A stretch of DNA of 32,642 nucleotides from a virus. A program made the translations under genes and the position numbers. This document shows positions 1 to 32,642 of this stretch, in pieces. The notes under the pieces were generated by a model, which was not told the origin of the DNA, did not search any database, and saw only the letters and a list, made by a program, of their open reading frames with translations. Location of the stretch: IMG/VR virus record IMGVR_UViG_3300022208_000279, positions 1 to 32,642 of that record; one strand, 5' to 3'. The first letter of the stretch is position 1, and the number at the start of each line of letters is the position of its first letter.

Positions 1-618
1 ATGAATCTATTAAAACAGGCAGGCCATTCGGATGGCCAAAACGAAGTCGTGGCGTATGCCGAAACCACCATCGAAATCTTAGCCAAAGAACTGATCGGTA
101 AATGCGGGATTACTCCAGACGATCTGGAGGATATTGAGCAGGAAATGATGATCGATCTGCTACGGCGGCTTGGCAATTATGACCGATCCAAAGCCAAGCT
201 AACCACCTTTATCAAGCGGGTGCTTGAACGTAAAATCGCCAATATCCTGCGCCAACGCTGTACGGAAAAAGAGTTCTTAAATCGCTCATGTCTGAGCCTG
301 GAAAAGTCCATTCAGTCATACGACACGCCTGGCGAACACATAACGCTGGGCGACACCGTAACGACAGAATACTATGACAAAACCGTTCGCGGCAAAATGC
401 GAAGCCGCGAAGACGAGCGTCAGCTTGTTTTCGATGTCCGTCAGATCGTAGCGGTTTTTCCGGATGAACTTCGTATCGCTTGCGAACATCTGCTCTCTGG
501 CAAAAGCGTCAGCGAGACAGCCAATTTGGTCGGCATCAAACGCTCCACATTCTATGAAAAGGTTCTGGCACCCATCCGCGAGGCGTTCCAAGCGGCTGAT
601 CTAAAAAATTATCTGTAA
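1..618 (+). CDS. sigma-70-like RNA polymerase sigma factor (phage-encoded, first copy)
   Basis: This 205-residue protein has the layout of a small ECF-like sigma factor. Residues about 42-90 form a region-2-like helical block (DLEDIEQEMM, then LTTFIKRVLERKIANILRQR). Residues about 153-196 form a region-4-like helix-turn-helix (ACEHLLSGKSVSETANLVGI). Such factors bind core RNA polymerase and direct it to -10/-35 elements. I infer a role in switching transcription to phage genes. The gene begins with the first base of the window, so its RBS and promoter cannot be seen. An alternative is a general sigma-fold DNA-binding regulator without polymerase activity. A second, different sigma-like protein is encoded at 13867-14427. 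The reading frame is intact and I see no truncation at the C-terminus. Confidence 0.7.
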   Translation: MNLLKQAGHSDGQNEVVAYAETTIEILAKELIGKCGITPDDLEDIEQEMMIDLLRRLGNYDRSKAKLTTFIKRVLERKIANILRQRCTEKEFLNRSCLSLEKSIQSYDTPGEHITLGDTVTTEYYDKTVRGKMRSREDERQLVFDVRQIVAVFPDELRIACEHLLSGKSVSETANLVGIKRSTFYEKVLAPIREAFQAADLKNYL

Positions 619-627
619 ATCTCCGAC

Positions 628-647
628 ACCCGGCCTCTGCGCCGGGT
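628..647 (+). other. GC-rich hairpin after the sigma gene
   Basis: ACCCGGC (628-634) and GCCGGGT (641-647) form a perfect 7-bp stem with a 6-nt loop, 10 bases after the sigma stop codon. No T-run follows, so it is not a classic intrinsic terminator. It may stabilise a 3' end, attenuate, or act as a processing site. A second, weak AT hairpin (AATAAAA/TTTTATT, 664-680) lies just downstream. Confidence 0.45.
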
Positions 648-696
648 AAGTAATGGGTACACCAATAAAACAATTTTATTAAACAGGAAAAACAAT

Positions 697-750
697 ATGA
701 ACAACACAATTCAAAAATTCAAAGTTTGCGAAGCAAAGGAGGTGGCGTAA
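697..750 (+). CDS. 17-codon leader-like ORF
   Basis: This ATG is preceded by AGGA at 685-688 (spacing 8) and opens a 17-codon frame ending in TAA at 748-750. The last base of the stop codon is the first base of the next gene's ATG. The strong SD of that next gene (GGAGG, about 738-743) lies inside the last codons. The layout fits translational coupling or a leader peptide. Such a short ORF could be chance, and no function is claimed. Confidence 0.35.
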   Translation: MNNTIQKFKVCEAKEVA

Positions 751-1043
751 TGGCTAAATCACGTCGAACCGATCCGGTCACCTCCCATCAGGCCGCTCAC
801 GAAGTGGAAAAATCAGGTCGTGCGGCATCACATCGGGCGATGTGTCTTGCTTCGGTAAATATGCGTCCGGGACAGACCGCCGCCGAAATCGCTGTCCATA
901 CTGGCCTTGAGCGTCACGCGCCAAGCCGCCGCCTGCCGGAATTGCGGGACCAGGGGCTAATCGCTAACGGACAGTCCAGGGTTTGCACTGCCACCGGCAG
1001 ATTAAGCTTAGTCTGGCTGCCAGTGGCGGGAGGTATCAGATGA
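750..1043 (+). CDS. small winged-helix/HTH phage regulator
   Basis: This 97-residue basic protein begins MAKSRRTDPVTSHQAA. It carries a winged-helix pattern at residues about 45-80 (GQTAAEIAVHTGLERHAPSR, then LPELRDQGLI), followed by a short wing. The family is known in phages and prophages as small MarR/ArsR-like HTH proteins, probably DNA-binding. I chose the ATG at 750 because AAGGAGG sits just upstream. An in-frame TTG at 726 has no SD. The gene overlaps the next one by ATGA (1040-1043), so the two are co-transcribed and probably coupled. Its position before the nuclease suggests control of the early region, which is an inference. Confidence 0.6.
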   Translation: MAKSRRTDPVTSHQAAHEVEKSGRAASHRAMCLASVNMRPGQTAAEIAVHTGLERHAPSRRLPELRDQGLIANGQSRVCTATGRLSLVWLPVAGGIR

Positions 1044-1840
1044 ACCGTCCGAAATGGCTCATTGAAGAACCGGCGGATATATATCACGCCCAGCGAAATA
1101 AGTATCTGAGCAGTCACCAACTGATCGATTTCATGAAATGCCCATATCTGCATTACAAAAAGCGCCAAGGGCTGATTACAGAGAAAGAATCCACCTCTTA
1201 TCTGATTGGGCGTGCTGCTCATACACGGATATTAGAAGGAAGCGCCGCTTTCGCACTGGATTTCGCGGTGGACGGTCCGACCAATCCTACAACCGGCAAA
1301 CCCTATGGCAGCCTGACAAAGAAGTTCGCTGAATGGAAGGCGAAGCAGAATAAACCCGTGCTGACATTAGAGCAGGCGGACTTAATTGATCAGATGGCTT
1401 CCGGCGTTGCCCTCAATGACATTGCCGTCGAACTGCTCTCTTGGGGTCTGGCTGAAGGTGTTGTTCGGACCCAGTATTGCGAGGTCCTCTCGCAGATTCG
1501 TATCGATTGGCTTCATCCTGAAAAGGGAATTGTGGACCTGAAAACCTGCGACGACCTGACCTGGTTTGAGGCGGACGCCCGCCGCTATCGCTATCACAAC
1601 CAGATGGCATTTTATCAAGCGGTATTGAACAAGGAAGTCGGTGAACTTGTGCCGGTCCACATCATCGCTGTTGAAAAGAAAGAACCCTTCCGCTGTGGTG
1701 TCTGGCGCGTGTCCAACGATTGCCTGACTACAGCTCGGCAGGAAAATGAGGCGGCCATCGGCCGCCTCATATCCTGTCTCCATCACAACCAATGGCCAAC
1801 GGGTTATGAGCAGATTCGGCTGTTGGATTCATTTTTTTAG
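1040..1840 (+). CDS. RecE-like exonuclease, PD-(D/E)XK (DUF3799 type)
   Basis: The 266-residue protein starts MNRPKWLIEEPADIYH. It contains the RecE/exodeoxyribonuclease VIII-like pattern: an N-terminal YLSSHQLIDFMKCPYLHYK (about 22-40), then the catalytic core with RIDW (D156) and GIVDLKT (D166, K168), and a helix HNQMAFYQAVL (about 185-197). The family digests the 5' strand of dsDNA to leave 3' single strands for annealing or recombination. The downstream Sak4-like ATPase and DUF669 protein complete a plausible phage recombination module. The start overlaps the previous stop (ATGA). The length is close to that of short DUF3799 proteins rather than the long E. coli RecE. It could also process replication ends. 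Confidence 0.75.
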   Translation: MNRPKWLIEEPADIYHAQRNKYLSSHQLIDFMKCPYLHYKKRQGLITEKESTSYLIGRAAHTRILEGSAAFALDFAVDGPTNPTTGKPYGSLTKKFAEWKAKQNKPVLTLEQADLIDQMASGVALNDIAVELLSWGLAEGVVRTQYCEVLSQIRIDWLHPEKGIVDLKTCDDLTWFEADARRYRYHNQMAFYQAVLNKEVGELVPVHIIAVEKKEPFRCGVWRVSNDCLTTARQENEAAIGRLISCLHHNQWPTGYEQIRLLDSFF

Positions 1841-1850
1841 CATTTTTTAC

Positions 1851-1926
1851 GCTTCAGGCCGGTCTGCGGTCGGAGTGGGTTCCCCTATAACGAATGCGAC
1901 CCTGACTCCCTCCCGCCGCCTGAAGC
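1851..1926 (+). other. structured non-coding stretch closed by a 9-bp inverted repeat
   Basis: GCTTCAGGC (1851-1859) is exactly complementary to GCCTGAAGC (1918-1926). Inside are two more short complementary pairs: GGTCG (1868-1872) with CGACC (1897-1901), and GGAGT with ACTCC further inward and outward. The segment lies between the nuclease stop codon and the tRNA-like sequence and contains no convincing ORF. It may be a folded RNA, a processing element for the tRNA, or the remnant of a second tRNA-like gene. I do not recognise it. Confidence 0.4.
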
Positions 1927-1931
1927 ATTTC

Positions 1932-1998
1932 GGCGAGGAAAACGGTTTTGCACGGGTCTCATAAGCCCGTGGTTGTCGGTTCGACTCCGGCACTCGCC
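1932..1998 (+). tRNA. tRNA-Met/Ile (CAT anticodon)-like, D-arm shortened
   Basis: The acceptor is GGCGAG/CTCGCC (position 7 unpaired). The anticodon arm is CGGGT-CTCATAA-GCCCG, with CAT in the loop centre. It is followed by a 5-nt variable loop and a T-arm GTCGG-TTCGACT-CCGGC with the canonical TTCGA loop. Only 13 bases occupy the space between acceptor and anticodon arms where about 17-19 are usual. A D-arm can only be drawn as AAAA-CGG-TTTT. No CCA is encoded after the acceptor. The anticodon and T halves are typical of tRNA-Met. It may be a functional minimal phage tRNA, a tRNA-mimic, or a decayed tRNA. The flanking protein gene (ATG 2053) does not overlap it. Confidence 0.6.
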
Positions 1999-2052
1999 TT
2001 GGACCCGGCCGGTCAAATCAGAAATATCACTTTAATCACAGGATCAAAAAAC

Positions 2053-2790
2053 ATGACAATTTTTGAATCAACACTTAACCAAACCCATATGCGAGCCCCG
2101 AAGGGCATCGTGTACGGTCCGCCGGGGATCGGCAAGACCACATTCGGTGCGAGCACACACAAACCGATTATTGTGGATTGTGAAAACGGCGCTGCTCATG
2201 TGCAGTGTGACCGGACGCCGTATCTGTCTGACTGGAATGTGATCATGCCTTGGCTTCAGGCCCTGGCCTATGATGATCATACCTATGGAACAGTCGTCAT
2301 CGACTCGATTGACTGGCTCCTGCGGCGGTTGGAAGAGCGTGTTGCTGGTGTCAACGGCCAAGTCGAAAACATGGACAAGACCATGAATCGCTCCCATGGT
2401 GGCTACGGAAACGGAAAACAGGTGCTTCGCAACTATGTCTATCAGTATCTGCTGCCGACATTGGATGCGATTGTCAACCGGGGCATTTCGGTCGTGTTAC
2501 TGGCGCATGTCTCACGCAGAACCTTCACAACCATCGACGGCATCACCATGGAAAAATCCGCTCCGGAAATCCATCCGGACCTGATGAACACGATCATCGA
2601 ATGGTCGGATTTTGTCGGTGCGGCTCGAGCGGATGGTGACTGTCGCGAGCTGGTCTTAAATGAAACGGGTCAGCTGATGGCCAAGAACCGCTATGGAATC
2701 ACAGATGTATTGCCGCTGGACTGGAACTACCTGATGGGGGCAATGAACACACAGCAAACTCAAATCACAGGAGAAACAAGTAATGGCTAA
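2053..2790 (+). CDS. Sak4-like RecA-fold ATPase (phage single-strand annealing/recombination)
   Basis: This 245-residue protein has a Walker A at residues 22-30 (GPPGIGKTT) and a Walker B about 80-85 (TVVIDSIDW). A strand ending in VVLLAHVSRR follows, as in the phage P-loop/Sak4 family (AAA_24). Members resemble the RecA core and, with a partner SSB, promote strand annealing. The start at 2053 has AGGA at 2040-2043. An in-frame TTG at 1948 would run through the tRNA-like sequence and is rejected. The stop overlaps the start of the DUF669 gene by 8 bases, and the Sak4-DUF669 pair is a recurrent phage neighbourhood. A generic P-loop ATPase is the fallback reading. Confidence 0.75.
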   Translation: MTIFESTLNQTHMRAPKGIVYGPPGIGKTTFGASTHKPIIVDCENGAAHVQCDRTPYLSDWNVIMPWLQALAYDDHTYGTVVIDSIDWLLRRLEERVAGVNGQVENMDKTMNRSHGGYGNGKQVLRNYVYQYLLPTLDAIVNRGISVVLLAHVSRRTFTTIDGITMEKSAPEIHPDLMNTIIEWSDFVGAARADGDCRELVLNETGQLMAKNRYGITDVLPLDWNYLMGAMNTQQTQITGETSNG

Positions 2791-3241
2791 TCTGAACAAT
2801 TTCAACGCAAACGAAGTCGAACCGAATGTGGGCTTTGAACCGGTGCCGGCGAATAAGTACATCGCCATGATCACCGCCTCGGAAATGAAACCGACCAAAA
2901 ACAGCGATGGCAGTTATCTCGAACTGGAACTGACCATTCTGGATGGTCCGTTCAAGGACCGCAAGGTCTGGGATCGGCTGTGTCTGAATCATCCGAATCC
3001 CCAAACGGTCAAGATCGCACGCGGGTATTTGTCATCCGTTTGTCGCGCGGTCGGCGTCATGCAGCCCAAGGACAGTTGTGATTTGCACAATATCCCAATG
3101 TGTATCACGGTCAAATGCAAAAAGCGTGATGACAACGGCGAAATCACCAACGAGGTCCGGGGGTATGCCAAAAAGGAAAGTGCTGCGGGCAAACCTCAAC
3201 AGGCGGCGTCCACGGATAACACACCTCCCTGGAAGCGATAA
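2783..3241 (+). CDS. DUF669 family protein, likely ssDNA-binding partner of Sak4
   Basis: The 152-residue protein matches the DUF669 pattern: an N-terminal GFEPVPANKYIAMI (about residues 17-31), then KNSDGSYLELELTIL (about 38-52), FKDRKVWDRL and an OB-like beta-rich core. It ends with a polar tail, NTPPWKR. DUF669 proteins are found beside phage Sak4 recombinases and are believed to act as SSB-type proteins, holding ssDNA during replication and recombination. The ATG lies inside the end of the ATPase gene, with GGAG just upstream (CACAGGAGAAACAAGTAATG), so translation is likely coupled. No acidic SSB tail is visible. Confidence 0.75.
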   Translation: MANLNNFNANEVEPNVGFEPVPANKYIAMITASEMKPTKNSDGSYLELELTILDGPFKDRKVWDRLCLNHPNPQTVKIARGYLSSVCRAVGVMQPKDSCDLHNIPMCITVKCKKRDDNGEITNEVRGYAKKESAAGKPQQAASTDNTPPWKR

Positions 3242-3243
3242 CC

Positions 3244-3540
3244 GTGAACGCCAAGGCTAAGGGTACGCGCCTGGAACGCAAGACGATCAAGATGCTGCAG
3301 TCGGCCGGATACATCTGTATCCGGTCGGCGGCATCGCTCGGGCCATTCGACATCATCGCAATCAATCATTTGGGACTGCGATGTATCCAGGTCAAGGCCA
3401 ATGACTGGCCGCGACCGGTCGAACGAGAAGACCTGCAGGCAGCGGCGAAGAGTCTGCCGCCCAATGCTCTGATCGAATGCTGGCGCTGGAACGATAACGC
3501 CAGAGAACCTGTCATCAAACTATTGGAAGAATTCAACTGA
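3244..3540 (+). CDS. Hjc-like PD-(D/E)XK endonuclease (small Holliday-junction resolvase type)
   Basis: This 98-residue protein begins with GTG directly after the DUF669 stop. The sequence shows a conserved glutamate in GTRLERKTIKML (residue 12), then AGYICIRSAASLGPFDIIA with the catalytic aspartate (about D39), and the LRCIQVKAND strand supplying the Q-x-K (about 48-53). This order E...D...QxK matches archaeal Hjc and related phage nucleases. The likely job is cleavage of branched DNA during recombination or before packaging. It is shorter than Hjc (about 120-140 aa). A restriction-like or VRR-Nuc-type nuclease is an alternative. Confidence 0.65.
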   Translation: MNAKAKGTRLERKTIKMLQSAGYICIRSAASLGPFDIIAINHLGLRCIQVKANDWPRPVEREDLQAAAKSLPPNALIECWRWNDNAREPVIKLLEEFN

Positions 3541-3556
3541 AACGAAAGGATCAAAC

Positions 3557-3802
3557 ATGGAATTTGTATTTGCTCTTATTTTGGGTGCTTGTATCGGACT
3601 GATCATCGGTATTTTGACGGGCCTGGAGCTGGCTGCAAAGCCGGATGTCAACAGCCAGGTTGACGATCTGAACACGCAGGCTCAGAAGAATCTGGATGAG
3701 TTTCAAGAAACGCAATATCAAATCACACAGGTCAGCCAGAAAGCGGACATGATTCAGCGAGGCCTTAAATCCAAAATCACCGAACTGGTTAATCAGGAAT
3801 AA
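3557..3802 (+). CDS. small membrane-anchored coiled-coil protein
   Basis: The 81-residue protein has one strong N-terminal membrane segment (residues 1-26, FVFALILGACIGLIIGIL). A polar helical part follows (residues about 35-78), rich in Q, K and D with heptad-like spacing. The start follows AAAGGA (3544-3549). The topology suggests a protein fixed in the inner membrane with its helix in the cytoplasm or periplasm. I do not recognise the family. It sits in the replication module, not with lysis genes, so membrane tethering of replication or superinfection exclusion are both open options. Confidence 0.55.
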   Translation: MEFVFALILGACIGLIIGILTGLELAAKPDVNSQVDDLNTQAQKNLDEFQETQYQITQVSQKADMIQRGLKSKITELVNQE

Positions 3803-3871
3803 GATTGCGATGTCCTAATATCAGCTGTTACTCGAACTCGAATGACCACTTTAAAACAGGAAATAGAAATT

Positions 3872-4171
3872 ATGCAGACCTTAAAAAATATCCCCATCGC
3901 CGAATTGACGGCCATTCGCACAGATGAAAATAAACTCAAAACGGTTTCAAGATTAGAAGGCTTTGGACATCAAGTTCCGAACAGCCGGTATTTCAGGACA
4001 TTTTGCATTGACTGTCACACTCCAATGCGGGTCAGCCACAATCGCCTCGATATACCGATTCGCTGCGAAGAGTGTGATCCCAAGCATGTCGGGTGCACAA
4101 GCCCCCAAACAGGACTTGACGGTCTTGACAAAGATGTTGATGCCTTCAGTCCATCATGGAAGTGCGCATGA
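3872..4171 (+). CDS. small zinc-ribbon protein
   Basis: I start it at ATG 3872 because an AGGAAA motif precedes it. An in-frame ATG at 3842 has no SD and would add ten residues. The 99-residue product holds CIDC and CEEC, about 16-17 residues apart, in the order expected of a zinc ribbon (CIDCHTPMRV, then IPIRCEECD). Such small ribbons often bind nucleic acid or partner proteins. Nothing more specific can be said. The stop codon overlaps the ATG of the next small membrane protein (ATGA at 4168). Confidence 0.5.
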   Translation: MQTLKNIPIAELTAIRTDENKLKTVSRLEGFGHQVPNSRYFRTFCIDCHTPMRVSHNRLDIPIRCEECDPKHVGCTSPQTGLDGLDKDVDAFSPSWKCA

Positions 4172-4308
4172 GATATGAAAAACTGTTCCCAACCCTATTA
4201 ATCATTTTGGACCTCTGCGCAGCAATGGCCTATATGCCTTCCGGTAACTGGCGACAAGTAATTTACTGGCTCGCCGCTGCGGTCTTAACAACCTGTGTGA
4301 CGTATTAA
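4168..4308 (+). CDS. 46-residue membrane protein
   Basis: The ORF starts at ATG 4168 inside the stop of the zinc-ribbon gene and ends two bases before the helicase ATG (4311). The product has two hydrophobic stretches, about residues 8-23 (PTLLIILDLCAAMAYM) and 31-45 (VIYWLAAAVLTTCV), split by a short polar turn. It looks like a hairpin membrane protein. Tight packing on both sides, with overlaps, argues that it is real. Function unknown; a small holin-like or membrane regulator is possible. Confidence 0.5.
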   Translation: MRYEKLFPTLLIILDLCAAMAYMPSGNWRQVIYWLAAAVLTTCVTY

Positions 4309-4310
4309 AT

Positions 4311-6032
4311 ATGCAATTACGCGATTACCAACAAGAATCTGTCGATGCGGTGTATGAGTATCTTCGAAATCGGGATGGCAATCCTTGTATTGTCATCCCG
4401 ACCGCTGGGGGAAAAACGCCGGTGATGTCAACCATCTGTACCGACGCGGTTAATCTGTGGGATGGTCGTGTGCTGGTATTGGCGCATGTCAAAGAACTGC
4501 TCGAGCAGACGGCCGGGACATTGAGCAAGGTGGCTCCGGATCTGGACATTGGGATTTATTCGGCAGGACTGAATCGGCGCGATACCGAGCACAGCATTGT
4601 CGTTGCCGGGATTCAGTCGGTGTATCGTCGGGCTTCTGACCTGGGGGCGTTTGATTTAATTCTGATTGATGAGGCTCATATGCTTCCGCCCGATGGCGAG
4701 GGCATGTATCGTACCTTTCTGCAGGATGCACAGGTTGTCAATCCGAATATTCGGCTGATTGGTTTGACGGCAACACCGTTTCGGATGAGTTCGGGTATGA
4801 TCTGTGGGCCGGACAATCTGCTCACGGACGTCTGTTATGAAGTCGGCGTCAAAGAACTGATCATAAAGGGATATTTGTGCCCTCTAAAAAGTAAGGCGGG
4901 TCGACAAAAGGCTGATACCTCCGGGCTGCACCTTCGCGGTGGCGAATTTATTGCCACCGAAGTCGAGGATTTGATGGACCAGGACGCCTTAGTTTCCTCT
5001 GCCTGCAGCGAGATCATTGAGCAGACGGCAGATCGTAACAATGTCCTTGTGTTTGCATCGGGTGTCGGACATGCGCGGCACATTCAAAAACTCCTGCAGG
5101 AACGCAGCAAACAGGAAGTTGGATTGGTCACCGGTGATACACCGGCCCCGGAGCGTGCCGAACTGTTGGCTCGTTTCAAGGGAGAAGTCGTCAAAGCCGA
5201 TTTATTCGGCAATAATAAGCCGCCATTGAAGTTTCTGGTCAATGTCAATGTGCTGACCACCGGATTTGACGCTCCAAATATCGATTGTGTAGTTCTGCTT
5301 CGGCCGACGAATTCGCCGGGGCTTTACTATCAAATGGTCGGCCGTGGATTCCGGCTGCATCCATCGAAAGAGAACTGTTTGGTGCTGGATTTTGGCGGCA
5401 ACATCCTGCGGCATGGACCGGTGGATAGTTTAGAGATCAAAGATCGTTCGACCGGTACGGGTGATGCACCCGCCAAGGAGTGTCCTGAGTGTCATTCAGT
5501 TATTCATGCGGCCTATGCAACGTGTCCTGACTGCGGATATGAATTTCCACCACCGGACCGGCAAAAACATGATAGTTCTGCCACTAGCGCCGGCATCTTA
5601 TCCGGTCAGACGGAGGATACCGAATACCCCGTTTATGATACGCTGTATCATTTCCACATTAAGCGTAATGCGGGGGCAGATGATCGGCCGACGCTGCGGG
5701 TTCAGTACAACATTGGTTTTAATCAATGGATCTCCGAATGGGTCTGTTTAGAGCACACGGGCTATGCCCGAAGCAAAGCCGAGGGTTGGTGGAGAGCACG
5801 AAGCAATGAATTGATTCCTGATACGATTGAGCAAGCGATTGATCTTGCTGAGTCTGGCGCATTAGCAGAAACCGAGCAGATTACTGTTCGCAGTGTTGCC
5901 GGCCAAAAGTATGACCGCATCATCAATTATCAACTGGGTTCCAAGCCGCCATTGTTGGATGGCAGTGAGGAACGAGATGATGGTACTCTGCCAGAATACG
6001 GCTATCAATACGACGATGAAATCCCATTTTAA
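4311..6032 (+). CDS. SF2 DEAH-box helicase with C-terminal zinc ribbon
   Basis: The 573-residue protein carries the SF2 motifs in order: Q-motif-like QLRDYQQESV (2-11), motif I PTAGGKT (30-36), DEAH (120-123), TAT (153-155), motif V LTTGFDAPNID (315-325) and motif VI QMVGRGFR (341-348). Four cysteines (391, 394, 405, 408; CPEC/CPDCGYEFPP) form a zinc ribbon. A beta-rich C-terminal part (about 440-560) follows. The architecture matches phage and plasmid DEAD/DEAH helicases of the UvrB/Hef-like group, which unwind or remodel DNA. It probably acts with the neighbouring nuclease and primase genes at replication or recombination forks. Complete and unbroken. Confidence 0.85.
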   Translation: MQLRDYQQESVDAVYEYLRNRDGNPCIVIPTAGGKTPVMSTICTDAVNLWDGRVLVLAHVKELLEQTAGTLSKVAPDLDIGIYSAGLNRRDTEHSIVVAGIQSVYRRASDLGAFDLILIDEAHMLPPDGEGMYRTFLQDAQVVNPNIRLIGLTATPFRMSSGMICGPDNLLTDVCYEVGVKELIIKGYLCPLKSKAGRQKADTSGLHLRGGEFIATEVEDLMDQDALVSSACSEIIEQTADRNNVLVFASGVGHARHIQKLLQERSKQEVGLVTGDTPAPERAELLARFKGEVVKADLFGNNKPPLKFLVNVNVLTTGFDAPNIDCVVLLRPTNSPGLYYQMVGRGFRLHPSKENCLVLDFGGNILRHGPVDSLEIKDRSTGTGDAPAKECPECHSVIHAAYATCPDCGYEFPPPDRQKHDSSATSAGILSGQTEDTEYPVYDTLYHFHIKRNAGADDRPTLRVQYNIGFNQWISEWVCLEHTGYARSKAEGWWRARSNELIPDTIEQAIDLAESGALAETEQITVRSVAGQKYDRIINYQLGSKPPLLDGSEERDDGTLPEYGYQYDDEIPF

Positions 6033-6042
6033 GAGGGTTTAG

Positions 6043-8202
6043 GTGATAGATAACGCAAAACATTACTTGGACGCCGAACTTTCTGTTCTGCCCGCTAAAC
6101 GCCAGGACAAACGCCCTTGTGTTGGCTCCTGGAAACAGTATCAAAATCGTTTGCCAACTCAAGCCGAAATCGATGCTTGGTTCAGCAATCCGCAAGATGG
6201 CGTCTGTATTATTACCGGTGCGGTTTCGGGAAACCTTGAGATCATCGACTTTGATAATGGCGGAGAGTTGTTTGACGCATGGTATGGCCAGATCTCCGCT
6301 GGCCTGCGGGACCGATTAGTTGTTGAACAGACTCCTTCTGGTGGGTGGCATGTGATTTATCGCTGCGAAACCGACATCTGCGGGAATATGAAGCTGGCAC
6401 AGCGGAAAAACGGTAGTAAAATCCATACCTTGATTGAAACCCGTGGTGAAGGCGGGCTATTTTTATGTGCTCCAACGGCTGGGTACGAGCTGATGCAGGG
6501 TGAATTGACGAATGTGCCTGTTCTGAGCAGTGATGAGCGTCAGCAACTTCTGGAGTCGGCATGGATGCTAAATGAACACTGCCCGGCGGTCGCTCATGAG
6601 CCCCAAACCCAAACCGCACGAACCGACGAAACATTACGCCCCGGCGATGATTACAACGCTCGCGGTGATATCGAAACGCTGCTTCGAAATCATGGCTGGC
6701 AACAGATTGAGGTTAATGACAAGAATCAGCTGTGGCGCAGGCCCGGGAAAAGTGGCGGCAGTCATTCGGCGACGTTGTGGAACGAGTCAAAGGTCTTCTA
6801 TGTGTTCAGCACCAATGCAGCGCCGTTTGAAGCCAATACGCCATATTCACCATTTATGACTTTTACGCTGCTGGAACATGGGGGGGATTTCAGCAAAGCG
6901 GCGTCAGCGCTATCCAAACAGGGGTACGGAGAAAGGCCTCAGCAAATTCCTGAACAAAACGATGATGTTGATTTGTCGGGGATGCTATCAAATGAGGATG
7001 ACGAAGATGAATGGGATGATGGAGCCATTTCACTAACTGAACTGATCGCCAATTTTCAGGGGCTCAATAAGCCGCTGATTCATGGCCTGCTTCGTGAAGG
7101 TGAGACGATGAACATTATCGCCTCGCCGAAGATCGGTAAGTCCTGGCTGGTCAACTCGCTGACAATCTCCATTGCATCAGGAATGGACTGGCTGGGATTT
7201 AAGATCAATCCGGGACGCGTGCTCCTAATCGATAATGAGCTTCATCTCAATACGACCACCTATCGCTACATGGAAGTGACCAAGGCGCTGGGATTGCCGA
7301 GCCATCTGTTCAGTGATAATTTAAAAGTCAAATCTCTGCGGGGCCAACTGAAGGACATGAACCAATTGTCTGACATGTTCAAAAAGATTAAACCGGGCAA
7401 ATACGATGTCATCGTAATCGATGCGTTCTATCGTACGCTGCCGGTCGGAACCGATGAAAATGACAACGGTGCGATTGCTGGGCTGTATAACCAGCTGGAT
7501 GTCCATGCCAATCGGCTCAAATGCGCATTTATTCTGATCCACCACACAAGCAAAGGCAATCAGTCCAATAAATCCATCACCGATGTGGGGGCAGGGGCAG
7601 GAGCACAATCACGCGCTGCGGATACACATGTGATTCTGCGGGGTCATGAAGAGGATGATAAAGTTGTCATGGATGCAGCCACACGCAGCTGGCCGCCATT
7701 GAAAACGCTGGTGCTGGCCAAGCAGCACCCGTTGTTTGTGATTGATGATGATGCGGACCCGACAGCTCTGGCCGGCTCCCTCAAAACCAGCCCATCAAAG
7801 AAACAGCTAACCCTGGAAGAGTTCGTGGACAGCTGTGTGGCATCCCAGGACCCCTGCTCACAACGGGCGGTGGTTTATGAATCTGGCCAGCAGTACAGCC
7901 TCTCTGAACGCCGGGCTAAAGAGATGCTCCTTCTGGCTGAGGACCGAGGGCTGGTAACAACAATTACCACCGGTTCAACCGAGCAATTTGTTGCCATCCG
8001 GCCTGGGATCAGTGGTGAAAAAGGATACTGGGCCGCAGCACTTTTGACCCATGAACTGGAGCCGAACACCGCAGAAATCGCTCGAAAAACCGGCGCATCT
8101 GAGCGTCATGTCCGACGAATTAAGGCTCTTCTGGAAGCGGACATGAACCCGGACATGGGCCGGACATCGGACATGGCCATGTCCGCTCCATGTCCGCCTT
8201 AA
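6043..8202 (+). CDS. bifunctional primase-polymerase fused to RepA-like (AAA_25) helicase
   Basis: The gene starts with GTG at 6043, ten bases after the helicase stop. The 719-residue protein joins three parts. The first is an N-terminal prim-pol fold (about 1-175), with metal-binding EIIDFD (66-71) and SGGWHVIYR (99-107, H103). The second is a RecA-like ATPase with Walker A ASPKIGKSW (360-368), LLIDNE (394-399) and Walker B VIVID (456-460). The third is a C-terminal HTH (about 670-705, TAEIARKTGASERHVRRIKAL). An acidic linker (about 317-327) separates the first two. The enzyme should prime and unwind the phage DNA in a self-encoded initiation system. The GGACAT repeats begin within the final 100 bases of this gene. 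Confidence 0.88.
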   Translation: MIDNAKHYLDAELSVLPAKRQDKRPCVGSWKQYQNRLPTQAEIDAWFSNPQDGVCIITGAVSGNLEIIDFDNGGELFDAWYGQISAGLRDRLVVEQTPSGGWHVIYRCETDICGNMKLAQRKNGSKIHTLIETRGEGGLFLCAPTAGYELMQGELTNVPVLSSDERQQLLESAWMLNEHCPAVAHEPQTQTARTDETLRPGDDYNARGDIETLLRNHGWQQIEVNDKNQLWRRPGKSGGSHSATLWNESKVFYVFSTNAAPFEANTPYSPFMTFTLLEHGGDFSKAASALSKQGYGERPQQIPEQNDDVDLSGMLSNEDDEDEWDDGAISLTELIANFQGLNKPLIHGLLREGETMNIIASPKIGKSWLVNSLTISIASGMDWLGFKINPGRVLLIDNELHLNTTTYRYMEVTKALGLPSHLFSDNLKVKSLRGQLKDMNQLSDMFKKIKPGKYDVIVIDAFYRTLPVGTDENDNGAIAGLYNQLDVHANRLKCAFILIHHTSKGNQSNKSITDVGAGAGAQSRAADTHVILRGHEEDDKVVMDAATRSWPPLKTLVLAKQHPLFVIDDDADPTALAGSLKTSPSKKQLTLEEFVDSCVASQDPCSQRAVVYESGQQYSLSERRAKEMLLLAEDRGLVTTITTGSTEQFVAIRPGISGEKGYWAAALLTHELEPNTAEIARKTGASERHVRRIKALLEADMNPDMGRTSDMAMSAPCPP

Positions 8203-8226
8203 GTCTATTAAATGAAATGACTTAAG
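8198..8226 (+). repeat. inverted repeat CTTAAGTC/GACTTAAG
   Basis: An exact 8-bp inverted repeat (8198-8205 and 8219-8226) with a 13-base AT-rich spacer spans the primase stop codon. Each arm contains the palindrome CTTAAG. It could be a dimeric protein site or a hairpin at the end of the transcript. Confidence 0.5.
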
Positions 8227-8240
8227 TCCAAAGCGGACAC

Positions 8241-8278
8241 CGGACATGAGACATGTCTCAAAACGTGTCTCATGTCCG
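8241..8278 (+). repeat. 13-bp perfect inverted repeat (cruciform/hairpin)
   Basis: CGGACATGAGACA (8241-8253) pairs perfectly with TGTCTCATGTCCG (8266-8278) around a 12-base loop. Inside it, GAGACATGTCTC (8248-8259) is itself a 12-bp palindrome, so two alternative foldings compete. No T-run follows. Its place within the GGACAT cluster suggests a replication or operator structure. Confidence 0.6.
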
Positions 8279-8359
8279 CAAGATCGAAAATGATAAACCT
8301 TTAAAAGAAAAGAAGTTATGAATTTTTCTCGCGGACATATGACCGGACATGAGCACACC

Positions 8360-8403
8360 ACTCCCCTACGGGGAGTAGTGCGGGCGTCTGAAACGCCCCG
8401 CAC
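8360..8403 (+). other. two tandem GC-rich hairpins
   Basis: ACTCCCC-TAC-GGGGAGT (8360-8376) forms a 7-bp stem with a 3-nt loop. One base later, GTGCGGGCGT (8378-8387) pairs with ACGCCC(C)GCAC (8393-8403), giving ten pairs, one bulged C and a 5-nt loop. No U-tract follows directly, so a rho-independent terminator is unlikely. They may be single-strand initiation structures or RNA stabilisers. Confidence 0.5.
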
Positions 8404-8551
8404 AACACCCCAAATCGTAGGGCTTTTCCGGGAAAATCAACGGGTCCTCCCTAAAAAATAAAAGACATGAGGCCACGGGAACGAGTCGCATTACATAGGA
8501 CACTTTTTTTTAATCGCGTTTTTTTCATTAACCCTTAAATCGGAGATTTTT

Positions 8552-9838
8552 ATGAGCAGCAATTTCACAGTACAGATCAAAGACATCACCACCATCAAAC
8601 CCTACGATAACAACCCTCGCATCAATGACGATGCGGTGGATGCGGTAGCGGCCAGCCTGAAAGAGTTTGGATTCCGACAGCCGATTGTGGTCGATGGCGA
8701 CGGGATCATTGTCTGCGGCCACACCCGCTACAAGGCGGCACTGCAGTTGGGACTGACCAAAGTCCCGGTCCATGTGGCGACCGATTTGACTCCCGAACAG
8801 ATCCGGGCGTATCGCATCGCGGATAATAAAACCGCCGACCTGGCCGAGTGGGATTATGACATCCTGCCGATTGAGTTATCAGAACTGGCCGATGCCGGAT
8901 TCGATATGGACCTGCTGGCCTTCGATGAAAAAGAACTGAACAAGCTGCTGGACACCGAGATCCAGCAGGGACTGACCGACCCGGATGATATCCCCGACGT
9001 TCCGGACGAACCGATATCACAATCAGGAGATCTGTGGCTCCTGGGCAGTCACCGTCTGCTGTGCGGGGATTCAACGAACGCGGATGATTTCAAGCGGCTT
9101 ATGGATGGGCACAAGGCGGAGATGGTGTTTTGCGATCCCCCGTACAATGTCAATTATGGAGCAACCATGAAGGACACCCTCCGCGGTAAGGATGGGCACA
9201 AGAACCGGGCCGGCAGCAAACCGGGGCGTAAAATCCTCAACGATAATCTCGGCGACAACTTCGGGGCTTTTCTGAAAGCTGCCTGCCAGCAGATTGTTGA
9301 CCATTGTTCCGGTGCGATCTACATCTGCATGTCCTCCTCGGAACTGGATACTCTGCAGGAGGCGTTCCGTTCGGTCGGTGGCCACTGGTCGACGTTTATC
9401 ATCTGGGCCAAAAACACCTTCACCATGGGCCGGGCGGATTACCAGCGGCAGTATGAACCGATTCTGTACGGCTGGCCCGAAGGTGCCAAACGCTATTGGT
9501 GCGGGGACCGCAACCAGGCGGATGTCTGGGAGGTCAATAAACCCCGCAAGAACGATCTGCATCCGACCATGAAACCGGTCGAGCTGATCCTGCGGGCGGT
9601 GACCAACAGCTCCAAGCAGGGAGCGATTGTCCTGGACCCATTCATGGGCTCCGGTTCCACCCTGATCGCCTGCGAGCAATCCAACCGCACCTGCTATGGC
9701 ATGGAACTGGACCCGGGCTATTGCGATGTGGTGGTCCAGCGTTGGGAAGAGTTTACCGGAAACAAAGCGGAGCGGATCGAAGCGACGAAGAAAACCCCGG
9801 CAGAGGATACCGAGGTTCAAGAAGAGGTGAAGGTCTAA
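8552..9838 (+). CDS. ParB-like nuclease domain fused to DNA methyltransferase (beta class)
   Basis: This 428-residue fusion has a ParB/sulfiredoxin-like N-terminus (about 1-95, NNPRINDDAVDAVAASLKEF and the CGHTRYKAA motif at 55-63). An N6-adenine/N4-cytosine methyltransferase follows, with catalytic DPPYNV (195-200), a central recognition region and the SAM-binding DPFMGSGST (362-370). The order DPPY before FxGxG places it in the beta class. Orphan phage methylases of this kind protect phage DNA against host restriction and may mark replication sites. The SD is GGAG at about 8540. No cognate restriction gene is visible. Its 3' end faces the HARE-HTH gene with an 8-base gap. Confidence 0.85.
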   Translation: MSSNFTVQIKDITTIKPYDNNPRINDDAVDAVAASLKEFGFRQPIVVDGDGIIVCGHTRYKAALQLGLTKVPVHVATDLTPEQIRAYRIADNKTADLAEWDYDILPIELSELADAGFDMDLLAFDEKELNKLLDTEIQQGLTDPDDIPDVPDEPISQSGDLWLLGSHRLLCGDSTNADDFKRLMDGHKAEMVFCDPPYNVNYGATMKDTLRGKDGHKNRAGSKPGRKILNDNLGDNFGAFLKAACQQIVDHCSGAIYICMSSSELDTLQEAFRSVGGHWSTFIIWAKNTFTMGRADYQRQYEPILYGWPEGAKRYWCGDRNQADVWEVNKPRKNDLHPTMKPVELILRAVTNSSKQGAIVLDPFMGSGSTLIACEQSNRTCYGMELDPGYCDVVVQRWEEFTGNKAERIEATKKTPAEDTEVQEEVKV

Positions 9839-9846
9839 TGGTTCAG

Positions 9847-10368
9847 TTAGCCGTTGGCCAGTGCAAACTGCCCGCGTCCGACTTTTTCAAATCGAGAGTC
9901 GGTCCCTTTGACCTTGATCTCCTTGCAAATGGCAGCATGCAATGTGTTCTGCGGCGTCTTGCCGGCCTTCTTCGGTTGCCAGTAATTCTTCTCCGTCATG
10001 GTATCGATCAGCTGCCGGCAGTTCATGGGTTCGCTGGCTTCGGCCAGCACCCGTGCCGCAGCGTCCAGGGCCGAGACCTGTTTGACTCGCAGGGTGTTGG
10101 CCACAGGTGGCGGTGTGTCAGGGATCTTCGGTTTGTCGGGCGATTGGATCGGGGCTGGATCTTCGGTCGCCACAGGCCGCGACGTGACGGCTTGTTTGGC
10201 AAACCCGCGCAAGCCTTGGGCTGATTTAATCCGCACCGTTTTGCCGGTGGCCAGGTTCTTCGCATCCCAGCCGCCGTGAGGGTTTTCGGCAATGATCTCG
10301 ACGACAACCAGCTTGTTGGTCACTTTGGCGGTGTACTGTTTTGAGATGTGTACATCTGATGTTTTCAT
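9847..10368 (-). CDS. HARE-HTH domain protein
   Basis: The minus-strand gene encodes 173 residues. The C-terminal part (about 102-172) matches the HARE-HTH winged-helix pattern: a first helix with SALDAAARVLAEASEPMNC, then RQLIDTMTEKNYW, a variable linker with GKTPQNTLHAAI, and the terminal wing FEKVGRGQFAL. The N-terminal 50 residues include a short beta-rich segment (VVVEIIAENPHGGWDAKNLA), and a proline-rich linker separates the two. HARE-HTH domains are proposed to read DNA modification and occur with DNA-modifying enzymes. The convergent methylase supports that, but only as inference. An AAAGGA SD precedes the ATG. It is the last gene of the minus-strand operon. Confidence 0.7.
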   Translation of the reverse strand: MKTSDVHISKQYTAKVTNKLVVVEIIAENPHGGWDAKNLATGKTVRIKSAQGLRGFAKQAVTSRPVATEDPAPIQSPDKPKIPDTPPPVANTLRVKQVSALDAAARVLAEASEPMNCRQLIDTMTEKNYWQPKKAGKTPQNTLHAAICKEIKVKGTDSRFEKVGRGQFALANG

Positions 10369-10391
10369 GGGTCTGTCCTTTCAAAAATATG

Positions 10392-10661
10392 TTAATCAAT
10401 AAAATTTTCCAAAATCCGGTAATAGTCATGCACCATAGAGTTGGTGCCTTTGCATCCGTCCAGATGGTACTGCAGGCACTCGGCCATGGAGAAGATGTCT
10501 TCGGGGCTGTCGGCCTCGACGATGTGCTCCCGCTCGCTGTCGGGACCGATAATGGTGACCGTGATATATTCGTTACCAGGAGTGCGATGGAGGGTCGCGA
10601 AGTATTCGGGCAGGTTATTTTTGTTCAGTCGTCCCGCGAGTTTCATTTCGGTGATATGCAT
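10392..10661 (-). CDS. conserved-looking small protein of unknown function
   Basis: The 89-residue product starts MHITEMKLAGRL and is acidic, with predicted alternating strands and helices and no membrane segment. AGGGAG lies 8 bases before the ATG. It is the third gene of the minus operon, with 23 bases to the HARE-HTH gene and 15 to the preceding gene. I recognise no motif. Its small acidic character and position allow an accessory or anti-host role, but nothing supports a particular one. Confidence 0.5.
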   Translation of the reverse strand: MHITEMKLAGRLNKNNLPEYFATLHRTPGNEYITVTIIGPDSEREHIVEADSPEDIFSMAECLQYHLDGCKGTNSMVHDYYRILENFID

Positions 10662-10676
10662 GGTTTGATCTCCCTG

Positions 10677-10955
10677 TTAGCAGGCTCCGTTTTCTTTAGC
10701 GATAAAGTTGTACAGTCTGACCGGGATCTCTTCGCGTACAGCCGTATCAACCCAGTAAATCGTCGACCAGGCCGATTCATAATCGCCGTCGTTAATAAAG
10801 TTCAGGATGTCTGTCAGGTCCTTGACGTCTTTTTCGTACATGCGGGCCATCTCAATATCCTGTTTTTTCATTTCCGCTTCACACCAGCGTTGCCGGGTGG
10901 CGATTCGGCCTTGCAGCTTTTTAAGGTCTGTGTTCATGGCTTTGTAAGTGCTCAT
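10677..10955 (-). CDS. small helical protein, unknown (possible paralogue of 10968-11222)
   Basis: The 92-residue protein is mainly helical and charged (LKKLQGRIATRQRWCEAEMK, then YEKDVKDLTDILNFIND). AAAGGAA precedes the ATG. The next upstream gene of the operon shares the core W-[CF]-E-x-E-[LM]-x-K-Q followed by a helix with DL...L.F, and both are about the same length. Family unknown. An ancient duplication is possible, but the similarity is short and needs a profile comparison. Confidence 0.5.
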   Translation of the reverse strand: MSTYKAMNTDLKKLQGRIATRQRWCEAEMKKQDIEMARMYEKDVKDLTDILNFINDGDYESAWSTIYWVDTAVREEIPVRLYNFIAKENGAC

Positions 10956-10967
10956 GGTCGTTCCTTT

Positions 10968-11222
10968 CTATGCTTGGGTTTCTTTTTTGATTTCCGCGTC
11001 GGCCCAGGCTTCGGCCAGGCCGTCTTTGATCATGTCCTGTTCGATGCCGCTCATAAAGCTCAGGGTCTCAACCAGGTCTGTTCTGATTTTGCTGAGGCTT
11101 CCGACGTGAGCCCAGTTCAGATTCGCGGGCTGTTTATCCAGTTCGCATTCAAACCAGCCCAGCAGGTTGGCGATGTCGGTTTTGACGCTGTCGTAGGCTT
11201 TTGTGAGGTCTGCGTTTGCCAT
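10968..11222 (-). CDS. small helical protein, first gene of the minus-strand operon
   Basis: The 84-residue product starts MANADLTKAYDSVKTDIANL and is almost entirely helical. The ATG has AAAGGAAAAACC upstream. It is the promoter-proximal gene of a four-gene operon running leftwards. The core WFECELDKQ resembles WCEAEMKKQ of the next gene. No enzyme motif or HTH is evident. Possibly a protein-binding accessory factor; function unassigned. Confidence 0.5.
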   Translation of the reverse strand: MANADLTKAYDSVKTDIANLLGWFECELDKQPANLNWAHVGSLSKIRTDLVETLSFMSGIEQDMIKDGLAEAWADAEIKKETQA

Positions 11223-11268
11223 GGTTTTTCCTTTCGTAAGTCGTTGTTAATGTTTGGTTTACATACGC

Positions 11269-11298
11269 CATATATGCTTGTTTTTGAAATCTTATCAA
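11269..11298 (-). promoter_or_regulatory. candidate promoter of the minus-strand operon
   Basis: On the minus strand TTGATA (11293-11298) is followed after 16-18 bases by a CATATATG block (11269-11276) that can serve as a -10 region. Only the -35 is near consensus. AAGTCAT occurs twice with a 9-bp period (11297-11303 and 11306-11312) beside the -35, as an operator might. The AT-rich divergent gap 11223-11366 is otherwise without genes. Confidence 0.35.
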
Positions 11299-11366
11299 GT
11301 CATATAAGTCATTATTATTAAAGAATTTGCATTAATTTTATTAGTTCCGGACAAGGATTCGATACA

Positions 11367-11567
11367 ATGGGTAAATCCCTCAAAATAACCGCTTTAAGCC
11401 CCGAAGAACTGGCCAATGTGCTCTCACAGGCCGGCCGTAAAGCCATCTCGGCCGCTGATGTGCGGATAATTGCCGAAACAGCGGGGATACTTGCCCCGGA
11501 CGAGACCATTAATTTGATTGATTACACCGCATTTTTAGCTCAGGAGGTCGCCGGTGGCGCAGATTAA
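11367..11567 (+). CDS. small protein before TerL, sharing its N-terminal domain
   Basis: The 66-residue protein has an SD AAGGA at 11353-11357. Its core (LSPEELANVLSQAGRKAISA, followed by a helix ending LIDYTAFLAQE) aligns along its length with the first 60 residues of the next protein, TerL (LKPTDLTRLLNSAGFGEVIS, then DLFRYAAWLTH). It is therefore probably the same small helical domain, standing alone. The position just before TerL suggests a small-terminase-like or DNA-recognition role. That is inference, because typical TerS features such as a clear HTH are not obvious. It overlaps the TerL start by 14 bases. Confidence 0.55.
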   Translation: MGKSLKITALSPEELANVLSQAGRKAISAADVRIIAETAGILAPDETINLIDYTAFLAQEVAGGAD

Positions 11568-13815
11568 TCCGACCAAACTCAAACCCACTGACCTGACACG
11601 CCTACTCAATTCGGCTGGATTCGGCGAAGTGATCAGCGAGCATATCCTGCGCCGTCACCGCAATCGTGCCGGTTACACCATCGGTGATGCGAAAACAGTG
11701 GATTTATTTCGGTATGCGGCATGGTTGACACACCAGTATCTGTCGCCACCGAAAGAGGCTCGCGACTATGACCAGATGAAAGAAGCGTCGCGAAAACGAA
11801 TCGCCGACATGGTTCGTGCCGGTCAGGACATTGGTCAGCTCCCAGCTGTTGTAAATCCTGATCGCAAAGCCAAGGCGATGGCCAGCTTTAAGTATTTCTG
11901 CGAGGTATATTTTCCCGATGTGTTTTACCTGCCGTGGTCAGAGGACCATCACAAAGTGATCGCCAAGATCGAGCAGGCGGTTCTTAAAGGCGGGTTGTTT
12001 GCATTGGCCATGCCTCGAGGCAGCGGTAAAACGGTTTTAATGCAGATGGCCTGCCTGTGGTCGGCGCTGATTGGCGCGACGGAGTTTGTGTGTCTGATTG
12101 CTGCCTCCGCTGACCGTGCAAAAAACCTCCTGGAAAATATCAAGGTCTGGCTGGAGACCAATGAGCTGCTGGCAGAGGATTTTCCGGAGGTGACATTCCC
12201 GATCCGGGCGTTAGAGCGGATCACCAATCGACAGAAAGGTCAGCGATACAACGGCATCTCGACCCGCATTGACTGGTCGGCCGATAAGGTTGTGCTGCCG
12301 ACCATCGAGGGTAGCACGGCATCCGGCGTGGTGATCTCCTGTTCGGGCATGCGAGGCTCTGATATCCGCGGCCAAAACCATGCCCGTGCCGATGGCAAGG
12401 TGGTCCGTCCACAACTGGTGATGGTCGATGACCCGCAGACGACCGAATCGGCATGGAGTCCGTCGCAATCCCAGCGTCGCGAGGCGATCTTGGCCGGGGA
12501 TGTCCTGGGTATGGCTGGTCCGGGCAAGAAGATCTCCGGCCTGATGGCCTGTACTGTCATCCGACCCCAAGATATGGCCGACAACATCCTGGACCGGGAA
12601 AAGCACCCCGAATGGCAAGGCGAACGGACCAAAATGGTCTATGTGTTCCCGACCAACGAGAAACTCTGGGCACAGTACGCTGAAATCCGTGCCGATTCCT
12701 TGCGAAACGACGGGGATGGATCTGAGGCAACCGATTTTTACCGTGATAACCGCGAGGCAATGGATGCCGGTTCGGTGATTGCCTGGCCCGAGCGACACAA
12801 TACTGATGAATTATCCGCGATTCAACACGCCATGAATCTCAGGCTTCGGGATGAGGCGGCATTCTTTGCCGAGTACCAGAACGAACCCATCGTCGAGACC
12901 GAGGGCGAGGAAATGCTCGGAGTCGATGAAATCGCTGCCAAACTGAACGGCTACAATCGCAGTATCGTTCCGATTTCCTGTAATCATCTGACGATGTTCA
13001 TCGATGTGCAGCAAAAGGCGCTGTTTTGGATGACATGCGCGTGGGAGACAGATTTTACCGGCTATATTCTCGACTACGGCACCTGGCCGGACCAGAAAAG
13101 AACCTACTTTACCCTGCGGGATGTCCGGCGCACCATTGCCCAGCAAAAACCGGGGGCAGGACTGGAAGGTGCCATTTATCATGCCCTCCAGGAATTAACC
13201 GAAGAGAAGCTATCTCGCTTTTACCACCGGGAGGATGGGCTGGAGGTCAAGATCGACCGCTGTCTGATTGATGCCAATTGGGGCCAGAGCACGGATGTGG
13301 TCTATCAATTCTGCCGGCAGTCACGATACTCCGGTATTGTCGTACCCAGTCATGGTAAATATGTGGGAGCCTCCTCGATTCCGTTTTCCGAATACAAACG
13401 CAAACGCGGGGACCGGGTGGGACTGCACTGGCGGATTCCCAATACGACTGGCAAGCGGGCGGTGCGGCATGTCCTGATTGACACGAACTACTGGAAAACC
13501 TTTGTTCATGCACGTCTGGCGGTGGCGATGGGGGACCCGGGCGCACTATCGCTGTATGGTCGTGATGAAAAGCTGCACCGATTACTGGCAGAGCACCTGA
13601 CGGCCGAATACCGCATCAAGACGATGGCACGGGACCGTACCGTGGATGAATGGAAACTTAAGGCCATCCGGCCGGATAACCATTGGTTTGACTGTTTGGT
13701 CGGATGCGGGGTTGCCGCTTCAATGGAGGGAGCCAAGCTATTTGGAACCGAGTTTAATCCACAGCCTCGGGCCACTCGAATCAAGCTCTCAGAGCTTCAA
13801 AAGAAGCATCGATAA
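11554..13815 (+). CDS. phage terminase large subunit (lambda gpA-like)
   Basis: The 753-residue enzyme starts with GTG at 11554, preceded by AGGAGG. It contains an extra N-terminal helical domain (about 1-62). Next comes the packaging ATPase, with Walker A MPRGSGKT (153-160), Walker B LVMVDD (289-294) and IRPQDMADNILDREKHPEW (about 330-350). A nuclease part begins near residue 475 (TMFIDVQ) and contains CLIDANWG (about 569-576). The organisation and the following lambda-type portal match GpA-like terminases, which cut concatemers and pump DNA into proheads. The N-terminal domain repeats that of the preceding small protein. Confidence 0.85.
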   Translation: MAQINPTKLKPTDLTRLLNSAGFGEVISEHILRRHRNRAGYTIGDAKTVDLFRYAAWLTHQYLSPPKEARDYDQMKEASRKRIADMVRAGQDIGQLPAVVNPDRKAKAMASFKYFCEVYFPDVFYLPWSEDHHKVIAKIEQAVLKGGLFALAMPRGSGKTVLMQMACLWSALIGATEFVCLIAASADRAKNLLENIKVWLETNELLAEDFPEVTFPIRALERITNRQKGQRYNGISTRIDWSADKVVLPTIEGSTASGVVISCSGMRGSDIRGQNHARADGKVVRPQLVMVDDPQTTESAWSPSQSQRREAILAGDVLGMAGPGKKISGLMACTVIRPQDMADNILDREKHPEWQGERTKMVYVFPTNEKLWAQYAEIRADSLRNDGDGSEATDFYRDNREAMDAGSVIAWPERHNTDELSAIQHAMNLRLRDEAAFFAEYQNEPIVETEGEEMLGVDEIAAKLNGYNRSIVPISCNHLTMFIDVQQKALFWMTCAWETDFTGYILDYGTWPDQKRTYFTLRDVRRTIAQQKPGAGLEGAIYHALQELTEEKLSRFYHREDGLEVKIDRCLIDANWGQSTDVVYQFCRQSRYSGIVVPSHGKYVGASSIPFSEYKRKRGDRVGLHWRIPNTTGKRAVRHVLIDTNYWKTFVHARLAVAMGDPGALSLYGRDEKLHRLLAEHLTAEYRIKTMARDRTVDEWKLKAIRPDNHWFDCLVGCGVAASMEGAKLFGTEFNPQPRATRIKLSELQKKHR

Positions 13816-13866
13816 AAAAATATTTACAAAATTAGAAAAAAGTTTGTTACGGAGGCCTGTTTTTCC

Positions 13867-14427
13867 ATGAGTATATATAATAGAGGGCAACACTTTTTTG
13901 AATCAATCAACCAAACTATCACTGAAAACCAGAACCTAATTCACGAAGTCATCAAGAAACACTACTCGCATCTGAAGCCCTGGCAAACAGATGAATTGTT
14001 TGCCGATGGCATTTTGGGATTATGGGCAGCCGTCAAACAATATAAACCTGGCAAGCAAAGTTTTAAATCCTACGCGAAGATTCAGATTCGATTGCATATT
14101 CGACGCGGGCTTGTTGATCGCCAGGATCCACTGGTTCGTCATCTTGAAGGTGAGAAATACACCATACAGCAATTTGTCGAACTGGGTTTTGATCAGGGTC
14201 AGCCACATGAAGGCTTTAATCATACGGAAACAAATGATCTCGTTTACCTCTTGATCAACGAATTAACAGATCACGAAAAACGAATCATCCATGAGCATTT
14301 CTGGGAAGATTTAAGTTTTAGTAAAGTTGCGAAGCATTACGGAACCACCAAACGACATATTCAGCTATTAATTGAATCCGTCATTAAAAAAATGAGACAG
14401 CATGCAGAAAGAATTGATGCATTATGA
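13867..14427 (+). CDS. second sigma-70-like factor
   Basis: The 186-residue protein follows a strong SD (ACGGAGG, about 13849-13855). Residues about 42-82 (DELFADGILGLWAAVKQYKP, then SFKSYAKIQIRLHIRRGL) are region 2. Residues about 129-178 (LTDHEKRIIHEHFWEDLSFS, then KVAKHYGTTKRHIQ) are region 4. The gene appears AT-richer than terminase and portal around it. Its position, between terminase and portal, suggests a role in late gene transcription. Sequence similarity to the first factor (1-618) is low, so it is not a recent duplicate. Known relatives include phage late sigma-like regulators. Confidence 0.7.
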   Translation: MSIYNRGQHFFESINQTITENQNLIHEVIKKHYSHLKPWQTDELFADGILGLWAAVKQYKPGKQSFKSYAKIQIRLHIRRGLVDRQDPLVRHLEGEKYTIQQFVELGFDQGQPHEGFNHTETNDLVYLLINELTDHEKRIIHEHFWEDLSFSKVAKHYGTTKRHIQLLIESVIKKMRQHAERIDAL

Positions 14428-14624
14428 GTGACAACACACTGGAAACAGCAATTAAAGACAACGCCGCTGGCCCAAAAAGCGCCAGCGGTGACGCAGGAAG
14501 CGTCCAGCAGCATTCACTGACTGATCAGATCGCTGCTGATAAACATATTCAGTCCAAAGAGGCAATGAAGACCAAGGGATTGGGAGTCAAGCTCGTCAAA
14601 CTCTCTCCCGGAGGCACTGTCTAA
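14424..14624 (+). CDS. 66-residue protein between terminase/sigma and portal (gpW-sized)
   Basis: The product has a disordered, A/S/G-rich first half and a helical second half (SLTDQIAADKHIQSKEAM) ending with a G-rich tail. It overlaps the sigma stop by four bases and the portal start by one (TAATG). In lambda the equivalent slot holds gpW, of similar length, which joins head and tail. The sequence itself does not convincingly match gpW, so this is a positional analogy only. I recall similar proteins in Planctomycetota prophages but cannot verify it. Confidence 0.45.
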   Translation: MSDNTLETAIKDNAAGPKSASGDAGSVQQHSLTDQIAADKHIQSKEAMKTKGLGVKLVKLSPGGTV

Positions 14625-16030
14625 TGTGGCCATTTCGGTCTAAAGCTAAAACAATTCGCAGAACCATGCCGGTGACGCTGCATGCAAAGTACGATGCAGC
14701 GCAAACCACCCGCGAGAACATCCGACATTGGATTATGGCGGACGGTCTTTCAGCGGATGCGGCGGTCAGCAGTGATGTCCGGAAAAAACTCCGCGAGCGG
14801 GCACGATATGAGGTAGCCAATAATTCTTATGCCAAGGGCATTGTCCTGACTCTGGCCAATGATTGTGTGGGCACGGGACCGCGATTGCAGGTGCTGACTG
14901 CAGATACTGAATTTAATCGCCAAGTTGAGACAGCGTTTAGTCAGTGGGCACAGGCGGTTGGACTGGCGGCGAAACTTCGAACGATGCGGATGGCAAAATC
15001 AACCGATGGCGAGACATTTGCTGTTTTAGCAGGCAATCATAATGTTTCTGGTCCCGTGAAACTGGACCTTCACTTGGTCGAGGCCGACCGGGTGACAACG
15101 CCGTATGTCAAACTCTTGGACGACACAGGCATTGATGGGATTGAGTTTGATTCCAACGGCAATCCTGTCCGCTACACCATTCTGCGGTATCATCCCGGCG
15201 ACCTGCGGGCAACGATTAATGATTTTGATGTGATTGATGCCGATGCAGTCATCCACTGGTTCCGTCCGGACCGTCCCGGTCAGCACCGCGGCGTACCGGA
15301 GATTACGCCGGCATTACCATTGTTTGCTCAATTGCGGCGATACACATTGGCGGTGCTGGGTGCTGCTGAAACCGCCGCGGATTTTGCAGCGGTTTTATTT
15401 ACCGATGCACCGGCGAATGGAGAAGCGGCCTCGGTGGAGCCGATGGACGTGGTCGATCTCGAAAAACGCATGGCAACGGTGCTGCCGGACGGCTGGAAAC
15501 TGGGGCAGATCAAGGCAGAACAACCAGCGACCAGTTATGCGGAATTCAAAAAAGAAATCCTGAACGAAATCGCCCGCTGTCTGAATCTGCCGTACAACAT
15601 CGCGGCGTGTAATTCGTCGGGATACAATTATGCCAGTGGGAGGCTCGATTGGCAGACCTTCGCCAGGGCCATTCGCGTTGAACAGGCGGACATGGCATCG
15701 GTGGTGCTGGATAAGATTCTCGCGGCATGGATGTATGAGGCGATGCTGTCCAGTGAGTTCTCGGTTTTACGAACGCTGGGATACCTGCCGCATCAGTGGT
15801 TCTTTGACGGCACCGAGCATGTCGACCCGGCTAAAGAAGCCAATGCCCAAAAGACCCGCTTAGATTCCAATACCACGACTTTAGCCGCTGAATTTGCTCG
15901 CCAGGGTAAAGACTGGGAGACCGAACTGACGCAGCGTGCAAAAGAAAAACAACTCATGGCCGAACTGGGCCTGACTGAAACAGCAACCGAAACCGCCACT
16001 TTAGTAGAGGACGACGATGACGAAGAATAA
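14624..16030 (+). CDS. portal protein (lambda gpB-like)
   Basis: The 468-residue protein shows the typical lambda-portal sequence. The N-terminus has LRERARYEVANNSYAKGIV (about 55-75). It is followed by TDGETFAVLAGNHNV, a conserved loop with VIHWFRPDRPGQHRGVPEI, a central LNLPYNIAACNSSGYNYASG (about 328-347) and a glutamate-rich end. Portals form the dodecameric DNA channel at one head vertex. Start and end are complete. The gene begins at an ATG overlapping the previous stop and ends 14 bases inside the next gene, so the head genes form one operon. Confidence 0.88.
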   Translation: MWPFRSKAKTIRRTMPVTLHAKYDAAQTTRENIRHWIMADGLSADAAVSSDVRKKLRERARYEVANNSYAKGIVLTLANDCVGTGPRLQVLTADTEFNRQVETAFSQWAQAVGLAAKLRTMRMAKSTDGETFAVLAGNHNVSGPVKLDLHLVEADRVTTPYVKLLDDTGIDGIEFDSNGNPVRYTILRYHPGDLRATINDFDVIDADAVIHWFRPDRPGQHRGVPEITPALPLFAQLRRYTLAVLGAAETAADFAAVLFTDAPANGEAASVEPMDVVDLEKRMATVLPDGWKLGQIKAEQPATSYAEFKKEILNEIARCLNLPYNIAACNSSGYNYASGRLDWQTFARAIRVEQADMASVVLDKILAAWMYEAMLSSEFSVLRTLGYLPHQWFFDGTEHVDPAKEANAQKTRLDSNTTTLAAEFARQGKDWETELTQRAKEKQLMAELGLTETATETATLVEDDDDEE

Positions 16031-17993
16031 TATCCCCGACAACATTCAGTTTCAATGTGCACTGACAATCGATGCCGCTGCCGATGATAAGGCGGTTCCG
16101 AAGTTTTCGATGGTCGCCTATACGGGCGGACCCATGAAGATCGCCGGGTTTACCCATCCGGTCGTGGTTGATCTGGAGGGTCTGTCCATTGACCGACAGA
16201 ATATCCCCATTCGCTTGGACCACAATCCCAAACAAGGCGTCGGTCATACCGACCGCGTCGTCATCGAGAACGGACAAGTCATGGCGGAGGGACTGATTTC
16301 TCGCGACACCAGTTGGGCACGGGATGTGACTAAAAGCGGCAAAAACGGTTTTCCCTGGCAGGCCAGCATCGGTGCCGAGATCATCCAGGCCGAATTTGTC
16401 CCCAACGGCAATCAGATTCAAGTTAACGGTAGGACTTTTGACGGTCCTTTATATGTCATTCGAAAATCCATTCTTAAGGAGATTAGCTTCGTGGATCAAG
16501 GCGCAGATAACAAAACAACGGCCCAGGTAGCGGCCCAATCAGGAGAACAAAAACAGATGAACGATGAAACAAAAACAACCGACGTTAAAGTTCAAGCAGT
16601 CGCGACTGAAGCGGTCAAAGAAGATGTCCAGGCATCCGAAGCGCACACCTGCCAGTGCAAAACCAAACAGGCAGAAAAGATTGAAGCCGCGGCTGCGCCC
16701 GATCTGGTGGCGGACATGCGTCAAAAAGTGGCTGCCGAAACGCAGCGTATCCAGGCCGTCCGCGATGTGTGCGACGGAAAACACGCCGATATCGAGGCCA
16801 AGGCCATCGAAGAAGGCTGGGATGTAACCAAATGTGAGCTGGAAGTCTTACGGGCTTCTCGTCCGAAGGCCCCAGTGGTCCACACCCAAAAGTCGGTTGC
16901 AACGCCTCAGGTGTTTGAAGCGGTGGCGCTGATGAGTTCGGGACTCGGCAATGCTCGCTTGGAGGCGATGTATGATGCTCCCATTCTGGAGGCGGCCGAC
17001 AAACTTCGCGGCATCGGTATCCAGGAGTTCTGTGAAAAGATCGTCGGCAACCAACTTCCGCGGTTCCGCCGGGATGCCTCTGGATGGTTGCAGGCAGCGT
17101 TTAGCACAACCTCACTGCCGGGAATCCTTAGTAACATCGCCAATAAGATGCTGCTGGAAGGGTATAATTATATCGAGGATGCCTGGCGTCAGATCTGCAA
17201 GATCGCATCGGTTAACGATTTCAAGGAGCACACCCGGTATCGTATGACCGGCGCGTTTAAGTTCGAGCCGGTCGGCGCTGACGGTGAGCTCAAACACGGC
17301 AAGCTCGACGAGATGAAGTTTGGTCAGAAGGCAGACACCCACGGGATCATGTTTGCCCTGACCCGCCAGATGATCATCAACGATGACATGGGTGCGTTCA
17401 CCGATATCCCGCGTCAGATCGGTATGGGAGCAGCGGAAGCCATCGCCGATGCGGTATGGGGGCTGTTGCTTTCCAATCCCAACAACTTCTTTTCGGCCGG
17501 GAATAAGAACTACGCCGAAGGCGTCGACACCGCACTGAGCATCGATGCCCTGACGGCGGCCGAAATCCTGTTCGGCGAGCAGACCAAACCCAATGGTCGT
17601 CCGCTGGGGATCAGCCCGCGCATCCTGCTGGTTCCGATTGCCCTGAAGGTAATTGCTACCAGCCTGATGAAATCGCTGGAACTCAATGAAACGACGACTG
17701 CGAACAAGGGCAAGCCCAAGAGCAATCCGCATGTTGGCAAATTCGATGTGGTTTCCAGTTCGTTCTTGAGCAATGCATCGTTTAGCGGCGCTTCAGCCAA
17801 AGCCTGGTACTTGTTCGCTGATCCGAACCGGCTGCCCGCATTGGAAGTGGCGTTCCTGAACGGCGTGGACCGACCGACGGTGGAGAAAACCGATGCCGAC
17901 TTCAACACGCTGGGGATTCAATTCCGCGGGTACATCGATTTCGGAGTTCGCGAGCAGGACCATCGCGGGGGCGCGAAGTTCAAAGGCGAATAA
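16017..17993 (+). CDS. fused prohead protease-scaffold-major capsid protein
   Basis: The 658-residue protein joins three parts. Residues about 1-165 resemble a caudoviral S78 prohead protease, with a His in RLDHNPKQGVGH (H69) and a Ser in PWQASIGAEI (S117). Residues about 170-290 are charged, coiled-coil-like and probably act as scaffold. Residues about 295-658 resemble a HK97-fold/Mu gpT-like major capsid protein (PRFRRDASGWLQAAFSTTSL, and GLLLSNPNNFFSAGNKNYAE). Such protease/capsid fusions are known in some phages. Self-cleavage would free the capsid shell protein. An in-frame ATG at 16557 has an AGGAG 11 bases upstream and could give a shorter scaffold-capsid product. The gene overlaps portal by 14 bases. 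Confidence 0.82.
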   Translation: MTKNNIPDNIQFQCALTIDAAADDKAVPKFSMVAYTGGPMKIAGFTHPVVVDLEGLSIDRQNIPIRLDHNPKQGVGHTDRVVIENGQVMAEGLISRDTSWARDVTKSGKNGFPWQASIGAEIIQAEFVPNGNQIQVNGRTFDGPLYVIRKSILKEISFVDQGADNKTTAQVAAQSGEQKQMNDETKTTDVKVQAVATEAVKEDVQASEAHTCQCKTKQAEKIEAAAAPDLVADMRQKVAAETQRIQAVRDVCDGKHADIEAKAIEEGWDVTKCELEVLRASRPKAPVVHTQKSVATPQVFEAVALMSSGLGNARLEAMYDAPILEAADKLRGIGIQEFCEKIVGNQLPRFRRDASGWLQAAFSTTSLPGILSNIANKMLLEGYNYIEDAWRQICKIASVNDFKEHTRYRMTGAFKFEPVGADGELKHGKLDEMKFGQKADTHGIMFALTRQMIINDDMGAFTDIPRQIGMGAAEAIADAVWGLLLSNPNNFFSAGNKNYAEGVDTALSIDALTAAEILFGEQTKPNGRPLGISPRILLVPIALKVIATSLMKSLELNETTTANKGKPKSNPHVGKFDVVSSSFLSNASFSGASAKAWYLFADPNRLPALEVAFLNGVDRPTVEKTDADFNTLGIQFRGYIDFGVREQDHRGGAKFKGE

Positions 17994-18010
17994 TCCGCCA
18001 GCGAAATAAT

Positions 18011-18050
18011 CAAGCCCGAGGGCCAGGCTTGGCCTGGTCCCTCAAGCTTG
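18011..18050 (+). other. hairpin after the capsid gene
   Basis: CAAGC (18011-18015) with GCTTG (18046-18050), GAGGG with CCCTC, and CCAGG with CCTGG around a short loop form a three-part stem with two small internal interruptions. No U-tract follows. The hairpin may moderate read-through so that capsid mRNA is more abundant than downstream genes, or protect the mRNA end. Confidence 0.5.
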
Positions 18051-18091
18051 TGTGGATGACAACCAATTCATTTCTTTAGAGAGGATATTCT

Positions 18092-18433
18092 ATGGCAATT
18101 GCACAATTTGTTCAACAGGGAAATTCAATTGATCACACACCGAGTAGTGCTATTACCGCCGGTGATGTGGTGGTCCAAGGTGATCTGATTGGTATTGCAC
18201 AGATTGACTGTGCGGCTGACCAGCTCGGGGCGCTGGCTGTAAGCGGTGTCTTTGATATTGATAAGGCAACGGGGGTCGGAACCGGAATCTCAGTCGGCAC
18301 CAAGGTCTACTGGGACGTCGCTGACCAGCAGGCCAAGGCGGATGATGAGTCCGGGGCCAATAAATACCTGGGTAAAACCATCGCTGCCGCCGGTGATGAT
18401 GACGCCAAGGTGCGGGTACGGTTGGAACAGTGA
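18092..18433 (+). CDS. DUF2190 family capsid-associated/cement protein
   Basis: This 113-residue, beta-rich protein has the DUF2190 signature: an N-terminal MAIAQFVQQGNSIDHTPSSA, then TAGDVVVQGDLIGIA, a GALAVSGVFDIDKA strand, and VGTKVYWD, ending VRVRLE. These proteins commonly follow the major capsid gene in phages and are thought to decorate or cement the capsid surface. GAGAGGATA precedes the ATG. The small size and position fit. The alternative is a head completion protein. Confidence 0.78.
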   Translation: MAIAQFVQQGNSIDHTPSSAITAGDVVVQGDLIGIAQIDCAADQLGALAVSGVFDIDKATGVGTGISVGTKVYWDVADQQAKADDESGANKYLGKTIAAAGDDDAKVRVRLEQ

Positions 18434-18783
18434 GCAATCTCCTAAATAGTGGTCTGGATTGGCTGGAGCAGAGACTCCTCGGTTTCTGCTCCAGCCCGGT
18501 GGAGTATCGGCGGGATACGCAATCTCAGACCATCGATGCAGTGTATGGCAAAACGGATCTTGAAGTCGAGGACCAAACCGGCATCTCGGTCAGCAGTTTT
18601 GTGTGGGATTTCCTGATCGATGCAACCACGCTGGGGTTTGAACCAGCAGTCGGCGACCTCATTGTGATCAACGGCCGGCAATTTGAAGTCATGAACCTGT
18701 CCGGCCAGGGCTGTTGGCGTTGGACGGGACCGAACCGAAAAACCTATCGCATTCATACCAAGGATAGTGGCGATGACGTGTAA
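18430..18783 (+). CDS. head-tail joining-like protein
   Basis: The 117-residue protein starts with GTG overlapping the previous stop. Its second half is beta-rich (FLIDATTLGFEPAVGDLIVI, then NGRQFEVMNLSGQGCWRWTG), resembling small connector proteins of siphoviruses that bind the portal or the tail terminator. Recognition rests on pattern and position only. It overlaps the next gene's start by about 11 bases. Confidence 0.5.
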   Translation: MSNLLNSGLDWLEQRLLGFCSSPVEYRRDTQSQTIDAVYGKTDLEVEDQTGISVSSFVWDFLIDATTLGFEPAVGDLIVINGRQFEVMNLSGQGCWRWTGPNRKTYRIHTKDSGDDV

Positions 18784-19012
18784 TAACGAACAATATGAAA
18801 ATGTCTGCAAAGGCGAATTCGCCGAGCTTCACAAAAAGCTCGACGGGCTGGACGAGGCCATTCGCGGCAACGGCAAGCCGGGTATTCAACTCCGGCTGGA
18901 TCGCCTGGAACAAGAAAAGCTGACCCGCAGCAAGGTGACGTGGTTTCTGGTGGGGATTGCCGGAACGGTTGGCGGAGCATTGCTGACCTCATTGATTGTG
19001 GGGTGGCTATGA
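18773..19012 (+). CDS. coiled-coil plus C-terminal membrane segment protein (XhlA/holin-like topology)
   Basis: I start it at ATG 18773, which has AAGGAT 7 bases upstream. An in-frame GTG at 18767 is too close to that SD. The 79-residue product has an acidic, helical N-terminal half (FAELHKKLDGLDEAIRGNGK, then LRLDRLEQEK) and one membrane segment at its end (about 55-77, WFLVGIAGTVGGALLTSLIV). That layout is like XhlA-type proteins associated with holin or lysis function. It sits among connector genes rather than a lysis cassette. A membrane-anchored structural accessory is the alternative. Confidence 0.5.
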   Translation: MTCNNEQYENVCKGEFAELHKKLDGLDEAIRGNGKPGIQLRLDRLEQEKLTRSKVTWFLVGIAGTVGGALLTSLIVGWL

Positions 19013-19437
19013 AATTAGCGATTGATGTTGCTGATGCCGTTGTTGCAGAGATGGCCGCTCATACGTTCAGTGAACCATTTTCGGTCACGCGTCGTGTTCT
19101 GCCCGAGTATGAGATCGCCGAACTGAAGGCATTGACGGTCACCGTGGTGCCCAAATCGGTTGGCATCAACAATATCACGCGGGATTCCAGCAGTTTTACG
19201 GTGGCCGTTGATATTGGCATCCAGCAGAAAATCGGTAAGGATACCGACACAGACGTCACCCGACTCAGCGGTGTGGTTTCTGAAGTCGTCACCTTTATGA
19301 ATCGGCGGAAACTGAGTGGCTTTCCTGCGGCAGTTTTTGTCTCGATTGCCAATGAGCCGGTCTATGCTCCGGAACATCTGTCTGAAAAGCGGCTGTTTAC
19401 ATCCATTCTCACGTTAACCTACAAGGTCATCCAATGA
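19009..19437 (+). CDS. tail terminator/minor tail-like protein
   Basis: I start it at ATG 19009, overlapping the preceding stop codon by four bases (ATGA). The 142-residue protein alternates strands and helices (KALTVTVVPKSVGIN, then SFTVAVDIGIQQKI, ending SILTLTYKVIQ). The length and pattern fit small siphovirus proteins that cap the tail tube (gpU- or gp10-like). Evidence is pattern and location. No catalytic motif is seen. It overlaps the next gene by four bases. Confidence 0.5.
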   Translation: MKLAIDVADAVVAEMAAHTFSEPFSVTRRVLPEYEIAELKALTVTVVPKSVGINNITRDSSSFTVAVDIGIQQKIGKDTDTDVTRLSGVVSEVVTFMNRRKLSGFPAAVFVSIANEPVYAPEHLSEKRLFTSILTLTYKVIQ

Positions 19438-19775
19438 GTCTACCTGAAAATATCTATTCAAAGATTCTCACCTACGCCAGACAGCAAAGCTACAGTCTTT
19501 CGCAGATTCAGAATCTGACGCATACGCAGTTTAAGACATTTGCCCAAAACCATGGCGTCACCGACCAGCGTATCGTAAAATTCCTGCCATTTTTTGAGCA
19601 AATCAAGAGCCGACTGATAGAGGATTTCGAGACCGATGCCCTTAAGTCCGAAGGTCAGCAGATCAAGCAGGCCATCCTGGCTCGATTCCCGGATGCAGAG
19701 TTTGACATCGACCGTAAAAAATCACTGGTGATGGTCTGGCTCAAGGGTCGTCCTGCCGCGGAGGAGGTCGTTTAA
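19434..19775 (+). CDS. small hypothetical protein in the connector-tail cluster
   Basis: The 113-residue product is largely helical (ILTYARQQSYSLSQIQNLTH, then RIVKFLPFFEQIKSRLIEDF), with a short beta hairpin at its end (DAEFDIDRKKSLVMVWLKGR). It overlaps the gene before it by ATGA and the next by one base, so expression is coupled. I do not recognise a family. A role in connecting or chaperoning the beta-helix protein that follows is possible. Confidence 0.45.
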   Translation: MSLPENIYSKILTYARQQSYSLSQIQNLTHTQFKTFAQNHGVTDQRIVKFLPFFEQIKSRLIEDFETDALKSEGQQIKQAILARFPDAEFDIDRKKSLVMVWLKGRPAAEEVV

Positions 19776-21337
19776 TGGGACTGTATAACAACAATAAACC
19801 GTATTGTGTTTTCTATGGCGGCGGTGGAACCAAGGCTGGCAGCAGTAATTATTCCGGCTGTACTTATGAATGGCTCGAAGGTAAGAACTTCGATGCTTCC
19901 AGTTTATTCAATTCCGAAGGCGGCCCGCTGGTCGATTGGGACGGTGGCGGGGTTGATCAGTTGACCATTGAGGAAGATGGACAGATCCTGCGCAGTACCA
20001 GTGCCGTTAATGCCGCGTTTATTGATACCTGTCTGGCCGCCGGTATCGAAGCGGGGATGCTGATCTATCGTGATGATGATCTTTACCTGATGTCTTATCT
20101 GCAGGAGATCGTAAGCATCAGTTATGATGCGATTGGACTGGATTTTTCTGAGATCGAGCAGACCTATGCCAACTTTGCGGTCATTGGTGGTGCCAGTAAT
20201 GCATTCACAGAACCATTGGATTACGGATTTATTGATGCTTGGTCGAACGATTGTTATTATTTCATCGGCAAGGATATCACACTGTCGTCGACATATGTCA
20301 TCCCGGTTGGCGGAACCATCAACCGCTCATCGCTTCGAATTGTTGGATATACCGATCCGACCAATCTGTTTCATCTAAGCGAAGATGGAGCGGATTATAT
20401 TTCAGCATTTACCGCTGCCAAGATGGGATTTGCTGCACTGCCGGGACCAACGATTACACTGGCCATGGGTGATGCCGCCAAGGGACTTGGGATTGAGACA
20501 AATAACATTGAACTGCATAATCTCAAAATCACCACCACCGCAGACATGACCGGTTGGTTCATCTACGGACCGACCTGGCAGGCAACACCCAATAAATTCA
20601 ATATCCGGTTCCAGCACTGCAGTTTTCAATCAACGACGTCGGCTACCGGCCTTTTCGGCTGGGGGCAATGGGGTAATGTCATCATCGATGATTGTTACTT
20701 CCAAGACATCGCATATTGGGCCGTCAATATCGGTCCGGCGTATGACCAATACTCTGCAGATCGGGTCAGCCGCTGCTTTACTCGAGAGACTCAGGTCGGG
20801 ATTCTGGCTCCCAATATTGAAAACTGCATTATCTATAAGCCCCGTTCCATTCCGTTTATGAGCAATACCATTACCCACTCGATTGTCTACCGGCCACTGG
20901 GAACGGTCAATCCTGAAAACTTGCGGTCTGGAAAGAACAATCGTCGCGCCTTGAACAACATCTTCTATCTGGACCGAACCGGTCCGCTGGAAACCGTCGG
21001 TATTTGGCGTCTGTTAGTCGATTCCGGTGCAATGGAAGAAGATTATAACTGCTATTTTGATGTGGCTAACCCTGACCTGACACCCGACTCTTCGGATTTT
21101 TTTGGTGATATTGATGCTTCCGCACGACCTTGGCAACCCGGTGTGCAAAAGCACGGCTTCTATGCCGACCCGCTGTTCGTGGATCCGGAGAACTATGATT
21201 TTCGATTACGGTCGTCCAGCCCGTGTCTTGGATCAGGGAAACCGGTCAACGGATTGGCTACTGATATGGGGATGACTTTGAAAAAACCTGATCCCGTGGG
21301 TGTGTACGGCCAAAACAAAAACCTCTATGGCGTTTAA
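19775..21337 (+). CDS. parallel beta-helix protein (spike/fibre-like)
   Basis: The 520-residue protein has repeated short turns such as ELHNLKITTTADMTGWFIYG, FQHCSFQSTTSATGLFGWGQ and VIIDDCYFQDIAYWAVNIGP. It ends with the YADPLFVDPENYDFRLRSSS pattern common to right-handed beta-helix, pectate-lyase-like proteins. Such folds are typical of phage tailspikes that bind or cut polysaccharide. No catalytic triad can be named by eye. It is unusual to find it between connector and tail-tube genes rather than with the distal fibre genes. An SD AGGAGG lies in the end of the previous gene (19761-19767). Confidence 0.6.
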   Translation: MGLYNNNKPYCVFYGGGGTKAGSSNYSGCTYEWLEGKNFDASSLFNSEGGPLVDWDGGGVDQLTIEEDGQILRSTSAVNAAFIDTCLAAGIEAGMLIYRDDDLYLMSYLQEIVSISYDAIGLDFSEIEQTYANFAVIGGASNAFTEPLDYGFIDAWSNDCYYFIGKDITLSSTYVIPVGGTINRSSLRIVGYTDPTNLFHLSEDGADYISAFTAAKMGFAALPGPTITLAMGDAAKGLGIETNNIELHNLKITTTADMTGWFIYGPTWQATPNKFNIRFQHCSFQSTTSATGLFGWGQWGNVIIDDCYFQDIAYWAVNIGPAYDQYSADRVSRCFTRETQVGILAPNIENCIIYKPRSIPFMSNTITHSIVYRPLGTVNPENLRSGKNNRRALNNIFYLDRTGPLETVGIWRLLVDSGAMEEDYNCYFDVANPDLTPDSSDFFGDIDASARPWQPGVQKHGFYADPLFVDPENYDFRLRSSSPCLGSGKPVNGLATDMGMTLKKPDPVGVYGQNKNLYGV

Positions 21338-21352
21338 GCAAGGATTATTCTC

Positions 21353-21712
21353 ATGAGTGAACATGCATTTATTCTCTATGGCAGTTATCAGAATCCATAC
21401 CTTCGACTGGTACGAATTGCAGATGGACTGGTTTTCGATGTTGCTGCAGGTCTGTTGGCCCAGGCACCCGCATGGGCGGACTCGGCTCTGGCACTGGGTG
21501 CGAAAGACGCCGTGATTAACGGCTGGCCGGTGGACCTTCCCGAAAACCTGCCCAATGGGGCTTATGATCTTCAGCTCTATGATGCCGCTGCACCCTCGCA
21601 GTCTGATGCGATGGTTGCCGGGTGGCGGTTGGTGATGCCGCATAAACTGCTGGTCAATCCCACAGAATTTCCGCTGGATGTGTTCGGTCGGATCAGGATA
21701 ACGGGGGCATAA
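21353..21712 (+). CDS. small beta-rich virion-like protein
   Basis: The 119-residue product begins MSEHAFILYGSYQNPYLRLV and is rich in strands and short hydrophobic turns. It contains PENLPNGAYDLQLYDAAA near the middle and ends with a DVFGRIRITG strand. The pattern resembles small phage tail or fibre-accessory proteins, such as those following a beta-helix gene, but I recognise no family. The stop codon and the next ATG overlap (TAATG). Confidence 0.45.
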   Translation: MSEHAFILYGSYQNPYLRLVRIADGLVFDVAAGLLAQAPAWADSALALGAKDAVINGWPVDLPENLPNGAYDLQLYDAAAPSQSDAMVAGWRLVMPHKLLVNPTEFPLDVFGRIRITGA

Positions 21713-22140
21713 TGGCCGGTTTCAAACTCAAATACCTGTTTTTTGACAGCCCTAAAGTTGTTCGGGCCGTTGATAAATCCACCCGCAAGGTACTCTCGAA
21801 GTTCGGTGCCTTTGTCCGGCGAACGGCTAAACAGAGCATCCGCAAACGAAAGAAGACATCCGCACCCGGAACGCCACCGTCCAGTCATACCGGGCTTTTA
21901 AAGCGGTTTATCTTCTTCGGCTATGACCCGCAAAAACGCAGTGTTGTCATCGGACCGACCCGGCTGACAGAAAATAACCGCGGCGAGGCACCCTCGATCC
22001 TGGAGTATGGCGGCCGGACAACGGTCAACAGCGGCACAAAAAAAACACGTGTACGAATCCGGCCTCGGCCGTTCATGGGACCGGCCTTCGAAAAAGAAAA
22101 ACCAAACCTTCCATCGATGTGGAAGGATTCAGTGAAATAG
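21712..22140 (+). CDS. HK97 gp10-like tail/neck protein
   Basis: The 142-residue, very basic protein contains the characteristic helix AVDKSTRKVLSKFGAFVRRT, then SIRKRKKTSAPGTPPSSHTG. LLKRFIFFGYD and a C-terminal RPRPFMGPAFEKEK follow. These features define the HK97 gp10/phage tail-component family, which sits at the head-tail joint. The tail tube gene follows 12 bases later, as in other siphoviruses. I am fairly sure of the family, less so of the exact role. Confidence 0.68.
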   Translation: MAGFKLKYLFFDSPKVVRAVDKSTRKVLSKFGAFVRRTAKQSIRKRKKTSAPGTPPSSHTGLLKRFIFFGYDPQKRSVVIGPTRLTENNRGEAPSILEYGGRTTVNSGTKKTRVRIRPRPFMGPAFEKEKPNLPSMWKDSVK

Positions 22141-22152
22141 GAGACTTTCAAA

Positions 22153-22602
22153 ATGGCTGATTTTTTATTGGGCATGAATGCCAAGATTTACCAGGGGGCT
22201 ACGGCCGCCGATCCGTCGACCCTCGACCCGGCAACGTTAACCGAGATGGGTAACGTCAAGGACGTGACGCTCTCGCTGGAAGCCGGCGAAGCGGATGTGA
22301 CCACCCGTGCCAACAGTGGCTGGCGTGCGACCGCACCGACCTTGCGGGAGTGTTCCTGCGAATTCGACATGATCTGGAAGCCTGGTGATGCGGGATTTGA
22401 GGCGATTAAGGCGGCGTTCCTGTCGGCGGGAACCGTGGCACTGGCGGTTTTGACCGGTGCACACAACGAATCCGGTGCCGAAGGTCCGGTGGGCAACTGG
22501 TCCATCACCAACTTCTCGCGGAGTGAAGCCCTCGAAGAGGCTGTTACCGTTAGTGTCACCGCCAAACTGGCCGCGTTCGGTCAGTGGTTTGAAGCAGCTT
22601 AA
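22153..22602 (+). CDS. major tail tube protein
   Basis: The 149-residue protein has the beta-sandwich pattern of siphovirus tail tubes. It begins with MADFLLGMNAKIYQGA, continues with VKDVTLSLEAGEADVTTRAN, then SGWRATAPTLRECSCEFDMI and an end with AVTVSVTAKLAA. Tube proteins polymerise around the tape measure to form the DNA conduit. Its neighbours (gp10-like before, chaperone pair and tape measure after) agree. A GGAG SD lies upstream (about 22140). Confidence 0.78.
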   Translation: MADFLLGMNAKIYQGATAADPSTLDPATLTEMGNVKDVTLSLEAGEADVTTRANSGWRATAPTLRECSCEFDMIWKPGDAGFEAIKAAFLSAGTVALAVLTGAHNESGAEGPVGNWSITNFSRSEALEEAVTVSVTAKLAAFGQWFEAA

Positions 22603-22605
22603 ACA

Positions 22606-22647
22606 AAAATGAAGAATTGAAAATGAAGAATTAAGAAATGAGGAATT
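22606..22647 (+). repeat. short tandem repeats before the tail chaperone
   Basis: AAAATGAAGAATT occurs exactly at 22606-22618 and 22620-22632. A third, imperfect copy (AGAAATGAGGAATT, 22634-22647) contains the SD AGGA of the next gene. The 46-base tail tube/chaperone gap is almost entirely these repeats. They look like a slippage-prone array that could tune translation. Confidence 0.6.
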
Positions 22648-22648
22648 T

Positions 22649-23119
22649 ATGAAGACATTCAATGATGCCGCTGGCCGGACCTGGACCATTGCTCTCAATC
22701 TCGGTACGGCCATGGCGGTTAAAAGTAAACTGGGGATTGATTTATTGCGGCCGGAAGATGGCGATCCGCCGCTGCTGACGCAGTTGGGCACTGATGAGAT
22801 GCTGCTGGGAGAGGTACTCTGTGCACTGCTCGAATCCCAGTTCGAAAAACACAACCTCACCGATGCAGATGTTCGAATGTCGTTTGACGGTGCTACGCTA
22901 TTGGCAGCACAGAAAGCATTCTATGAGGAACTGGTGGATTTTTTCCGCAGCCGCGGCCGGACCGACCGGGCCAAGGCGGTCGCGGCTCAGATGCAGCTGA
23001 TCGACAAGGCGACCAGCGCCATCGAAGCCAAAATCGAAGCGATGGACCTGGATCAGATGATCGATGGTGCACTGTCTGGCACATTGCGGGATTCCTCGGC
23101 ATCGACCCCCGTCCCTTAA
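22649..23119 (+). CDS. tail assembly chaperone, first part (gpG-like)
   Basis: The 156-residue protein is helical and small (AAGRTWTIALNLGTAMAVKS, then LLGEVLCALLESQFEK, and DFFRSRGRTDRAKAVAAQMQ), ending in a disordered STPVP tail. Its length and its place between tube and tape measure fit the gpG part of the chaperones that coat the tape measure before tube assembly. The last codons contain a run of five C (23106-23110). Sliding back one base there opens the next frame into 23131-23352, as in lambda gpG-gpGT. Confidence 0.65.
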   Translation: MKTFNDAAGRTWTIALNLGTAMAVKSKLGIDLLRPEDGDPPLLTQLGTDEMLLGEVLCALLESQFEKHNLTDADVRMSFDGATLLAAQKAFYEELVDFFRSRGRTDRAKAVAAQMQLIDKATSAIEAKIEAMDLDQMIDGALSGTLRDSSASTPVP

Positions 23120-23130
23120 CGCTGCGGCAG

Positions 23131-23352
23131 TTGCTCTGGATGGCGGAAGGTCACCACCGCGATGCCTGGCAACACACGTCATCTCTGATGGCGCTGATGG
23201 CCAATGTCAATCGCGACCCGAAGAAAACCCGGGCCTTTAAGCCGTCGGATTTTAACCCTTATGTTCGAAAAACATCCCGGCCGGATGTGATTGTTGTTAC
23301 GAAAGAAAATATTTCGCTACTTAAACATGCTTTTTTAGGAGACAAACGATGA
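23131..23352 (+). CDS. tail assembly chaperone, downstream part (gpT-like, probably read by -1 frameshift)
   Basis: The frame is in the -1 register to the preceding gene and stays open far upstream of its only starts, a TTG at 23131 and an ATG at 23140, neither with a good SD. The peptide immediately upstream, in frame, reads RPLTLRQLLWMAEGHHRDAW, which has the look of the second chaperone module in siphoviruses. A -1 slip on CCC at 23107-23110 would fuse it to the gpG part. It ends four bases inside the next gene's start. I infer that a fused gpGT product is made at low frequency. Confidence 0.6.
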   Translation: MLWMAEGHHRDAWQHTSSLMALMANVNRDPKKTRAFKPSDFNPYVRKTSRPDVIVVTKENISLLKHAFLGDKR

Positions 23353-23870
23353 AAACGGATGCAGTACACGCAGTATTCAATTGGGCCGACCACAATCGTT
23401 ACACCATCGCTTCGGTGCTGGTTTTTATCCTGACGATGGGAATCGTCGTTAATCTAAGCGGCTGCGAATCAGCCACCTCGGGGCTGGTTGCGGCGGCTGA
23501 CGGGACGGCGACCAAGGTGTCCCGCAGTGAGTTCCAGCGTCAGGCGCTGGTCGGCGAGAAAGATTTCGCCATAAAACGCATTGAACTGGACGGTTTAGCG
23601 GCCACATTTAATGCAGAGGTCAAGGCATTTAATGAACGTATTCAGGCGGGACTGGACGATCTGGCACGTCAGGATGAGTTTAAGCAGCAGCTTTTAGACA
23701 CGATCGGCAGTGTGGCGATTGGCGCAACCGATGGCACTCTCAATCCGATGGCCCTGGTTCCCATCGGAATCGGATTACTCGGCGGAGCACTCGGTCTGGG
23801 TACTTCTGCGGATAATCGGCGTAAGGATAAGGTCATCACGGATCTTAAAGTAGCCGCAATGACCACATAA
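23349..23870 (+). CDS. membrane/lipoprotein-like protein between chaperone and tape measure
   Basis: The 173-residue protein has an N-terminal hydrophobic segment (about 20-37, IASVLVFILTMGIVVNLS). It is followed by the lipobox-like LSGC (C39) and a soluble helical part (EFQRQALVGEKDFAIKRI, then FNERIQAGLDDLA). A second hydrophobic glycine-rich stretch (about 134-152, MALVPIGIGLLGGALGLG) lies near the end. AGGAGA precedes the ATG (about 23337). It may be a lipoprotein or spanin-like membrane protein, or a tail accessory. Nothing confirms lysis function. The first 18 residues are polar, which is unusual for a signal peptide. Confidence 0.5.
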   Translation: MKTDAVHAVFNWADHNRYTIASVLVFILTMGIVVNLSGCESATSGLVAAADGTATKVSRSEFQRQALVGEKDFAIKRIELDGLAATFNAEVKAFNERIQAGLDDLARQDEFKQQLLDTIGSVAIGATDGTLNPMALVPIGIGLLGGALGLGTSADNRRKDKVITDLKVAAMTT

Positions 23871-23872
23871 CC

Positions 23873-25858
23873 ATGGCTAATACTACTTCCATACGAGCCG
23901 GTCGGGCATTTGTCGAACTGTTTGCTGATGACAGCAAACTGGTGCGGGGTCTGCGCTCAGCCGAGCGTAAACTCCGCGCCTTCGGCAATGGCATCCGCAC
24001 ACTGGGCCTAAAGATGATGGCCATTGGGGCCGGATTGCTCACGCCCCTGATCGGTTCTGCCAAGGCGTTTAGCAAAATGGGCGATGAGGTGGCCAAGATG
24101 AGCAAACGAACGGGTCTGTCTGTCGAGACGCTCTCGGAACTGAAGTTTGTCGCTTCCCAGACGGGCACCGAATTTGCCACCTTGGAAAATGGTGTCCGTA
24201 AGATGCAGCGGAGCATCTATGATGCCGGTCGCGGCCTCAGTACCGCGGTTGATGCCCTGGAAGATTTGGGGCTGACGTATAAGGATCTGGAAGGACTGTC
24301 GCCGGAAGAGCAGTTTAAGCTGCTGGCCGAGCGGATCAGCAAGATCAAAGATCCCACCAAAAAGGCCGCTATCGCGATGAGCCTGTTCGGACGGACCGGT
24401 ACAAATCTTTTGCCCATGTTCGAACAAGGCGCTGCCGGGATTAATGCACTCCAGGAAGAAGCCCGCCGGTTGGGCCTGACCATGCGGAGCGAGGATGCCA
24501 AGGCGGCCGAGGATTTTACCGATGCGATGGATAAGCTCTGGAAAGTGGTCAAGATGACGGCCTTTCATGTCGGCGCTGCCTTAGCGCCTGCATTAGAAAA
24601 GATCACGAATGTGATTACGAACGTGGCCGTCAAGATCAATGCCTGGATACAGCAAAACCATGCGGTCATCGTCACCATCGGGAAGGTGGTATTAGCGGTT
24701 ATTGCCGGCGGTGCCGCACTGGTGGTGCTGGGCACCCTCATCAGCGGGTTGGGACTGGCATTCGGTAAACTGAGTCTGGTCATTACTGGTATTGGCGCTG
24801 TCTTAAAGATGCTGGGTTCGGCAATTGCGTTTTTGGTCTCGCCGATTGGCCTGGTCATCGCCGCCGTTGGTGCACTGGCCGCCTATCTAGTCTACAGCAC
24901 CGATGTGGCGGCTAAAGCGGTTGATTGGCTGGGCCAGAAGTTCAGTATATTAAAGGATGATGCACTCGCGGCCTATCAGGGAATCGCCGACGCCATGGCG
25001 GCTGGCGATATTGCTTTAGCGGCTAAGATTCTATGGCTGACTTTGAAGATGGAATGGACGCGTGGGGTCAATGTTTTGGAAAAGGCGTGGCTAAACTTTA
25101 GAAACTTCTTCATCCGCATCGGTTATGACGCGTTCTACGGCATGGTGGCGGCTGCTCAAACCGTCTGGCATGGACTGGAAGTCGGCTGGATTGAGACGAC
25201 GGCGTTCTTTTCTCGCACATGGCAGGGATTTGTGTCGTTTTTTGCAAAAACCTGGGAGAACATCAAAGCCGGGGCTCAAAAGGCATGGAACTGGATTAAA
25301 TCGCTGTTCGATGATTCTTTCGATCTTCAAACCGAAAACAAGATGGTCGAGGACCAGCGTCAACAGGCGATTGCATCAATCGAGGATGAAAAACAACGCA
25401 AACTCGCCGAACGCGAGGCCGAGCGTCAATCGCAGCGGGACCAGGCGGCCCGGATGAATGATGCAACACTGGAAGAGATCGGCCGTCAACATGCGGAAAA
25501 GTATCAGGCTCTCGATGATGAATACAACGCCCGCATGGCCGAAAACACCAAGGATTTAAAGGCCGCCCGAAAAGAATGGAAGGACTCCATCAGCCGGGCC
25601 AAGGATAAACGTGCCGAAAAGGAACTGGAAAAACCCGCCGCTGTCGAAAAGGCAAACACCGCCTGGATGGATGTCGGCGATGTCCTGACCGAGGCAGCCA
25701 GTAAGATGAGCGTGACGGGCACGTTTAACGCAACCGCGGCCTGGGGACTGGGCACCGGCAGTGCCGCTGACCGGACCGCCAAGGCCACCGAGGAAACCGC
25801 CCGCAATACCAAGCGTCTTCTGGATGAATCCCGCAATAATGGAGCGACGTTCACATAG
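23873..25858 (+). CDS. tape measure protein
   Basis: The 661-residue protein shows the expected long helical N-terminus (LRSAERKLRAFGNGIRTLGL, then KMGDEVAKMSKRTGLSVETL), the conserved RISKIKDPTKKAAIAMSLFG and GTNLLPMFEQG. A central hydrophobic block (about 269-345) with several membrane-like helices follows. A charged, coiled-coil C-terminal part (about 500-600) comes last. Tape measure proteins set tail length and are ejected into the host membrane. At 661 residues the tail would be short to moderate for a siphovirus. It lies two bases after the lipoprotein-like gene's stop, as usual for late tail genes. Confidence 0.82.
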   Translation: MANTTSIRAGRAFVELFADDSKLVRGLRSAERKLRAFGNGIRTLGLKMMAIGAGLLTPLIGSAKAFSKMGDEVAKMSKRTGLSVETLSELKFVASQTGTEFATLENGVRKMQRSIYDAGRGLSTAVDALEDLGLTYKDLEGLSPEEQFKLLAERISKIKDPTKKAAIAMSLFGRTGTNLLPMFEQGAAGINALQEEARRLGLTMRSEDAKAAEDFTDAMDKLWKVVKMTAFHVGAALAPALEKITNVITNVAVKINAWIQQNHAVIVTIGKVVLAVIAGGAALVVLGTLISGLGLAFGKLSLVITGIGAVLKMLGSAIAFLVSPIGLVIAAVGALAAYLVYSTDVAAKAVDWLGQKFSILKDDALAAYQGIADAMAAGDIALAAKILWLTLKMEWTRGVNVLEKAWLNFRNFFIRIGYDAFYGMVAAAQTVWHGLEVGWIETTAFFSRTWQGFVSFFAKTWENIKAGAQKAWNWIKSLFDDSFDLQTENKMVEDQRQQAIASIEDEKQRKLAEREAERQSQRDQAARMNDATLEEIGRQHAEKYQALDDEYNARMAENTKDLKAARKEWKDSISRAKDKRAEKELEKPAAVEKANTAWMDVGDVLTEAASKMSVTGTFNATAAWGLGTGSAADRTAKATEETARNTKRLLDESRNNGATFT

Positions 25859-25931
25859 CTTAACGATGAAATTGTTGTTTCTGCGCGGCTCTGTAGGGTC
25901 GCGTTCGTTTTAGAATATTCGTGCGAAACTT

Positions 25932-26741
25932 ATGACCCTGAAGGGTATGATGAGCGTCACTGTTACTGAAAAATTTCAATCCCGCGATGTCGTCCGTGGG
26001 ACCAATCCGTCGGCGCAGCTGAATTTTGTGATTCAGGGCACCGATGATTATGACGAGGCGCTGACCCAATTGGCCAGTAAGGCACCGCAGGTGTTTGATA
26101 ATCTCCCGCGTCTGAGCTATGGCATTGAACCGATTGCCGAGACGCTCTGGCTGGGCAATGCACGCTACGGTTATCAAAGTGTCCAGGAGACCGGTGAGGC
26201 CGTCTATCAGTTCGACACCGGCGGCGGCAGTCAGCACATCACCCAGAGCTTAGGGACCGTCCGGCGTTATGCACGACCGGGTGCTGTTGCCGGGAACTTT
26301 ATGGGGGCCATCGGCGTGACCAATGACTCGGTCGAGGGGGTGGATATTACGGTCCCGATGTACAGCTTCAGCGAGGTGCACTATAAATCAAGATCTTTCG
26401 TTGATGAAAACTATAAAGCCACGTTGTTTGAGATGACCGGAACGGTCAATAGCAAACCCTTCCGCAAGTTCGCTTCCGGTGAAGTCTTATTCCTCGGTGC
26501 CAGCGGCACCAAACGCGGTTCGGATGATTGGGAACTGGTCTATCGATTCGCGGCCAGCCCCAATATGAGCGGCATGATCATTGGCCAGATTGAGGGCGTC
26601 GCCAAGGGTGGCTGGGAGTATCTGTGGGTCCAGTATGTTGATTCAGAAGACGAAAATGCACAAACGCTCATTAAACAGCCTGTCTCGGTCCATATCGAGC
26701 AGGTGTACGCATACAAAGACTTTGACCGGCTGAGGTTGTAA
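25932..26741 (+). CDS. tail protein of unknown family (distal tail position)
   Basis: The 269-residue protein is beta-rich (SAQLNFVIQGTDDYDEALTQ, then ETLWLGNARYGYQSVQETGE, and YRFAASPNMSGMIIGQIEGV). Starts at 25932, 25947 and 25950 are all in frame and none has a strong SD, so the start is uncertain. Its location directly after the tape measure is where distal tail or baseplate hub proteins normally sit. I do not recognise a family. The reading frame is intact and ends one base before the next ATG. Confidence 0.5.
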   Translation: MTLKGMMSVTVTEKFQSRDVVRGTNPSAQLNFVIQGTDDYDEALTQLASKAPQVFDNLPRLSYGIEPIAETLWLGNARYGYQSVQETGEAVYQFDTGGGSQHITQSLGTVRRYARPGAVAGNFMGAIGVTNDSVEGVDITVPMYSFSEVHYKSRSFVDENYKATLFEMTGTVNSKPFRKFASGEVLFLGASGTKRGSDDWELVYRFAASPNMSGMIIGQIEGVAKGGWEYLWVQYVDSEDENAQTLIKQPVSVHIEQVYAYKDFDRLRL

Positions 26742-26742
26742 T

Positions 26743-27501
26743 ATGGCCAAGCACGTCACCGCAGGTGAAAAATTCCGATTTGGTGCTCGTACCTATAACG
26801 AAATGACCAGTCTGATCGAAAAGGATCGGGCCAGTGATCTGTCCATGCAGGCTAAAACCACACGCGGCAACACTGATTTTGTCCTGGTCAAGAATATCAG
26901 CGGTTCCGATGTCGCTCGTTTTGGTGTATTGGGAATCGCAGGAATCCTGTTCGATCCGGCGACCGCACTGCCGGCATTTACATCACGAACCGTATTTACA
27001 GGTGAAACGCCAACCGAAGAACACCAGACGGGTCGGTTTTTGATCTGTGCCGAGCCGATTCGTAATGGCGCGATTGGCCGGGCATGGGCGGATGGGATCG
27101 TCACAACTCGATTATTTGTGCAGGACGCCTCGCATAACTATGCCACGGTTAAGCCGGATGATAGTACCCAGTTGGTCAGCGCCGACCAGGGACTGTGCTA
27201 TATCCTCTATAAAGAAGCGGGCACCGGCACGAAATGGGCGGTTGTGCGGTATGGCTCTACCGGTAATTCCCTCCGATGGGCGTTTTGCAGTGAAGATGCA
27301 GGTTCCGGCAATACACTGGATTGTTTCCTCGATACCGACGAAACCGGTACACTGGTGACGGTGTATTTTAAGCTGCTCAACTGCTCAAATCTCGAAGATG
27401 GTCATTTTACACTCATCGATGGTGTCCCCATCCCGGTCATGAAACGCAGCGGCAATTGGTGGTGCATCATCCCCATCGAAGGGACCAAGGTGGTCGTATG
27501 A
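26743..27501 (+). CDS. tail/baseplate-associated protein, unknown family
   Basis: The 252-residue protein starts MAKHVTAGEKFRFGARTYNE and has many strands, a glycine-rich middle and cysteines in its C-terminal third (RWAFCSEDAGSGN, then FKLLNCSNLEDGHFTLIDGV). Its end overlaps the next gene by four bases. The position after the distal tail-like protein, and its beta-rich nature, suggest a structural part of the tail tip. No enzyme motif is visible. Confidence 0.45.
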   Translation: MAKHVTAGEKFRFGARTYNEMTSLIEKDRASDLSMQAKTTRGNTDFVLVKNISGSDVARFGVLGIAGILFDPATALPAFTSRTVFTGETPTEEHQTGRFLICAEPIRNGAIGRAWADGIVTTRLFVQDASHNYATVKPDDSTQLVSADQGLCYILYKEAGTGTKWAVVRYGSTGNSLRWAFCSEDAGSGNTLDCFLDTDETGTLVTVYFKLLNCSNLEDGHFTLIDGVPIPVMKRSGNWWCIIPIEGTKVVV

Positions 27502-28814
27502 GTGAGATTATCCCTCTCTGTCGCGATATTGACACCGACCGGCTGTACCGGACTAATGACGGTTCGGCGAAACTGATGCGTTGTCTGAGTCCGGAGTTTA
27601 ACACGCTTAATCTGGGGTGTTTTCTGCCGCAATATCCGATCTGGACTGAGGGCAACACGTATGCTGTCGGGGATATTGTCTTTGGCAGGGTAGAGTTTGG
27701 CACTCCTGTGGTCCTGTATATCTGCGGCGTCTTTGAGTGCCGAGTTGCACATACCGCAACAAGCGGCAATGCACCCTCTGCCAACAGCAGTTGGAGTGTT
27801 TGCCAGGTGGAAACGACACTTCACTGGCGAGCCTTGGGAACCACGCGGCTGTTGGAGCATCCGGTCTGCGGATCATTGGCATCCGGTGGGGCTGAACCGT
27901 ATGGCGGCATCAATAAATCGCCAACGGGCGTGTTGATTGCATTAAGTGGCATTACTCCCAAGCCCGACCATCTGGACTATCCGGAGATTGCATGGCATCA
28001 TGATTATAACGGGGTTTATTGCATTCCAGCTATGTATGGGTACACCGGGGGAACATGGTATATTGGCGGTCTCTGTGATGGAGACTTAAAGTGGACCTTA
28101 GAATTTGATCCGATGCTGCCTTGGGGCGACTGCGAAGAGGGAGCCCGAAAAATGTCCATCCGTCATCTCAAACGAACCCTCTCGGACAACTGGTGGTACT
28201 GGACGTATCTCTTTTGTGGTTCGCATGAGATTTCTCTCTGTGAAACCAGCTATACCGACAGCAACCTGTTCCTGCCGCCGCCGTACTGGCCTTATTATTG
28301 GTGGGATACGGATCCGGCGATTGTCGCGTATCGACAGTCGTTAATTCCTGCTCGTGATTGTACGGGATATGATAACTATGGGGCCATTCCACCGTTTAGC
28401 GGTTGGGGTGGAACAGTGAGTTTCCTCGGATTTACGGATTATATGACGGTGGGCTTTGACGATTACAGCGTTGAGTATTTCAATAATGGCGAAAGTGCTA
28501 CTGTCCGCTGGCGATTTGCCCTGTTTGGCTCCGGCGGTAAACGCGTCATCCTGAAGAATAATATCGCGTGTGACCTCTTTCGCCTGGATTTTCAGGGTAT
28601 CGACTGGGACATCTTTTTGGGATGTACGACATCCCCGGTCACGCCGGATGAGGATGGGTGGTTTGAAGCTACGGTTTCGCTGACGGACGGCATGACCATC
28701 ACGGATTTTGGAGTCACCAATGTCAATGCCTATAACTGGCGGTATCAGTGCACCCTTAGCAGTGATCTGGCTGCCGGGACCGCCTATCTTGGATCGTTGA
28801 GACAGAGTTCATAA
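27498..28814 (+). CDS. large tail-tip protein with CBM5/12-like segment
   Basis: I start it at ATG 27498, which overlaps the preceding stop. The 438-residue product contains at about 47-100 a carbohydrate-binding-like pattern (PIWTEGNTYAVGDIVFGRV, then FECRVAHTATSGNAPSANSS, ending in W99), similar to chitin-binding CBM5/12 repeats. The remaining parts are aromatic-rich beta structure with about nine tryptophans between residues 190 and 270. A role in host surface binding is inferred. The segment's function cannot be shown from sequence alone. Confidence 0.5.
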   Translation: MSEIIPLCRDIDTDRLYRTNDGSAKLMRCLSPEFNTLNLGCFLPQYPIWTEGNTYAVGDIVFGRVEFGTPVVLYICGVFECRVAHTATSGNAPSANSSWSVCQVETTLHWRALGTTRLLEHPVCGSLASGGAEPYGGINKSPTGVLIALSGITPKPDHLDYPEIAWHHDYNGVYCIPAMYGYTGGTWYIGGLCDGDLKWTLEFDPMLPWGDCEEGARKMSIRHLKRTLSDNWWYWTYLFCGSHEISLCETSYTDSNLFLPPPYWPYYWWDTDPAIVAYRQSLIPARDCTGYDNYGAIPPFSGWGGTVSFLGFTDYMTVGFDDYSVEYFNNGESATVRWRFALFGSGGKRVILKNNIACDLFRLDFQGIDWDIFLGCTTSPVTPDEDGWFEATVSLTDGMTITDFGVTNVNAYNWRYQCTLSSDLAAGTAYLGSLRQSS

Positions 28815-28816
28815 CC

Positions 28817-29221
28817 ATGGGATGCTGCGGAAAAATATCAAAGGGACTTTCGATTGCCAAGGGCAACCTGGCGGTGGTGCTCGAAAAAATCAACTTGCTG
28901 CCACCCGATCCGTTTATGTATCATTCGGTCCGGCTGCGGGCGTGTCGTTCATGTAAGTATCACACCTATCTGACCGAGAGTGAGTTCCTGGACTGGATTG
29001 ATGAACATGGCGGATTGGTCAAGTTCGTTGCTGAGATTGATATCCTGGACCAGTGGCCGCCACTGCCCATTGAACAGGAAAAGCCCGGAGCGAAATTGTT
29101 CTGCAGTCTGTGTAAATGCTGGCTGCCAGCGAAAGCGTATGTCAAACAAGAAAATTGCCCAATCCAGCATCCGGATTGGCGAAAACCGAAGTGCTTCTTC
29201 AATACAAAGGAAACCTTATAA
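28817..29221 (+). CDS. cysteine-rich protein of the tail-fibre cluster
   Basis: The 134-residue protein begins MGCCGKISKG. It has paired cysteines in RACRSCKYHTYLT (about 42-54) and in FCSLCKCWLPAKAYVKQENC (about 94-113), with a further Cys near its end. The spacing resembles a zinc-binding site or disulfide-stabilised accessory. The start is two bases after the previous stop. It lies between two likely fibre genes and may serve as a fibre-assembly factor. Family unknown. Confidence 0.5.
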   Translation: MGCCGKISKGLSIAKGNLAVVLEKINLLPPDPFMYHSVRLRACRSCKYHTYLTESEFLDWIDEHGGLVKFVAEIDILDQWPPLPIEQEKPGAKLFCSLCKCWLPAKAYVKQENCPIQHPDWRKPKCFFNTKETL

Positions 29222-30924
29222 TGTCTGAAAAATACTGGTATGGCGGCGTGACGAATCACCGAGGCGAATGGGACTGGGAAGGTATCGCCCCCTTTACGAT
29301 TTATGCAGGAAATTTGGTCAACGTCGGTGGACTGTGTGGGATTGGCGCTGTTGGGCATGGTTTAATGCCTGGCGATGAGATCACCATCGCTGGAACATCC
29401 ACGATTGACGGCACATATAATGTCCACACATCAACGACGGCCGATGTTATCGTTATTGATCTGCCCTTTTTCCTGCTGTCTGGCACAAACTCGATTGTTT
29501 CGGGGACTCAGTGGACGGCATCAGGAATCAATCTATACACGTCCGGCGTCCAGGCCGGAATGAGGATCAAGCTCTTCAATGGCGCTACGTTGCTGGGTGC
29601 AAAATACTCCGGCAGCAACGGCATCGTTGCAGGCACGGCGTTCACGGCATCGGGTGTAGACTTCTATGCGATGGGTGTCGAGGTTGGAATGACCGTCAAA
29701 CTGACCAGTGTTGGAAGCGGGTATCTTGGCGAGTTTGCGATTACGAGCATTACGGATGCGACTCACTTGGTGATTGAGGACACCGGCACATCCGAAAGCG
29801 GCCTGACCTGGGAAATCCAGGTGCGTGACGAGGCCACATGGGGCGGCTTTGAAATCATCGCCGTCACGGATGCAACCCATTTGCAGCTTGAATCGACCGG
29901 TCTTTCCCAAAGCGGTGTAACTTATGAAATTAACCGGGGTGAGACCTTTGATGGCACCGAAACCATCACGCCCAACATCGATTCCAACTGGAAACTGGTC
30001 ACTGATGGAAGTAACACTGACAAGCCCACCGATGGAGATGTGGTCCAATTCAATGATCGGGCGTATTACAACAGTACTGCCCAACGATACCAGGACTGCA
30101 CCATCAATGTCGATGCGGCCGGAACGGGAACGCCCAATCTGGGTGGGATGTTTGTTTCGGCTGGATTTAATGGCCATCTTGGTAGTGAGTCGAATCCAGT
30201 GGAGATTAATTGCCAAAACAACGACATTGTTGTGGACGGTGAATGCACAATTTATTTGAAACTATCCGCCGGAGCAGGAGCAGATGCAGGATGCGGGCGG
30301 TTGGTCGTCAATAATGAAAAGGCAAATGTCTATGTCTCCAGCCTGCTTAACGATGTGAGTAATGTGTGCCTGTATGATTTGCTGATCTGCCTGAAGGGGT
30401 ATCTCTGGATTCAGGATAATTGTGCGGTAGGGGAGTTGGTTTCCGCCAACTATAGCTCATTCGTCGATGCAGGCGTCGGGATTGAAAATATCAAGGCAGG
30501 CACACCGTGCAGGATCACGGCCGTCAAGGGCGAGATTGTATGGCGGTCGAAGATTGACCAAGTCAAACTTTTTGATGCGGAGTTTGCCTGGGGGGATGAA
30601 GATATGACCGAGGTGGTCAATTATGCCTGCAATCTTCTGACCATCTACTCCAAGAGCGGTGAGTTCCAGTGGCAGATGGCCGACACCGGCGAATCAGTCA
30701 TCAAGCAGTTTGTGCTGTACGCTGGAAACCTGATCGCCTCCCAGTCGGTCAACAGCGGCTATAAAAAGAAAATCGGCACGGGCACCGAAATCAGCGAATT
30801 GTGGCCGGATGCAACCGCCAACCTAAACAGTTCATCCAACAATGTGTTAATTGCTGCTGGCTCCAAATTGGAATCGCATGGGGGGACATTAATTGCCTCC
30901 AGTGGCTCATTGTTAGGATGGTAA
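29221..30924 (+). CDS. tail fibre-like protein with internal repeats
   Basis: I start it at ATG 29221, preceded by AAAGGAAA (an in-frame earlier TTG at 29116 has no SD). The 567-residue product has two repeat pairs. SIVSGTQWTASGINLYTSGV (about 91-110) matches GIVAGTAFTASGVDFYAMGV (about 135-154). FAITSITDATHLVIEDTGTS (about 172-191) matches FEIIAVTDATHLQLESTGLS (about 210-229). The rest is beta-rich with G/S/T turns, like a fibre or beta-helix. It is the last structural gene of the run and the likely host-range protein. The first residues (MSEKYWYGGV) are aromatic-rich. Confidence 0.55.
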   Translation: MSEKYWYGGVTNHRGEWDWEGIAPFTIYAGNLVNVGGLCGIGAVGHGLMPGDEITIAGTSTIDGTYNVHTSTTADVIVIDLPFFLLSGTNSIVSGTQWTASGINLYTSGVQAGMRIKLFNGATLLGAKYSGSNGIVAGTAFTASGVDFYAMGVEVGMTVKLTSVGSGYLGEFAITSITDATHLVIEDTGTSESGLTWEIQVRDEATWGGFEIIAVTDATHLQLESTGLSQSGVTYEINRGETFDGTETITPNIDSNWKLVTDGSNTDKPTDGDVVQFNDRAYYNSTAQRYQDCTINVDAAGTGTPNLGGMFVSAGFNGHLGSESNPVEINCQNNDIVVDGECTIYLKLSAGAGADAGCGRLVVNNEKANVYVSSLLNDVSNVCLYDLLICLKGYLWIQDNCAVGELVSANYSSFVDAGVGIENIKAGTPCRITAVKGEIVWRSKIDQVKLFDAEFAWGDEDMTEVVNYACNLLTIYSKSGEFQWQMADTGESVIKQFVLYAGNLIASQSVNSGYKKKIGTGTEISELWPDATANLNSSSNNVLIAAGSKLESHGGTLIASSGSLLGW

Positions 30925-30940
30925 AATTAGGATGGTAAAA
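30913..30940 (+). repeat. tandem duplication of a 14-bp unit
   Basis: TTAGGATGGTAAAA is repeated exactly at 30913-30926 and 30927-30940. The first copy contains the stop codon of the fibre gene. It sits 5 bases before the -35 box of the strong promoter and may be an operator or simply slippage. Confidence 0.65.
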
Positions 30941-30945
30941 TGAAA

Positions 30946-30975
30946 TTGACAGAAACCGCGTATTGTTTGTATAAT
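30946..30975 (+). promoter_or_regulatory. strong sigma-70-type promoter
   Basis: TTGACA (30946-30951) and TATAAT (30970-30975) are both exact consensus hexamers, separated by 18 bases. Transcription would start near 30982, just before the structured RNA. This is the only fully consensus promoter I noticed in the window. It should be read by the host housekeeping sigma factor, so the RNA is likely made in the prophage state. Confidence 0.75.
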
Positions 30976-30981
30976 GAGGGG

Positions 30982-31068
30982 CAATTAAAAAGCTCCTTCT
31001 GCCGCCTGTGGTGTAGCCCTGGGAAGTTCACTAACTTCCTCCTCCTTCTTGCCACAGGCGGTCTTTTT
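30982..31068 (+). ncRNA. structured regulatory RNA, C4-antisense-RNA-like
   Basis: CCGCCTGTGG (31002-31011) pairs perfectly with CCACAGGCGG (31052-31061). Inside is a second hairpin GGAAGTT-CACT-AACTTCC (31022-31039). CTCCTTCT occurs on both sides (30993-31000 and 31042-31049), each just before GCC. The second copy is part of a CU-rich tract, CCTCCTCCTTCTT, that is complementary to Shine-Dalgarno sequences. A T-run follows the outer stem. The GTGTAGCCC and GTTCACTAACTT segments resemble, from memory, the phage P1/P7 C4 antisense RNA family (Rfam RF01695). C4 blocks antirepressor translation. The family call is unverified, while the fold is directly visible. Confidence 0.6.
31002..31068 (+). 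terminator. intrinsic terminator-like end of the small RNA
   Basis: The 10-bp outer stem (CCGCCTGTGG/CCACAGGCGG) is followed by TCTTTTT (31062-31068). The stem encloses 40 bases, which is longer than most terminators, so termination may be partial and allow read-through to the xis-like and int genes. Confidence 0.55.
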
Positions 31069-31142
31069 CAACAACCATCTTTTGTCTTGTCTGTATTAAT
31101 CAATCATCTTAGCTTTTAACCCCATTTTTGAGAGGAGTGACG

Positions 31143-31352
31143 GTGCAGAATTTTCCTGAATTAATGACTGAGGACGAAGTAATTCAATTCCTACGGATTC
31201 CCGAAATCAGCAAAGCCGCCAACTATCGGCATGTGATTGAAAACCTCAAGCGGATGCATGACCTGCCCTGTATCCATATCTGCCGACAGCCGCTATATCC
31301 CTTGGATTCTGTGCGAAATTGGGTCAAAAATAAGGCATTATTGGAGGAATAG
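31143..31352 (+). CDS. excisionase-like small HTH protein
   Basis: I start it at GTG 31143, five bases after the SD GAGGAG. A TTG at 31128 is in frame but lies before the SD. The 69-residue product begins MQNFPELMTEDEVIQFLRIP. It carries an HTH_17/MerR-like beginning (about 8-30, LMTEDEVIQFLRIPEIS), a central helix (YRHVIENLKRMHD) and a terminal basic strand with PLYPLDSVRNWVKN. Excisionases and AlpA-like regulators have this shape and usually sit beside the integrase. The CU-rich RNA upstream can pair with six bases of its SD. Directionality control is inferred. Confidence 0.6.
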   Translation: MQNFPELMTEDEVIQFLRIPEISKAANYRHVIENLKRMHDLPCIHICRQPLYPLDSVRNWVKNKALLEE

Positions 31353-31353
31353 A

Positions 31354-31443
31354 GTGGATTTATTGGCCCAAATAATTCATAATAAAGACCAGGTTAATCC
31401 AGGTCTAACCGGCGTCATGAGTCAGAAAGGAATGGCTCAATGA
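31354..31443 (+). CDS. 29-codon ORF coupled to the integrase
   Basis: A GTG (31354) with GGAGG at 31342-31346 (spacing 7) opens 29 codons, MDLLAQIIHNKDQVNPGLTG then VMSQKGMAQ. Its TGA (31441-31443) overlaps the integrase ATG (31440). No function is apparent. The tight overlap suggests that its translation delivers ribosomes to the integrase gene, which has only a weak SD (AAAGGAATG) of its own. Confidence 0.4.
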   Translation: MDLLAQIIHNKDQVNPGLTGVMSQKGMAQ

Positions 31444-32642
31444 TGAGACAAAAAAAACTGGTTACACTCTGGGAAAGGCCATCTTCGGATGGCAAAGGTT
31501 TTACCTATTACCTGCTCTTTAACGATGAAAACGGGATTCGACGGCAACGGTCGCTCGGTCACGCCGACAAGCGAAAAGCAGAACGGCAGCGGGACAAGTT
31601 TGAGCGGCAATTGCGGATGGGAATGGTAGAGCCAAGTTCTTTGAAAATTAAAGACTTCGTAAAAGACAGCTTGGCAAGGACGGGCGATCAAATTCGCGAA
31701 AGCACTCGCAATGAGTATGCATCAGGGGTGAAAGATTTTATCAAACGAATCGGCAACCTTGATGTTCGAGATGTGACGCTTACGCATGGAGAAAAATACC
31801 GACAACTCTGTCTGGACGATGGCAATTCGCCTGCGACGGTCACCAAAAAACTCAAGCATTTAAAACGATTGTTTCAGTTGGGAGTCAACAGGCGGCAACT
31901 CGACGAGAATCCTTTTAAGTTTGTGGATACTCCCAAGACCCGCAAAAAGAAGATTCGTATCTACTCGGAAGCAGAATGCCAAAGCATCCTTAAGGTTGCT
32001 CAAGAATATAGTGTAGAATGGGATCTGCAATACCGACCCAAATGGGATTTGCTAATTATTGTGGCGTTGGCAACCGGGATGCGACGTGCCGAACTTCTAA
32101 ATTGCACCTGGAGCGATGTGGATTTTGAACAGCAGGTGATTAACGTCACTCCCAAAGAGGATACGAAAGCAACATGGCGCTGGGATATTAAGGACTCCGA
32201 TGAACGAATGCTGCCGCTGACCAATGAGGTGACGCAACTCCTTGTGGACCATCATGCCAAGCAACCTGAGGGCTATCCTTATGTATTCGTGCCTGTTGGG
32301 CGATATGATGTCATTCAAACGCTCCGAGCCAAAGGGCAGTGGACATACTCGGATTCTCGATTGAAGGTTGTAAATAATTTTACTCCGCAATTCGAGAAAA
32401 TCCTGAAAACGGCCAAGGTCAAAAAAGGGCAGTTTCACGACCTGCGACGTACGGCAATCACAAATTGGTTTGCCAATGGCATGGGGGAGCACGACGTCAT
32501 GGTTCTGGCGGGTCACTCTAATTTTGCGACCACGCATGAATTTTACTTGGCGGTGGCAGATGATTTAGTGGACCGAGCAAGGCGGGCATCCGTGAAAAGT
32601 ATTGATCAAAATCTGTTGCAAATCTGTTGCAGGAGCATATAA
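31440..32642 (+). CDS. int: tyrosine recombinase / phage integrase
   Basis: The 400-residue protein has an N-terminal arm-binding-like domain (about 1-62), a core-binding SAM-like domain (about 68-162) and a C-terminal catalytic domain. The catalytic domain contains R215 (TGMRRAEL), a basic K243 in DTKATWRWDI, H333 and R336 (FHDLRRTAI), H359 (LAGHSN) and nucleophile Y369 (THEFYL). It should integrate and excise the phage at a host att site. The protein ends LLQICCRSI at the last base of the window, so attP and its flank are not visible. A tandem repeat of 11 bp lies in the last 35 bases. Confidence 0.88.
   Translation: MMRQKKLVTLWERPSSDGKGFTYYLLFNDENGIRRQRSLGHADKRKAERQRDKFERQLRMGMVEPSSLKIKDFVKDSLARTGDQIRESTRNEYASGVKDFIKRIGNLDVRDVTLTHGEKYRQLCLDDGNSPATVTKKLKHLKRLFQLGVNRRQLDENPFKFVDTPKTRKKKIRIYSEAECQSILKVAQEYSVEWDLQYRPKWDLLIIVALATGMRRAELLNCTWSDVDFEQQVINVTPKEDTKATWRWDIKDSDERMLPLTNEVTQLLVDHHAKQPEGYPYVFVPVGRYDVIQTLRAKGQWTYSDSRLKVVNNFTPQFEKILKTAKVKKGQFHDLRRTAITNWFANGMGEHDVMVLAGHSNFATTHEFYLAVADDLVDRARRASVKSIDQNLLQICCRSI
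32609..32630 (+). repeat. tandem 11-bp repeat in the integrase 3' end
   Basis: AAATCTGTTGC occurs exactly twice without a gap (32609-32619 and 32620-32630). It lies in codons for Q-N-L-L-Q-I-C-C at the C-terminal end of the integrase. Because it is close to the expected attachment site, it could be an Int or Xis binding site or att core. It may also be only a coding repeat. Confidence 0.55.

Follow-up and report, generated by a model that had tools for sequence, protein, structure and literature searches.

The repeat array at positions 8108-8350 of the window (the whole stretch of 32,642 nucleotides of viral DNA analysed here) is very probably the replication origin of a planctomycete prophage, located at the 3' end of the prophage's own initiator gene and composed of iterons that the HTH of that initiator would read. 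We favor this reading because of the position of the array, its geometry, an AT-rich spacer, adjacent stem-loops, the covariation of one protein helix with the repeat unit, and the precedent of Streptococcus phage Sfi21, whose annotated origin occupies the same place. The window is identified as a prophage by its genes for terminase large subunit, portal, capsid-protease, tape measure and integrase.

The initiator gene and the array at its 3' end

The N-terminus of the initiator is a Prim-Pol domain of the AEP, ORF904-like type, whose catalytic domain matches Pfam PF09250 above the cutoff (E 1.4e-12) and the ORF904 profile 1ro0 (4.2e-8). It is followed by a RecA-type core like that of the hexameric helicases of the RSF1010 RepA (AAA_25) type, matching PF13481 (E 1.6e-28) and the RSF1010 RepA profile 1g8y (2.8e-7). 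The last 205 residues were modelled with AlphaFold2 from an alignment of 27 sequences, and both HTH units were obtained at pLDDT ~90. The top structural match of the winged helix was the SAMD1 WH (Z 10.2, 67 residues, 1.7 A); fold searches returned matches to this unit only, and the absence of matches to the last HTH is no evidence. The last HTH was modelled as a compact unit of three helices, the third of which spans aa 687-701. Residues past this unit, encoded by the left iteron block, were modelled at pLDDT <50, and in relatives that keep the array the coding tail is missing or dissimilar. The array therefore sits in dispensable codons and leaves the functional domains unconstrained, contrary to the proposal of the sequence-only reading that it constrains the C-terminal codons of the enzyme.

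Eleven exact copies of GGACAT, in both orientations, had been reported within these 243 bases, and all were recovered (8108(-), 8139+, 8151+, 8162+, 8169+, 8179-, 8190-, 8242+, 8272-, 8333+, 8345+). The chance expectation for 243 bp is ~0.15 copies, and the density is ~75 times expectation; the entire window contains 38 copies, compared with 19.9 +/- 4.7 in shuffles. CGGACA occurs 12 times and CATGTC 10 times in the same interval, and the true repeat unit is longer than GGACAT, being better written CGGACATG. When repeats were scored as 8-mers with no more than one mismatch, the array reached 10, far above 300 shuffles of its own sequence (mean 3.25, maximum 5), and the runner-up among 162 tiles of the window scored 6. 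In a search of the whole 3.0-Mb host assembly, pairs or clusters of CGGACAT were found only at this array. Both of the inverted repeats described earlier, of 8 bp and a perfect 13 bp, were also present; CTTAAGTC, which pairs with GACTTAAG, recurs as a direct repeat at 8221-8228, and the 13-bp repeat is bracketed by the forward iteron at 8242 and the reverse iteron at 8272. Judged by sequence comparison, the iteron copy within the recognition-helix codons is perhaps fortuitous, since it is missing at the equivalent place in the related locus L245. GC skew showed no switch at the array and was uninformative, nearly all genes of the window lying on one strand.

Table 1. Features of the initiator gene, the array and their surroundings (positions in the window; aa, residues of the initiator).
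Feature	Position	Strand	Basis or remark
Initiator (primase-helicase) gene	6043..8202	+	Pfam, PDB profile matches, AlphaFold2
Prim-Pol domain	aa 5-146		
RepA/AAA_25 RecA-type helicase domain	aa 343-507		
Winged HTH	~aa 588-654		C-terminal part
Three-helix HTH	aa 659-701		C-terminal part
Codons for SERHVRRIK (aa 686-694), predicted recognition helix	8098..8124	+	Covariation scan, Mantel tests, model helix
Iteron copy within recognition-helix codons (E R H V R R)	8107..8114	-	
Left iteron block of CGGACATG units	8138..8196		4 forward (8139, 8151, 8162, 8169) and 2 reverse (8179, 8190); overlaps gene end
CTTAAGTC/GACTTAAG inverted repeat	8198..8226		Arms 8198-8205 / 8219-8226, flanking A/T stretch
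Perfect 13-bp inverted repeat (stem-loop)	8241..8278		Arms 8241-8253 / 8266-8278
AT-rich spacer, candidate melting region	8279..8332		50-mer here up to 78% AT
TTA box AGTTATG	8314..8320	+	Consensus A-c-TTA-y-g; 50 bp before stem-loop
Right iteron pair	8332..8352	+	Spacing 12 bp
Conserved stem-loop element	8348..8429	+	H1 8361-8375, H2 8379-8402; covariance model R1
ParB_N-DNA methyltransferase gene, downstream	8552..9838	+	Outside conserved module

Position and geometry of the array in relatives

Whole genomes belonging to the same phylum and class supplied the relatives. Single-sequence scans with the window protein gave no match in viral or genome collections, but profile scans succeeded; a search of a plasmid collection returned distant matches only and no near relative. 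One chromosome, CP087563.1 (Planctomycetes bacterium syqfu, G352), was seen to carry at least 10 primase genes of this kind.

Array position was evaluated with a score that assumes no unit, the number of occurrences of the most repeated 8-mer (either strand, no more than one mismatch) per 400-bp interval. Across 77 loci, a set that extends to proteins alike in just one half, either the Prim-Pol half, joined to a DUF3987 helicase, or the AAA_25 half, the mean score of the interval at the initiator stop codon was 8.05, compared with 4.7-5.5 in neighboring intervals. This interval was the strict unique maximum in 46 of the 77 loci, where 4.6 are expected, and 54 loci beat every shuffle of their own sequence. 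The roughly 30% of loci with no significant array would be degraded, distant or truncated elements, or elements with other origins. Among six distant phages, Javan253 and EFC-1 had their top score at the stop codon, and the corresponding intervals of Constance, Hayley, FP_Lugh and Calle_1 had no standout score; repeated words are nonetheless visible by eye in Constance, Hayley and FP_Lugh.

The copies did not vary randomly among relatives, and all copies within an element changed together. In relatives having Prim-Pol, AAA_25 and HTH domains, the positions and orientations of the units were largely kept while the word differed (CGGACATG, GGGACATG, CGGAACTG, CGGAAATG, TGGAAACT, TTGAAACT and TGTCAACT across the group), and within any one element a single word was common to all units, as expected if a single protein reads all of them. 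On the left side, forward units were followed by reverse units. The right side consisted, in most relatives, of a reverse iteron, ~60 bp, two forward iterons 10-12 bp apart and the stem-loop element, and this arrangement was seen with units CGGACATG, CGGAACTG, TGGAAACT or TTGAAACT. The length of the ~60-bp spacer between iterons was nearly constant, and mean AT content climbed over the ~200 bp that follow the stop codon.

In L061 (= L246; genome G287), an opposite-strand gene of 438 codons for an ATPase-like protein occupies -6 to +1308 from the primase stop and precedes the array; this gene seems to have inserted between the initiator and the origin, and the array beyond it is intact in geometry, AT spacer and stem-loop, with units GGGACATG. 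Two loci of the DUF3987 type, L087 and L102, have arrays downstream of the primase stop with near-identical iteron positions and one base switched unit-wide, from GAATCCGTCACG to GAATCCTTCACG. A sister group without the last HTH (L055, L056, L058, L068, L069 and L071) carries longer units, CGTTTCGTTTTGTGCG, at near-identical positions, and in these elements the winged helix may be the iteron reader. L059 contains a GCGGACA/ATGTCCG-like cluster ~1.7-1.9 kb before the stop, in the linker between Prim-Pol and helicase, whose words differ from its own CGGAACTG iterons; a second origin is conceivable for the linker array of L007 and L059.

The conserved module continues past the array into the stem-loop element (8348-8429), homologues of which were detected at 26 loci besides the window. 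In their alignment 92% of cells were paired and 11 of 14 pairs had changed on both sides, and this support collapsed once the pairing partners were slid; alternative closing pairs are formed by 8364-8369 and 8417-8422 (CCCTAC/GTAGGG). In the genomes searched, every strong R1 match adjoined a gene of this type, in the AAA_25+HTH group, and none was found in the DUF3987 or AAACGAA groups; the idea that Prim-Pol origins generally have the element was accordingly rejected. No Rfam family matched within 8000-8700. The element could act as DNA or as RNA, and by analogy with the ssi sites of RSF1010 and the stem-loop of pRN1 it may be a priming site. The TTA box, a motif picked post hoc by eye, was present 50 bp ahead of the stem-loop at 15 of 25 loci, compared with 1.8 in shuffles. 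Conservation of the 13-bp hairpin was weak (mean inverted-repeat score of 6.4, compared with 4.5 in shuffles), and some relatives have hairpins of other sequence in its place.

Covariation of the last helix with the iteron unit

At 23 loci, similarity of the units was correlated with identity over nine residues (SERHVRRIK and its equivalents) with r 0.72 (Mantel), and with a partial r of 0.71 when core identity was given (permutation p 0.0002, an optimistic value since the loci are interrelated, with some unit models resting on 4-7 sites). The reverse comparison, of units with core identity when the helix was given, left a partial r of -0.04. The 9-mer was first chosen by eye; a 9-residue sliding scan of the whole protein, which is independent of that choice, peaked at aa 680-697 (r 0.75, compared with a mean of 0.11), and this peak coincides with the third helix of the last HTH in the model. 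The top 12 of 710 protein windows all overlapped aa 680-699, and the best window elsewhere, from aa 708 on (r 0.44), falls in the tail encoded by the array itself.

Helices of the form (E/D)RY.RQ were paired with CGGAAC, ERH.RR with CGGACAT, and (R/S)QY..Q with TTGAAAC, TGGAAAC or TGTCAAC. This rule was fixed before we read the sequences of new loci found by the profile scans, and it fits 13 of 15 new distinct loci, the other two (RYxRM) having the new word CGGAAAT. L245, with a core identity of 59%, has a helix one residue off that of the window (SERHLRRIK) and the same unit, CGGACATG, yet L134, L214 and L050, at ~70% core identity to the window, have different units. These sequence relationships suggest that the third helix of the C-terminal HTH specifies the iteron unit.

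The proposed origin, alternatives and known systems

We propose that the Prim-Pol/RepA-like/HTH protein would bind the CGGACATG iterons of the left and right blocks through its C-terminal HTH, and that the AT-rich spacer between the blocks would melt. The RecA-type helicase domains would form a ring at the melted spacer, the Prim-Pol domain would prime the exposed strand, perhaps at the neighboring stem-loops, and host polymerases would extend the primers.

The sequence-only reading had left the choice between an origin and an operator for the replication operon. Position, geometry, covariation and the comparison with Sfi21 argue for the first of these. It is improbable that the initiator or another phage protein acts at the array chiefly to regulate the replication operon or the downstream gene. 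Iterons frequently double as autoregulatory sites, a leader of ~200 bp precedes the next gene and the inverted repeats are possible attenuators, but the array is located 3' of the initiator gene rather than ahead of it, the downstream gene varies among relatives while the module persists, the array is intact in L061 where a gene splits it from the primase, and the constant 60-bp AT-rich spacer with its stem-loop resembles an origin. Autoregulation is possible as a side role of the array.

A packaging site is less probable still, as is a partition or centromere-like site serving the ParB_N-methyltransferase encoded next to the array. The ParB_N domain is indeed encoded by the next gene, and pac sites can take the form of arrays close to terminase genes; against this, many arrays have no adjoining ParB_N gene, the unit tracks the primase helix rather than the neighbors, and the equivalent region of Sfi21 is annotated as an origin, with the Sfi21 cos site elsewhere. 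The left block does fall within the final codons (PDMGR, SDMAMS), but the chance that the repeats simply derive from a repetitive protein tail is close to nil, given that units occur in both orientations and continue beyond the stop codon, that relatives with the array lack this tail or have a different one, and that shuffle scores never come close.

The sequence-only reading had placed the array in no named family, but its layout matches those of Sfi21-type origins and of the origins of PICIs. The origin of Sfi21, a phage inhibitory sequence described as conferring resistance (PMC6356513), lies next to a Prim-Pol gene and is annotated over 302 bp, the first 28 bp of which fall within the primase/D5 gene; its 9 exact AGTAAC/GTTACT iterons form two sets around a stretch of 98% AT. 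As in the window, the array overlaps the end of a primase/helicase gene, the module contains a Prim-Pol gene, and iterons in two orientations enclose an AT-rich core; the unit differs (AGTAAC rather than CGGACATG), and the Sfi21 helicase is of the D5/SF3 type, on a separate ORF, with no detectable similarity to the window protein. In the PICIs (SaPI and Gram-negative), origins lie directly 3' of the initiator, with one set of iterons on each side of an AT-rich region (PMC6092414), and the window has this layout. PICIs are satellites that rely on the structural genes of a helper phage, whereas the window prophage itself encodes a terminase large subunit, portal, capsid-protease and tape measure. 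Together, the window family and Sfi21 suggest that the PICI-type layout is more widely distributed.

Other systems share parts of the arrangement. Like the window, the ORF904 replicon of pRN1 and phage BIP-1 encode Prim-Pol, helicase and a C-terminal DNA-binding domain on a single polypeptide, and the pRN1 origin is a stem-loop of ~100 nt 3' of the ORF904 gene; pRN1 differs in its SF3 helicase and in having a stem-loop without iterons, where the window has both (PMC4234260). The oriV of RSF1010 has iterons and stem-loop priming (ssi) sites (PMC4234260), and its RepA matches the window's helicase domain; in the window, priming at the stem-loop is only putative, and one polypeptide takes the place of three proteins, RepA, RepB' and RepC. 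Phage P4 has a Toprim primase with an origin-binding winged helix at iterons (PMC4234260), in contrast to the Prim-Pol and AAA_25 domains of the window, which set it apart from the P4 alpha/ori/crr system. For AEP primases with a C-terminal WH, whose families share the window's domain combinations (RepA, DUF3987 and D5 helicases, with WH at the end), it was speculated that the WH recognizes the origin (PMC5862659); the passages concerned contain no origin sequences, and the present study adds candidate origins and the helix-unit correlation. In PLEs, diversification affects both the RepA iterons and the initiator modules, possibly in response to attack from the origin-directed nuclease Odn (PMC8263062), but their initiator is a RepA_N protein of another fold and their iterons are ~30 bp.

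The layout was thus already known, and what is added here is the Prim-Pol/RepA-like/HTH domain combination in tailed prophages, how widely it occurs in Planctomycetota prophages, a geometry that holds constant as units change, and a readable helix-to-iteron code; a limited literature search found no description of this combination, of such a geometry or of a helix code. The chances are about even that the primase-helicase fusions found in tailed phages and in other elements make up a widespread class of self-contained replicons, each built from an initiator gene, iterons that overlap the 3' end of that gene, an AT-rich core and a stem-loop priming site, and each with its identity set by a single C-terminal recognition helix. 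The family represents a natural swap experiment, in which new units appear within a preserved geometry and the accompanying protein change is focused on one helix, and it offers ready helix/unit pairs for specificity tests, with the primase set of CP087563.1 as natural material for compatibility tests. It also provides a direct route to locating origins in many uncultured phages, and predicts which elements compete for or block each other's origins, as with the Sfi21 origin. If the proposal is true, replicon identity, compatibility and origin-based phage interference would be predictable from nine residues.

Follow-up and report, generated by a model that had tools for sequence, protein, structure and literature searches.

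The CcsR or 'cuckoo' RNAs of Alphaproteobacteria are multicopy small RNAs (sRNAs) with CCUCC-type loops that resemble the anti-Shine-Dalgarno (anti-SD) sequence. In Listeria monocytogenes, the sRNAs LhrC1-5 are encoded by several homologous genes per genome, carry repeated unpaired CU-rich tracts and block Shine-Dalgarno (SD) sequences (PMC4132741). They possess an intrinsic terminator, and Hfq is dispensable for their control of lapB (PMC4132741). Base-pairing sRNAs are also encoded on prophages, for example DicF (PMC5069750) and the Pas sRNAs, which have spread by repeated phage acquisition (PMC13192938). A full-text literature search revealed no trans-acting anti-SD sRNA described in Planctomycetota.

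The locus described here lies in a stretch of 32,642 nt (the window), a prophage of an uncultured Planctomycetota bacterium with genes for terminase, portal, tape measure and integrase. An earlier note on this DNA had proposed a discrete unit of promoter, RNA and terminator that exposes two anti-SD tracts, and this reading of the sequence was upheld. Comparison with homologous sequences demonstrates that the predicted unit is genuine: it is a gene for a structured RNA and belongs to a multicopy family.

The promoter-RNA-terminator unit of the prophage

The unit and its neighbours comprise the following features:

29116..30924, + strand: last late (tail-region) gene, its product ending ...GSLLGW before the stop codon; the outermost listed start is given, and an internal ATG may be the true start
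30946..30975, + strand: sigma-70-type promoter TTGACA-18-TATAAT, 12/12 consensus match
30982..31068, + strand: small RNA gene of about 80-87 nt, assigned by fold, covariance model and homologues
30992..31001, + strand: 5' single-stranded anti-SD tract GCTCCTTCTG, near-invariant and exposed
31002..31011, + strand: 5' arm of the closing stem, CCGCCTGTGG, also part of the terminator stem; helix 1 covariation
31014..31020, + strand: conserved unpaired TAGCCCT in an internal loop, from the MAFFT alignment (A6) and the unpaired probability of AGCCCU
31022..31039, + strand: inner 7-bp hairpin with CACT/CACC loop; helix 2 compensatory changes
31040..31049, + strand: second anti-SD tract TCCTCCTTCT in an internal loop, near-invariant and exposed, resembling the host 16S tail CACCTCCTTTCT
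31052..31068, + strand: 3' arm of the stem and U-run forming the intrinsic terminator CCACAGGCGGTCTTTTT; covarying stem, then T-run in the copies examined
31143..31352, + strand: small HTH protein downstream of the sRNA, a probable excisionase (PHROG HTH DNA-binding family, E 0.001)
31440..32642, + strand: tyrosine integrase (Pfam PF00589, E 5e-20)

Reading of the sequence and computational tools agreed on the promoter boxes TTGACA (30946-30951) and TATAAT (30970-30975) with a spacer of 18 nt. The exact promoter claimed in the earlier note is the sole 12/12 match in the scanned region, and transcription is predicted to start at about 30982. An RNA beginning there has a minimum free energy of -32.8 kcal/mol (z -5.96), and none of 200 shuffled sequences was equally stable. 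Likewise, every element of the fold described before is present in the sequence. A perfect 10-bp stem (CCGCCTGTGG at 31002-31011, CCACAGGCGG at 31052-31061) encloses a 7-bp hairpin (GGAAGTT at 31022-31028, AACTTCC at 31033-31039) whose loop reads CACT in the window copy. The 10-bp stem doubles as terminator stem and stands before TCTTTTT, with the T-run at 31064-31068. The motif CTCCTTCT occurs twice, at 30993-31000 and inside TCCTCCTTCT at 31040-31049. The covariance model R1 matched positions 30989-31070 with 101.4 bits, the window copy being among its four training sequences.

The tail-region gene at 29116..30924 had no PHROG match. Its homologue lies directly upstream of the sRNA in two IMG/VR contigs, L144 and L145, with 80% identity in L145. 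Both contigs have the same order of tail-region homologue, sRNA with its own TTGACA promoter, HTH gene and integrase, and the position of the sRNA before excisionase and integrase is common to these three phages. In a further phage contig, L143, the sRNA has another location: it follows a small gene, a homologue of which also stands before a copy in genome G021. Here the RNA occupies 10282-10368, a few hundred bases upstream of a gene at 11001-13697 that looks like a type I restriction-modification gene (HsdM-like). All four phage copies have a predicted promoter and terminator of their own. The INPHARED phage records contained no real DNA match.

A tRNA-Phe gene follows just past the integrase on the host contig (G000 C148:65838-65910), beyond the window end, and is likely the attachment site of the prophage. 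Because the prophage abuts this tRNA, the sRNA is ruled out as attachment site; the tRNA follows the integrase, while the sRNA precedes the excisionase in three phages. Elsewhere in the prophage, a weak tRNA was found in the early region (1932-1999, + strand; Rfam, 32 bits), and a ParB-like domain is fused to an N6/N4 DNA methylase (8552-9838, + strand; Pfam).

Distribution and genomic neighbourhood of the RNA family

No family of Rfam 15 reached its gathering score; at the locus and in five homologous loci, only tRNA and sub-threshold chance matches were obtained, relaxed E-values included. BLAST revealed four further copies in the host genome, on C188, C92, C123 and C52, with 80-89% identity; one of them was partial by BLAST and whole by the covariance model, which was trained on four long copies. 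The host contains five copies in total. With the covariance model, the RNA was detected in all nine genomes of the same genus with 1-14 copies each. Of the 39 genomes in the taxonomic family, 24 have it at E<=1e-4. Among 397 genomes of the class, the model found no copy in any genome outside that taxonomic family. A pattern scan of named genomes identified the carriers as Phycisphaerae/Sedimentisphaerales metagenome-assembled genomes (MAGs). Pattern hits beyond Planctomycetota (Hyphomicrobiales, Lachnospiraceae and others) fell below the model threshold or scored about 21-23 bits and were taken as chance, and borderline model hits in G018, G027, G028 and G058 (about 21-22 bits) were excluded from the members. 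As judged by these searches, the RNA represents an undescribed family, confined to a single taxonomic family of Phycisphaerae and its phages.

A sigma-70-like TTGACA/TATAAT promoter was present at the right distance upstream of 73% of 66 copies, compared with 6.9% of shuffled upstream regions. Together with the stem and the T-run, these promoter statistics characterize the putative sRNA genes as independent transcription units with an intrinsic terminator.

The core copy, the most conserved one (L004 and 12 homologous loci), is among those that lack a close promoter. It has the gene for RNase HII on one side and, in many genomes, a peptidase-S24/LexA-like gene on the other. The flanks show no conservation; possible promoters were seen by eye some 80-110 nt further upstream, and the core copy may derive from processing of a longer transcript. 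Short variants lacking a promoter occur directly after stop codons, several of them those of PEP-CTERM genes (L075, L078, L079 and L083; also L081, L084 and L085). Several retain CTCCTT in the loop or the 5' part, and these variants probably serve as terminators. Of 63 copies, 17 have the motif GCGCA within 10 nt of the T-run on its 3' side, where 0.33 would be expected. The same motif stands behind at least two further terminators of the host (L167 2102-, 16447+) and may extend the terminator signal. Two MAGs have a tyrosine recombinase-like gene followed after 116-143 nt by a copy of the RNA (L088 1629-1719, L141 2001-2087), and shortly behind that copy comes a second, divergent one.

The window copy shares 87% identity with the chromosomal copies L051 and L052, as opposed to 83% and 75% with the syntenic phage copies. 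Host and phage copies have probably been exchanged or re-acquired, for which a comparison over about 85 nt offers a weak basis.

Conservation of structure

Covariation was analysed in 59 copies at E<=1e-9 from related genomes and phages, in an alignment fitted to the model. Standard pairs occupied 97.3% of the cells, compared with 83.0% in shuffled alignments, and 13 of the 17 pairs had changed on both sides. The number of double-changed cells was 118 versus 21.8 in shuffles, and the covariation score of 0.448 (0.170 in shuffles) was reached by none of 500 shuffles. As a control, sliding the pairs by 1-3 columns cut pairing to 36-48%. Helix 1, the closing stem, was paired in 99.2% of cells, with both-side changes at six of ten pairs, while helix 2, the inner hairpin, was paired in 94.4% with compensatory changes at all seven pairs. 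The stem covariation named in the earlier note as support for the unit was thus found. A MAFFT alignment built independently of the model agreed: the stems vary, whereas the CU tracts, TAGCCCT and the CACC loop are nearly invariant, the CU tracts being the best-conserved unpaired parts. In 40 copies, the mean unpaired probability was 0.97 for the 5' tract, 0.86 for the second tract and 0.73 for AGCCCU.

The strongest evidence against a chance origin of the unit is comparative, namely the four additional copies in the same genome, the set of 59 copies and the strong covariation. Sequence and covariation demonstrate that the sRNA family is real and new, that it is multicopy and lineage-specific, and that a phage carries one of its members.

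Anti-SD tracts and candidate targets

The 16S rRNA of the host ends in ...GGATCACCTCCTTTCT with the tail CACCTCCTTTCT; by comparison with this tail, both CU tracts are near-copies of the anti-SD sequence. AAGGAG preceded 12 of 331 host ORFs, which were called mechanically, compared with 4 occurrences at decoy sites. As strong SDs are rare in the host, an anti-SD RNA could be selective. Hfq was not detected in a search that detected its positive controls.

The 10-mer complementary to the 5' tract was not enriched in the host genome, where five of its nine sites are the sRNA genes themselves and the control had five. Sites of the type GCAGAAGGAG-N-ATG were no commoner in sRNA-bearing genomes than in related genomes without the sRNA. 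The best single target candidate is a 13-nt match at the start of a pseudopilin gene (C142:14560); the match was kept in one sister species only (G002), and the other close orthologues read have an ordinary AAAGGAG. Complement, start-site and orthologue comparisons together yielded no conserved or enriched mRNA target, which weakens the case for the mechanism but leaves that for the RNA intact.

Within the prophage, the earlier note pointed out seven bases, CCUCCUU, that match the SD at 735-745 ahead of the early HTH gene, and this match does exist. Its specificity was not substantiated: the match is a generic one to SD sequences, and this SD pairs more strongly with the host 16S tail than with either tract (about -17.3 kcal/mol versus -12.2 and -10.9 kcal/mol). 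A specific pairing with the SD at 31132-31137 was not borne out either, as 16S rRNA is again the better partner and L145 has not kept this SD. That the sRNA controls the downstream HTH/excisionase gene is unsupported: the syntenic L144 and L145 both keep the sRNA, but in L145 that gene has no SD.

Function of the RNA

SD pairing in trans is the most economical reading in view of the anti-SD tracts, which are exposed, repeated and conserved, the independence of the units, the large number of copies and the LhrC precedent. With moderate confidence we propose that the RNA is a trans-acting, Hfq-independent, SD-sequestering sRNA that would work like LhrC of Listeria, with the phage copy as a moron; sequestration of SD sequences is likely, the pairing step being predicted from the tracts. 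The near-consensus promoter would cause constitutive synthesis of the RNA, also in the lysogen. Acting in trans and without Hfq, the RNA could pair through its CU tracts with GGAG/AGGAG cores in the SD region. Such pairing would concern a limited number of SD-led mRNAs, prevent binding of the 30S subunit and block the translation of selected messages. A benefit for the phage from carrying the sRNA is plausible: as a moron, its copy might raise the dose of the host regulator, or retune it, to the advantage of the phage. The 'new anti-SD sRNA' of the earlier note is accordingly the reading that survives, supported by covariation and by tracts predicted to be exposed.

A protein- or ribosome-directed RNA, in which CU tracts and small hairpin imitate the 16S 3' end and titrate an RNA-binding protein or an initiation component, appears unlikely to us. 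The tracts indeed copy the anti-SD core, two repeated exposed motifs on a rigid scaffold recall sponges of the CsrB/Rsm type, and no target-site enrichment was found in the host or in sRNA-bearing genomes. Yet the hairpin bears no obvious sequence likeness to helix 45 of the 16S rRNA beyond the CCUCCUU core after the hairpin, no candidate protein was identified, and CU-rich SD-binding sRNAs are already an established kind. We likewise give little credence to a mobile or duplicating terminator module that is transcribed incidentally and has no function in trans. Such an element would account for the numerous and dispersed copies and for the promoterless short variants a few bases past stop codons, including those of PEP-CTERM genes. 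It is at odds with the promoter directly before the RNA in most copies, with a core copy kept at one locus across genera, and with the unpaired CU tracts, which are unneeded for termination but are the best-conserved unpaired parts.

It is quite improbable that the RNA serves control within the phage by setting the translation of the early HTH gene (735-745) or of the excisionase as a lysis-lysogeny switch. Such a role would fit the shared position ahead of excisionase and integrase in the three phages and the seven bases that match the strong SD at the early gene. It does not fit the L145 excisionase, which lacks an SD, the different location in L143, or the SD pairings, which are generic and better made by 16S. 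Moreover, most copies are chromosomal and away from phage genes, which argues against the phage-only lysis-lysogeny switch once suggested for this locus. A C4 antisense RNA (RF01695) controlling an antirepressor, also suggested there, has a similar length, two unpaired pairing tracts and a phage context in its favour, but is extremely improbable, since RF01695 gave no hit at the gathering score, up to E 10 at the locus or up to E 0.5 in five homologous loci, no antirepressor was seen among the window proteins scanned, and the family is mostly chromosomal. Nor does the unit resemble a C4 operon leader upstream of an antirepressor gene, having its own promoter and terminator, a tail-region gene upstream and HTH and integrase genes downstream.

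SD sequestration in trans, the reading preferred here, has a more far-reaching form that we consider rather doubtful: as imitators of the anti-SD end of 16S rRNA, the family would divide mRNAs into SD-led, repressible messages and SD-less, immune ones, and phages would turn this filter on SD-led genes of the host or of competing phages. If this were true, the rarity of strong SDs in the lineage would make the family a selective translation filter. The findings provide a covariation-supported RNA family in Planctomycetota that is absent from Rfam and comes with a clear pairing hypothesis. The system allows a direct test of anti-SD sRNA action in a lineage with few strong SDs and no detectable Hfq, and lets one ask what a phage gains from a copy of a host riboregulator.

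Comparison with known systems

The C4 RNA of phages P1/P7 (RF01695) is likewise a short, structured RNA of phage origin in which two tracts for pairing are left single-stranded. The RNA described here differs in matching no C4 model, in having no antirepressor operon in view, in its trans-encoded anti-SD tracts and in belonging to a chromosomal family. DicF and the Pas sRNAs share with it the location of base-pairing sRNA genes on prophages and a variable copy number. The present family differs in being found throughout a lineage and mainly on chromosomes, and its phage copies are related to host copies. CcsR, by its generally known motif, is similar in being multicopy and in its CCUCC-type anti-SD loops; it differs by a two-stem architecture, tandem operons and its proteobacterial origin, and the window RNA has no Rfam match.

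The closest likeness is to LhrC: multiple homologous genes per genome (5 copies in the host, 1-14 in relatives), CU-rich tracts that are repeated, exposed and conserved, and an intrinsic terminator are found in the present family as well, and SD blocking would be a further common trait. The two belong to different phyla, homology at the level of Rfam is absent, and LhrC has UCCC motifs in place of CUCCUUCU. The planctomycetal RNA has its first tract at the 5' end and its second within an internal loop, and the stem around this loop also serves as terminator. Copies of its gene are carried by phages as well.
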